Positions 1 to 64,000 of a DNA stretch of 64,000 nt are shown here, in pieces (the stretch's first letter is position 1; every line of letters begins with the position of its first letter). The position numbers and the translations under genes were made by a program. The notes beneath the pieces were generated by a model that searched no databases, was not told the origin of the DNA, and saw only the letters and a program-made list of their open reading frames with translations. Origin of the DNA: Lineolata rhizophorae (lineage: Eukaryota; Ascomycota; Dothideomycetes; Lineolatales; Lineolataceae); the NCBI GenBank assembly GCA_010093515.1, contig MU001670.1, positions 556,129 through 620,128 of the forward strand. The letters are read 5' to 3'.

Positions 1-1274
1 CAGGCGAATGAACCGCGCCATCGGTGCTGAGTTTCAAGGGGAGAAACAAATCTATTTCGCGCCGTTCCGGTTCGGCCAGGTCCGACGCGTCGCGTGAACC
101 TTTTGACGAATCGTTGGAGCTCTCCGCATCGATAGGCCGGTTCTCCGGCGTCATTGGAGGCGTGGACGGCACGCGCAGAGAAAGATTCTGCGTCCCTTGC
201 TCCAGTTGCTGTTGGTGCTTTCCCCCTGGATTCGAAACCGTGGCACTGCTGTAGATGCGGCCGTACAGCAGCTCGGTAAGAAACGCCGAAGAGGCGTAAA
301 TGTCAGAGTTGACCCTGAACGATGGGCCTTTGCCCGAGGTTCGTGGGTACAGGTACACCTTGGTGTCACCATTGTCGTCCCACAGCTCCGGTACCTGGGC
401 GCAACCATATCGTAAGCAGACCAAATCGATATTTCAACGCATGTGCTTTGCACCTTCTAGAACACTGTTCGCAGCCGCACCTGCCCCTCGTGCACACGCC
501 ACAGTCACCCACGTCGCACCAGGCGCCACCAGCTGATTCACCTTCCCGACAGCTGCCACAACCTCAACCTCGCAAGGAAAAGAAAGAATCCAGAGGACGT
601 ACCGGCTGCGCATTCAACATCGGCCCCAAATCATACGGCGTCCTCTTCCCATCCGTGGAATATATCCACGCCTGCGGCCTATTCTCCTCCGCCTTCGACG
701 CATGTCTCGAGTGGCCCCCCGGCAACCAAGTCCTCCTCTTCAACCTGCCCTCCTTCTCCTTATTCGCCGCCGCCGGCGACGCCGGCGTCATCGGCGTCGC
801 CGGCGTCGTCGCGCCCCCTAGCCCCGCGCTGCCCGGCCTCGCGCTGCCCGGCGACGCGCCGGCGCTCCGCGGCCGCGCCCCCGCGGCGACCCCATCGGCC
901 GTGACCAGCGGCGGCGGCGCGAGCCGGGCGCTCGCGCCGCGCGCGTGTTGCTCCGGGAGCGGCTTGCGGTGCAGCACGCCGGGCGGCGGCGGCGGTGGGG
1001 GCTGGTGCTGCGGGCCGGGCGGCTCGTGGGAGCGCGAGCGCGGCTGCTGCTTCGCGAGTTTGTTGTTCGCCAGAGGGGCGCGGCCGCGGGCGCCGGCCGG
1101 GTCGAGCAGGTTCGTCGCCGAGTGGCTGTTCGTGGGCGCGGTCGAGCCGTAGGGCCCGCGGCCCGCGTGGTCGAACTGCGAGTCGTAGGCGGCGGCGGCG
1201 GAGAGCGAGAACATGGAGGAGAGGCGGCGCGCCGAGCGATGCTTTGTGTCGTCGCCCTTGCCGTTGGCGGCCAT
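1..1274 (-). CDS. Conserved ascomycete protein of unknown function, 5' part (runs off window)
   Basis: The first coding exon is 1274-603 and the second runs from 394 past the window edge; the 208-bp intron (602-395) has a GTACGT donor and a CAG acceptor in phase 0. The start is the ATG at 1274 (MAANGKGDDT); the frame is open upstream but has no better ATG. Residues 1-200 are low complexity (Ser, Ala, Pro, a poly-Pro run) with a basic RRTWLPGGHSR segment near residue 180. After the intron comes a better-ordered block, PELWDDNGDTKVYLYPR, followed by FRVNSDIYASSAFLTELLYG. This order resembles, from memory, a large Pezizomycotina family of unknown function (DUF8004-type). I infer a cytoplasmic protein; no catalytic motif is visible in the part present. 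The gene is real with high confidence; its function is unknown. Confidence 0.8.
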
Positions 1275-3748
1275 TGTGTATATAATTGTGCCTTTTGTTT
1301 GATGGTCTGTAGGAGCTAAGTTCAAGGGAACAAGGTGTGTCGTGGATTAAGGGTCCAAAGGAGGGAACCAAAGAGATGGACGGAACTACGGCTAGGAGCC
1401 GGAAACGGCAAAACGAGCGACAGATCGGTGACGTAGGGACACGACGTGGGCGGCTTTGAGGGGAGAGCTAGGTTTAAAAGCGCATGAGTGTTAAGAATGG
1501 CCCACCAAAGAAAATGTGTGGGATTCAGCTGCAGGCTAGGATTAGAATTGCGCGAAGATGAGGGTGCATGGTGTTTAATAGGAAAGGGGGAGTTGAAAAG
1601 CAAAGCCAAGGCTGAGCGCGGCTTTTTACAAGCAGAGTGAGGAGACGTACGTGGACTCGTGGAGCGAAAAGGCGGAACTTGGCGGCGCTAGTATTCCCAC
1701 TTCGGGCGATTTGAGGTCTCGCCCAGGCTGCAAAGCCACAATATGTGCGTACGACCAGCCGAAACCGACGAAAGTTTCCCGAGAGGTGCCTTTTTGCAAG
1801 CAAGCGTTTGTCAAAACTAGGCAAGGAAGCAGGCGAACGCGGAATAGTTTCGCGAAACCAACGCGTTCTGTCAGGGGCCGCGTCGTTCTAAATATTCGTC
1901 TCAACACCGACGTAAGGCTGGCCTCCGCCTTGCGGCCACCTCGGCGTACGGGCTACGGAGTACGTACAATAGACGCTCCTTCTCACCACGCCATGCATTT
2001 GCGGCCCCTAAGCTGGGCCTGCTTATGACCAGGCACTCATCTTGCCCTAGCAAGGGGCTTTCCAACGCTCGTCCTGTTTGCTGGGCATTGCAGGCCTTCG
2101 AAACGCCCGGAAACGGACGAATCGCACCCGACCGGGCCCGTCCGCCAGGAACACCCGCAGCCAACCAGCCGCACCTAATCCCTCGCTACCAAACAAAAAG
2201 GCACGCGCCCGCCGAAATGTCACGCTTAGGATTCCCCCGAGTCGGCGATGGTGGTGGTACAGATTACGAAACTCACCCACGGCTCTTCTCCTCGAGCCTT
2301 TGCGCGGGGCCGGCAACAGTCGACCACAACGGGTAGTTGATTCCACGAGCCGGGCCTTGCACTTACCCAAGAGCCGGCGCCCCGCGATGGGCTCCTGCCG
2401 CAGTCTCCCTTGTCCCAGGGCTCGGTCCGTCAGTGCAGGCGCTGCAAGGAAGGACATTGAAAAGGGATGATCAGGAGCCGTGGTAGCACAGCCCCAGCGC
2501 CGCGGTGCACGCTTACGCGAGGATGGATGGCGCGATCGCACTTCGCCCGGAACGGGTCGGGATGCTTGCGCTCTGTGTGTATCCCTCCACCATGCGTTGT
2601 ACATATTGTACGTATGTGTGTACACATGTATATGTGCACTTGCAGCGCGGGAGAGCCTTTATCGATAGGATAGGGCTGCGGTCTCGGCCGGGGGCATCTT
2701 CCATGTGGTGGTGTGGTGTGAACTGCGGACGGCCGCTTATCTTTAGAAATGGCTTGCAGTAGCGGGCGCCCGAGGAGCGGACGATTAACGCGCATGCATT
2801 CCCGCATGTATGCACTGCGCGCGGCCGAAAGAATGAGGCCGTGCACATTCAAGTCTCACCCAATCCACGGGGGAAAAGGGAGCGTACCTAGAATAAGGCC
2901 AGGAAAGCCAGGACGGTACTAGATTGTCCTGCTTATACTTAGATGTGTTCCTCGATTCGGAGTCACGGCAAACCAGCCACAACACCGCCTGACATGTGTC
3001 CGATTGCTTGGGCGCGAAGTGGCTGATGATCTTAGTACATTGTCTTTCGAAAGAATGTCATGACTCTGTGGCGCAAGCCTGACAGTTCGTCCACTTGCTC
3101 GTGACTATCTGACTCACCGTGTCTACGTAGAATTATAGGTTGAAGGTCCACGTACGGTCCCCACACCTAGATACCCACAGTGGGGCTCCCCAAGTCAAAA
3201 AAGCGTGTCTCAGTCATCAAGCACAAAATCCATTCAAGCCAAGCATGTCTTCCATTCGTTTGCGCTATCCACTAGCACTCATGCCGAACTGCAAAAAGCC
3301 GACCGAGGTCATCCATGGCCTCAAATGCAACCAGTGCTCCTCTTTGAAAAGAAACATCCAATTTATCACCGGCAAATGCAGTCCGTCCGCGCAAATCCCC
3401 TATGTATGCAAGTCCACGCTCTAGAAGGGTGATGCAACCATTCCCGCTCTAACCAACGCCAACCGAATTGGAGAGCCTTCAAAGAAATCTCCCCTCGAGC
3501 AGAAGATAGATGCGGTAGACTTCGGCTTTGAAAAGAGAAAGTGTAGTTTCCTCGACCAAGGTACATTTCTAGTGGGTATCGATGCTCCGTTCCTTTGTCG
3601 AGGTGCACACGCAAGACCAAAAGGAGAAAAAAGGGAAAAAAAAAGGACACAAAGGAAACTGCGCACAAAGAAATTTTAAATATGTACTAGAAGTTATGCT
3701 ATCCCTTTAGCAGCTCTCTTCCCTTACGAACCTCGTAGGACATCCAGT
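1275..3748. other. Intergenic region, 2.5 kb
   Basis: No gene is supported here. Open frames on both strands overlap one another, are compositionally biased and contain no recognisable motif. The stretch holds the upstream regions of the 1274 gene and 3' flank of the GH55 gene, one copy of the recurrent TACGGAGTACGTA motif at 1954-1966, and a TG/TA-alternating patch near 2600-2640. Confidence 0.6.
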
Positions 3749-6133
3749 TTAGGACGCGCGCCAGAGCGCGAGGGTCGCGCAGAAGTTGCTGCGGTTGTCG
3801 GCATCGAGCGCCTGGCTCTCGCCGTCCCTCGTCACCATGTTGACGGCCGCCTTGGTGCTCAGGCCGAAGATGGACACGTCCGAATCGCCCTCGATGGAGA
3901 CCATGTTGGTCTGGCAGTTCTGCTCGCCGACGCACACCTGACCGTAGTTCTCGAAGAACGAGTACAGGCCGGCGCCGTAGATGAGCACGTCGGAGCTGTC
4001 CATGACACGCACGCCCCAAGACTTCTTGCAGCTCGCGCTGTCATTGCCGGACGCGCTGCAGAAGGAGCTGAAATCCGGGTCGGCGAGGGCCTGCTGGGGC
4101 GCGAACGGCTTGGTCGCGTCCGGGTTAGACTGGTAGTAGGGCGTCTCGGTCTGGATGTGGCCCATGAAGACGTTCTGCGCGCCGTTAAGCTGGTAGTTGT
4201 AGAGCACGTTGTGCTCAGAGGCGGTGCCCCAGAGCCAGACGGCGCCCGTCGACTCCAGGAGCACGCCGCGCGCGTTGAAGATGTCGATCTGGTTGTGGTC
4301 TGCCATATCGAGCTCGTGGTCGGAGACCCAGAACCAGCAGTTCTCGATATAGGCAGACGCCTCGCCAGTCGTGTGCAAGAGAAGACCCGCGCCAACGCAG
4401 TTCATGTTCGGGTCGCTGTGATCGACATCCGGGTTCTTGGAGCACTGGTCGGACTGCAGGTTGGTACCAGCGTAGCCACCGACGCGGAAGTGGACGTCCC
4501 AGAGGGCGCCCTGGCCCTGTTCCGAAGCGGCATTCCACTGCATCAGGGTGCAACCGGGAGCGGGTCCCTGGGTGCCGAGAATGAGGTCTTGCATCTCCAC
4601 AGCCAGAGCCGTTGAATCCTCGCCGACCTTGATCATAGGCTTCAGGCTGGTCTCGTCGGCAAATCCGTCGCCAGTCGCGAGCAGCATCGGCCAGATCTCA
4701 CCAACGATCTTGATGTTCTTATTAATCGTGATAGTGTCCGTGATGAGGTACGCGCCGTGGTCGAAGTACAGAATCTGATCATCAGCGACGGAATCAATTG
4801 CGCTCTGGATCGCAGCAGTGTCATCGGTAGAACCGTCACCAACAGCGCCCTGATCCTTGATGTGGACGAAGGAGCTAGCGGACAGATCCTCGTACTGCGG
4901 CTTCGTGCGCTCAAACACGCCGTTGTCGCCAATCAAGGGTTGCGGTACATCCGGAACCTCGATCATATCCTGGACGCGCTCGCCGTTGCTGCCAATGTAC
5001 ATACGGCCTTGGGCCCAAGACTTCACCACGCCGGAATTGCCGAGAATAGCCTGGTCCGTATCCGACGCGACAGCGATCGGAGCGCCGCCAAAGTCAACGT
5101 TGTTGATGAGAAGGCTTCCGCCGGTTTCGGGAACCGTGACAGGATCCCGCTTGAACGCAGTGCGGACGCCGATGTGGGTGTTCGTGAACGTGGAATCCAT
5201 CAGGAGCACAGATCCAACGGTCTGGTTCTCTGGCGAGTTAGACATGTCGATACCGATGCCGCAGTGGTTGATATTAAGCGACTTGAGAGTCCAGAGCCAG
5301 TTCCAGTTCATGAAGATGGCCGTCTTGCAGTTGTTGAACGTCAGGTTGCGAGTGGTGAACTGCTGGCTACCGAAGAAAGCGCCGTAGTTGCCCCCGTTGA
5401 ACGTGAGGTCAGCCATGAAGCCGCCAGAGCCGTTGTCCATGAAGATGCCCTGCTGCTTGTTGTTCTCACTACCGTCCTCGATCATATCAAAGCGGATATT
5501 CTGAAGACTGGTCGCTTGGGCCACCTGCCAGTGGATACCTGCGCCACGGTCCATGGGCATCTCCGTCAAGTCGATGACAAAGTTGCGGATCTGACGGAAG
5601 AAGTTGTTCTGGTTGGTGTACCAGTTGGAGCCGTCGTTCTCGTACGGGTCGGCGTCGATAACAGCCATACCCTCGAAGCTCGCGTCGGCCTTGATCACTG
5701 GGAGATCGTTGGCATCGCCGATAAGCTGGGTGTAGTAGTACTGAACGATGGGCTTGCTAACGCGGTACTCGCCCGGCGGGAAGTAGACGATGGCCGGCGT
5801 GGTAGTGGAAGAGTCACAGTTCTGGCCACAGCGGTTACCCTCGCTGATAGCCTGATTGATGGCGTCGGTGTCGTCGCCACCATTGCCGGCGCCGTAGTCC
5901 TTAACATTGCGGAAGATCTTGTAGTCGCCGTTGCCGTTGAACGGAGGGGAGCCGTTGCGCTCGATGTCCGCCATCCAAAAGCTACCAGCGTCCGCAGACG
6001 CAGCAACGGAGACCTCGGGGTCCGGAACAGAGACGCTTGTGGACAGCGGGACGCCAGTGACGAGAGTACCAGGGTTCGCAAGCAAAGTGAAGAAGGTGAG
6101 CGCTGCGAACAGCGCGGCATTGAAGGCGATCAT
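3749..6133 (-). CDS. Secreted glucan 1,3-beta-glucosidase, glycoside hydrolase family 55
   Basis: A single-exon gene of 794 residues. The N-terminus has a hydrophobic signal peptide (about residues 1-28). Two tandem pectate-lyase-like beta-helix modules follow, each opening with the same signature: VKDYGAGNGGDDTDAINQA near residue 78 and IKDQGAVGDGSTDDTAAIQ near residue 425. This duplicated right-handed helix is the hallmark of GH55, whose members release glucose or laminari-oligosaccharides from the non-reducing end of beta-1,3-glucan. The WLWGTASEH segment near residue 635 probably holds the catalytic acid Glu, by analogy with basidiomycete Lam55A (recalled, not aligned). Length fits the family (about 750-800). 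The likely role is turnover of fungal wall glucan or mycoparasitic/saprophytic digestion outside the cell. The long upstream region (2.8 kb) may hold its regulation. Confidence 0.95.
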   Translation of the reverse strand: MIAFNAALFAALTFFTLLANPGTLVTGVPLSTSVSVPDPEVSVAASADAGSFWMADIERNGSPPFNGNGDYKIFRNVKDYGAGNGGDDTDAINQAISEGNRCGQNCDSSTTTPAIVYFPPGEYRVSKPIVQYYYTQLIGDANDLPVIKADASFEGMAVIDADPYENDGSNWYTNQNNFFRQIRNFVIDLTEMPMDRGAGIHWQVAQATSLQNIRFDMIEDGSENNKQQGIFMDNGSGGFMADLTFNGGNYGAFFGSQQFTTRNLTFNNCKTAIFMNWNWLWTLKSLNINHCGIGIDMSNSPENQTVGSVLLMDSTFTNTHIGVRTAFKRDPVTVPETGGSLLINNVDFGGAPIAVASDTDQAILGNSGVVKSWAQGRMYIGSNGERVQDMIEVPDVPQPLIGDNGVFERTKPQYEDLSASSFVHIKDQGAVGDGSTDDTAAIQSAIDSVADDQILYFDHGAYLITDTITINKNIKIVGEIWPMLLATGDGFADETSLKPMIKVGEDSTALAVEMQDLILGTQGPAPGCTLMQWNAASEQGQGALWDVHFRVGGYAGTNLQSDQCSKNPDVDHSDPNMNCVGAGLLLHTTGEASAYIENCWFWVSDHELDMADHNQIDIFNARGVLLESTGAVWLWGTASEHNVLYNYQLNGAQNVFMGHIQTETPYYQSNPDATKPFAPQQALADPDFSSFCSASGNDSASCKKSWGVRVMDSSDVLIYGAGLYSFFENYGQVCVGEQNCQTNMVSIEGDSDVSIFGLSTKAAVNMVTRDGESQALDADNRSNFCATLALWRAS

Positions 6134-8971
6134 GATGCAGAAGACCCTGCTTCTGGTTGCGCGAAGGAAAGTGTGGTAGATGCGAAGAGCGTAAAGACCG
6201 AAGCTTTTGGGGAAAGAGTATCGGAAGTCAGCGAGCCTGCCTGACTACACGAGTAAGATTTGTGCTGTTTTTGCGGAGCCAGTCCTAAAATGCTAGGCAC
6301 GGTACGCAGAAGCGCTCGAGCGGAGAAAGGAAGTTTTGCAATAGCAGGGCGGAAAGCGTGGCTGGCAACCCTTTAAGAAGCGGACGTTGAAGGAAGAATG
6401 CAGAGGCAAGCGAGCGTGAGGCAAAAGCGTTGTTGTGTTACAATGTTGTTGGCTAGAAAATGCTAGGCACCAACAGAGCAGGCACAACACAGCAACGTGC
6501 AGTGGAAGGCGGAAAGAGCGAGAAATGAGCGGTGGGGAGCACCTAGACGGGAAGGGACGACCTGCGGGGTGGCTTCCTGATATATACGTACCGACGTTCT
6601 CGCTCACGCTGCAACTGCCCGGGAGGCTCGAGCGGCGGTGGCGTCTCAGGGGTGCGAGAGGGCAGCACTTGCCGAAGACCAAGCGCGATGTTTCCTTGAT
6701 CCGCGTTTCGTGTTTCAGATAGCCGTGTGTGGAGACCGTCTCCGAGCTGGTGGTTTCCGGCTTCATTTATATATGCTCCACTGGCACTCCTCAAGTGACG
6801 CCGGTCACAAGCGTCTCGTACGCTCTCATTTGCGGTGCTGTAATGCACATCTTGGCGGTCATTCTCCCACGCCTCATGATTGACCTCGTCTAGATATGAT
6901 GTGCCGCTTCGCACGGGCATGCCGCCGTCCACGCTGCTCCTCGGCCCGCCGGCCATGTAACGATACGTCGCCGGGTTCGAGACCGGGGCTGCGATCGTGT
7001 GGGTGCTAGCCGGGCATGTCTCCCGGCCAGCCATGCCTCTCTCTTGCTCCCTCGCCAAGCAACAAAGAGCGGTGCGGCGCGACGGCGCGCGCGCTCTGCC
7101 CGAGGCGCCTACGGACAAGACATGGGCACAGACAGTCACAGGAAATCGAAGGCGAGACCCGAACGGCGCGGGTTGCGAGCGGGCGGGCGAGCGTCTCTGT
7201 GCGAGTGGAACGGCAGCGCGATGTGGCCGGCTGTGCGCAGGGGGGGTTGTGTGGCCAGCGGCGCACGCAAGACAGGCAGCACACGACGTTCAAAGAAAGG
7301 GGGCCCGGCCGCGATGTGTGGAGCACGTTGTCCGGTTCCTGGACTCGGCTGCGGCCCGGCCATGGCCCCCCGGCCCCGCATCGAGTGGCTGAGAGGGCGC
7401 CGCGCGTGCATGAAACGCCAGGTACCGAAACGCGCTTGCTGAGCCCGGCAGCCACCACCAGGGCCCCGCCGGCGCGCCGCGCGCCACTCGCCGGCGCCCC
7501 ATCGGGCCTGGTCAGACGCCACACTCCGCTGCCCCCTCTCCCAGTCTCCGCCGGCGATCCCTGAGCGCCGGCCGTGTGCCCTGCTGGCGCGCGCCCTCAA
7601 TCAGCCCGCCGCTCAATCACGACCCACCGTCTTGCCAATCTCAGCCCAGCCCTGACGACGGCCCGCTCTTTCGCTGGCGCCTCTCCCGCCTTGGACGCGA
7701 GCGCCACAGAAGCAGGATACATGCCCGAGGCATTTTAGCCGCTTGAACTTCATTCACTGCTTTTTTTATTATAGGCTTCGCGGCCCTCTCGCCACCGCGA
7801 AAACCAGCATGTTCCACGGAATTTCCCACCCAACGTCCGTCCTCCATCCATGTCGTTTAGTGACGGCCTATAGCTTGCGTGGACGGCTGCATGCGTGCGA
7901 CTCGCAACCGCACTGGAAGTCGAAAGGGAAAGGGTGATGGTTTTTGCCTCCGCTATACCAGACCTCCAAGAGAAGCCGCGTCGGCGCACCCTGGAAGGAG
8001 CAGCGAGCCTTCAGCCGTCGGGGGTTACACCACATGGAGGGGCTGACCCCGCGGCGCGTACCCCGCCATCGCGGGCGTCCGTCCCTCCGCAAAACCGCCG
8101 CTCGTAGTGGTATCCCGGGGCCCGGGGCTGCCCCCAAGCGCACATGCAAGATCAAGGGAGCCATCACGAGGCTGGCTGGGTCTGGTAGCATCCGGCAGGG
8201 CTGCAGCCCCATTTCGGTATCCTCGGACAGTCCGGGGCCTTGCCTTTTGAGCGCTTCTCCGCAGCCTGTCGTCACGCTCGTTAATTAGATAATTCTGATT
8301 AAAGGGTCCATCCCCTGCCTGTCCTTGCGGAAGTCGAAATCCGAGTGGTCCGAGGCACGACTGATATCTAGCCCCTCAATATCGTGATTCCTGTGGCAGA
8401 ATCTGCGAACTGAAAAGGCCATTCGCTCGAGACGTCATTGGGATGCCCAACTTTTGCTTTTACGCATTAGAATCGCAATTCTTTGCAGGCCTAGCCCAAG
8501 TCACCCGCGGCTTGGGCCGCACCTCGGTGGTTGCCGGACCCTTGCCACCATCTCAGGAGGCACGCTCACGCGCCCTGTGCGCCGAGTGGTGTTCTACATA
8601 GATGCGCGGATCGAACGCTAGGTAGACGACCGACCAACTAGTCCCAGGCGTTCTTTGTCCCGGGTATACCATAGAGGATACAAGCGTTCTGGGCTGTCAC
8701 GGCTGCGTGCCATTTCTTTGTGCAATTAATACGATCGTGCCTCCACCCCGGACCCAACCTTCTTGACTTCCTTTTCTGGATTTCAGTTGTCTAAAATTTA
8801 CTACTTTAGTGCCTCATGCAAAAATGAAATTTTATGTGTCTGCCACGGAGATGAGAGTGTCTAGTCCCTTCTCCTGAATGATCATACCAACCCACTACAA
8901 CGCCGTAAACTAGCTTTCGACTAGAGTATCCCACATTATAGCACATTTCACTCACCTCTACTATCACATGC
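6134..8971. other. Intergenic region, 2.8 kb
   Basis: It contains the upstream region of the GH55 gene and the 3' flank of the aminotransferase gene. The part from about 7000 to 8200 is very GC-rich with overlapping biased open frames on both strands. From 8290 to 8970 the sequence turns AT-rich with stops in all frames. A TATATAAAT-like element on the minus strand lies near 6764-6775, too far from the GH55 start (about 630 bp) to assign firmly. No gene is supported. Confidence 0.55.
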
Positions 8972-10727
8972 TCACCAGAAGTTCCGGGGCTCCTTCCCCG
9001 CCTGGTCTTTGTCCGGCTCTGGTCGCATGCCAGACTTCTCGCCGCTCAGCATTTTCTTCATGACACGTGCGAGGCGGATGACGCCCTCCTCGAGCGCATC
9101 CTCGGCCTCCCACGCAAAGCACAGCCGAACGTCATGCGGGAATGTGATAGCGTTCTCCGGGGCGTCATGGCCATCGGCATCGCCGCCGCCGCCGCTGCCC
9201 GGCACCTCGAAGAGTGCGCCCTGTGCAACGATGAGGTTCTCGTCGTCGCGCGCGCGCTCTGCGATGGTCGCACCGTCGAGCGCCGCCGGCAGCGTCACCC
9301 ACACGAAGTAGCCGCCCGCGACCTGGCGGTCGGACTGCGGCAGGCGCGCGCCCAGCGGCACCAGGTGCTCGTGCATGGCGGCCACCAAGGCCCGATATCG
9401 CGCCGCGTATGCCGGTTGCAGCGTCGAATAGATGTGGCGCTGGATGTGGCCGGACTCGAGCGCGTCGGCCAGGAAGGTGGCGACAAGCTGCGAGGGCGCG
9501 CCGCCGGATCTCGTGGAACCTCTGGGCGACGAAAAGAGGGCGGGTTAGTTATCCTCACCAGTTCTAGAGCGTGGCTTACCACAGAAAGCGGGTCCTTTTT
9601 TTTTCCCCTTTTTGTGCTGGTTGGATATTCAGACCGCCCGTTCTGTCTTTTACCACCCTCAGGAGGCGGCATTGGTAAGTAAGTTCCTACGTTTGCGAAA
9701 CACCCCAGGCCAGCTTCGGCGTGCCTTCAACCCAACCTGTACGCACACCGGGCCCGCAGATTTTGCTGAAACTGCCATTGCTAGCGGCGTTTCCAAATCC
9801 ATCGGCGCCGTCGCGCTCGGCGCCGCCGTCAAGGTAGCGATCCACGTCGACGATACGCGGGAGGACGGCTTTGTCTAGTACCGCCTTCGGCGAGGGTTTC
9901 GCCGACCACTGCAGATGGTCGTAGACGTCGTCTGTGATGATCAAAGCGTCGAATTCACGGGCGACTCGGACAAGGTCTTCGCGCCTTCGCAGAGACATCG
10001 TCTTCGATGAGGGGTTGGCGAAAGACGGCACTGCATAGATGACGTGGCGATAAATCTTACTCCACGGCCTGGCCGGCTTGATTTTCTGTGAAAGACGAGA
10101 GGTTAACAGAGTGGGCCAAAGCCGGCCCTCCACCAAAAGTCCCCAGGCCGTACAATCTCCTGTGCCATTTCCTCCCCCAATAACAGAAAGAAACAACAGG
10201 TCAATCCATACAGGTTCCGAATTCCCTTCGTCCCTAGCCCTCTTCTCGCTTTTCTCAATCTCTTTCCTCAAAAACCCCACATCCACGCCTTCCTCGTCCT
10301 CGGGCACCGCCCTCATTTTAGCCCCGAACCCGCTATCCGTAAAGATCCGAAAAGCCAGCATGTACGCCGGCGCCACGATCCACACGTTGCGCGTGAAAAC
10401 CGGGTCCGTGAAGACCTGCAGCATGCACGCCAGGTTCTGCGACGCGCCGCCCGTGATGGCCACCCGCTCGGCCATGATCGGGCTCGCCGTCGCTGTCGCC
10501 GTCGCCGTCGGGCCCCGTGGCGCGTAGAACTCCGTCAGCCACCGCGCCAGCGCCGCCTGCAGCGGTGGATACCCCTGGTCCGGCCCGTAGAGCAGCGCGG
10601 GATGCGCGACGGCGGGGCTAGAGAGGGCGCGTGAGGCGGCTTGGGAGAGCATTGGGGCGGGCAGGAGCGCCGGGTTGGGCCAGCCACGGAGGAGGTTGAT
10701 GAGCGGCTTGTTGGCGGACGACGCCAT
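8972..10727 (-). CDS. PLP-dependent aminotransferase, class I/II (fold type I)
   Basis: Three coding exons: 10727-10212, 10085-9691 and 9521-8972. Introns are 126 bp (GTATGG donor, CAG, phase 0) and 169 bp (GTAGGA donor, CAG, phase 2), giving 486 residues. The start ATG opens MASSANKPLINLLRGWPN, a usual start for this fungal group. Visible family features are YGPDQGYPPLQAALARWL near residue 47, the ITGGASQNL turn that binds cofactor phosphate, SFANP near residue 193, TDDVYD near residue 223 (Asp to the pyridine nitrogen), and the Schiff-base lysine in SFSKICGPGVRTGW at about residue 280. It resembles aromatic/2-aminoadipate or valine-pyruvate type transaminases; the substrate cannot be read from the sequence. 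There is no targeting signal, so it is probably cytosolic. A hexanucleotide repeat near 10485-10511 encodes an alternating Thr-Ala run. Confidence 0.92.
10485..10511. repeat. Coding hexanucleotide microsatellite (about 4 units)
   Basis: On the minus strand, units of GCGACG (one with an A) encode an alternating Thr-Ala stretch in a surface loop of the aminotransferase. The length is probably polymorphic between strains. Confidence 0.6.
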
Positions 10728-11421
10728 TGTGGTGCGTGGCGGGGTTTTCGACGTGGGCTTTTCCCTTGTACTTCTTAGGTGGTGTTCTCTTGGCGGTCGG
10801 CGCGGAAGGAATTGCGATCAGGGGTGTTATGTGTTCTTCGGGCAAAATGGGAAAAGAAGAAAAGTATCGAGAGGCGCTGTTGCATTCGTGTTCGGTGATA
10901 CGCGATGGCGATGACGCGATGATGCAGCGCGATCGGATCGGGCCGAGTTGCACTGCGTGTGGTTGGTGGGGCTAGGGTTAGGATACTGTTTGACTTACCG
11001 GAAATGTGGATTTATGTAGTAAAGTGAAAGAGAAATATCATTCTGAATAGCTTTAGCAGTTACCAATGCTGATAATATTATGAGGACTTGTTTTCAACTA
11101 CGATACAATCTCTAGAAAACAATGCATAAAAAGTAATACACCTACAATCACCGCAACATCTACATTCCCCCTTGGAATACACTCCGCGCTAAGATGCCGG
11201 TAGCACAGCAGCAAACTTTAGATACATAATTTTACAAGGCCTTGATAATGTAGGCTTTACAGCAATTGCGAACTTAAATCCTGGAAATATAACAAACAAA
11301 GAAAGGCCAAGGAAAGCTTGCCATGTTGGTTATCTCTCCTTGTAACTGTTCCAGAACAAGTACGAACTCGTAAGCAACCGTGCGACAGAGAATGTTCGCT
11401 CGGGTACAGGTTAAAATAAGC
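10728..11421. other. Intergenic region, AT-rich from about 10980
   Basis: It holds the promoter side of the aminotransferase gene (to about 10980) and then AT-rich sequence with short frames leading to the 3' end of the HET gene. No gene, repeat or RNA is seen. It marks the left edge of the AT-richer stretch that continues to about 17 kb. Confidence 0.55.
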
Positions 11422-13227
11422 TCATGCTACAGAGCGATGAGCTAGTGGATGTAACGGTGGCCGCCGAACAAGGGCAACAGACTCTAATGCCGGCTTTGAA
11501 TCCTCCTTGAGCTCAATGTCCACTAGATACACATTTCGGTCGAACAGACTCCTCTCCAGTTTGAGTACAGCCCATGACCCAGTCTGTACAGTCAGCTTAT
11601 CATCGTCCCATCCCAGTACTTCAGTCCTAGATGGATTAGCACTTCCAAAGCCACGAGTAAGGTATCTTTCATGAATATCCTTGATCGTGGCGTCGTGCGG
11701 AATGCCGCATTCGATATGAAGGCGAATCCCATCGTCATCTAACGGAGTGCGGCCCGCCCGAGGACCTCCAATAAAAACGGCGACACCTCCATTCTTGCAC
11801 TCTCGCAATAATACCATGCCTGATGCTAAATTCGTGTCAGGGTGTTGTTTTTATTTGAGTTTCAAAGGTACATGCCACTTACCGGAGTCTGAAATGAGTC
11901 GTAGGCCCAATGCTGACCCGGATTCTTGAAACTTCGCACCAACTTGCGGAATAGAGGAACCGTTTGTCAAAGGCGACGAGTTTGCCACTGTCCGTTCGAA
12001 ACGACGTTGTCCCAGGCTACCAAAATCGAAATATGACCACCTTCGCCATACTTGGTTCACGTTGACTAGCGGTGTCTTATCCCTAATGCAGATTTCCTTT
12101 CGGGTGGCGTTCCATAGTTCTTGAGACCCGGTTCGAGGATTTATCCGGTAGACCCGACCATGGTCTATTCTGCGATAGCATTCCTCACCAAAGTGGTCTT
12201 TTGGAGCCCAAAGGTAGAGACCAATCGCACACCCTCTCGCATCTCTGCAGTTGAGAATTCCAACCCGGCGGTCTGTGCTGAGGGAAACCAGCGGGAGAGT
12301 AATACTGAGGCCTTTGTTATTGAGGTAATATGGGGCATTCTGGTTCGAACGAGACGCCGCAACCCAGATGTCACCTGAATCCAGGAAGTCTTCTGGACTA
12401 TCTGCAAGAACACTCATCCGAGGTCTGGAGTCTTCGGATTGGTGCGCCGTCCAAGCGAAAATGCTTTCGTCATCGGTTGTTTTGATGATTTCCAGGAGGA
12501 GACGTTTGAATGCTCTGGACCCTTCCCCATATATCATCGGCATATATATGTTGAAGAGACCCATGAGACAGTAGGCTGCGTCTTCGACACGTTTTGTCTT
12601 TCTTCTAGAGGCCCAGGACATCTTTTGAGCTACAGACACTGGCTCTGAGCCGAAGCAGAGAATGCTGGCGTTACTGATTCCCGTGATTCTGGAAAGTGAG
12701 TCGACCAGTGTTTCCTTTGTACCAAACTCCACCCACTCCTTGGAAAAGAAACGAACCACCTTCGACGCCAGAAGCTCCTGGAGGGTCCACCCTCGCGTAT
12801 GCCAAGCACTTCTAGCAAACTCTTCCATATTTACCTCCCGAAGACCTGGCTTCGACGTGGTTCGGTCCACCGCTGCCCTTGTCCGCCAAGAAAGCGGTTT
12901 AATAGAAACGTCGCAGAGGTAGACGTAGCAAACTCCAGCTTTTTGGTACCAGCTGAACATTGAGTTGATGGCTTCTTCTAGCTCAGCACTGCTTGACTTG
13001 TCGATACAACATGTGTCGATCCAAACATACTTGTACCCTTCCGAAAAGGCTTGCCTGCAACAATTCCAGATCTTTGAATATCCTTCCTTCTTCCGGGCCA
13101 GTTCAGGACGCTGAAACTCCTCAAACGAGACTTCAGAATTGCCCCACGTATGTGACAATATGGCGTAGTGAGGAGGCGGTTCCGGAAACTCGGCAAGCTG
13201 CAGTGTGGCTACATCGATGAGCCGCAT
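11422..13227 (-). CDS. HET-domain protein (heterokaryon-incompatibility type)
   Basis: Two coding exons, 13227-11883 and 11819-11422, about 580 residues. The intron begins GTAAGT at 11882; two in-frame acceptors are possible (CAG at 11820 or TAG at 11826), differing by two residues. The N-terminal HET domain is textbook: YAILSHTWG near residue 23, a YVWIDTCCIDKSSSAELEEA block near residue 67, then SMFSWYQKAGVCYVYLCDV, and a TRGWTLQELLAS block near residue 145. A second conserved fungal block follows (KTKRVEDAAYCLMGLFNIY, then MPMIYGEGSRAFKRL), typical of HET proteins with a DUF8212-like region. HET proteins trigger cell death after non-self fusion; whether this one does is unknown. No NACHT, ankyrin or WD repeats follow. 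It lies in AT-richer DNA, in keeping with the accessory placement of such genes. Confidence 0.92.
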
Positions 13228-14116
13228 GGTTGAGGATAGGTAAAGGATGTGAGACTGGCAGGGGGAGATCTGAGTTCAACCGGCCGAGCGTCCAATTGTT
13301 ATTGGGAATGAAAATAAAGACTAGTAGTTGGCAACTCAGAGTATGCGATACAAAATATTTTGATTGCTTCCTCATAGGCTGAAATGATTGAAACTGAGAG
13401 TAGACAATGTCATAGTGGCACCGACAGTAGTTGCTCTCAGTCGTACAACTAGGATCATGGTTGATCTTGCTTCTTATGTATTCGCGTTTGACCAGCAAAT
13501 GGTAGGCGCATACTTTTAGCAATGGTGTCGTGCAGGTAGTGGCAAAGTATGACTAGATTTCACTTCACCGGAGAAATTGGCGCTCGTTGCGCCTTGGCCC
13601 CCAACTTCATCATTAGGTTTCTATGGTCACCGGTGGGAGATCGCCTGAACACAATCCCTTTACACACACCAAATGAGGCGGTAGTGTAGGTTAGTATTCG
13701 GTAGAGGCTTGGCCAGTGTGACCGGAGAGGCATCATTCCTAAACGATTGACCGAAAGCCTTGGGTGACCGCCGAGTACAAACTCCGCAAAAATAAAGGCG
13801 TCTTACCTTGAGGTAGAGGTTGTCTGAGGTATGAAAAATTGCAATTGAGCACATACAGTATCAATTGAGGTATAATATAATTATTCAAAATAACCTACGA
13901 ATATGTGTTCCAAATGGTCTGTTTTACCGAGTGCGGTTCTAGTGACAGCACGAACGGAACGGCCGCAGGGGCGGTCATGAAGTAACACGGGAGTTTGGCA
14001 GCGCGGGGCTACGGTGGCGCAGCAGGAGGCTATGTCGAACGCGAACGCACCACACTTCAATTTTCACCGGTGTCTACGCCACGTAGGTTAGCGAATGTAT
14101 TATCTTCGCATACAAC
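13228..14116. other. Divergent intergenic region between HET and coiled-coil genes
   Basis: An AT-richer 0.9 kb stretch upstream of both neighbouring genes. No additional gene, repeat or RNA is recognised. Short frames on the minus strand lack any motif. Confidence 0.55.
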
Positions 14117-15178
14117 ATGGAGATAATTCGCGCTATTTTACGGGGCGTTCAATCCGTACTTAACTTCTTTCTACCTTTTACAGATCGAAACACACCGCTG
14201 TTGCAAGACATCGCTCACACGGCAGCTCTGTGCGCTATTCTCTATTATGCTCCGCGATATCTAGAACAACGCCGCAACGCTGCCGAAGCAGAACAGCAGC
14301 AAGAGCAACAAGCTGAAATCGATGAGCTTCCACAGGAGCAACAAAATGAGCAGCAATTCGACGATGCTGCCATAGATAGCTCGGACGCCGAGTTCGAAGG
14401 CGAACTAGGCGCCGTTGATGCGAACGGCGAGCCCGCCGGACCCGCCGACGTCCCGCCTCAACCGCCGTTCGCGCCCGACGCTCCTATCCCGCCCGCTGTT
14501 CATGACTTCAACGACGCCGACTTCGTGGAGCCCGGGCCCGCCGCAGCAGCTGGCGGGGCGCGCCCGGGGGCCCAGCCCGCACGACGAGCAGGGGCCGCAG
14601 ACCGGCCCGTAGGCGCCAAAAAGGCCAAGTCGCTCGCGCGCCGCGACCAGCGTCGCGCATACCACGAGTTCCAACGGATGCAAGGGGACGCAGCAAGGAG
14701 GGCGGCGGCGGAAGGAGCGGAGGAGCGAGAAGCGGCGCTGGCGGAGGAGCGAGCGCGCAGGGCGGCGGTTGAGAGGGAGTTGGAGGAGAAGGCGCGAAGG
14801 GAGAGAGAGGCAAAGAAGGAGAGAGAGGAGGAGGCGATGAGGGAAGAGAGGGAGAAGAGAAAGAAGGTAGAGGGGTGGGTTAGGCAGACATTGAGGGAAG
14901 AAAATACCAGAGCGGCGCTGAATTTGAAGGAACTTGGGAAGAGTGTGGGGAGGTCGAGGGAGTGGGTCGAAGGTGTGGTAAAGGCTGTGGGTGTCCTCGG
15001 ATTGAGGAAGACGCCCGAAGGGACAAAAGTGCTTGTTATGATTACAGGAGGAGGTTGGCTGGTGAGACTGGATAATAGTATTATGACGGAGATGTATGAA
15101 AAGACTGCGGAACTCGACGGCAGTCAAATTGGCTTCGTCCAGGCGGGTAGGATCCTGGAGACTATTCTCAAGGCATAA
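14117..15178 (+). CDS. Membrane-anchored coiled-coil protein with DDRGK1-like architecture
   Basis: A single exon of 353 residues starting at the ATG of MEIIRAILRG. A moderately hydrophobic helix (about residues 30-48, ending APRYLEQRR) could be one N-terminal membrane anchor. Then come a Gln/Glu-rich acidic region (55-100), a Pro/Ala-rich linker (100-165), a basic patch around KKAKSLARRDQRR, a long Arg/Glu/Lys/Ala coiled coil (about 180-255), and a C-terminal globular part (about 258-353; LNLKELGKSVGRSREWVEG) that could form a winged helix. Anchor, charged coiled coil and terminal winged helix is the layout of DDRGK1/UFBP1, the ER adaptor of UFM1 ligase. The DDRGK tetrapeptide itself is absent and the similarity is architectural, so the assignment is a hypothesis. 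The coding bias shifts to a purine-rich tract at 14690-14880. Confidence 0.72.
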   Translation: MEIIRAILRGVQSVLNFFLPFTDRNTPLLQDIAHTAALCAILYYAPRYLEQRRNAAEAEQQQEQQAEIDELPQEQQNEQQFDDAAIDSSDAEFEGELGAVDANGEPAGPADVPPQPPFAPDAPIPPAVHDFNDADFVEPGPAAAAGGARPGAQPARRAGAADRPVGAKKAKSLARRDQRRAYHEFQRMQGDAARRAAAEGAEEREAALAEERARRAAVERELEEKARREREAKKEREEEAMREEREKRKKVEGWVRQTLREENTRAALNLKELGKSVGRSREWVEGVVKAVGVLGLRKTPEGTKVLVMITGGGWLVRLDNSIMTEMYEKTAELDGSQIGFVQAGRILETILKA

Positions 15179-17033
15179 TCTTATTTGGTCCTCGGCGCAA
15201 ATGGCAACTTCCAAAATGGTGTAGTGGCGTTACAAAAAGGCCATAGACTAGGTTGTACGCACACTTGCGTGTTTCCATGAGGCCTCATTCACAGGTCCAT
15301 TGCATGGAATAGGTAATCCTTGAAGCTTCTATGCAGTCCATTTGTTATTATCACGAAAGGGAGCGCGAAGACGTTTTCAGTGCATGTCTTGCTATTCGTG
15401 TACAGAAAGTCTACTAAGACTATCTGAGTGCAACTGATCACTATTAACCCTGAATGGCTCCATTAAAGGACTGACGTTTCCTCTCAATCTAAAAAGCAGG
15501 CCAATTCCGCTCGAATAATGAAAATACCGATGTTCGCATATGACGCATTTTGAAGTGTATACTGGGAATGAACTTTCGAAAATTTACCAGAATTTCTTTA
15601 GGTCTCTGGTCTCTTAGGTCTTGTCTAATCCGATCTCATTCGCGAATATAGCGAGCCAGCCACCTGAACCATTCGTGTGACTCAATATACAAAAAGTCTA
15701 GTACCAACATCAGGCTTAAGAAACTTCAGCGGTTGGGTAACCTCAAAGAAACGGCACTTTTGACAGTGGGAGAGACCCTCACTGTAGCTGATGAGTGAAT
15801 AGGAAATTGAAAATCCCCTAGTCATCCCGAAAATGACGTTCTTAGAGCGGTTTCTACGAAATATGAATCTAGCTCTGGATAGGTTGCGTCTAGAATGCCC
15901 AGGCCATAGGGTCTCCTATCAAGTGGCTAGCTAAAGTCATATCTAAAGCTCCTGAAATAAAAGTCTTGATGCATTGGCTGCCATGTCAATTTTTGGTCTG
16001 AGAGCCATCACCTGCCTGTTTTTGAAGAAACAGAATCTTAACCTCAGGCAGCTGTAGAAGCTCAAACATGGCAGCAGTAATTATGTCCACCCCCATTCTC
16101 TCCTCGGTGAAATTTGGCATTAACTGTAAGACAAGGTCCCCCTTAAAGTGAAGTGACTTATGAGCACTTGTTGAAAGTATAAGAATATCTTTGACAAGCT
16201 TGACTCAATAGCATGCACATAAGTAGCGCCTATTAGATTGAGTGAAGGTTGAAGAAGCAGAGGAAAATTGACCATTTGAAGTACGCACTAAAGTACTCTA
16301 TTACAGACGTTTGAGGCGTGACAAATGAAAAGGCTAATACGAGGTTCAAATCAAGTGCGCCAGAGAATTTAGAAGACAAGTCAAACGTAAGAGATACTTA
16401 AACCATGGGGTGCTACATTTTTGGTGGAACTACAAGCGGATTCTGTGAATCAAAGGATTTGCAAAAGTTTAGGGCCAGCGTTCATCCAGTTGTTGGCGTG
16501 ACTTTGAAAGAGTGGGTGATAATTTCCTGTGGGCAAGTGTGCTATTCGCTGTTTATATCTTAGCTACATCTATAAATCTACGTATATTTTGATAGGCATC
16601 TATCCCACGACGATAACTATATATGCTCAAGTCATTACTAGGGTTGCATTTATAGCTGTACTACTGATGGGTTCTAGGCTTGCATAACGGAAGTAAATAA
16701 GTAAACGATACGCTTGTATCTGCCACCGATTAAAAATTTAGTCCATAATTATCGTTCCTATGGATTCTTTAGTGTCGGCTTATGAGACTTCATGAACATT
16801 AAAAAAATCTACTGCTTTACTCAGCCAGATCATTATTGTACCTTTTTCGCTTTTGGTCCCTATTATGCATTGGTCAGGCCTTGGCACTTCATTTGTAGGG
16901 AGCCCGATACCTAACCGGACTTAGCGCGACCTAACTTCCTGAGCCCGTCCTACCGTGTCACGTCTATTCCCTCCATGCCAACTCGTCCATCAACTCTCCA
17001 ACTGAGCTCTGCATTACCGAAACAAACCTCGCA
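15179..17033. other. AT-rich gene desert, 1.85 kb
   Basis: Between about 15215 and 16949 no reading frame of any length is open on either strand, unlike nearly every other intergenic stretch of this GC-rich window. Runs such as TATA-rich sequence at 16555-16640 are frequent. I recognise no transposon protein, terminal repeat or RNA gene. It could be a heavily mutated relic or simply AT-rich spacer. The last 100 bp are the leader of the gene at 17034. Confidence 0.55.
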
Positions 17034-17853
17034 ATGGCCGGCCCCAATCCCGGCACCGCCGAACTCGCGTCCACGCTTCAAGCGGCGTCGCTGAACCGCC
17101 AGCCGTCGCCGGAGCATGACGTCAACCCGTCCACGAGCGCGAGCACCAAGGAACCCGTGCACGTCGTGTCGTCGTCCTCGTCGTCGGTAGACTCCGCGTC
17201 GTCCGTCGCCGATGATGAGATCCCGGTCTCGGTGCTGCGGCCGCAACCGCGCCGCGCCGCGCTGCCGCCGCTGCCGGACCTGCGGTTCGAGCAGAGCTAC
17301 CTGAAGAGTATCGAACGGGCGGACGGCTGGAAAGGGGTGCTGTGGATTACGGTTAGGGATCAGGTACGGCACTATCGATGAGGCTGCATGTTATCTCCGG
17401 CTGGGAGGCACGGGCACATTGGCGAGAGGCCTCTTGGGTGAATGGGGCTCGGGGGTGGTCGATGCGCAGATGCTACGCCTGACGGGGCAGAACTGACGGC
17501 ATGACGACAACCCAGGTTCTCTTTCCGTTCCTGCAGGGTACCCTGTGGGAGTTGATCCGGTACAAATGGCGGCACATGAACAGGGAACACAAGTTCAGCG
17601 GGCAGAACGTGGGTGCGCGCATCAGGCGCTGGTGGTGGGGGGTCAATAATTGGGCGGTTCCTGGGGACGTGCGGTCTGACTCAGGGCGGAACCAAAAGCT
17701 TGCCGAGGAAATGAGAGAGGTGCGTCGTAGTCTCTCTCGCCTTCGGTGACTTGGAAATGTGTCATTAGACGTTTGAAGCGAAGGGAATACGTGCTGACGA
17801 AAAAGCGGGAGCAGTTCTTCGAAGCGGAGGCGTCCAGTGCTACGGGCGATTGA
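17034..17853 (+). CDS. DUF1770-family small protein, candidate Atg43-like mitophagy receptor
   Basis: Exon 1 is 17034-17363 and exon 2 starts at 17516 (intron 152 bp, GTACGG...CCCAG, phase 0). The conserved core spans the junction: LPPLPDLRFEQSYLKSIE, then ITVRDQ, VLFPFLQGTLWEL, and GARIRRWWWGVNNW. This pattern is that of fungal family DUF1770, which, as I recall, includes the fission-yeast mitochondrial outer-membrane mitophagy receptor Atg43. The N-terminus is Ser-rich and disordered, with an acidic DDEIPVSVL patch. A weak hydrophobic helix falls around VLWITVRDQ. The C-terminus is uncertain: exon 2 may read on to a stop at 17749 (187 residues), or splice from a GTGCGT donor at 17720 to 17769 (stop 17888) or to 17779 (stop 17853, giving a plausible charged RREYVLTKKREQFFEAE tail). 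The last is given here. Confidence 0.7.
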
Positions 17854-17888
17854 ATACCCATCCCCGTGGCGTGCAATGTGGTAGCTGA

Positions 17889-18265
17889 CAGGAATATCTA
17901 TTATTAGCATGGATGGCGTTGGAGGCCTTCAGTTCTGTTTTGTTGTCACTGTAGATATTTTGTCGCGTGAGCAATCCAAGATAGCAGCGAGTTTGAGGTA
18001 AAAGGTGTTCTAGATTATCCTATACCTCATAACTAAAAAATAAGACCGGCCAAATGTTGACCATTGTAGAAGTGAACTCAAAAAGCAGTAAAAACAAAAG
18101 CGCCATCGCTAAAAATGCAATATTCTATAACCCACAATCCAATTATTCACAAGATAACCAAGAGGCAAGACAAAACCGTGACCCATTATCGTATGAACCC
18201 CTTCAAGCTCCTACACTCGCCCCCCGACATTAATGATACAAAACATCTCGTCATTCCGTACACCC
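17889..18265. other. Short convergent intergenic spacer
   Basis: AT-rich spacer between two convergent genes; nothing else is seen. Confidence 0.5.
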
Positions 18266-19880
18266 TCACGCGGCCCAGCGCCTCATCATCCGGGACGGAG
18301 GAGGCAGGGTGTCCCGAGCGTTGCTCTGGAATGCAGCAAAGTCCGTCTCGTCGATGTTGATAGCGAACACCATGCCGTTGGAGCAGTGGCCATTGGGCGT
18401 GCCGTTGGCCTGCTTGCAGTAGAAGTAGCGCGGAGTGTTCTCATCGGTGTCGAGGACGAAGGAGAAGGGCTTGAGGCCCGGGACGCCGTCGGGGTTGGCC
18501 TGGGCGAAGCCGGTGTCGAGGCCGCCGCTCTTCTTCGTGCACGGGTCGTCGAAGGAGGACTCCGTCAGGGTGTGGTTCTTGGCAAGGAAATCGAAGTAGA
18601 TGACGTCGCCGACGGAGCGACCGGTGAGGAAGGGCGGGTCGAACTGGAGCGTGTTGCCGTCGGCGAGGCCGCCGGAGACAGTCACGGTGTAGGTCGCGCC
18701 AGGGGCAGCCGAGGTGGTCGTGGAGCCAGTGTAGGTCGAGGCGCTAGCAGTGCCGGTATAAGTGGTGGTGCCAGTGTAGGTGGTGCTGGCCGAGGTGCTA
18801 GAAGGCGGCGGGACGGAAGCGGTCACGAGCGCGCCATTCTGCTCCTTGGCCTTCTGGATAAACTGGTCCATCTTGCCGGCGGGGTTGATGCCAAAGACCA
18901 TGCCCTGGCCGCAGTGGTTCTTGTTGGGCTGCTTGCAGTAGAACCAGAGCGGGTCCATGCTGTCGACGATGAACTGGCGCTCAAAGTCGGCACCCTCGAG
19001 GTTGTCCGGGTTGGGGATCAGATCCGTGTCAAAGCCATCCTCCAGCGCAGTGCAAGGGGTGTTGAAAGACGACTGGGTGACCGAGTGCGCCTGAGCGAAG
19101 AACTTGAAGTTGACCACGTCGCCGATCAAGGCGTCGACACGGTCAGGGTAGTAGCGGACAGTACCGTTGTCAGCGCGCAGCTCGACGTCGATGGTCTTGG
19201 CCGGGCGGTCGGCACTGTAGGTGCTGCTCGGCGTCTCGCCCGGGGTCTCGGCGGGAGGGGTGACGGGCGGGGGCGTGTAGGTCGGCGGGGGAACCGTGGT
19301 GATGGGGTCGGAAGGCTTGTAGGTAGTGCCGCCATTGATGACGGTCTCAACGATGACAATAATGTCAACGTTGATGATAGTGTCGCCCTGGTAGACAGCG
19401 CGAGTGCACTGGTGCTCAGGAGAGCCGCCAGTGGGCCAGACGTAGACAGTGCTCCACGGGCAATCGACCTGTATGTGTCTGTCAGTATTTTCACTCATTG
19501 CCACCCAGCAGCGAGGAACTTACGCTAGTCCAACCGGCCTCAGTCACCGTCATGCTCCTCCCCGGGTAGTAGGGGTGCTCGTACTCGCCCGCAGACGGGC
19601 AGTACGTCGAAGTCGGCTTCGTCGTATACTCAACAGAAGTGACGGTGCCAGAGCTCGTCCAGGGGGTAGGATGAGCCGGGTTGCTGTTGCCAGCAGGCGG
19701 GGTTGCCTGGTGGCCCGGCGTCTGCGCGTTGCCTTCGTTGCCGTTACAGGCGGTCACGTAGACAGTCTCGGTGACAGTGTGCTCCGGGACTTCGATCGAG
19801 GTCCAATACCTCTGCTCAATCTCGTTGGCAGTAGCCATGGCGGCAAGACCGCCAACAGCGGCAGCAGTAGTGAACTTCAT
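18266..19880 (-). CDS. Secreted tandem-cupredoxin (extracellular serine-rich) protein
   Basis: Two exons, 19880-19524 and 19468-18266, with a 55-bp intron (GTAAGT...CAG, phase 0); 519 residues. A signal peptide (MKFTTAAAVGGLAAMATA) is followed by a Pro/Thr/Ser-rich N-terminal region with a VTETVYVTAC segment. Two cupredoxin-like domains follow (about 210-320 and 375-490), each with matching copper-site pieces: AHSVTQSSF...FYCKQ...HCGQGMVF in the first and NHTLTESSF...FYCKQ...HCSNGMVF in the second. His, Cys, His and Met ligand candidates are therefore present in both. A Ser/Thr/Tyr-Thr-Gly repeat links the two. Such proteins are abundant, glycosylated, cell-wall or extracellular blue-copper-like proteins of ascomycetes of unclear function. 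There is no obvious C-terminal GPI signal, so a soluble secreted form is likelier. Confidence 0.93.
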
Positions 19881-21859
19881 TGTTGAGTGCTTTTCGAGTG
19901 CGACTTGGGTATCCGGGGGTTAAACTTTTTGTGGATTTGGATGTGCGAGCGATAGAACGTTTGTAGTTTTAGCGTAACGACTGTGCGAAAACTGAAAAGA
20001 AAGAAGAGGAAAAAAAAAGGACTCGAAAAAACAGTAGGAAAGAAACTGTTATGAGGGTTTTGCGTGGTGGTGAGAGAGGTAGATCTGCGAGGGCGTCCAT
20101 GGTGCTCTATATACTCATGTCCTTGGTGCCCCGTTGGCATCGTGGAGGCCAACGACGGGTGCAACCCCAGCCACCACCAGCCAAGTCCTGCCAGGGGAAA
20201 GTCAGAGGCCAATGGTTTATCGCAGATTCCTTTTTCGGCGGCGACGAACAAGGGAGATTGGCTATAGCGATGACCGAAGGACGTCTGAGAATAGCACGAA
20301 GTATGCTTATTCTCAACCTTGTTTCTAGAACAGCCAATGATGGCGGTGCAAGGCAGCGGGGAGCCCGAACGGTTGGTCAACAGGTGCAGGTGCCGTGGCT
20401 CGTGCCTCCCGGAAAGGCAGGGCCCGGCGACACGAGACTGCGGTGTTCGCCATGGGTTGTGGCTGGGGCTCCTGGGCAGGCTCGGCAGGCGTCCCACGGT
20501 GAGATTTTCGTGCTGAGCGGCGTAGATTGGTAAGTGCCCGCCCGTAGCACGCGCGGGCGGCCTAAAAATAAGATCGCCCTGCATGGGCCCGTGCTCCTCC
20601 GACCCAGTGCGCCAATAGGAGACCGGATGGAAAGCTTGTCCCTGCTTGGCGTTTCTCGGTCTTCGCTTCCTGGCGCTCCCGTCGTGGCTTGGCCACCGAC
20701 CCTTTGCAGTTGATGAGGTCAAAATGGGCGTGTCTTCCGCTTTGCCGCATAATTCGCGGCCAAGGCCTCTAGGTTCCCCGCCGTTTGGATGGATTGCACA
20801 GTGCTACATACGCTGCACCCCGCACGGCTGAGCCTCGCGGGAGTACCTGAATTGCGCCACGCGGTTTGTCGGCCGAGACCTTCCCGTTGTTCAGCGTTAT
20901 TCAGCTACGGTCTAAGGCTTTCCTAGACTCGAAATATGTAATCGCTCCATAATATAGCACCACTCGCGGCCCCGATCACAATAGCTACACTTTATGCAAA
21001 TGTAATCGGAGTTATTTGCGGAGAATCTCATATCTGTTGTTATTGTTGTAATCGCATTTTGTTGCCAGAGTCTAACTTCATCTTATCCGCCTGAAAATTA
21101 ATGTCAGTCATTCCATATCCTACACAACACTACGTATGCATCCCTTTTCTCTATGGTAATGTGGCGTCTCACTTTTTTCCTAAAGCCGTAAGGCGATCGC
21201 TATCCCCTGCGCTTCCTTCCATCCTTGGGAAATCTTAAACCATGTGCCAAGTCAGGCCGGTGACTCCGCTTTATTACTACTGTGTACATACTGCGAATAG
21301 GCTACAGAAGCTTTGCTATGACAAATTGACATCGAGGGCTAGACCTTTAACACTCCAGCCTGCGTGGCGGGTTACGTCGTGGGACGCGGGCGACCCGGTA
21401 ACCCTCCTCATAATACGTACTCCGTATCCTGTGGTGCAAGAGCTCTCAGGCACAGCTATGGATCGGATGCTCAAATCACCGAATATATTTAAAGAAGACT
21501 CTATAGTGCACGGAATAGCGGGTACCAAAGCTCCAGTACCGTCTATGTGAAGTTTTGAGTCACACCCAATCCGACAAAGCGAAGGCAGCGCAAGTGGTAT
21601 TTGCTTTTCCGTTCTGAAGCCTCAATAATACGCACAGTTTGATGGGCCTAAGAACCTTACCGAGCACCTGCACTTTCACCCTCGCAGTCAGAAGCCCGCG
21701 GTTTCAATTTTGTGCGGCATTGCCGGCTCATCCAGGTTCGATAAGCAGGCCTTTTTCCAATCCCGCGGCGTGAACTTATCCGCAATGGCCTTGAAGGCCT
21801 CCTACTCATTTCATTGGTTGATTAGCACACCCAAGAGTTCAAATGTCGATGTGGGAGGC
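19881..21859. other. Intergenic region, 2.0 kb
   Basis: It holds the upstream region of the cupredoxin gene, an AT-rich part at 20900-21240, and the 3' flank of the phosphatase gene. One copy of the 13-mer TACGTACTCCGTA is at 21414-21426. Open frames near 20050-20830 are biased shadows without motifs. No gene is supported. Confidence 0.5.
20103..20117 (-). promoter_or_regulatory. Possible TATA box of the cupredoxin gene
   Basis: The minus strand reads GAGTATATAGAG about 225 bp before the start codon, in front of a pyrimidine-biased leader. Position and match are reasonable for a strongly expressed secreted protein, but no transcript start is known. Confidence 0.35.
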
Positions 21860-23778
21860 CTAAAAATCAATAAAACTGCGATACGGGTCGGTTTCGCGTT
21901 TGCTTACCAAAGTGCAGAAGCTGTTGTCCCCGTCAAGGTGCTTACCGTCGGCCATGCAGCCCGGTACTTTCATCACTTTGTCGTTGTATCTGATACGCAC
22001 ATAGTAGCCCTTGAGCGATTCCCTTTGCTCATGGGAGAGTTCGCCTGTCGGTGTCCGTGCCGAGCTCTCGATGACCGGCACTTTGCGATCACCGCCAGTC
22101 TCGCCATTTCCAAATAGTGTTGCCCACCAGCTACGGCTCTCTTTCGCGCCGCCACTGCCGGTCAGTGGCACCGTCGTCGCCGCATTACGTTCGTTGATGG
22201 AGCCTATCGCCGGCATCTCATCTAATTTGCTAAATAGCTCCAGGGCCACGTGGCTCGAGTACGGAGGCCACTTCTCACTGTCGAAGGCACCGAAGCTGGA
22301 CAGAAGACTGGCCAGCGTCGTGTCGTGGCACCCGCTCAGGGCGAACTTGATTTTATTCTCGCCGCCACGACCACGACCCAGCAACCTGCCGCCATCATCG
22401 CCATCGGCGCCACCGACCTCGAGAATGCCTGCTCGGCCGTCGCGTTGCACATTGCCTACCATACGGGTTACGATGTCGCCGACGAGGGCACCGGTTCCCA
22501 GCGCGCGGTACTCGGTGCTTTCCATGTACCCGGCGTACCACTCTTCAACTCCGATGCGGTCGATGATGTTTCGAGCCTTGGGATCGTAGAAGTCGGCCGG
22601 GAGACGCGTCGTGGGTCCGTGAGCTAGGGTCGAGTTGACCGTATCCATGATGCCTGATAGCCGTGGCCGCGAGTCGACCGCAATCCCTTTGGTCGGGTCC
22701 GGCATGTATTTACCTAACTTTTGAGATAGGTAACGCATGTCGTCCGAGTCATTCCAGCGGTCAGCGGCACGCTGTGCAAAGGCACGCGCCAGCTGCGCCA
22801 AGCGGCGGCAATTGCCGTCGTTGGGGTAGAGCGTCTCCTCGGCTGGAGTCCGGGTCAAGATGGTGGGGCTCGGAAAGTCTGCTGTGCGAGCCGACAGCGG
22901 GTACATGCCCCAGAAGGTTTGCTGGACGGACTCGAGCGCTCGCGGAAGTGGAGTTGCGCGTAGGTAGATCATATCACTATCTGAGATGAGGCGAGGCATG
23001 AATCCAAGCTGGTCGACGTAAAGATGGCGAAGGCGCTGACCGAGTGCGAGAGTGGTGGCACGGCCTTTGTCAGTCAGTTCTCCGGGCATACTGTCCAGTC
23101 TGTTAGCTGGATGCCTAGTCTTGAAAAGTGAACCCGAAGTGTGGCAGAGCGCGATTTTTAGTAGACTTAACGTACCACACGCCGTCAAATTGGCCGTCCG
23201 GTCCACTGGCAATCACAGGGAGGTCGTTTGGGCCGAACGTCTCTATTCGCCGACGGTAGTTTAATCCATCGAACCTTGACCAGTCTTGGGTCGACATAAT
23301 AACGCCGGTCAACTGGCGGGCAGAGTTGCAGTATGGCCAGTCTGCCAAGTAATTAGCAAGTGGGCATGTATATCAACTTCAACAATGAGGAGGCGTACAT
23401 GGAGTAAGGCCATGCTAATGTATTATTAGCTTAGTGAATTCCACGTATGTTGTTTTACTGGGAACCCACATTACGAAACCGAGCGGACACCGGGCTTCTT
23501 TCGCCTATTTCATTTAATAAGAATGTCTAAGCAGAGTTTAAACGATGGTTTTTTGGCGTACCATGCCGCAATAGCTAATTAGATTAAAGTAGTTAGCAGC
23601 GCAATGTCTCGGAGAATAAATGGATTCCAGTAGTAAATGTCCCTGGCGCTTCAAAGTGCCGCGAGCATGGAAACAGAAATTTACTGACAACTTGAACCAA
23701 TTGAAGCTGCAAGTTTCGCGGATAAAGCTTTTCGAGCTCCTCTTCCGTATAGGGGCCTCGTGGTGTAAGCGTAGTCAT
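21860..23778 (-). CDS. Histidine acid phosphatase, branch 2, probably intracellular
   Basis: Six coding exons read by eye: 23778-23689, 23574-23562 (13 nt), 23504-23470 (35 nt), 23414-23399 (16 nt), 23341-23176 and 23090-21860; introns 114, 57, 55, 57 and 85 bp, all GT-AG; 516 residues. Joined, they give the family hallmark RHGERSPVSARF (residues 33-44) followed by GLTPYWPYC, with every phase matching. The catalytic proton-donor HD is in SGCHDTTLAS (about 362-363). PGELTDKGRATTLALGQRLR is the usual second block. No signal peptide follows the start MTTLTPRGPYTEEELEKLYP, so it is more like lysophosphatidic-acid phosphatase type 6 and relatives than secreted phytases; substrate unknown. The first donor is GTCAGT. 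An in-frame TTG upstream was rejected as start. It is divergent from the PPR gene, 371 bp away. Confidence 0.9.
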
Positions 23779-24149
23779 TAGGAAATAGACAGTCGGGCGT
23801 GCTACCAGGAGCAAATGAGGCGAGCCGGCAAAAGGCAGGGGTCCTAGATGGAGTGAATGCCAAGGCTTTCTATTAGTATTGAAGTATGCCGAACAAGCGG
23901 TATCAGAATTAAAGGACGCGAAAAGCCGGAAGGCCAGAACCGCTTTTTAGGAGTACAGAAATGCGGAAGGCTGCTGTTGACGTTACTTTGTGACTCCACA
24001 GGTTGAAGCGTCGGCCCGCCCGCCGGTCGGGATTTTGGATACTCCGGACACCGTGATCCCGAGCTCGCTAGCTCGCGGTAGTCGGACGAAGGTAATCGCG
24101 ACAAACTTCTTATTTTCAAGGCGTGTCTCTGTGGGCGCCGAAGAAGCTC
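23779..24149. promoter_or_regulatory. Shared divergent promoter region, phosphatase / PPR gene
   Basis: The 371 bp separating two divergent start codons must carry both promoters and leaders. I see no clear TATA box. Beyond the position no specific site can be supported. Confidence 0.45.
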
Positions 24150-27100
24150 ATGGCAAGCGGATTTGTGTGTCGAAAATGCCTTGCCCAAAGCACTGCATCT
24201 CGCCGCTGTCTTGGACGCTCCCAATGGCTCCCCAAAGCGACGTATTGGACCGGCCAAGCCACACCCCGAGTACAAGACGAAGCGGATCCGGCCGATTCTA
24301 CTACCCACCCAGCGCCCGACGATCGAATCGGCGATGACACAGGATACACCTTCAATATCCCAGATTTTGACGCCAGCCAACTCTCAGTGCCTTCGCTTGG
24401 AAACACTGGTCCTGGACGTTACTCGAACTCCCATCGCAATTCTTCACATGGCAGGAAAACCACTGCGGCAGAGCAAGAAATAGCGAAGGGTTATAACGGA
24501 AGATGTTCAAAATCGAGCTTTTCCCCCTCGGCAAATTCGAATGCCTTCGGACCCGGAAGCACTTCTATTCAAGATCGGTTGCTGAAAGTTACCTTCGAGG
24601 GTAGAGGCGGTCGGGAACGTGGTCTGCAGACTCGCACTCCACGCTATCGACAAGTTGGGAACGATGGGGCAGCGGACACACACAATATTGATTTCGAAAG
24701 CGGAGTAAATGCGGCATCTACACGTCCGGACAAGGAAGACGGCGCTCCTGCACCTAGCAATGCGGACCTCCGTCCTGGTGGAATATCGATGACGGTTTCA
24801 ACGAAGGACATGTCTAGAGACGAAGTGTCACAGGATCATGCCATTGAGGAACTTGACGGGGCTTTGCAACAGGGAATACCTGCCATGGATGCTTGGGAAG
24901 TCTTCACCAAACATTTCGCGCGGGATTGCAGAGCTCTTACACAGACCTCGCTCAAAGGAAGAGTTATACTATCAAAGCATCGGCCTTTCTGGCGTTTGCT
25001 GCACAAAATCACTATAGAGTGGGCCGACTGCAAAGACCCTAAATGGCTAGTCTCGCCTCTGGAGGCAGGCGTCAGAGCTTCCAAAGTTGGGGTCATGAAG
25101 CAGGGTATATGGCTGGAGATGATATGGATCTTACTCTGCAAGCTGCAGATGCCAGCCGCATCTGGAACCGTCAATTATGAAGATGTTGATTCTCGCATTC
25201 CTCGAGAGCTGCTGCAGTTGTGGAAAGCCTTCCTGAGAGATACAGGGTCTAGTTGGAGTTCTGAGGATCGAAACGTTCAACCAGAGAATGGCTGGGATTT
25301 TCTTCCAAAAGTTGGTAGCTTAGAGGGGCAAAGAGGAGGTCATGTCCCAGCATTTCCTTTTAAGCTGGGCGAGCAGTTTAAGTCGATACCAATTCGGATG
25401 CGAAACCACACTGCATGCGCAGCATTAGCGAGCTTTGATGTCTTTTCTTCTTATTTTCAAACAGGCTCTGGGGATATCAGGAAGGAGGAGTATATGCCAT
25501 TCTTGATTTTCCTTTCTCAAATCTTGGTCGAGTCCAATACCTGGAAGACGTTTCTTGACCTTCGGGGTGAATTTATGCGGAGGCAAGTCCCTTATATTGA
25601 CGAGTCATTTAAGCAGCGTTTATCGAAAAGCTCGGCAAGAGCGGTTGATATCCTAAAAGCAGAAGGTATCGCCATCGATCTTGGAGAAGGACTGTCCGAA
25701 GCAAGAAGACCACGAGAGGAGCAAGAACGCTTTAGAAAACGAATTAACGCGGCCTCTAGTGCAAAAGACTTTCGGTACTTGGACCAGATATGGCAGGAAG
25801 TCCAGGAAGGGTACCTCACCGAGGAGCAAGAGAACAATGGGAACGAAGGCCCCGAGAAGCCAAAGAGGCAAATCCCCGTCGCACTCTACAACCTTATCAT
25901 CCAAGCATATATGGACCTTGGACTGCTGAATCGGGCTACGGAAATTTGGAATCAGATGCTTTCCCGCGGCGGCGTGCCAAATCTGATGTTGTTTACATCC
26001 ATGATGACTGTAGCAAACCGGGCTAGACAGCCGAAGGCTCTGGAGCAGCTTTGGGAGCGCATGACTGCATCTGGTGTTTTACCTGATTCAAACGCATGGG
26101 CTGCAAGAATCTCTGGACACATGGCTCAGCGCCCAGAAGACGGTCTCCTCGTGTTGTCAGACATGGGGCATAGCTGGGCTGCAGCTGCCAGAAACGACCT
26201 CGGATTACATTCACGGAAGAAGTTCGATCCTAGCACTGTCAATAAGGACTTCCCAGGCCTCCCAAAACCTAACACGGCTGTTCTCAATGCAGCCCTGGCG
26301 GTTCTAATTCGAAAGAAGCAGAGGGGTCGGGTCCAAGGTGTCCTTTCATGGGCTCGTGCATACGGCATCAAGCCTGATGCCTACACTATAAACATGCTAA
26401 TCCGGCATTCCCTTCAGCATGAGAACACGGAGGAAGCGGTGAGGCTATTTGAAACGATGCTATCGTCCGGCATCGCTCCGGACTTAACGACTTTCACTAC
26501 CATCATTGACGCACTGTTTCGGCGGACCGACAACACAGCGGAACAGGCAGGGCAGCTCGTCCGCACAGTGGTCCGCCATCTCGACTCGCTGCCACAAATC
26601 GACTTCGCCTGCGCCTCTATCATCGAGGGCCTGCTGAAGAACCACAACAACCGCACTGGCGCCGAGCTCGTGCTGCGCTACATGCGGGAGCGCGGCGTTC
26701 CCATGTCGCCCCACATCAACACCATCCTCATCACGTCCTTCTTCGAGCAGCGGCCACCGGACATCGCGGCCGTCAACGCCCTCTGGCACGACATCCAGAT
26801 CGGGCGTGCCGGCGGAGCCGGTCAAAGAGGCGCAAAGGCCCGCGTCGACAGCGTCTTCTACGACCGCCTGGTCAAGGGCTACGCCGAGTGCGACGAGCTG
26901 GATCGCATGATGATGGCGCTGGCGGAGATGGAGCGCGAGGGCATGCGCAGCTCCTGGCCGGTGCTGTTACAGGTCGCCATGGCGCTGGCGCGGGCGCGGG
27001 ACTGGCGGCGCGTCGAGGTGCTGGCGAGGGATGTGGAGGCGGGCGAGGGCATCGCGAGGCATGGCATCAAGAGCTTTTGGAACAGCACCGGGGAGCGAGA

Positions 27101-27170
27101 CTTTTGGGAACTGGTGGCTGTTGCGAGACAGAGAATGGAGGAGGTCGGTAGCGGTAAGGATGGTCGATAG
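24150..27170 (+). CDS. Mitochondrial-type pentatricopeptide repeat (PPR) protein
   Basis: A single-exon gene of 1006 residues from the first ATG (MASGFVCRKCLAQSTASRR). The N-terminus is basic, Ser/Arg-rich and free of acidic residues, as in mitochondrial presequences. The C-terminal half carries PPR repeats with the usual spacing: LYNLIIQAYMDLGLLNRA near 585, then PNLMLFTSMMTVANRARQP, TAVLNAALAVLIRKKQRGR, DAYTINMLIRHSLQHENTE and DLTTFTTIIDALFRRTDN, ending with VFYDRLVKGYAECDELDRM. PPR proteins bind organellar RNA or assist respiratory-complex assembly. It resembles the long ascomycete PPR group to which Neurospora CIA84 (complex I assembly) belongs, but orthology cannot be shown here. Codon use changes inside the gene: GC-rich third positions dominate after about 26480. 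Confidence 0.9.
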   Translation: MASGFVCRKCLAQSTASRRCLGRSQWLPKATYWTGQATPRVQDEADPADSTTHPAPDDRIGDDTGYTFNIPDFDASQLSVPSLGNTGPGRYSNSHRNSSHGRKTTAAEQEIAKGYNGRCSKSSFSPSANSNAFGPGSTSIQDRLLKVTFEGRGGRERGLQTRTPRYRQVGNDGAADTHNIDFESGVNAASTRPDKEDGAPAPSNADLRPGGISMTVSTKDMSRDEVSQDHAIEELDGALQQGIPAMDAWEVFTKHFARDCRALTQTSLKGRVILSKHRPFWRLLHKITIEWADCKDPKWLVSPLEAGVRASKVGVMKQGIWLEMIWILLCKLQMPAASGTVNYEDVDSRIPRELLQLWKAFLRDTGSSWSSEDRNVQPENGWDFLPKVGSLEGQRGGHVPAFPFKLGEQFKSIPIRMRNHTACAALASFDVFSSYFQTGSGDIRKEEYMPFLIFLSQILVESNTWKTFLDLRGEFMRRQVPYIDESFKQRLSKSSARAVDILKAEGIAIDLGEGLSEARRPREEQERFRKRINAASSAKDFRYLDQIWQEVQEGYLTEEQENNGNEGPEKPKRQIPVALYNLIIQAYMDLGLLNRATEIWNQMLSRGGVPNLMLFTSMMTVANRARQPKALEQLWERMTASGVLPDSNAWAARISGHMAQRPEDGLLVLSDMGHSWAAAARNDLGLHSRKKFDPSTVNKDFPGLPKPNTAVLNAALAVLIRKKQRGRVQGVLSWARAYGIKPDAYTINMLIRHSLQHENTEEAVRLFETMLSSGIAPDLTTFTTIIDALFRRTDNTAEQAGQLVRTVVRHLDSLPQIDFACASIIEGLLKNHNNRTGAELVLRYMRERGVPMSPHINTILITSFFEQRPPDIAAVNALWHDIQIGRAGGAGQRGAKARVDSVFYDRLVKGYAECDELDRMMMALAEMEREGMRSSWPVLLQVAMALARARDWRRVEVLARDVEAGEGIARHGIKSFWNSTGERDFWELVAVARQRMEEVGSGKDGR

Positions 27171-29935
27171 CACTGAGACAGATGGATGTTGCGGTGAGAG
27201 TGAAGGCTGTGTTGTTTCAACAAATCTTCATGATAAGGGCTGTGGATGGTGTATTGGTTAGCTGGATCTTTATTTCCATATATGTATGAGTAGTTGTAAC
27301 AGTATCTCAATCGTTCTATCGCAAACGAATGGATATCTAGTAACGGTGCTCGCAGTTTATTTCGAGAAGCCATCTACAAGACACGGCGTCCAAAAAGACT
27401 TGAAGATAGGATTTTGAAAGACGGACTCAATCGGCGACTCGCTCGGTACCTATTGGAACAAACGACACGTTGTAACAGGATATATATGTATTCCTACGTA
27501 TGGTTTTGAGCCTAGAGAGTTATCGTGGGTCCATAGATATGGAGCGGCTTCGACATCAACTGGTTGCGGGCCGCGAACGAACTTTGCCCACACTTCGAGG
27601 CAATCGATAGATACGTACCCGCTCAGTATGTAGCTCCCGTGGTAACCGCCTCGGTCGCCACCGCCCGTTCTCGCGGCGTCCGAAACGGGACTCTCCCATC
27701 CAACCATTCCAGCCGCCTCGAGGGCGGCTGAAACGCCGCGCGCCAACGGCCAGCTAGCTAGCCGTCCCAGTCTGCGCCGGCGCGAGAAGAAAAGGCGGTG
27801 CACCGGAGGCGGGTCCACGCGCCGGAAGGACAGCCGGCCGTGAATGGACGGAGCCGCCGGCCGTGCTGGTAGAATGGCATGATTCCAGAAGGCATCGGCG
27901 CCGCTCCGTTAGCGTCGAGCGCAGATGCGCACTACGCGGCGGCCGACGAATGGGAGAAGCCAACGGGGCGTCGTCGGGCCGCCCTTGTTGGTTTTTGCCG
28001 AGCCCCGAAGCGCCGGGCCAATTAAACGAGGGCTGCGGCAGCGGGTCGCCAGCGCGGCCGGCGGTTATTGGGCGCGACCCTGGGCCGGGAGATCTTTCTT
28101 TAGCGGTCATTTCGAATGCCTTGCCATTTCCGATCCGAGCTTGATTAATTAGCCTTGATTTTTTGGAGGCTCGGAGGCTAGAAGCACGATTGCCGAGTCC
28201 GGATGGGTTTAGCGTCGACTCCTAAGCCCTTGGCGCACTTTCAAATTGCGCAATTTGCGGACTTATGCCGTCGATGCGGTGGAACCCCGTTACTTATTTT
28301 GGGGTTATTGAGGATAGTTTTGACTAGAAAGGCTAGGGAGGAAGGAAATTAGCCTGCATTCTCCTCGCTCTCGGTCTTCCAGAAAAATATTGGGGACTCC
28401 GGGAGCACAGACTCCAAGTTGTGTCGCTAAACCACTTGGGAGTGAGTCGAGTGAAGAAATCGAGTGGCACAGATAGGCGCCTGAATCCGAACCGCTTCCT
28501 TTTCGAGAGTCTGGTGGTGTACTGCTTTCGCGCCCTGCTAATTAGTTCGCGCTTTGCTCGTACGCTGAAAGCCGTATACGCAATATCGACGGCGTGGCAC
28601 CACGGCGGCAAAGGCAGCCACCCGCTTTGACTCTTTCCGCCCTGCCAGAACTGCTTTCATAGCGCGGCCAGAATTTCAGAAACCAACGGACGGCGCAAAC
28701 GACTCCAATAGGTGTCCCGTAAGCGAAACGCTGGACGAATAGTAGAGTCCAGGAGGTGTGGCGCTTTTCCCGGCTGCAAATCTCTCTAGTTCGTGCAGAC
28801 CGCATCGGACGAAATCAAGATCTTAACATATGAAAATCCAGGTTCGAGGTCGTTGCAACTACAATACGCGTGAGTAGCAGGCGGCTAGTTTTACACGTGC
28901 AGGATGTCGTGCGCGAATGACTGTTGAATGGTTCCTTGTGAACTCGCGACAGACGGGTGGAATCGTCGTAGGTGAATCTGCTTGTATCTCCGTCACTCAA
29001 GCGCTGGTATTCCGTATTACGCATAGTTCGGTAAAGCAAAAGAGATAGCAAGTTGTCCTTCTGGTCAAGGATTCATGCGGATATCTAGTCTCTACAAATT
29101 ATCAATGAACAGAAAAGACACTCTTTAATTTCTCTATGGCAGTCGGAACTACTCTTGACGAACCCGAGCTCCGAACCATGATCTTACTGCTTCTTCTGGA
29201 GCGGAAGGAGAAAAAAGTCGTCAATCAAAACGCATACCCGGATTTAGAGTCCCACAATCCACCAAACCACCGCCCTATAGAGTTCTGACAACAGCATCCT
29301 AATGAATCCCGCCGTTCCGTCAGTCGCTCACGACTTGCAGAACGCAGACCTGCAAACGGCGGGCCAGGGGGTGACCGCTAGACCGGGATAATCCCCGGTC
29401 GGGTCTGGGGCACAACCAATGGCCAGAAGCCGCGCGCGCGGACCTCTTCGCGGCTCCGCCGCCCCGCCGGTGGCTATTCTTGTTCAGCGAGCCGCCTGCA
29501 AGGCCTGGCCAATAGGCGGCTGCGGCCTATTTTTGCGGTCCATGCGGGCGCCTACAAGGGTATCTGTTGGAGTGGTAAGTGCGCTGTGGGTTAACTACGA
29601 CATAGGTATGCTATGGAGTAGGCCTGGTGGAAAAAGATATAACATGCGGCCTCTTCCTTCGAGGAGAAAGGGCTGTTGGAACAGCAGTTCAGTCTCATTT
29701 CCTTCATTCTTCACTCGTCGTCAATTCCGTCCTGTCGCTTTCCGACTCGACTGAGTGGATCTCATTTTCCTTTTGGGGCATCTTCTGTTTCCTATTTCTT
29801 TTCCTTTGCAGTCCGGGGATTTCTTTTGGTTTTACTCCGTTGAGTTCTCCGGAAGGAAACATAATATATCACTACCTCAACTATCTTGGACCCTTTCTCA
29901 AAAACCCAAAAAACTTCTCAACTCGAACCATCACG
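27171..29935. other. Intergenic region, 2.8 kb
   Basis: It contains the 3' flank of the PPR gene and the upstream region of the DUF3455 gene, whose last 250 bp are pyrimidine-rich. A GC-rich patch at 27640-28090 has overlapping biased frames. No recognisable gene, repeat family or RNA is seen. Confidence 0.5.
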
Positions 29936-30672
29936 ATGCAATTCACCACCGTCGCACTCTCCCTCCTGGCCATGAGCCCGCTCTCCGCTCTCGCACGCGC
30001 CCTGCCCGAGACACGGATAGTGGCCCGCGAGCTCCCCAATATGCCTGACTGCAAGGTCTCCAACGCAAGGATGCCAGTTGGTAAGTCCATACCACTCCAA
30101 ACTAGTTCGAACCATACTAACATCGCCCTCTTCTAGCTCCAACACCTCTTCCCGTGCCCGAAGCCGGTCTCTCCGTCGCTCAAGTCGTCGTCGGCCGCGG
30201 CACCCAAAACTACACGTGCGCGTCTTCCACGTCCGACGACGAGCCCGAGGCCGCGGGCGCGCTGGCCCAGCTCTTCAACGCGACCTGCATCGCGGCGACG
30301 TATCCGGAGCTGCTCTCGCGCATGACGGTGCTGGCCATGGACTTCCCGATCCCGACGTCCGACGACCCGGACAGCCCGACCAGCCGCATGCACAGCGGCA
30401 CGCACTTCTTCCAGAACGCCACCACGCCCTTCTTCACCCTCGAGGACGCTGGCCTCGGCCACGTCGCCCTCTCCAAGAAGAACGTCACCGACGCCCCGAA
30501 CAAGGAGGACGACGTCAAGTGGCTCAAGCTGGCGAGCAATGGCGCCGAGGATAACGCCTGGCAGGAGGTGTACCGCGTCAACACCGTCGGCGGCGTGCCG
30601 CCCAAGACATGCGAGGGCCTGCAGAGCACCTTCACCGTGCAGTACTCGGCCGAGTACTGGTTCTGGGCTTAA
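29936..30672 (+). CDS. Secreted DUF3455 protein
   Basis: Two exons, 29936-30080 and 30137-30672, with a 56-bp intron (GTAAGT...CTAG, phase 1); 226 residues. A clear signal peptide (MQFTTVALSLLAMSPLSALA) precedes a propeptide-like stretch with paired basic/acidic residues. The conserved core begins VVGRGTQNYTCA and runs through GALAQLFNATCIA, SGTHFF, PFFTLED and DDVKWLKLAS, to GGVPPKTCEG and AEYWFW at the end. This is the pattern of DUF3455, a family of small secreted proteins common in fungi and some bacteria; some database entries call such proteins malate dehydrogenase, which the sequence gives no reason to believe. Four cysteines in the mature part could form two disulphides. Function unknown. 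Confidence 0.93.
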
Positions 30673-31140
30673 AAGCGGAACATTAGAGCTAGCATGATGG
30701 ACATGACTTTGTTGTGAAGAGGTCGAGACTGTATAGCGGCCCTTTGGCGATGGAACTGTTTTTCATTTTCTATCTTTTCCTTTTCTGCAGACATAACTTT
30801 CTTGCACTTCCCGGCGTTCCAGGCGGGCGTAACGGGCAAGGATGTTTTACATTTTGCCCCCTTTTGCGGGGCTGTTGGCTCGATACCATTTGTTGGTACA
30901 CGTAGTGTATTTCTTGACGCTCGCTATGCGCAGCAATAGGTGGACAAGGCAATCTTGAGCACCTCTAGCAGTGCGCCAAAATTCTAACTGGCCGCGGATG
31001 GCTAGAAGTGGAGGATATTAGATATAATCAAAGCCGTTTAAAGCTTTCATTGATGCGCAGCTTCGCAGTGCTGCTCCTCCCTCTCCTGCATTGATCAATG
31101 TAGATAAGCAAAATTCACATAAGAGAAGGGGTATCTCATT
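30673..31140. other. Convergent intergenic spacer
   Basis: A 0.47 kb spacer between the convergent DUF3455 and gpi3 genes; it holds their 3' ends and nothing else that I can recognise. Confidence 0.5.
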
Positions 31141-32963
31141 TCAAGGCTCTCGCCTCTTCTCGCGGTGTCTCGTACTGCGCTTCCGTGCCAGTTCCGATTC
31201 TTCTTGGCGTTGTTCTACCGGCGCGGAAGGCTCGACGCTCTGCTGTCGTTTCTTCGGCCAGTTCCGCGCGATGTCAATATTCGCCCGCGGCGCCCAAAGC
31301 TCCAGGAAGACAAAGAGCAAGTAGTCCACAATGACGCACAAGCAAAACAGCTTGCCAGCCCAGATGCCACAGCCATAATACCTCTTGAGACGGTCAATGA
31401 GGGCGAAGCTCTGAACACCCGCCCGACCTCTCGTCGCGCTCCAGCCAGCGGCCGAGCCCGCGTCACGGTACCCGTAGAACTCTTCCTCGGATAACACACC
31501 TGATATGCCATCGTACACACGTTCAGTTCTGCGCGCTACATCGGTCCACGAGTACATAACCTTCACTTGGTCGTGGAAGCGTTCGGTACGGATTTTGTTG
31601 GAACGCATGCGCTCAATAGCCTGTGACGTGGCCGCCACGATGTCATCCTCTTCAGGCTTGGCAAAGGTGGTCATGTGCGCGGGAAGCACCTCGGGGATGC
31701 CGCCTACGCGGGTGCATACCACGTACAGACCGCAGCTGGCTGCCTCCACAATGACCGTGCCGAAGGCCTCCGTCAGCGACGGGTGTAGGTATATGTGGCC
31801 ACGCACCATCACGTCGCGCACTTCTTCGTGCCGGATTGAGCCAAGCATTTCAACCCGATCCTGCAGCACATTGCGTTCAAGCATTTGCTCCAGGTCAATG
31901 GCCTTCGGCCCGGAACCAGCAATGATGAACCGCACGTTGGGATGCGCCGCCAGGATACGCGGGATCGCGGCAATCAGTAGGTCCGTGCCCTTGTTGTAAA
32001 AGAGACGCGATATAACAATTATAGTGATCGTGTCATGGGGCCCCAAGTGATGCGAGGGCGGATGCGGCGGGCGTATCTCCGTCGGCGATGTAAGAAAACC
32101 ATCAGTAAGATTAGTTGGGTAGTTGAGTGGCCTGAAATTCTCCGCAACGACGGCGTTGGGGATCACCGAGACCATCAGTGGGTCCAGCGACGCGCGAAGG
32201 ACGGTATTCTCTTTGCTGTGTGGGTAGATCGACGCAGGTCAGCAATGGGAGGCCGCCCTTGGCACAGAAGCTCCGGTAGGATTTGGCCGAGAGCCAGGGG
32301 GTTAAACGAGCATACCATGTATGGCTCACACAAATAACGTGGTCCACGTCGCTTAGTGTAAATTTTAAGAGCTTGTTGGTGAGTATGCTGGCCGCGTCCG
32401 CAAAACCGAAAAGAGAGTGGTCGGTGAAGACTGTGCGGAGGCCCATTGTTCGCGCGTGGAGGATCGCCTCGTGGCATAGACTACTCAAGCTTGCATGGCC
32501 GTGAACTATTTCGATCCGCTCACGAATTACAATGTTCCGGAATATTGGAAAGAAGGAGAAGACGGTTGGGAAGGTCGATTCGCGGTAGATAACGAAGAAG
32601 GGGACATGGTAGACTTTGAGGCCGTTGGTGAGGTATCGAATGCCGGTTCGGCCTTCATATGCATGGGTTACAATTATGACCTTGTGTCCGCGATCTATAA
32701 GTTTCTAAAAAGCACTTTCGGTTAGAAGTGATGAAGTTTAAGACGGATATCGTAGATTACTTACGGTGGAAAGCTGGTAGATGTGACTCTCCACTCCTCC
32801 TACGCATGATTAGACTAGCAACACCACTTGATCCACGACAACACGCCTACCAGGCTGGGGAAAGAAGAAGTCACTGATCATACTGCACCGAATTGACGGG
32901 TTAGCATGCAATTCTAGAGGGTACCTGCTCAGCACGCGGAACTCACGCAATGTTGTAAGGCAT
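31141..32963 (-). CDS. gpi3: GPI-anchor biosynthesis N-acetylglucosaminyltransferase catalytic subunit (PIG-A / Gpi3)
   Basis: Five coding exons: 32963-32947 (17 nt), 32882-32851 (32 nt), 32799-32765 (35 nt), 32704-32316 and 32215-31141; introns of 64, 51, 60, 100 bp, all GT-AG with matching phases; 515 residues. The joined start reads [18 protein letters not shown] followed by [10 protein letters not shown], the invariant Gpi3 N-terminus. The fourth exon gives [39 protein letters not shown] and [10 protein letters not shown]. The GT4 glycosyltransferase domain has [14 protein letters not shown] and the EX7E motif in [16 protein letters not shown] hydrophobic helix near residue 460 ([17 protein letters not shown]) anchors it in the ER with the active site on the cytosolic face. 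It transfers GlcNAc from UDP-GlcNAc to phosphatidylinositol, the first step of GPI synthesis, in the GPI-GnT complex. Divergent from dbp6. Confidence 0.96.
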
Positions 32964-33870
32964 TTTGAATCGCGGCTGCGCGAAGCCGAGGCCGTACTAT
33001 TCTGCCGAGGACGCTCACGCATGTCGGTGTAAGATCATGAAGACCGCTCGAGCTGCACAGCCTCGATAGTAAGTTTTGGGGATGCGGCAAGTCGAGAGAG
33101 ACGAAAGCGTGCAGCAGACTCAGACCGCCGACGCGACATCTTCGGTGACAGGCGCGCTGGGATTTCACCGCCTTTCGTCGGGCGTTAGTGTACGCGCGAG
33201 GGCGGTGTATGATTCTGCCGACAGAGCTTTTTGTTTAACCTCTCTGTCGCTTGTCCTCGAAAATATTCCTTCCACCTACACCCCACAGTTGGTCTTTCAC
33301 GCGCTACTTGACGCGTTCCGTTGACAAACCTACGCCAACACACGTAATAAATACCTTTCAGTTCTAAAGCCAGGCTTCTGCTATTACGCTTGTAGTTACG
33401 CGATCGGCACCCATAAAGCATTTGATCAGCGCTTTGGTTATCGTGCTTGCAGCTGCCCAGTAAGTACTTGTTGAAACGGAAAGGTGCCATTGCGCGTTTG
33501 GTCTTTGCTTAAAGCCTCTGCACAATTATAAAAAGAATGCGTCTGAGGACCACGCTATCGTATCGAAGACTTGATCTCTTGTTCCACTATCGTGTCCACA
33601 ATTTTGTAGCTACTTCTTGACATGTCCAAGTTATCTCACCGCGGTCTTCATACTTGCTTAACCTCTCATACTTGTACCCTTCTAATCAATAGCTTCACAG
33701 AATAGGAGGCCTTGCCACTTGCTTGAATTCAGCGTCTGTGGTCAAATTTGCATCTGCAGGGCCGATACCTTCGAATTCCATCTGGCCCCGTCGCTCTCGC
33801 CAAGGCGCGAGAGGTGGTTAAGAGCCTGCACGCTTAGTCCGCGTTTTATCAGGCGCTAAGTTCCGCCAAA
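32964..33870. promoter_or_regulatory. Shared divergent promoter region, gpi3 / dbp6
   Basis: 0.9 kb between two divergent housekeeping genes. It is of mixed composition and has no coding frame with a motif. No individual site can be assigned. Confidence 0.45.
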
Positions 33871-36063
33871 ATGGCAGATACGGTAGAGAAAAAGTCGAAC
33901 AGCAAGTCGAAACGAAAAGGCTCAAAATCGGGGCATAAATCTACTTACGCTATGCAGAGTCATCTCGACCGCGAGCCACGTTCTGAGCAAAAGAAGCGCA
34001 AAGACTCGGAGGACGGTGATTCCGGTGGGATTTTCGGCGACGACCTGATCCAAATAAATAAACATGAGGCGATTGCAGGAGCTGGAGCGCATACCGACGA
34101 GTCGGATGATCGACACACGCGCAAGAAGCACAAGCGCGAAAAGAAAAAATCAAGAAAAGACATGCGCACGGATGGAAATACAGATGACGAACCCAAAAAG
34201 AAACACCGAGCTTTGATGGAGAAGTTCCAAAAGGCAACTGATCGCGCCAAGGTCCCGGTGACAACAGAGAAGGGTGAAGTCAGGCCAGAAGTTCAAGGGT
34301 CCGATAAGCAGATGGAGGATTCTGTGAATGTTTCAAAGGTTCATGGGCTAGAAGAGCTCCCGCAATTTCCTGTCTTATCCGAAAAGGCATATGTACCGCA
34401 ATTTTCCGCTCTTCCGACCTGGATTACCGAAGCTACTGAAGTCGACGGCATAACGAAAGTCCCATTCTCGCTTATTGGGGCCATCTCGCCGACACTCCAG
34501 GAGCGGCTCCGTCGCATGCGTTACGCAGAAGCATTTGCAGTGCAAGCTACCATAATTCCAAAATTGGTCCGGCCTAGCTTCCACCACTACCACCGAGACA
34601 TGTGTGTTGCTGCACCTACAGGATCTGGAAAGACATTGAGCTACCTTCTACCGATCATTCAAATGCTCTGGAATGCAGTCACTGTGAAATTACGCGCCGT
34701 TATCGTCGTCCCAACTAGAGAATTGGCCCTACAAGTCTGGCGAGAAGCACGAAAGCTGGCCGGTGGGTCAAATATCCGGCTCGGCTTGGCGAGTGGTAGT
34801 TGTGAATTCGAAGTAGAGAAAGGGAACCTGATGGAGCAAACGCTGATATATGACGAAGAACTTTTTAATGCCATGCAGGCTGCGGCAGACAAAGAGAGAG
34901 CGGATGCCATTAGAACTGGGTTTTGGGCTCGGGCCGAGCTTGCAGCGATGAAAGACGCAGTGCCTCACTGGGTCCCAACGTGGAAGCCGGCAGTTGACAT
35001 CCTGATTTGCACGCCCGGCCGCCTAGTCGAACACCTCATAAAAACGCCCGGGTTCGATCTCTTTGATCTCCGCTGGCTTGTCATCGACGAAGCAGATAAG
35101 CTGCTAGAGCAAAGCTATCAACGCTGGGTTGATGTAGTCATTGGCGCACTGGAGCGGCCGAAGCCTCGTCATAGGCAGGACTACCACGAGAAGCTAGAAG
35201 AATCTGAGAGCATCCATGTTGATCGTACGGTTCAGAAAATTATATTGAGCGCCACCATGACACGAGATCTTGCGAAGCTTCATCAGTTACGTCTGCAGTG
35301 TCCCAAGCTAGTTGTCGTCAAAGAAAATCAAGCGGAAATTGCTGGTGGTGGAGGCCATGGTTACGAACTCCCTGCAGGATTGGTTGAGAGGGGAGTTCAC
35401 GTCGGAAGTGGCAACCTGAAGCCTGTTCATCTGCTTCATCTTCTCCGCACAGAGGCCTTGGAAACGCATCTACGGAGTTCTTACCCGGATCGCAGTGCAG
35501 GCACCCGTACGGCGGATAACGCTTCACACTTTAAGAGAAATACACACCACGGGAGAGAAGATCGCGGCAATAGTGTTTTAATCTTTACGAAGAACAATGA
35601 GAGTGCCATGCGCCTAGCGTTCCTCTTGAAGAAGTTGCATCCGCCATTCTCTAGACAGATCGGCCTTCTCGAAAAGTCCGAAGGCAAGAAGAACGAAAAA
35701 ACTCTCAAGAAATTCAACCACGGCGTGTATTCTATCCTCATCGCTTCGGACCGTGCTTCTCGGGGCTTGGATATCCCAGAGCTAGGCCACATCATCAATT
35801 ACGACATTCCGAATGAAGTGGTCAAGTACGTACATCGTGCCGGCCGTACGGCGCGCGCCGGTCGCCAGGGTCACGCGTGGACACTAGTGGCGGATACGGA
35901 AGCTGCCTATTTCTGGAAGGATATCGTCAAGGGTGGATACATCAACCGCGGCCAACGATCCGTTACTCGGATGACGATTCCGGAGACGATGTTCGATGTG
36001 GACATGCTGAAGAAGTACGAAGATGCACTGCGCGAACTGGGGCATGCTGTTAAAGGCAAGTAA
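33871..36063 (+). CDS. dbp6: DEAD-box RNA helicase of ribosome assembly (Dbp6 / DDX51 type)
   Basis: A single-exon gene of 730 residues with ATG at 33871. The N-terminus (1-150) is Lys/Ser/Glu-rich with nuclear or nucleolar type basic clusters. The helicase core has all motifs in order: AAPTGSGKT (motif I, near 249), VVPTRELALQ (Ia, near 277), ICTPGRLVEH, VIDEAD (II), LSATM (III), then SILIASDRASRGLD (V) and YVHRAGRTARAGR (VI). Motif II reads DEAD. The long insert between motifs Ia and Ib and the IGLLEKSEGKKNEKTLKKF segment are typical of Dbp6/DDX51, which act in 60S pre-ribosome formation in the nucleolus. The class is certain; the Dbp6 assignment is by recall of these inserts. Nothing is odd apart from the absence of introns. 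Confidence 0.95.
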   Translation: MADTVEKKSNSKSKRKGSKSGHKSTYAMQSHLDREPRSEQKKRKDSEDGDSGGIFGDDLIQINKHEAIAGAGAHTDESDDRHTRKKHKREKKKSRKDMRTDGNTDDEPKKKHRALMEKFQKATDRAKVPVTTEKGEVRPEVQGSDKQMEDSVNVSKVHGLEELPQFPVLSEKAYVPQFSALPTWITEATEVDGITKVPFSLIGAISPTLQERLRRMRYAEAFAVQATIIPKLVRPSFHHYHRDMCVAAPTGSGKTLSYLLPIIQMLWNAVTVKLRAVIVVPTRELALQVWREARKLAGGSNIRLGLASGSCEFEVEKGNLMEQTLIYDEELFNAMQAAADKERADAIRTGFWARAELAAMKDAVPHWVPTWKPAVDILICTPGRLVEHLIKTPGFDLFDLRWLVIDEADKLLEQSYQRWVDVVIGALERPKPRHRQDYHEKLEESESIHVDRTVQKIILSATMTRDLAKLHQLRLQCPKLVVVKENQAEIAGGGGHGYELPAGLVERGVHVGSGNLKPVHLLHLLRTEALETHLRSSYPDRSAGTRTADNASHFKRNTHHGREDRGNSVLIFTKNNESAMRLAFLLKKLHPPFSRQIGLLEKSEGKKNEKTLKKFNHGVYSILIASDRASRGLDIPELGHIINYDIPNEVVKYVHRAGRTARAGRQGHAWTLVADTEAAYFWKDIVKGGYINRGQRSVTRMTIPETMFDVDMLKKYEDALRELGHAVKGK

Positions 36064-38010
36064 GATGGGCGAGGGTTGGACAATATCTGGCTTATGACAA
36101 GCGGCTTTTAAAAGAGTAGACTTTGTAACGAGTAGGCTCCGAGATACGATTGTTTTTTTTTTTCTAGTAACTTTGTACGATACCCTTCAGTAGTGGAGTC
36201 CGCAGCAATGCGGCCTGCTATCTGTAGCCGAAGGCGCTACCTAGGGAGCAATGATGTAATTAAGGCTCGAACGACGAAACATAAAGATCAAAATAATCAT
36301 TATTATCAACGTATAGGAGTTGAGAGACTTGTTGTACCAGTGTGCCTGGCAGCTCAACGTGTGGATCATGCTTGTTCGGCTACCTTCCTATATTAGGCAA
36401 TCCCTTAAGCCTCGGGGCCGCAAACGTCCACTCGTGATTGGCAACTCTCCGAGCACTGTAATTTGGTACATCCCTAGTTCTTCGCGGCGAACTCCGGCGC
36501 TCGAATTCTCGCGAGAAGACCTCCGGTGCAATGGCTGGATAGTATCAACAGATTCTGAAACGGTTTGCCTGTGGGTCCATTTTTCCCGGCGTACGCGTCT
36601 TTGCAATCCTTCAGTTCCACAAAGTAGCTTCCGGAATTAGGAGGTAAAGATACGCTCGCAAGTAAATTCGTATAGGGAGTGACCTCTGTTAGGAACCAGC
36701 TTCTTTGTTTATTAGGATATAGTAGAGTTCATGTAGCTAGAATTTTAGCACCTGCAGATCTCCGAGGTACTTTGCGCGAGATACGTATGCATCTACAGCT
36801 GTTCACATGAAAGCCTACTACGTACATCCGAGGTCACTTTCTAGTCGAGCTATATGTGAGTAGTACATGAAGCCTCGGTGTACAACACCTTTCTTGGCAG
36901 GTCCTAGATGCATCCTTTTAAGCGCAATTATGGAGGGCACGAGCGGTTAACGGTACTGCAATAAACATGCGATCCAATCGAACGCACAGTTTATATTCAA
37001 CGGCCTGACCGAACGTGGTACCTGTTTAGATGCCGCAATCGGACTAGCAACCGTAGACTATCAACGGTTGTGGCGTGCGCCGCTGCACGTTCCCGCGTTT
37101 GCTTATCATCGAAAAAGAGGCGTCGCAGATCTCGCTCTCCGCCCTCTTCTCAGCAGGGACCCCTAATTTCTGTCTCGTCTACGCCCAACCCGGACGAGTC
37201 AAGTCAGACACGGCTCCATTGCCCTCGCCTTCCGCTTTCACTCTCCGGTTTCTGGCCGTCCGGCCCAAATGACGATCAACCTCCCCGAACCTTCTGCGAT
37301 CGGCGCCCGTCAGCCGGCCTCTCAGCGCCCTCGCACGCCTCCGAATTTGCGTGCGGCTGCCATGTACGCCATGGCCGGAGGGATTGCGGTGCCTTGGGCG
37401 GGGATGCGCGCCCACGAGTGACGGGGCGCAAACCGGGTTGTCGTACGAAGGACTCCGACACGCTCGTCCCCCCTCTCCGCACCGGAGGATGCCGCGCCGC
37501 GGCGCCGTGATTCGACGAGCGCGCCTGGCTGTCTCTTCCTGTGGGGAAAATGCTCCTGGGACTAGCACCTAGCTCGGCCTCTGGCTCGTCGAGATAAAAT
37601 CCGTGCCTTCCCATTTTCGCGCCATCGCCAAGGAACCAGATCGTCGTCGTTCGATGGGAGATACCCACTTTGGTGACATCCCTCGGCTCTATCGACGTGT
37701 CGCCGGCCGCTCGATGAAGGAGCTACAGGACGGCCCATTCACAATTCGACCTCCGCTAGCTTAGGATCAACAGTATGGAACCCAAGTAACATGGTGCGAC
37801 TGTTGTGCCCCGCTCCTAAGAAACTTTCCGCACAAAGGAGCAGTGTAGCGATATCAAGAAAGTATAAAGGCTAATCGTTCCCACGTCCACTATGGGTACA
37901 ACAGCGGCGTCGAGCTCCTCTTCACTCCTTAGATTGACTGCCTCTCTTTCCTCGAGCAATCTTATTCTCGTCTCTCGGTTTTTACGTTTGATCACTCATT
38001 GGCCGTTACT
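36064..38010. other. Intergenic region, 1.9 kb
   Basis: Upstream of the protease gene and downstream of dbp6. A GC-rich patch at 37070-37670 shows overlapping biased open frames on both strands with no motif. 36640-37030 is AT-rich with few open frames. No gene is supported. Confidence 0.5.
37860..37870 (+). promoter_or_regulatory. Probable TATA box of the protease gene
   Basis: AGTATAAAGG lies about 148 bp before the start codon, followed by a pyrimidine-rich stretch (CTTCACTCC, CTCTCTTTCC) of the sort that precedes fungal transcription starts. Confidence 0.45.
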
Positions 38011-39359
38011 ATGCCTTCCGTCCACTCATTAGCGACTTTCCTTGCCCTCGCGGGGGCCACGTTCGCGGCCCCCACGAACACCCACGTCTTCAGCAAACGC
38101 TCGTTCTCGATCAACCAGGTTGCCCGGGGCCAGCGCCTCAAGAGCGCGCCCCTCGAGATGCGCCGGACGTACCGCAAGTACGGCAAGCCGGTGCCGACCC
38201 AAGTCGACAGGGCCGCCGCGGCCGTCTCCACCGGCTCCGCGCCGGCCAACCCGGCTCAGTACGATCAGTACTACCTGACTCCGGTTGAAGTTGGCGGCCA
38301 AGATCTGGAGCTGGACATCGACACCGGCTCCGGAGATCTGTACGTACTCACCCTTCAGTTTTCCGCCCTATACGGCGCGCTTCCCAGACCCGTGCGAAGG
38401 CACAATCGAGCATTCAGAACAAGAGCTAACAAAACACCTCGCCGGGACAAACCCACAGCTGGGTCTTCTCCACCATGATGAACTCGACCACAACCTCCGG
38501 CCGGACCCTCTACGACCCGGCCAGATCCAACTCGTCGGACCTCCTCGAGGACGAGACGTGGCGGATCCAGTACGGCGACGGCAGCGGCGCCGCGGGCGTC
38601 GTGTATGCCGACAAGGTCGTCGTGGGCGGCGTGACGGCGACGTCGCAGGCCGTCGAGGCGGCCACGTCGGTGTCGCGCAGCTTCGCCGAGGACGCCGACA
38701 TGGACGGCCTGATGGGCCTGTCCTTCGGCTCCATCAACACGGTCGAGCCGACGCGGCAGCAGACCTTCTTCGAGTCCGTCGTCGGCTCGCTCGACGAGCC
38801 CGTCTTCGCCGTCACGCTCAAGAGCGGCGAGCCGGGGTCCTACGACTTCGGCTTCGTCGACCCGGCCAAGTACGACGGCGAGCTGACGTACGTCGACGTC
38901 GACAGCTCCGACGGCTTCTGGCAGTTCGCCGTCGACGGCTACGGCGTCGGCGGCAGCGGCCCGGCAAACTCGTCCAGCTCCTTCACCTGCATCGCTGACA
39001 CGGGCAGCTCGCTCATGTACGTGCCGAGCGGGCCGCTCAACGAGTACTACGGCGCGGTCGAGGGCGCCACCTTCGACCGCTTCCAGGGTGCCTGGACGCT
39101 GCCCTGCGACGCCGAGCTGCCGGACTTCAGCCTCGTCATCGGCGGCGCCAGCCTCGTCGTCCCGGGCCGCTTCGTCAGCTACGCGCCCGTCGACGACACC
39201 AACGAGACGTGCTACGGCGGCATGCAGTCGTCGGCCGGCATCGGCTTCTGCCTGCTCGGCGACGTGTTCCTCAAGGGCCTGTACGTGGTGCACGACGTCG
39301 GCACGTCGCCACCTCGGATGGGCTGGGCCCAGCAGGCAGGGCTCGACGTCGGGTCGTAA
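38011..39359 (+). CDS. Secreted pepsin-like aspartic protease (family A1)
   Basis: Two exons, 38011-38339 and 38459-39359, with a 119-bp intron (GTACGT...ACAG, phase 2); 409 residues. The start is the ATG of MPSVHSLATFLALAGATFAA, a signal peptide; an in-frame TTG just upstream is not used. A basic propeptide (about 21-85) has dibasic-type sites (SKR at 28-30, MRR at 50-52). The mature enzyme has the two catalytic Asp motifs DTGSGDLWVFS (Asp about 104) and IADTGSSLMYV (Asp about 290), and the flap Tyr in WRIQYGDGSGAAG (about 148). The TCYGGMQ...GFCLLGDVFLKGLYVVHD end block is typical. It is an aspergillopepsin/endothiapepsin-like acid protease secreted for protein digestion. The intron falls exactly in the first active-site loop. 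No C-terminal GPI signal is seen. Confidence 0.96.
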
Positions 39360-40115
39360 GTGCCGTAGCGCATCCCCTATTTCCCTGAGGCCTCTTAAGT
39401 TTTTCATTGTAAAACTAGGGTTATACGACGGCAATTGCTCATCCATGCTAATCGCGGCTCCCTAGGCCCTCGAACTCGAACACGACCACCTTCTACCATG
39501 CAGCTCGCAGCCCGCCGCGGTACTAGCAGTTTTCTTGGTAGCGAATCGGGGGCTCGGGATCCCCAACCGTGGTGAGAGGGCCTGAAAGGATCCGGGCGGT
39601 CGGTTTCGGCGTTAGTAACGTTTTCTCAATGCTCGGGCCGGCGTCGCTCTGCTTCGGGCCGTGGACACTTTGGATCACGAGGTGGTCCGAAAAATTGTCA
39701 GACGAATTCCGCACATCCAATCATCAAGGCGTTTCAATGAAGAGGGAGCGGGATAGAAAAGTTACACGATGCACCGACCGACTGGGATGCCGCTTCGGCT
39801 TTTGCGCGCTCTCGCCGTGGAAACACCTGCCTCTTTGGGGCATGCAGTCGACGTGTGGTTGGTGCATCTGGCTAAAGCCACGACACGGGAACACGGGACC
39901 CTTCGGGCTGGGCCGCCGGGGCCAATGTAGAGATAGAGAGACGAATCATAATTTTTCTTTTCATCGTGCCGCACCCATAACAACCTGATGCGAAAAAAAA
40001 AAAAAAAAAGGGATCTGCGGCTTGCTTCGGCCGATGCGGCCTGCCCCCCGACAGCCCCTGCTGTAGTATCTGGAAAAGACGGAAACTGCTGTTTTGCTTT
40101 CGCCTCCCCTTTTTT
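39360..40115. other. Convergent intergenic spacer with an A17 run
   Basis: It holds the 3' flanks of the protease and SRP19 genes. A homopolymer run of 17 A lies at about 39990-40006. No gene is seen. Confidence 0.5.
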
Positions 40116-40946
40116 TCAATTCTTCCCTTTCTTCTTGTCTTTTTTCTTGGGCTTGCTTTCGCTGCCGCTGGCGCCGGGGCTCTCGCCCTGCATCTCGGCC
40201 ATCATCTCCTTGAAAAAGTTCTCGCTGACGCCACTGCCGCCAAGGGCAGCCGAATGGAGTGGCAAGATGCTGTTCATCTTCCAGCCCCTCGGGATCGCCG
40301 GCCCTTGGCTGGGATCCTTGGGTGGTGGCAGACCCGGGATCTTGAATCTCAACGGGGTCTCCATCGTAGCCGGATGCAGCTTGAGATATGCGGAAACCAA
40401 GTTGTACAGGTGATGTTCTTTTCCCGGCGGTGCGCAAAGCAGCAGCGCGAGGTTCTCGGTCAGCCGGAAACCGTTCTAAAGAGGCAACCCTAGTTCCAAG
40501 GCGAAGATCAACTTACTGTTATTAACATTGCGCGCTACCTTGGCGCCGTTTTCATCCTTCAGCAGCACCCGCACTCTCCCCGGGTTGGCCCAGTCTTTTG
40601 GGTGCCTCTTGGTGGGCTCAAACGTAAAATTCAGCCCCAGCGAATGGACGGCATCGACGATTTCCCGGGCCAGAGGGTTAGGCACGGCCGCTTCCTTCCC
40701 GACGCGGCGGCCCTCGGCACGTGACCGGCTGCTGTCGAAGTATATCGGGTAGAGGCACTGCCATCGTTTGGCGCGCTCTTGATTGGGCTGTCGGAGCGGT
40801 TGCGGCGGTGGTGACGAGGCGGCAGGGACGTCAGTCGGCTGCATCAAGCTCGCTCTCGCGAAGCTTGCAGGGTCGAAATCCGAGGGGTCCATCTCCCCCG
40901 GATCGCTATCCGAGTCGGACACCTCCTCGACTCGCGCGTGAGACAT
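40116..40946 (-). CDS. srp19: Signal recognition particle 19 kDa subunit (SRP19 / Sec65)
   Basis: Two exons, 40946-40517 and 40417-40116; 243 residues. The SRP19 core is clear: RWQCLYPIYFDSSRSRAEGR near residue 60, then RVGKEAAVPNPLAREIVDA, LGLNFTFEPTKRHPKDWANP and GRVRVLLKDENG. Across the intron it joins NVNNKHHLYNLVSAYLKLHP, which recreates the family's conserved KHHLY motif in phase 1. The donor is GTAAGT; the acceptor is the unusual AAAG at 40418. A stronger-looking TTTAG at 40476 lies inside the intron but would shift the frame out of SRP19. The protein binds helices 6 and 8 of SRP RNA and lets SRP54 join, for co-translational ER targeting. The C-terminus is Lys-rich (KKKDKKKGKN). The N-terminal acidic Ser/Asp extension is longer than in animals, as usual in fungi. 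Confidence 0.93.
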
Positions 40947-43900
40947 GGTCGCGCCGGGTGATGTGTTCGAGATTATGTGAGACTGAACAGGCGCAGGTGG
41001 TGCGGATGGGAATTTTAGAACCTTGCGTTGCTTTCTAACAAAATCTACGCGAGGCGAGCTTACCCTGAAGCCGTCCCCGGTTTCGCGAGACGTGGGACGG
41101 TGGGTTTCTTAGAAGAAGGTTTCTTGCCGAGGCCGATAGATACGCCCCGATAAGAGGGGGCCCGCCGTGCGACAATCGGGCGGAGCAAAATTCCAGGGCT
41201 ATGCCGGGGCCATATTAGACGCAAAGTTAGCCTAGAAGGGGCCCAGTAGACTTCTGGAACGGCGCTGGAGATTAATTTGCTCTCCCCAAAAATGCTTCCC
41301 GTGCACGTGGGCGGTCCCAATCGGGGCCCTGGCAGCCAGGTGCAGTCTGGGAAGCGGGCCCGTCGACGTACCTCGTTCTTCCCGTCGCTCCCCACCTAGG
41401 TTTCTCCAATATACCTGCTCGCCGAAGGGGTGAGGCTAGCTGGGGGGGCAGCTGCACGTCCGCGAGTGGAAGCGTTTCAGGCAAAGTTGCGAGCCGCAAG
41501 AGCGGACGACGGCCGAGCTATCCGCCAAATTTCTCCCTTCGAGGCGGTGAGTTACGGAGTAAAAGCCGCGGGGCTTTCCAAGACAGCAGAGCCGGACGGG
41601 GAAGGCTGCGCAGGGGGGGGAGGCAAGCTCTACGCGTCGTTCGGGCTGTTGAGGCTGAAGGGGAGCTCGTCACCGGTTATAGGCGGGCGGGCCAATGGCG
41701 GAGCGCGGGCGGGCAAAGAAGATTGTCGAGACCCCTTGGGTCGGAGCTGTATCGCTGGGAAGCGCGGTGCCGGGCGCTGCGTGATAGGCGACGATGGCGC
41801 AAGGTGGGCTGTGGACGGGCGGTTTTCTGGTGTGGGTTCTGTGGGATTTGCGGAGGGCGGTGGGGTGGCTCGTCCCGGCCCCATCGGCGCCAAGGGGGCC
41901 ATGTGCGCTGCAGCAATCCCCGGCCGGCGGCAAACCACTCGGGTTCAGGGGTGCGGCCGCTGTGGTGAGGGGTCGACGGGGAGGGGCCACGATGGAGGCA
42001 ATGGAGGTCGCTCCACGGCGACGACGGCTCCTCATGGGAGCATCCCTGCGCCGGCTTTCTCGACCAGCCAACCTGAGGGCGCCCGCCGGCCGAGTTTCCC
42101 GCGGCCGGCCGGGGGCGGGCCCAGAGGTCTGGGCTCGTCTCGTCTACGTTATTGCTCGGGCATTTTGGATATACACGCACAGCATCCGGAATCGCAATAT
42201 CAGATGCACGCGGGCGTCGCCAGAGGGAAAGAGTGACGAGGACGACGGCTGGCCTGGTCGGCCTGCCTGCCCATAGCGTGAGGTGATTCGAGCTGGCCAA
42301 ACAACCGGCTGTAGCCATTGCACGTGCTCTGCAGAGCTGGGCTGGACGTGCCTAGGTACATGGCCGTCCGTGGCACGCACGCGTACCCTAGAAGAGTTGC
42401 GGATGCGGGCTGTCCGTATTCCAGTTGCGGCCGTGGCTCCAGCAGCCAGCGCCGGTGCCTTCGTCCATCAGTGATGGTCGGCGGCGGCGGCGGCGGCGGC
42501 GGCGTCGGTTCCGGCCGGGCCTTGCAGGTGCAGCGCGCGACGACGACGGACGGGCCTGCCGGCCGGCTGGTGCTTGCGAAAGACGTCCGAGAGGCAGGCC
42601 GCGCAGCGGCCGGGGCGCAGGGGCCCCGTCTTGCCATATCATACATACACATCAATGCCTGTTGAGGTGGGGTCTGGGATGGCATCATAACCCTGCGGCG
42701 CACCTCGCCCGCCCAGCTGCGGCGATGTCCCTCACCCTGGGGCCGGCCGGCGGAGCGCTTTGATGAACTCGCCTCGTGCCCTGCGAGGGGAGGGCACCCC
42801 ACACGCGCCGCCCTGGCCGGTCGAGTCGTGACCGTCGTGGGCGCTACCGCTGCGGCTCGACCATTTGAGAGGTGCTAACGGGCCTGATCGCCTCGCGTCG
42901 GCGTCTGCTTAAAATGCCCGCGCCCCGGCTAAGCACGGCGGCGGCCACCTACCATCCTGGCGGCCACCCCCAGGCCCTAGGGCTGGCCGCAACGGCCGGG
43001 GCGTAGGGCCTCGGGGCCTGTCCACGGCCAGCGCCGTACCGACTGTTCTTCCTGTTCCCGCCAAGATCAACGACCGACCACACGCGGCGCCCCTTCGACG
43101 CTCCCCTCGCGGCACTCCACACGCCTCTAGTGCTCGGTTTGCCGTCGGCCCACTCCCTCCTGGCTCCTCTCCAAGTCCCTTTTCTGTTCTTCCTCCGGCC
43201 CATTCCCGCGTTCGGACCGCCCGTCGGCCCTGCCCCGAGCTGGACGGCTCCGGGGCTGGGGAAACGCGGTGCGATTAGCTCTCCGCCCCGGCCGGCGTAG
43301 GCATCCCGGCCCGTCACGAGCCTCTGCTCGTACGTCATTCGCCCTCCGCCCGAGCAGCCTTTCACGTCCATCTCGCAACCGGCGGATCCACTGCTCTCGG
43401 GTCATTGCCTGAGCCCCAAGGGTACCTCCCTTCTCCCCGCGTCCCCGTGCCGAGACGACGCGCAAACCTCTTTTTATTTCATCCGCCTGCCCTTTTTTTT
43501 CTCTTTCTCGAACCCTTGCAACACCTTTTTCCATGCGGCTGGCCATTCATATCTCATCGTTCGGCTGCAATGTCCATCTCCACTTCCACCCCCCACCACC
43601 CCCTTCCCCCTTCCCCCCGGGCAGGCCGCCCGCCGGTGCGGAAGCCGCCACGCTCGTCCGCTGCATCATGCGTAACTCAGCCCGCTCGTCCTCTCGCGTG
43701 AGACCGGGATCAAGCCTGGAAAGCAGCAAACTTTCCAAGGTACCGCGCGTAGGGTACCTGGCAACCATGTCTTGCCGTGCGTAGATCATCGTGGCGCGCC
43801 TCGAAGGGAACAGCTGCATTCCGCCTGGCTCCGCCCGGCCCAATGGGTCCCAGGCGGCCCAGGTGGGAGAGGCAAAATTTGCGTTCCTCGGCCGCATTCC

Positions 43901-44457
43901 AGGCTGGACCGGCCGGGCTCTGCGCCCGAAATTGGCCGCGAGAGAGTCCGAACGGACGCGTTTGCTCATCGATTCTGACCGAGTGGAGTCGAGGACTCAC
44001 TAGTCAGCTGGCCTTGCCGTCGTCGGCCGAGTCGGCCAACAGCCTCGGCTTGGCTCGGGATGCCGAGTTGAGGACCGGACGACGAGCCAAGTGCCTTGGT
44101 AGCCTCGAACCATCCGCTGCGGTAGGCGTGACCAAAAGTCAAATTTCCTCTTTCAGAAGGAGAGCCGGGAAGCGGCGCGCTTGCCATTGGCAAATTATGC
44201 GCTTCATTTCGCCGCTGCCTTACATTGCTCCCTACTGCGTGAATTTGATACACCGCCACAAGTCTTAGATCCACCGTAGCCGTTTAAAAGCGACCCGGGC
44301 ATCTTACCAACCTTGTTCTAACCCCAGGCCCGCTCCCGAGAACACTCGCGCTGTGCATATATCTCTCTCTCCTCCTTGCGAGACAAGGAAGCAATCCTTT
44401 GTTTTCCATTCCATTTTAGTAAGACAGAAAGTCAACTTCCCCCCCTTCGAACCCAAC
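40947..44457. other. Intergenic region, 3.5 kb, GC-rich
   Basis: Long frames are open on both strands at once between 41400 and 43900, but they are Arg/Gly/Pro/Ala-rich and mirror each other, which points to base composition and not coding. One TACGGAGTA motif lies at 41553-41561 and a short GGC repeat at about 42480-42505. The last 150 bp are the leader of the aminotransferase gene. No gene is supported. Confidence 0.5.
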
Positions 44458-46572
44458 ATGTCTCCCGCAGCTCTCATCGAGAAGGCCGTCGAGTCAAAGG
44501 ACACGAACGGCTCGATAGTCAAGGGCTCAGCAGTCCTCCATCGCCATCTGCACTACCAGCCTCACCGCGTGGTCAGGGCCAGCGGGAGCAACCTCTGGCT
44601 GGACAATGGACAGAAGGTCTTTGACTCCACAGGCGGCGCCGCGGTGGCCTGCCTGGGCCACTGCAACGAGCGCGTCAAGAAGGCCGTGATGCGCCAGATG
44701 AACGAGGTGTCGTATTGCCACTCGCTCTTCTTCAGCACGTCGTCGGCGGAAGCTCTTGCCACCGAGCTCACGCGATCGACCGACGGGCACATGACGAAGG
44801 CCTTCATCGTCAGCTCGGGTCAGTCAATCTTGGGGCCATGTCCCCGAGCCGTGTCACGGCTCGGCCCATTGACCCAGAGAGCCACCCTGGATCCATGCGA
44901 CCGGCATCTGGCTAATTGGTCGTGCAGGATCCGAGGCCATGGAGGCGGCGCTGAAGCTGGCGAGGCAGTTCCACCTGGAGAAGCACCCGCCGCAGCCGCA
45001 GCGGACCCGCTTCATCGCGAGGCGCGAGTCCTACCACGGCACGACGCTCGGCGCCCTTTCCGTCGGCGGCCACCTCGCCCGCCGCGCTCTCTTCGAGCCC
45101 ATGCTCATCCCCAAGATGAGCTGGGTCTCGCCCTGCAATGCCTACCGCGGCAAGTACAAGGGCGAGTCGGACCGCGAGTACGTCGCCCGGCTCGCCCAGG
45201 AGCTCGACGACGAGTTCACCCGGGTGGGTTCCGATACCGTTTGCGCCTTCGTTGCGGAGCCTGTGGTCGGTGCGGTAAGTTCGCGATTCTTCTTCCAAAG
45301 AAGTCCGAGTCAAAGCCATTGACTGCGTCTTTAATGCGAGCCTCTGCGCCACTTTTCATTCGTCACTTCTCTCTGTTCTTGGAGGCTTTCCATCGTCCGT
45401 GCACCGAGTCCAACTTTCAAACATGCCCGGTCAAACGTTTGTCTCCACGCCGCATAAACATCTTCCCTAATTCATCTTATCAACCGAAAAACGCGGGCTT
45501 CTATTACTTCCAAAGCTTTAAAAGAAAAAAGAAAGCGGCACCAACTGCCGAGATCTCGGTGGAACCAATTCCTTTTTGACTCCCTCAACATTTCTTTGGC
45601 TTGCTTGTCACGACAATGCATTTCTTTCCATGCGCACCGAAGTGGCACAGACGCTCCCACGATGAAACCAAACTCAGTCCGTTAGATCTGGATTCATTTT
45701 TCTCACTTTTTCGACCAATGATTTAGGCCCTCGGCTGCGTGCCCGCCGTGGCGGGCTACTTCGCAGCGATGAAAAAAGTGTGCGACAAGCACGGCGCGCT
45801 GCTAATCCTGGACGAGGTCATGTGCGGCATGGGCCGGACGGGGACGCTGCACGCGTGGCAGCAGGAGGGCATCGTGCCGGACTTGCAGACCATCGGGAAG
45901 GCGCTGGGCGGCGGGTACGCGCCCGTGGCGGGCCTGCTCATCAACCAGCGCGTCGTCGACGTGCTGGACAAGGGCACCGGCGCCTTCGCCCACGGCCAGA
46001 CGTACCAGGGCCACCCCGTCGCGTGCGCCGCGGCGCTCGAAGTCCAGCGCATCGTGCGCGAGGACCGCCTGCTGGAGAACGTGAAGGCGATGGGGAAGAA
46101 GCTGGAGGCGGGGCTGAAGGATAGGCTCGAGACGCATCCGCACGTGGGTAACATTCGCGGCAGGGGCTTGTTCTGGGGGGTAAGTGCTAGTTGAGTCAAA
46201 TTGTGAGAGCGGGGGGGGACAGCGATGATGCTAAAGAACTCGACAAACAAACGCAGATCGAGATCGTCGAGGACAAGGCGACCAAGAAGCCGTTCGACCC
46301 GAAAGAAAGCATCGCCATGGGTCTGCACGAAAAAGGTACAATCTCAGCGCGCCAAAAAGTTGTCCGTTACTCCTTCGCTAACCCTTCGCTACTAAATCGC
46401 AGGCATGATGCCCAAGTACGGCATCTCGCTATACCCGGGCGCCGGCACCGTGGACGGTAAGTGCGGCGACCACGTCCTCCTGGCGCCCGCCTTCAACGTG
46501 TCCGAGGCGGATATCGACTTCGTCGTCGACATGGCGGCCCGCGTCGTCGAGGACTTCTTCGCCGAGTACTAG
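44458..46572 (+). CDS. Class III PLP-dependent aminotransferase (omega-amino acid type)
   Basis: Five exons: 44458-44818, 44928-45274, 45727-46179, 46257-46335 and 46403-46572; introns 109, 452, 77 and 67 bp, all GT-AG with matching phases; 469 residues. The start ATG (MSPAALIEKAVESKD) sits in an ACATG context; the frame is open upstream but without ATG. Family features are STGGAAVACLGHCNERVKKA near 58, GSEAMEAALKLARQF near 121 (cofactor phosphate), RESYHGTTLGAL, LILDEVMCGMGRTG near 263 (Asp to the pyridine nitrogen), and the Schiff-base lysine in TIGKALGGGYAP (about 294), with GQTYQGHPVACAAAL following. Class III enzymes include omega-amino acid:pyruvate, GABA and ornithine transaminases; this fungal group is usually unassigned. 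The second intron is unusually long. No targeting peptide is evident. Confidence 0.94.
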
Positions 46573-47763
46573 CCGGACTCGGGGCCGTCGAACGGCGGCG
46601 CACAGCGCTAGACTGCTTACAGCATCGGCCAAAGTCGCGGTCGTAGGCGGTTGTGAGCCCATAGGGTCATGGGTGGTGTCTTCACGGTTGTTGTACTATA
46701 TTGATCGGCTGTTTTACTCACCATTGTGGATCCAAATTGCATTTTGCGTGGTGTCCGGGTTTGGGTAGCGGACAAGATGCGCAGCTGGGTGGTTTTGAAG
46801 ACGGAAGCGGGACGATCTGTTTTCCTTTATCGGATTCGAAGACTGCCCAAGCTTGGCATGACGTGTATGGCCTCTGTTTTTCTTCCGGGGAGATTATTTT
46901 GGTTCCCCTTGCATTTCTTTGCATTTCTTTGCGAGCAAGCCCGAGGCATATGAGCTGAACCAGATGGGGCTTAATTTTTTTTTTTTGGCATTGAAGGTTT
47001 GTGAATTGGAAGTAGCAAAAGGGGTTAGTTAATTGAGAGAAAGCAGCCTCTGGTATCCTGGTCTCTCGAGTCTCCCTTCTCTCACCCCTGACGCGAAACT
47101 CGCATAAGAGATAAACAATGTCCCGCGGAGTGGACGGGGCCGGAAGGCTAGCTGGCTAATAATCAGCCGAGAGCAAGCTCCCAATCTCGCTATCGCGGCG
47201 TTAGGGTCGCCTTTGAAGACAGAACAAGTGAAACAACTGATAACGGAGACCATCTGCGCGGTAGTTTGATGGTCGTGGGCCCTTGTCGAACAATCATCTT
47301 GCGTTTCCCAATGCGCTTCCTCTTTTCCCTTCTGACTAAAACTCCGTCCCTTAGCGGGACGTAGAGGAAAGAGGGACTTAGCTCGCCCGAACTCTTTACC
47401 CCAACGAATTCTCCGAGTGCAACGAGCGTGCTAGCGCTCCCAGACCTGTCAGAGGATATAAAGTAGTGCAGATAGCTGTTCTTGGGTGTGTACGCTACCA
47501 CGAAGTGCTAACTCATGTCCAATTGGCATGCCGCGCGCGAGGCAAAGCGGGAGAGCCCGGCTGGAACCCAGGGCTTCGAGTGCTGAACGACGGACGATGG
47601 GACAACGGATCAATCGGATGAACGGGCGGGGGACATTACCCTCACCGCCTTGTTGTCGATTCTGTCGCAATCCGGACAACATGCGATTGTCCTTGTTTGC
47701 GTACATCGCGGTCCTGTCCGTCCAGCTTGCCCACCCCAACCCCGCCGGGACCCGGCCAAGCTA

Positions 47764-47782
47764 GCGTACGTACTCCGTACGC
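47764..47782. repeat. Inverted repeat, 7-bp stem and 5-nt loop
   Basis: GCGTACG is followed after TACTC by its exact complement CGTACGC. It overlaps a copy of the TACGTACTCCGTA 13-mer at 47767-47779. Confidence 0.6.
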
Positions 47783-50700
47783 ATGTACGTACACACCATG
47801 CATCCTCCCTTCCCTCGTCGCAGCCAGCTAAGACATCGTTCCTCAGGTAGGCAAACGTTCGCTCTCATCCGACGCCCCGAGGGGGTGGGGGGGAACCCCT
47901 TGCTCCCCTCCCTTCCCCCGTCCTCCTCAAAACGGACCCACCTAGTGTCGTGGTCCCGCCGGCGACGGCAAGCACGGAGCTTAGGCCAAAAAAAAAAAAA
48001 AAAAAAGGCAGCAATGGAGCGGGACGTGGACTGGGCTTGCACGACCTGGACGTCGTCTGCTGGCACATATGGCTCCGCAGCCGCTTGGAGAAGCGAGCGC
48101 GTGCAGCGCGGCGACCACGTGGGAGCCGACAGGGCTGGGTCCCGAACGCGGCCGCCGGGGTAGGTGGGCGATGGGGGGAGGGGGGGCTGGGTGAGGGTTT
48201 TCTCTCCAGGGGAGGGGCGGGAGCGGGGGCTGAAGTAGTCGAGGCTAAGCTGCTGATGCTCGCTGATGCCCGCTGTTGCTGCTGCTGCTACTGCTTGCGC
48301 ACGGCTAGGCTTTAGGCGCAGTTTAGGTCCCTGGACCTTGAGGACAGCGGTATATATGTACCTAGTTGCTGTGTGTAGAGACATGTCTTACCTACCTGGT
48401 GTCGGTGGGGCTTTGGGAGGTGGGAGGGCGGGGTGTTTAATTTTTCTGCAAGCATCCTGCAGCATCGAAACTCAAGTTGAGTTTATCTCTTCGGCCGTAC
48501 CGCGTGGGGCTTGGGTTCTATGGAGCTGCTCGTACTTATGTCGGCATTGTAGGTGCGAGAGCGCGCATGTCACGCCTATCATCGTATCGTGCGCTGTCGT
48601 GGATAGCATGTAAGCATTTCTCTTTTTGGGCAAGCTCGCTAGACAGCAGCGGGACCTAGCAGTAGGTGTGAAAACGTTAGCTTCGGCTTGACTTACAAAG
48701 AGCTTTGCATGTCTTGGACGGTTGGGAACGAAGACCTTCAAGTTGGCATGTGGTTAGATTTTAGGTTTGACGCTTGCATGGGAGTTAGGTGCTAGAAGAA
48801 AAAGCAATTCTCCTGCCTTCCATCTCAACATTCAACAACACTCTCGTCTACAGATCTTCTAACGATTTAATGAGTCTAGGAAGAAAAGTGTAGGTACCTA
48901 GATAGTTTGCTTTGGCGTTTGACTGAGAAGCTCGAGCCGAAAGGAACTAACCAGAATTGCCTCTTTTGGACGCGACCCGCGCTTCTTTCGGACGCACAGC
49001 AGTTTAGCTATTCCTAATTTGACAAACTAAGACGAAACGAGCACGCTTGGCCCAGTATCTACTACTTTAGGGTCCGAGTCACTGTCTCTCCGCGGCATTT
49101 AGAAATATAAAGGGAATACCATCAAAACTGGGATGCCCTGGTCCGAGGGAATCTGCAAGAGCACAAGCGATGTGTTAGCTTACGCATGCCGCCGGAATAG
49201 CTACCAGGTTCAATGGGTACTGATTGAGGGAGACTTTCATATCCGTATTTCAGGTCACAATGTTTCCTACCAGGTCTGCTGGAAGATATAGGCATGTGAT
49301 AAATAGAATAAATCTTCTCCAACCGCCTGCCAGCTTTGTGATCTAGCGCTGAGATACCACAAACGAATGCATCAGGCATGTTGTAGGCTAAACGCGCCAT
49401 TATTTGCTCCGTGGTTGGCGTTATCTGTAGCAACATTCACCAAAGCATTGCTGGGAACGAATAATGTTTGGAACATCTAGCTATCTAGAGAATTGCCAGA
49501 TGTACATTTGGTAACCTAGACACCTCGAACCCGAAGAGCTTGCTAGGGAAGCAGAAGCGCTGGGATATAGAGATTGCCACTAGACACTATGCAGCAGCCA
49601 AGCAAATTAACGTTCTAGTTATCTTTACAACAGTATCAAGGACCCGCTTCGACCTTGACGCGTTCAGCCACCTTGCCATAGTCGACTCCTCTCATAACTC
49701 TTATCAATCACTCCAATTACCTTCGAGAGTTAGTTACGACTAGTGGAAAAAGAGTACGGTTTATAGGTTTTGCAAGATCTGGAAAGTATGACACATTGTC
49801 GCTCTGTCCGTATTGAAATTTAGGTGTCACAAAGCAAAAAGAGAAGTCTCCAACCACGGTAGGCATGAAGTACTTCCTAGTCATCCATTAGAACTTACGA
49901 ATGCCCCATTACCTAGCATCGTGCCCCTTACTACGCTGCATGCTATTCGCCGGGATGCGCGCACGTGCAGGACGGCCCCTCTGTGACTGACTGCGCAGAT
50001 GTCTCATGCATGAAGCCGGGACAAGCAAATGGGGACTTTTCGTCATTGCGTATGCAGCTGCACGGCGGCTGGGGCGTCGCAACGTGCCGTGCCGTGTCTG
50101 CCAACTAGCATCGGAAGAAGAGGCGTTGAAGGAGGGGCCAACTCAGAAAGAAGAGAAGGCAATGGAAAGCACAGCATCTGCGTCTAAATGCTGGAATCGA
50201 CCGTATAACTGTCCCATTGTGCGTAAGGAAGGGGCAAGCTACTACAAAGTACTGTAGCTTGAAAAAGGACAAAGAAGCAAAGTAGCTCGAGCATATATCA
50301 AGATGCGTTGCGATCCTGATATAGGGAGCTCTGACCTACCCTGGGTGCCCGGGCACCACCCCACGATCCGTGCCGTCCGCCCGACGCCTTTCCAACATGC
50401 GCTGCGTTTCGAGCCTGACAAATGGCGAGACGGGCTCGCCCGCACAGCCGTCAAAAGCGTTGCAGAAAACCCCCGTTCCGGAACAAAAATAAACAAAACG
50501 CAAAAATCCTTCATTAAAGGACGGCCAGCCTCGAGCCCAAACTTGCGGTGCTGCGGTCCAGAATTTCTGGCAAGCCAAGAAGGGAGGGGGGAACGAGAGG
50601 ATAAGAAACAAAGGAGAAAAAAAAAAAAAAACCAGAGACGACGTCTAGCAAGATCTTCTCTTTAAATTTATTTATGCAGATATCCCGCCCGGAGGCCGGC

Positions 50701-53285
50701 AGGCTCACACCCTCTGCCCCCCGATCTGGCTCCCAGCGCGAGAGCGCGATCCCACGGCTGGGGTGGTCTCCAAACCGAACGTCCAATCGAGACGCCAATT
50801 GGAAAGGAAAAACGCACTTCTGGCTTCAGAAACCAACGCAAGTCCGGGAAACTCATCCATATCGGCCCTTTCGTTCCCCCTTCCCGGCGTCGGGGCAGGG
50901 TACGGTATGTACATACATGGTGGTGGGTTTCGGTCGGGCCTGGGGAAATCCAAGGGTTTCTGGTGACACAGCATCAGCAGCAGCGTCTACCCGGGGCTTC
51001 TGCGCCGTGTGGGCGCACGCGACTGGCGGCGCCCTAGAACTTGGGCCCAGATGCGCGTCCCCAGTACATATATACATAGTAGGTTTATTCCTTTAATCGG
51101 GGGGGGGTTGGGGGGGGGGGGGATCTCGTCGCGAAGGGATGAACGCGCGACAAAGAAGCAATAAAGACGAGGAAATCTGACAAGGCTCCAGTCGAGACCA
51201 AGTGCGCTGGCTTCGCTGGCAGGACGACGCGCTCCGCTCCGTGACCGTTCCTCAAGATTAAAAAGACTTCCCCTTGCCCAATGCGCGCGCTCGACGGGGC
51301 GGGCGTGCGCAGGAACGCCGGGCGGTGACCCGTTTTATACATAACGTGCGTGGTAGGAAACGCAAACGCGACAAGGCCGGGGGACGGCGCTCGCTCGTCC
51401 CGCCTTCATTTTACGATGAGGATGTTCGTGTGTCGCGCGTGTCGTGCGCGCGTTGTACATAATACGCGTTTGAGGCAGGAAGCTGCGCCAACTCGTTTCA
51501 CCAGGCATGTGCCTTCACACGTCTTTCTTTGGCGCTGCAGCGCCTCATCTCGGTCAGTAAAGGTCCCGATTTGAGCCTTGACTACCTGCGTATATGCCTT
51601 TCTGTCTGACTAGTCAGCTCGCGTCTCGTCTCCTCCGTCTGACTCTGACTACAACCCACAAACCCTTTCGTTTCCCCTTCGCCTGGAAGAGCGAAACAAC
51701 GTCTTGTGCAGCAAAATAACCTTCCTTGGCGACTGACTTGTGGCATGCACGTACCCGTGACTCTGTCCGTGCCTCGATTTCACCTCAGACGGTGCGGCGC
51801 AGCGTCTCACGTTCGGAGGTACCGGTTGCAAGCTACTCTGGTACACGCATCCTGAAGCTCAGGCGACCGAAACCGTCCAATTATTTCACATCGGGCGCTC
51901 CATTCGCTGTTAGAGGAGGTCGTGCCCCGCCTCCGCACGCAGCCGCCCCGAGGTCACGATTCCCTGACGAGGTACTGTGTGTATGTACTTCGTAAGCGAT
52001 AAGGCGCCTACCTACATAGCTATATCCATTATCTCCGGCCACGATGGATAACGTGCTTGCCTAGAGTGATCGCCCAGCTCGACACCTGCTGGACTCAGAA
52101 GGTGGATATGCTCCTCCATTGGCACCGCACTGTCAGCTAAGAAGGCGGGTAGGTAATTCCTCGCTCCTCTTCGCGTGCACTTGGTACCGTACGTGCCGCG
52201 GAACCAGCCAAAAAGAAAAATGTCTCGCGCCAGCGCTCCGCCCAGGCATGATTAGAACCAAACCGACTCCACCTCAGGCCAGGCACTGCCTACAGCACAT
52301 ACTACGTCGTAGTAGGCACCTCTCCGACCCTCCAAAATGACCGACGACGACCCGATTCGCGGCTCCCGCCACCGACGTGACCTCCACTGCCCCGCCATCC
52401 CCATCCGCGAGCTGGCAATGGAATGGAAACTTCCGGATCGGTGGAGTTTCCTCCCGGCCTAAAGGCGGCCTTGGGCCCCTCGAACACGTCGGACACAGGA
52501 AGGCCGGCCCGCGGGGCCCGCTAAGAGCGGACGAACCGTGGGAATCAGGTTGCGCTGGGAGCTATGTACTCCGTACCTACGGTACATAAAGATGCTCAGC
52601 CTCTCGGCGCAGCGCCGCCGCCCCCGTTGTAAATGAGCTGTGTCGCCTACATAGCGGTCTTGGGTAGGTAGTTAGGTAGGTGGTATGTGTCTCCAGCCGA
52701 GCTTGAAACAAGCGGCGGGCGTTTTTCCAAAGAGGCGTCCATCTATGTATGTATCATCATCCATGGGTCGAATCCATAAATCCGTCATCATCCTTCCGGC
52801 TGCCAACATATGTACCTCGGTGTACCTCGGTACCAACATGCCTCCGCCAGTGCTAGGCGTCCCGCTCCAATTCCGTACGGCTTACTTAGATAGTCCTTTG
52901 CAAGTGCCTCCGAGGGCCCCGAAACCGCCCGCAGCCGCAGCCGGCGCGCGGGGTGCAAAAAAAGGGCTCACTCGTCTCGTTCAGCCCCAGAGCGAGCAGA
53001 AAGCGCCGTACGTAACCGTAAGGACTACGTAGTACGCGGGGCACGCAACCTCCCTCACGCACACGAACGGCGGGACATGCCGCCGAGAACCCACAGTACA
53101 TAATTATATGCGCGTGGTGCTCCGTACGCGGAAAATAGGATACTGGCGCAGACCGGCGGGGGAGACAGGCACGGGCTTTCGAGAGCCTTCCGCGCCTGTC
53201 GACGCGCCGGACCGGAGTTTGTCTGATGGAGGGAGTTATAGTTCAAAACGGAGGATACATGCACACCCCGTACCTACGGCGTAAG

Positions 53286-53309
53286 TACCTACTACGTACG
53301 TAGTAGGTA
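53286..53309. repeat. Perfect 24-bp palindrome
   Basis: The half-site TACCTACTACGT is followed directly by its complement with no spacer. Related shorter palindromes are at 52300-52314 (TACTACG around a central T) and 53024-53033 (ACTACGTAGT). Confidence 0.8.
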
Positions 53310-56077
53310 TCGAGCCGTGCTTGTCCGAGTAGGCATGGGCAGTGTACCACGCACCTAGGTATGCGCGGGCAGTAGGTGCGTCAGTACATGCTGCCGACTG
53401 CCGCGGCGGATGCGGTGGTACCTGGAATTCCCGCCCTTGAATTCCCCGGGGCCCGAGACCGACTGCACGACGGCAGTTACAGGCTCGCCGAAATCCCACG
53501 CTGCGTGTGCGCTCTTTCGGTGCGTCTCAGGTAGCTGAGGTACCTGCCCGTATCTCAAAGCGTGTCTGCGACTAATGTGCTTGTCCCGTACGCACACACG
53601 CACTACTCAGCAAGGTACCGTGCTTCGCAGCAAGCCCGGAGATGTTTCAACGCGCTGGTGGCAGTTGCCGTTTTGTCGCCATCTCATCATCTCTACTGAG
53701 CAGCCAATTTTTTAATATATTTTAGGCTGTGCGCGCGCGCCTGGTTGCGCACGCTCCTCTTCCTCCCCCCTTGGCCTCCTAGTTCCGCGACTTCCTCTTA
53801 GGTATTTTGTCGTAAAGATGAGATGGAATGGGGCGTGCAGTGGTCCGTGGGGTGCGCTAAAGCATCGCCGGTGCAAGCATACTATGTGTAAGCCTGGCCA
53901 CCTCAGCGGGCGCTGGCAGCCACGGTACGGAGTAGAGGGAGACAGAGAAAGAGCGCACGCGAGCGTGGCAAAGCGCAATGGAACGCCCCGCACGAGGCAA
54001 GAGGTGCTCGAGGAGATTTACCTGGGTGAGATCCCCTCTTCTCGTGCGGTTCGGGCTTTGAGAAAATGGCCGCGGGGGCTCGTCAGGAACACCAAAGGTC
54101 TAGGTTGTGTCCGTCCTCTTAGGTGAGGTAATCGGGCAGACAACCCGGTCCACAGGCACAATGCCGCCGGTTCCTGGTTGGCTCCTTGCCGGACCGCCGC
54201 TACTGGGGCGCGCTTTCCCGTCTGCTTTCGCAAGTTGCAGTGCAGCCGGAACGCAAAGTTCACAAGCATTCCGTAAGGCAGGAGCATACCTCACAAGAGG
54301 GACCGGACCCGTCCGGCGACCACGAATCTTTCCGACAAGTCGTCAGATATTCACGTGTTGGCGATGGGGGGCGCCTTTTTGGGGTCGGAAGGCCCGCCAA
54401 CGCGCGGGTTTCCGCATAGGCGCCTCAGCATTCAAGGCGGGTACCTGGCACAGGTCACCAACCAATGGAGGCCAGCAGTCTCGAATAATGACGAGGCAGA
54501 CCTTCCCGCGGCAGAGTGCACCTATCCATCTCGTCCCTTTTTTTTTTTTTTCTCTTGTCATTTCTGTTTGCTACGTCGGGTCAGCAACAGTAACCGACAC
54601 GTGGGAGACCAACGTAAGTGTTTGTAGGCTTGTGTGGCTCGTGTGGGTCCGCCTTGGCTTCCCAAGATCGTCCCAGCTGCGGGAGCGGCGGGAAGGCAAA
54701 GCGGTAGTGGTGGTGGAGGTGACGGTGGCGAGGTCGACGGATGATTAGCTGGAAAAGGCGGGCGGAATTTTGGGGGGGTGGGTAGGGTAAGAGAAAGGGC
54801 CCGAGGGGCCTTCGAGCCAAGCCCGGGGGCGGACGACCCCTCGTGGACGCAGGTCCGCGTCCCAGTTGGAGGGCGAGCGAAGACCCCGATGGGAAGCGAC
54901 ACCCTTGGGCTCCCATAGGCAAAGGTGAGGGGGGGAAAACTAAGTTTTTCCAAGAGCCAAAAAGCGAGCGATCAATCGCTCTTCTTGTATTGGAGGACGC
55001 GGCGGATGGGCAGACTGGAAGGTGGATGAGGGAAGGAGGACACTGGGGGGCGGCGCCTCCGCAAGGTGGGGAAAGGAAGGTGGAGCCTGCCTTTGGTGGT
55101 TGCGCTGCTTGCACACGGGAAGGCGCACGCGGGCCTTGCTGGTCCGGACCGGTTGCTGGCGCAGCCGGGGCAAGCCCGCAGCGAGCGGCCAAGCGCGCGG
55201 CGCCGGACCTCCTCGGCTGGCCGGCCATTGGCACATTTCGCTGCGGTTGGATATCTTTTGGTTTTTTTTTTTTTTGGGAGGGGGAAGAATCTGAAAGCGA
55301 GGTTGTTGGCCGTGCTCGCGCCAGCGTCCGAGACTGAAAGGAGCGGCGCAGGCGGCGCGGGCGCGCGGGCGGGCGGCGGGCGCGGGCTGGGGCGGGCTGT
55401 GATTTGCAGCCAACAGATGTCGCAACCCAGAGCGATCGCTCGGCGGCGACTGCAGCGCGCAGTGGCCCGAGCGGTCGACCAGCGAAGCGGACAGAGTGAG
55501 GGAGAGCGACGAGGGTAAAGGGCTGTTGGAGCTGGCCCGCTTCCCTTTGTTTTATTTTATTCTTCAAAAAATTTACTTCGCTTTTTAACTTGTTTTATTT
55601 TCGGTGCTCGGGCACGCCACTGGTGCGTCCGGAGCAGCGCGTTGCGTATTGTAGTGACGACGATCGGGGCCCGGCGTAAAAGTAGGCAGGAAGACAGGCC
55701 CGAGCGCGGCAGAGAAACCAGCCCGTCACTTTGGCCGGACGCGCGCACGGCGGGAGCCCGACCCTCTTACAGCACCCCCTCCCCCAAGCCTTGGTCGAGT
55801 AGCCGTGTAGCCCAGGGCGAAAAGCGAAAGGGAAGCGGGCGGAGCGAGCCCGTGTGCGAGCGACGGGTGACAGGCTCGCTTTCACGCACCTTCCTGAGGC
55901 CCGGCCCCGGTGCAGCGCACCAAGCCTCCGCCGCCGAGTCTCTGTCCGTTCTGCCTCTGCTTTCCAACACACGCGCACGCCCGTCAAGCCCGCGACCACT
56001 GCTCCTCCGTGCTGCCCGAGCCCAGGGCGTGCTACCCTCGCGGCTCCGCCATCCTCGAGTCTCTTAACAGCGTGCCA

Positions 56078-56110
<33 letters not shown>

Positions 56111-56140
56111 TGCTCTCCGCTCTGCACTCTGCGCTCTCCA
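56078..56140. repeat. Heptanucleotide tandem repeat in the kinase leader (9 units of CTCTCCG type)
   Basis: Nine 7-nt units, the first four exact and the rest with single substitutions (CTCTCTG, CTCTGCA, CTCTGCG). It lies about 490 bp upstream of the LAMMER kinase start in a pyrimidine-rich stretch, probably in its promoter or leader. Confidence 0.8.
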
Positions 56141-56624
56141 ATCTTCCGTGCCACCCCCTCGAGTCCGCAGTCTACCGCGCCAGTCTGCAAGCCGGTGAAC
56201 CCAGGCCGGCGGCCCGAGAGTGACGGTCGTGCGGTCTAAAAAGGGCGGCGGCGCTGGCCGGAGACGCTTGCGCTTCTCCGCCCGAGGCCTGGTGCAGGTG
56301 CGTCGCAGCAGCGCCCGGTCGGACTGTCGACGACACACCCACCCGAAAGCCAACGCTTCCCTCTTCCCCGTCTCTTCCTCGCTCTTGCTCCCTGCGTCCT
56401 TCTCTTCTTCCTCGCCTGCCGGCGGCACGGAACGCTTCTCCCGTACGTTGCAAGAGCAGCCGTACGGCCTCACTTCCAGCTCGCACGCTGCCCAGCCGCG
56501 GTGCCGTCGTCGGCTCGCCTCCCGCCGCTCCTCGCCCGCTGGCCCTAGCACGCCCCGGCCGGCGCCCGTTGATCAGGCTGGACAGGAAGCCGATCGAAGC
56601 GTGCCGCGGGCCTGCGACGTCGCC

Positions 56625-59152
56625 ATGTCCACACCTTCGACCGCCACGGCCACGCTTCCCCATCATCACCAATACTTCCCTCACCAGTCATACCAGCCGC
56701 CCGTCCCGAATTACCATGTCAATCCGCCTCCGCTGGTGAACGGCTCCTCTCGGCTCGCCAATTCGCACCTCGCCAGCGGGACGGCCACCAACGGATACTC
56801 CACCGCCTCCAACAACGCATCCGCTTCCGTTTCTGACGCTCGACGGGCCATCGCCGCCTCGTCAAGGCAGACGCAGCAAGTCGCCCAGCAGCCCTCTCCC
56901 GCCTCTCAGCCGCACCACCACGACCAGATGCCTGCTTCATCATCGCGAAAGCGGGATCGGAAGCCCGATTGGCTCGCCTTTTACAAGAATGGCGTGCCTA
57001 AGGAGGTCATCGTTATCGACGATGATAGTCCCGAGCCCCAGCAACCTCCCGCCGCTCCACGAGGCGCCGCTTCGCGCCACGACACCACCACTACCACCAC
57101 CACCACCACCCTCGTGAACGGCACCGGCCGCCACGCCGACAAGAAACGCAAGACGGGTGGCCCCAACGCATACGACCCTGTCTACCATCCCCAAGCCTCT
57201 TACTCCACGCCCCATACGCCCTACTATGACAACTCGCCATCGAACAAAACCATCTCGACCGACCGCACAGCCTCGGCGATACATACCACCGCAGCTACCT
57301 CGCTGGGCTCGCAAGCCAGCAACGGTGCCTACATCCCTCCCTTGGAGGACGGTGTCGTGGGCCAGAAACGGAAACGAATAACGCGGAAGACGACGCTGGA
57401 TGAGGCCAATGAGGCCAAGCGCCGTGAACAGCTTTCCCGAGGTGATCCGCTCAGCGACTATGTGCCTCCGCCGAATCCACCCATCAAGGCCAAAGACGTC
57501 TACGTCAAAGTCGTTCAGGATGTTCGTCGACTCCATACCAAATTTTGTAATTTTGCGTTTTCGATAGACTCGGCTAACCTTGCTTTATAGCGCAAACAGA
57601 AAGCGTGGGTGAAAGACTCGAAGGTCGATGACGACGATGGCCACTATATCGTCACGCCAGAGGCGGATTTGACCGATCGCTGTATGTTCTTGCTTCGCTT
57701 CGCTTCGCCACGTTTGTTCTGCTGATTGTGGTCTGATTTGCTAACGTTTCGCGTAGACAAAATCGTCAAGCTTCTCGGTCAAGGCACTTTTGGAAAAGTC
57801 GTCGAGGCCGTTGATCGTCGGAGAAATACCAAGTGTGCCATCAAGGTCATCCGATCGGTGCAAAAGTATCGCGATGCCTCTCGCATCGAGCTTCGCGTCC
57901 TCTCCACCCTTGCGTCCAACGACAACCAAAACCGCAACAAGTGCATACACCTGCGCGATTGCTTCGATTTCCGCAATCATATATGCATCGTGACGGATCT
58001 GTACGGACAAAGTGTCTTCGATTTCTTGAAGTCGAACCAGTTCGTGCCGTTCCCGAGCACTCACATCCAAGGCTTCGCTAGACAGCTTTTCACAAGTGTT
58101 GCCTGTAAGATTCCCCCGCCTTTCCCATCTGGTAAAATGTATATACTAACCGATATTCTTGCCTGCAGTTTTGCACGATCTGAACCTTATCCACACCGAT
58201 TTGAAGCCTGAGAACATTTTGCTGGTGAACAACAGCTACCAAACTTTCACCTACAACCGCAGCATCCCCTCGTCCTCAACGGCCAACCAGCGCCATGCCC
58301 GCCACCGTAAGGTGCTGCTGGACCCAGAGATCCGCCTCATCGACTTTGGCTCCGCCACCTTCAACGAGGAGTACCACTCGTCGGTCGTGTCGACCCGCCA
58401 CTATCGGGCCCCGGAAATCATACTAAATCTTGGCTGGAGTTACCCGTGCGACATCTGGAGCATCGGTTGCATCCTAGTCGAATTCTTCACCGGCGACGCT
58501 CTATTCCAGACGCACGACAATCTTGAACATCTAGCCATGATGGAAGCGGTCTGCGGGTACAGGCTCGAGCGGGAACTTATCCGCAAAGTCATGAAGCCGA
58601 GCTCGGGCTCGAGGAATCCAGCCTCCTGGTAAGTTTTTGATGACCCTTCTCAAAAAGATTTTTTTTTAAAAAAAAAAGATATTCTTGAAGGGCTGTTATA
58701 AGCGGCAAAACTAACATGTTGTGATTAGCTACTTCAAATCCAACAAGCTGGATTATCCGGCCAACGACACACCCAAGGCATCGAGGAAATATGTTAAAGC
58801 CATGAAGAAGCTCAGCGTAAGTTCTCCAGCAAGCATGGCCCTTAAATGGGAACTTATGGGGCATAATGCCACTCATGTCTCGCCACAGGTTGGTGGTCCG
58901 CCTCCGTTGACACAGAAATCCCTGCAGGAAACGATTCCTCCGCACACCGAGTTCAACAAGCAATTCCTGGACCTGCTCCAGCGCATATTCGTCTACAATC
59001 CGGACCATCGCATCACGGCCAAGCAGGCTCTGGCGCACCCGTGGTTCCGAGAGACGCTCCAAGACGACGGGACCGAGGCAACCAAGATCCGCAAAGAACG
59101 CGAGGAGCGTGCCCGCCAACGTGCGAGGGTCACCGCCGGTGACCTCCACTGA
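56625..59152 (+). CDS. lkh1: LAMMER (CLK-type) dual-specificity protein kinase
   Basis: Six exons: 56625-57521, 57591-57681, 57757-58104, 58169-58628, 58729-58816 and 58889-59152; introns 69, 75, 64, 100 and 72 bp; 715 residues. The ATG is in a good context (GCCATGTCC). The N-terminal 300 residues are Ser/His/Gln/Pro/Thr-rich with a poly-Thr run and a basic [10 protein letters not shown] patch, likely nuclear. The kinase domain has GQGTFGKV (337-344), [13 protein letters not shown] (452-464), LIDFGSATF (502-510), STRHYRAPE (520-528), and the family signature [11 protein letters not shown] (565-575). Orthologues are yeast Kns1 and fission-yeast Lkh1, which phosphorylate SR-type and transcription factors and affect stress response and growth. 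The last intron is in-frame and stop-free, so its retention would add 24 residues. The first intron donor is weak (GTTCGT). Confidence 0.95.
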
Positions 59153-59173
59153 CCAAACCGCTGCATGCTTTCG

Positions 59174-59207
<34 letters not shown>

Positions 59208-61478
59208 TATGGTCCGAACGTTTATCCGTGGATACCACTGCTACGATGCGGATTAGGCGTTTTAGCAGGCTTTGTTTAGTTTTCTTTGTAATGCTGGAAG
59301 ATTCCGACACGACGCGTAATTCATGAGTCCAAGAGCAACCCCGACGATGCTTGAGAAGAGCGGTTCCCATTCTCTTCTCTCACCGGAACGATTACCAGCG
59401 CGATGCCAGGCTTCCGTGGGTTCCAGGCAGATTCTTCCGTGAAAAATTCGACCTGCTTCACCTTTCCCTTTTCCGTCGAAAGGAGTACCCTACGAGTCTC
59501 GGTATCAGGTTGGATTTCGGATGTCGATACTTTGTTTTCTTCTGACTGGTCTTTTTCTTTTCATCCGTCTGAGGAGCTCTTTTACGATGGTTCTCCGTCC
59601 GTCTGCGTTGGCTAGAACTAGGAGGGTCCGTTGTACCGACTAGTCCTTTAGCGAACAACTAGACTTCCGTTTCGTGGGAGGGGCCGTGGATTCTTGGTCA
59701 AGTTCTTTTAACCCCCCCTCTTAGTAAATAGAAAGGACAGACGGCTTGTGGTGGATGGACGGATGGATGGGGCCTTCATTGGTGGATAATTTGCAAGGGA
59801 AACGGTTTAGGGCTGGGGAATCTGGGGAAACGAGAGCCTTCTTTACTGGGCTGAGCTAGCATGACGTGCAAAACTTTTTTTTTTCATTGCACACTTTTTT
59901 GCTTAAGGTTCTTTAGCCCATTTCCGAACTTCCTCCTCTTATATGCCTTGATTACCAGCAAGGCACTTTGGGGGAGGAGCAAGCAGGTAGTTTCAATTCT
60001 TTTTTTCAAACAAGTTTTGTGTCTCTTTAAATCATGCTGTCTTCTTCCTTGTTTTGCGAAATCAACATATGGTGGAGTTTTTTGTTTTTTTTTTTTTTGG
60101 GGGGGGGGGGGGGCGGTTTGTAGGGAGTGTGCTACCGGCCGCAGGAGGTGGCAATCTTGGGAGGTGATGCGATTGATTAGTAGTTAGGGCAAACAGTTGC
60201 ATGGGACCCCCGGAGTGAATGGGCTAGGGTTGCGTGGGCTGCTGATTGATAGTGATCTGGTGGAGGCTGCGTGTGCTGCTTCGTGTAAGAAAGAGTGATT
60301 TGCCACGGCGACGACCAAGCAGTGTGGCTGGCTGGCTGGCTGGCAAACTCAGGAGGGCTGGGAACGGAAATGAGATGGGATGAGGGGTTAGGAACGAGGA
60401 CGCGGAGTGCTTATGGTTTGTGTGCTTGTGTATGTGTGTTGCTATAGTCTTATGTATGAGGGTGTTGTTAGGATGGGTGTTCTCGTTTACTGTTGAGGAG
60501 GGATGTTTGTTTCATCCTTTTCACACTCTTCCATTTCTCATCATCCATCCTCACCCTCAACTCTCGCTCTCACTCCCTCACCAACCCGCTTCTCTCTCGG
60601 CCTTGAGAGCAGACTTTAGTATTTAGCCAGCCGAAATAAAGATGAATCCTTTTTCTCAAGTGCGTCTGGTCCCGCGCGGTTTGGTTTGGTGCTGTTTTGA
60701 GCGGTTCGTTGGCGGGCTGCACGGGGAGTTGGCCAGGCGGGTGTTTAGTGAATTGCGTATTTTGCACGGCATGTAGAGATGGACGGCATGGGCGATCTAG
60801 CTTGCCTTGCCCCTGGAAGTCATCTGGCGGGTGGCTGCGCGGTGTGAGTCTCGGGCTTTGGCTGCGCCTTGCCTATTTGATATGCAGTGGTGCTTCTCAG
60901 GTGGTGGTTTGGCATGTGGGAAGAGTGGTTAGCGTCGCTTTGGGATTGAGAGCGGGCCTGTGCGGTCGTGGAGTGAGGACTAGTGAACGTGGCATAGATA
61001 CATTGCTCATCGCGGGCGTGCATACATGGTATGTACTGCGGGCGGTGTCGCTTCTTGGCAAAGATCCCCTCCGGGCAGCCCGCGATACCTACGGTCCGGT
61101 CGCCGAACGAGTGCATCTATCGGCCCACGAAGTGATCCTTCGATTCCCTCTTCCAATCAGACACCCCTGCCCTAGCTGTCTGAAGAGATGCGGGCAGCCA
61201 AGGACCCGTGACTCACGCATCCTGTGCAGTAAATCATTGGTGATGGGTAAGCGCGCCCATCGGCGAATCGGTGCTGCTTCATGCCCGGTTCCTGGAGCTA
61301 GTATGTTGGATTATCGGGGTGTATAAATGAACGGAGCTACTACGTCTGAAATCGAGTCTGTGATTGTTGACTAGCCGTTTGAAGTGGGACTGCCTGATTG
61401 AATTATCTCCATACACTCTCAGCTGTCAAACAACCGCCGCTATATACATTCACTTGTCCATCGACAATATCAGTCAGA
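59153..61478. other. Intergenic region, 2.3 kb
   Basis: It contains the kinase 3' flank, T-rich and G-rich low-complexity sequence, a T14-G15 homopolymer junction at 60085-60113, and the promoter of the LanC-like gene. No gene is supported; open frames near 60700-61330 are without motifs. Confidence 0.5.
59175..59204. repeat. Hexanucleotide microsatellite CGGCAA x5 just after the kinase stop
   Basis: Five exact CGGCAA units starting 22 nt past the kinase stop codon, so probably in the 3' untranslated region. Confidence 0.9.
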
Positions 61479-63369
61479 ATGGCAACAGCAGTCGCAGAGC
61501 CTCAAGCACCACCACCACCTCCTCCTCCTCCGCAGTTCTTCGAAAACACACTCGACCCGTACCCCCTCGACAAGAAATCGCTGCTCCTCGCACTCGACAA
61601 GCTACGCCAATGCGTAGCCACCGGCGCCGCCACGGCCGACGTCAACGCCGAAAGACAGGCCGAACGAACCCCCGACACCGCCAACGCAGGCAACATATTC
61701 AGCGGACGCCTCGGTCAGTCCCCGTGCCCGCAAGCGCACCCAAGCAAAACAACCCAGACCCACGTCCCGACCTTTCCCTCTCTCCCTCTCTCCCCGACCA
61801 ACCCCATCTAACCCCCACCCCCCCGGCCCACAGGCCTCGCCCTCATGCACCTCCGCCTCGCCCGCCAAGCCCCCTCCGCCACCACCAGCGCCCACCCCAC
61901 GGACCCTCCCCCCGCAGCCGCGCCGCCCGCCCGCGTCGCGCGAGCCCGCGCGCACCTCCCGCCGCGCGCGACGTGCGCGGCGTTCGCGCCGGGCGCGACG
62001 AGCCGCGCGTCGCCGCTCGCGGGCGCGGAGCTGGGCGGCGCGCTACTGCGGGCGCTGGCGGCGAGGGCGGGGAAGGGGGACGAGGACGAGGAGAAGGAGG
62101 AGGTGGAGGCGCTGGCTGCGCTGGGACGCGCCGTGCGTGTCGCGCTGGGGCAGGAGCGGACGGTGCTGGTTAGAGTGGGGGAGAGGGAGGCGGTGATGGG
62201 GGTGGATGAGGTGATGTTTGGGCGGGCGGGGCTGCTGGGGGCGGTGGGGGTTGTGCTGGGGGGGGAAGGGGTGGTGGAAGAGGGGTTGGTGGAGGGGTTG
62301 GTCGAGAGGATTGTGCGGGCTGGGAGGGAGGGGAGGAGGGCGTATGTGGAGAGGGAGGGCCAGGAAGCGGACGGGGAGGGGATGGAGTTGATGTGGAGTT
62401 GGTTTGGGGAGGCGTTTTCATTGGGAGCGTGAGTGTGGTTTCTGTTTTGCCCTTTCTTCGTTTTCCTGTTCGAGGCGTGATCAAATCCTTGTGAGGGAGA
62501 CCACGACTGACTTCACTTTTCTTCCCACCCGCAGTATCCACGGCATAAGTACGTTTCCACCATGACTACCGCATTCTACCGGAAACTAACTCCAACCTCA
62601 CCCCAACCTAGCCGGTATACTCACCGTCCTCCTCCAGCTGCCCTCACTCCCTGCCGCCCACCTCCCCGCACTCCTTCAAACCCTCACCTCCCTCTGCACC
62701 ATCACCGCCCAGCACTCCGGCCACCTCCCCATGTCGCTCCCGCCCCGGCCCTTGCCTCCCACGCGCTCCTCCCCTCTCGTCCAGATCTGCCACGGCGCCC
62801 CGGGCCTCCTGCTCGCGCTCGCGGCCGCGCGCCGGCGCGGCGCGTGGATGAGCGAGTGGAACGAAGCGGCGCGGGCAGCGAGCGAGACGGTGTGGCGGGA
62901 GGGGTTGGTAAGCAAGGGCGCGGGCGTGTGTCACGGGTGGGCGGGAAATGCGTGGCCGTGGTTGCTGTACTACGATGCCGTTGCGAGGGCGGGACAGGGA
63001 GGAGGGGGCAGCGGAGGTGAGAGGGACGGCGGAAGCCGGGGAGATGGCGTCGGGGCGGGCGGCCTCGACCCGGACGAGTGTCTGGCGCGCGCGCTGGCGT
63101 TCTTGATGCATGCGGCGGAGAAGGTTCCATTGGAAGGGAGCTGGAAGGGCGATGTCGAGGCTGAAAGGTATCCGTGGAGCTTGTTCGAGGGGCTGGCTGG
63201 GACGGTGTGCGCGTGGGCGGATGCATGCGTTGTTATTGTGGAGAGGTTGGAGGCGATGAACAGAGAAGAAGGTATTGGAATTGAACGGCAAGGTTTAGCG
63301 GCCGCGCAAAAGGTGCCTGTTTTGGGAGTACCTGGATTTGGGTGGGAGAGCGGACTTCTTGGTTCTTAA
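61479..63369 (+). CDS. LanC-like (lanthionine synthetase C-like) zinc protein
   Basis: Four coding exons: 61479-61713, 61834-62428, 62535-62548 (14 nt) and 62612-63369; introns 120, 106 and 63 bp, GT-AG, phases matching; 533 residues. The joined protein has the LanC signatures: AIHGITGIL (His about 279) formed by the 14-nt exon, ICHGAPG (Cys about 341), and GVCHGWAGNAW (Cys-His about 388-389); the two Cys and the second His are the zinc ligands in bacterial LanC and human LANCL1. The N-terminus has a poly-Pro run and FFENTLDPYPLDKKSLLLAL. The middle (150-270) is Ala/Arg/Gly/Glu-rich and less conserved. Eukaryotic LanC-like proteins have been linked to glutathione and to adding it to dehydrated residues; no lantibiotic precursor is visible nearby. 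A probable late stop (LGVPGFGWESGLLGS) completes it. Confidence 0.9.
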
Positions 63370-63546
63370 GAGCTGGAAACGCAAAGATTTTCCTATTAGA
63401 TTCGGACAGATGATTCTGCTGCAATTTAAAATTTCTGACTGTTGTCGCTGCTGGATTGAACCATGCGCTAACGCTTTAAGTGCTGCGCAGGGCTGCCCAA
63501 CTACAACAGAGTATGATAGCCTCACGGAACCTCTTCCAACTTCTCG

Positions 63547-64000
63547 TCAACGTGGATCTTGTAATATTGGTGTGCGTCGTCGAAGAAACCATTCAAACAT
63601 CTGCTGGATAAACCACTCTCGGATTACCAACCTGTCCTCCACAAAGATTGCAGGCTTCTGTCTAGCGCGGTTTTTCGAGTCGATAAGCGCGGTTCCCTGG
63701 CCTGGACGTGCACGGTCTGCGGGGACCTCGTAGAAGATAGAGAACGAAAGTGGCAGTTCCATCCGGGATAGGCTGCTTTCGATGATAGTTTTCTGTATCG
63801 GTAACGCCACATCCCCCCGGTAGACCGCACAGAGAACGAAGGTGTCTGCCGTGGGAAAGTACGTTCGTCGCCAAGTATAGAGACTCATGACTCGGCTCAT
63901 GAGCTCTCGGACATTTCGGTCGCCGGCGTGGATATCCTGCGGATCGGCAATCGAAGGCCGTGGAGGGATATGCGCCAGGATTGCTCCGTACTGCGAAGTG
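63547..64000 (-). CDS. Unrecognised protein, 3' part (runs off window)
   Basis: One frame is open from the window edge to a TGA at 63547, about 150 residues. It begins SQYGAILAHIPPRPSIADPQ and continues through IHAGDRNVRELMSRVMSLY, a hydrophilic GDVALPIQKTIIESSLSRM segment, FSIFYEVPADRARP and VIREWFIQQMFEWFLRR, ending TPILQDPR. The even amino-acid use and the lack of a mirrored frame opposite argue that it is coding. I do not recognise the family. It is convergent with the LanC-like gene, 177 bp away. Part of the sequence nearest the edge could be intron. Confidence 0.6.
   Translation of the reverse strand, partial: TSQYGAILAHIPPRPSIADPQDIHAGDRNVRELMSRVMSLYTWRRTYFPTADTFVLCAVYRGDVALPIQKTIIESSLSRMELPLSFSIFYEVPADRARPGQGTALIDSKNRARQKPAIFVEDRLVIREWFIQQMFEWFLRRRTPILQDPR

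What the first reader, a model, noticed from the sequence alone, without database searches (positions are those of the whole stretch)
23562..23574. A 13-nt microexon carries the catalytic RHG motif of a histidine phosphatase
The minus strand reads AG, then CTATTGCGGCATG, then GTACGC. Only this 13-nt exon joins upstream LQLVQV to downstream ERSPVSARF with the right phases (0 then 1), giving LLRHGERSP, the active-site nucleophile loop. Skipping it would remove the catalytic His and shift the frame, so this exon is an all-or-none switch of activity. Automatic gene callers will probably miss it and truncate the protein, as a long in-frame but wrong start exists at 23212.
Basis: partly seen in the sequence, partly recalled or inferred. 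Interest (0 to 1): 0.7.

Follow-up and report, generated by a model that had tools for sequence, protein, structure and literature searches.

The report
Two microexons in fungal phosphatase gene
A fungal histidine phosphatase gene appears to be assembled from seven exons, two of them only 13 and 16 letters long, and the 13-letter one carries the enzyme's active-site residues; gene finders would easily miss them, but tiny exons inside conserved motifs are already known in fungi and plants.

Summary
On the minus strand, 23574-23562 (CTATTGCGGCATG) sits between AG and GTACGC and joins exon 1 (donor 23689) to 23504 in phases 0 and 1, giving LQLVQVLLRHGERSPVSARF. With both, seven exons (90, 13, 35, 16, 166, 1183, 114 nt) encode an unbroken 538-aa branch-2 histidine phosphatase: PF00328, 79.2 bits; nearest solved structure human ACP6. 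Of 4000 shuffles of the gap, 14 gave a phase-compatible exon of at most 30 nt with equal splice scores and 1 gave RHGERSP. No orthologue or transcript could be examined; the second microexon rests on weaker evidence. The 'all-or-none switch' is not shown; constitutive splicing is likeliest. Skipping shifts the frame only from donor 23689: from a second donor 4 nt on (23685) it gives an in-frame 535-aa protein without RHG. That possible catalytically dead isoform is the boldest reading, untested. Fungal microexons in conserved motifs are in print (PMC12940212, PMC11121469, PMC1184071), so this is a new member of a known kind.

The parts
23689..23778 (-). exon 1, 90 nt, MTTLTPRGPYTEEELEKLYPRNLQLQLVQV; donor GTCAGT
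   Evidence: the only Met in the open frame 23593-23946; LQLVQV aligns with LKMVQV of human ACP6
23685..23688 (-). four bases kept if the overlapping downstream donor GTAAAT is used (GTCAGTAAAT, a GTNNGT tandem donor)
   Evidence: use with exon 2 gives a stop after 46 aa, use with exon 2 skipped gives 535 aa in frame without RHG
23562..23574 (-). exon 2, 13-nt microexon CTATTGCGGCATG, LLRH and first base of G; donor GTACGC
23470..23504 (-). exon 3, 35 nt, (G)ERSPVSARFRN; donor GTGGGT
   Evidence: ERSP aligns with ARSP of ACP6
23399..23414 (-). exon 4, second microexon, 16 nt CATGGCCTTACTCCAT, HGLTP and first base of Y; donor GTACGC
   Evidence: weaker than exon 2: PF00328 scores slightly better without it
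23176..23341 (-). exon 5, 166 nt, (Y)WPYCNSARQLTGVIM...GQFDGV; donor GTACGT
21908..23090 (-). exon 6, 1183 nt, (C)MPGELTDKGR...HDTTL...FCTL, main part of the catalytic domain with the HD motif
21688..21801 (-). exon 7, 114 nt, EAFKAIADKFTPRDWKKACL...ETAGF and stop
23575..23688 (-). intron 1, 114 nt, CTAAC branch-like site at 23596
23505..23561 (-). intron 2, 57 nt, no good branch-like site (best CTTAT)
23415..23469 (-). intron 3, 55 nt, CTAAT branch-like site at 23429
23342..23398 (-). intron 4, 57 nt, CTAAT branch-like site at 23356
23091..23175 (-). intron 5, 85 nt, CTAAC branch-like site at 23106
21802..21907 (-). intron 6, 106 nt

Best explanation
The locus is an intact seven-exon gene of a filamentous ascomycete for an ACP6-like branch-2 histidine phosphatase. 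Two microexons, 13 and 16 nt, are spliced in constitutively: each lies between short introns (114 and 57 nt; 55 and 57 nt) that are recognised by intron definition, so exon size does not matter much to the machinery. Exon 2 supplies the nucleophile loop LLRHG; exon 4 supplies HGLTPY just after it. Shown by sequence: reading frame, phases, splice dinucleotides, family match. Inferred: that the transcript is spliced so, that inclusion is constitutive, and that the enzyme is active.
For: One unbroken 538-aa frame over seven exons. PF00328 79.2 bits from profile position 2, against 62.0 bits from position 55 for the RHG-less in-frame skip and 60.9 bits from position 61 for a start at 23089. ACP6 (4job) aligns LKLKMVQVVFRHGARSP with LQLQLVQVLLRHGERSP. 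With splice and branch matrices learnt from 36 introns of the same genome, this gene masked, and codon usage but no homology, the seven-exon chain ranks 2 to 6 in all 8 settings that use the branch term, among 1800 or 2040 kept chains; of the top 20 chains, 15-20 hold exon 2 and 14-16 hold exon 4. Shuffles: exon 2 matched in score by 14 of 4000, exon 4 by 37 of 4000. That intron definition makes splicing efficiency depend on intron and not exon length is stated in PMC8624252 (passages).
Against: No transcript, no orthologue. The four introns next to the microexons are weak: 8th, 6th, 8th and 0th percentile of the 36 training introns; intron 2 has no good branch site. With an earlier, noisier acceptor matrix the exon 4 and exon 5 acceptors rank 32 and 42 of 42 AG sites. 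Without the branch term the chain falls to rank 18-121 in 8 settings, and the best chain then lacks exon 2 in all 8. The chains that beat the model with the branch term, of those printed, use donor 23685 and do not encode RHG. For exon 4, PF00328 scores better without it (84.5 and 81.7 against 79.2 bits), and the motif GLxPYWPYC in fungal relatives is recalled, not looked up.
Confidence: 0.78

Rival explanations
1. Regulated switch of the frame-shifting kind: exon 2 is included or skipped according to condition, and skipping from 23689 to 23504 ends the frame and destroys the message.
For: Skipping from 23689 gives a stop after 57 aa. A 20-nt microexon switch responding to glucose is described in Trichoderma Xlr2 (PMC11121469, sections read). 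Weak flanking introns would allow regulation.
Against: No sign of regulation in the data at hand.
Confidence: 0.06
2. Frame-preserving switch: donor 23685 joined to 23504 skips exon 2 in frame and gives a full-length RHG-less pseudophosphatase (VVSERSP in place of VLLRHGERSP) beside the active enzyme.
For: 535 aa in one frame. Donor 23685 scores 6.47 against 5.07 for 23689 in the 36-intron matrix. The same genome holds at least one branch-2 family member with VAGE where RHG would stand (L006).
Against: Donor 23685 scores lower than 23689 in the first matrix (4.35 against 4.89). Overlapping GYNNGY donors are mostly noise in human and mouse (PMC4267661, abstract), and a GT at +5 is part of the donor consensus, so the tandem is no surprise. 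With exon 2 included, donor 23685 gives a stop after 46 aa.
Confidence: 0.08
3. Exon 2 is real but exon 4 is not: exon 3 runs to 23466 (GTTCCC) or 23475 (GTAATG) and joins 23341 directly, giving RFRNVDWPYC or RFHWPYC.
For: Both are in frame (534 and 531 aa) and score higher against PF00328 (84.5 and 81.7 bits).
Against: Their donors score -0.81 and -0.73, their introns 3.50 and 3.58 in all, against 11.95 and 8.74 for the introns around exon 4. Exon 4 is in 14-16 of the top 20 chains with the branch term. PF00328 spans very diverse proteins, so an extra loop in one subfamily costs score without being wrong (inference).
Confidence: 0.12
4. Chance: the gene uses donor 23685 or another chain, RHG is not encoded, and the protein is an RHG-less family member or a decayed gene.
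For: Three chains without RHG outscore the model at one setting; without the branch term, chains lacking exon 2 win.
Against: 1 of 4000 shuffles gives RHGERSP; the surroundings LQLVQV and ERSP match the flanks of RHG in ACP6; the HD motif and the rest of the frame are intact.
Confidence: 0.04

Closest known systems
1-nt exon of Fusarium CYP621A and 8-nt exon of Phanerochaete CYP5141A1 (PMC12940212; abstract and sections 3 and 5 read)
   Same: A fungal microexon that completes a conserved enzyme motif (PKG; AGHETT), without which the neighbouring exons do not join in phase; missed by gene callers; taken as constitutive.
   Different: There the 1-nt exon is backed by 20 orthologues and SRA reads; here no orthologue or read was available. 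Here the exon carries the catalytic residues themselves, and a second microexon follows.
20-nt microexon of Trichoderma virens Xlr2 (PMC11121469; abstract, sections 3, 8, 16 and part of the references read)
   Same: A fungal microexon of under 30 nt, not divisible by three, coding for essential residues of a domain, absent from the automatic gene model.
   Different: Xlr2 inclusion is shown by RNA-seq to change with glucose; here no alternative use is shown.
Microexons of Phanerochaete chrysosporium P450 genes (PMC1184071; three passages read)
   Same: Microexons of 2-10 aa between small introns (45-55 bp) in fungal enzyme genes; 41 genes with exons of 29 bp or shorter.
   Different: Another phylum and another gene family.
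Conserved plant microexons of 15 nt or less, such as the 9-nt exon of AP2 and invertase genes (PMC8831610; abstract and section 8 read)
   Same: Tiny exon in a core motif; widely misannotated.
   Different: Conserved over land plants; conservation could not be tested here.
Human ACP6, lysophosphatidic acid phosphatase type 6 (PDB 4job)
   Same: Closest solved relative by sequence, E 9.5e-16; shared VQV-RHG-RSP and HD regions.
   Different: No counterpart of exon 4 in the printed alignment; substrate of the fungal protein unknown.

Membership tests
Histidine phosphatase superfamily, branch 2 (PF00328) | score over the curated Pfam cut-off | tested here: met
   79.2 bits against a cut-off of 23.6, profile 2-341 of 354
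Histidine phosphatase superfamily, branch 2 (PF00328) | nucleophile motif RHGxRxP near the N terminus (motif recalled) | tested here: met
   RHGERSP, residues 33-39 of the spliced model, supplied by exons 2 and 3; aligns with RHGARSP of ACP6. Met only if exon 2 is spliced in.
Histidine phosphatase superfamily, branch 2 (PF00328) | distal HD proton-donor motif (recalled) | tested here: met
   SGCHDTTLASLL aligned with AAHDVTFIPLL of ACP6
Histidine phosphatase superfamily, branch 2 (PF00328) | phosphatase activity | not testable with these tools
   needs the expressed protein
ACP6-type lysophosphatidic acid phosphatase | closest sequence relative is ACP6, and acts on lysophosphatidic acid | tested here: inconclusive
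   ACP6 is the best of 7 PDB sequences at E 0.001 or better; substrate and orthology not tested
Microexon (30 nt or less) | size, splice dinucleotides on both sides, compatible phases | tested here: met
   13 and 16 nt, AG and GT on both sides, phases 0 in and 1 out for both
Microexon (30 nt or less) | present in mature mRNA | not testable with these tools
   no RNA data at hand
Microexon (30 nt or less) | conserved in orthologues | tested here: inconclusive
   no orthologue found in viral or prokaryote contig collections, where none is expected; no fungal collection was on hand
Regulated microexon switch (as in Xlr2) | inclusion changes with condition and alters function | not testable with these tools
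   no RNA data; frames of skipped forms were computed

The most novel reading that the evidence does not exclude
The gene makes two full-length proteins by a coupled choice. Donor 23689 with the 13-nt exon gives the active enzyme; the overlapping donor 23685 with that exon skipped gives an in-frame 535-aa pseudophosphatase whose VLLRHG is replaced by VVS. The 13-nt exon and the 4-nt donor shift together change the protein by three residues, so the catalytic loop can be swapped out without losing the frame.
Probability: 0.08. Interest if true: 0.65.

Novelty: new member of a known kind. Interest (0 to 1): 0.38.

Why it matters
If the model is right, the catalytic residues of a conserved enzyme rest on 13 nucleotides that standard gene callers are likely to drop, so annotated relatives may look like truncated or RHG-less proteins when they are not. 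It adds a case of two successive microexons in a fungal gene and is simple to check with existing RNA-seq. If the frame-preserving skip is used, it would be a compact way to make an active enzyme and an inactive full-length partner from one gene.

Tried and rejected
Orthologue searches gave nothing usable: the search for related loci in viral contigs with six peptide patterns, none found; a QTFWGMYP-type pattern in viral contigs, 1 match (L012), judged chance because tblastn gave only a 19-residue match (best E 0.010), and 0 in genome contigs; a RHLYVDQL-type pattern, 0 in viral contigs and 0 in genome contigs.

Paralogues in the own genome: PF00328 found 6 places, one of them this gene; the protein itself found 5 places, four of them exons of this gene and one at E 0.204. 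None is close enough to test the microexons.

Text searches: four peptide strings, 0 papers; 'histidine acid phosphatase' with 'microexon', 0 papers. NCBIfam gave 0 families. Romfo et al. 2000 on S. pombe (PMC86406) is not held; it was seen only as a citation in PMC11121469.

A first splice matrix from 28 intron pairs with a 20-base acceptor was over-fitted; it ranked the exon 4 and exon 5 acceptors 32 and 42 of 42, which I report but did not rely on. The alternative acceptor 23106 region reading WHPANRLDS before MPGELTDKG scores 77.6 bits against 79.2 and was not adopted. In one search the motif count for exon 4 (62 of 4000 with PYWPYC) tests only the junction Tyr and says little.

Full report
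Observation. The minus strand reads ...CTAATTAG | CTATTGCGGCATG | GTACGCC..., exactly at 23574-23562. Joined to exon 1 (ending 23689, phase 0) and to 23504 (entered in phase 1) it gives LQLVQVLLRHGERSPVSARF. The codon before CTA is TAG, so the left edge of any RHG-coding exon in this frame is fixed at 23574; if intron 2 is retained the frame stops ten codons after RHG. The open frame said to begin at 23212 begins with TTG and has its first ATG at 23089.

Gene model. Working out the rest gave a second microexon. Exon 3 ends best at AAT|GTGGGT (23470, phase 0), and CATGGCCTTACTCCAT (23414-23399) between AG and GTACGC takes the frame to ACTGGCC (23341) in phase 1, giving RFRNHGLTPYWPYC. Seven exons of 90, 13, 35, 16, 166, 1183 and 114 nt encode 538 aa without a break. 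PF00328 matches residues 25-395 with 79.2 bits, profile 2-341 of 354. The best solved relative is human ACP6 (4job, E 9.5e-16), with matches over RHG and over the distal HD motif. For the N-terminal 134 aa alone ACP6 is again the first hit, at only E 0.018, with ankyrin-repeat proteins and fungal phytases behind it; the RHG-less version of the same stretch finds no phosphatase (1 hit, Myomesin-1, E 1.4).

Test without homology. I learnt donor, acceptor, branch and codon matrices from the same genome (window with this gene masked, plus 20 stretches of 10 kb): 53 candidate intron sites, 36 used at probability over 0.8. Scored with these, the five introns of the region rank 8, 17, 10, 27 and 2 of 225 GT-AG pairs. 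Against the 36 training introns they are at the 8th, 6th, 8th, 0th and 44th percentile, so the four next to the microexons are weak. Listing whole chains from the ATG to exon 6, the seven-exon chain ranks 4th and 3rd of 1280 kept (two intron costs). All 6 printed chains contain exon 2 at both costs; exon 4 is in 5 of 6 and 6 of 6. Over 16 settings: in the 8 with the branch term the chain ranks 2-6, exon 2 is in 15-20 of the top 20 and exon 4 in 14-16; in the 8 without it the chain ranks 18-121, exon 2 is in 2-11 and exon 4 in 4-18 of the top 20, and the best chain lacks exon 2 each time. So the support depends on the branch sites (CTAAC 23596, CTAAT 23429, CTAAT 23356, CTAAC 23106; none good in intron 2). 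The printed chains that beat the model use donor 23685 and do not encode RHG; protein homology decides between them.

Chance. Of 4000 dinucleotide shuffles per gap, 14 (exon 2) and 37 (exon 4) held a phase-compatible exon of at most 30 nt with introns as good as the real ones; 1 gave RHGERSP. Exon 2 therefore has two independent supports, splice signals and motif; exon 4 has the first only, plus a motif (GLxPYWPYC) that I recall from fungal relatives and could not look up. PF00328 itself scores better without exon 4 (84.5 and 81.7 bits), though the donors needed for that are very poor (-0.81 and -0.73).

What skipping would do. From 23689 to 23504: stop after 57 aa. From 23685 with exon 2 kept: stop after 46 aa. 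From 23685 to 23504: 535 aa in frame, VVSERSP in place of VLLRHGERSP, which Pfam still matches with 62.0 bits but only from profile position 55. The two donors overlap as GTCAGTAAAT; 23685 scores higher in the second matrix (6.47 to 5.07) and lower in the first (4.35 to 4.89). Such GYNNGY donors are mostly noise in human and mouse (PMC4267661, abstract). Skipping exon 4 from 23470 gives a stop after 56 aa.

How it most likely works. Short introns are recognised as units, so a 13-nt exon between a 114-nt and a 57-nt intron needs no exon-bound help; PMC8624252 (passages) states that under intron definition efficiency depends on intron and not exon length. I take inclusion to be constitutive because the enzyme is useless without RHG and because the skip introns (184 or 180 nt) exceed every training intron (longest 154 nt; the search stopped at 160). 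This is inference.

Organism and surroundings. The assembly has 31.0 Mb in 48 contigs and no relatives in the held set. A HET-domain gene lies at 11854-13275; that this domain marks Pezizomycotina is recalled. The next gene upstream, on the other strand, codes for a PPR protein (24096-27167).

Known or new. Fungal microexons are in print: a 1-nt exon in Fusarium CYP621A and an 8-nt exon in a Phanerochaete P450 motif (PMC12940212), a 20-nt glucose-dependent exon in Trichoderma Xlr2 (PMC11121469), and many in Phanerochaete P450 genes (PMC1184071). No held paper has both 'histidine acid phosphatase' and 'microexon', which says little about papers that are not held. I rate this a new member of a known kind.

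Noticed in passing
window 23685-23689, minus strand: Two overlapping donors (GTCAGTAAAT) 4 nt apart at the end of exon 1; the choice decides whether exon 2 or its skipping keeps the frame.
   Followed up: yes
L006 (G000:C3), 1501-1902, minus strand: A branch-2 family member in the same genome (PF00328, E 4.1e-6) reads VVYTVAGEATP where VxxRHGxRTP would be expected: perhaps a natural RHG-less member.
   Followed up: partly
L005 (G000:C14), about 1208: Another family member (SRHGD) seems to have a GTACGT donor directly after the RHGD codons, so an intron close to the catalytic motif recurs in this genome; the exact intron was not tested.
   Followed up: no
window 11854-13275, minus strand: HET-domain protein (PF06985), a self/non-self recognition type of gene.
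   Followed up: no
window 3752-6244, minus strand: Open frame of 831 aa with a rhamnogalacturonase/pectate-lyase-like domain (PF12708, 2.7e-103).
   Followed up: no
window 24096-27167, plus strand: Large PPR-repeat protein divergently placed next to the phosphatase gene.
   Followed up: no
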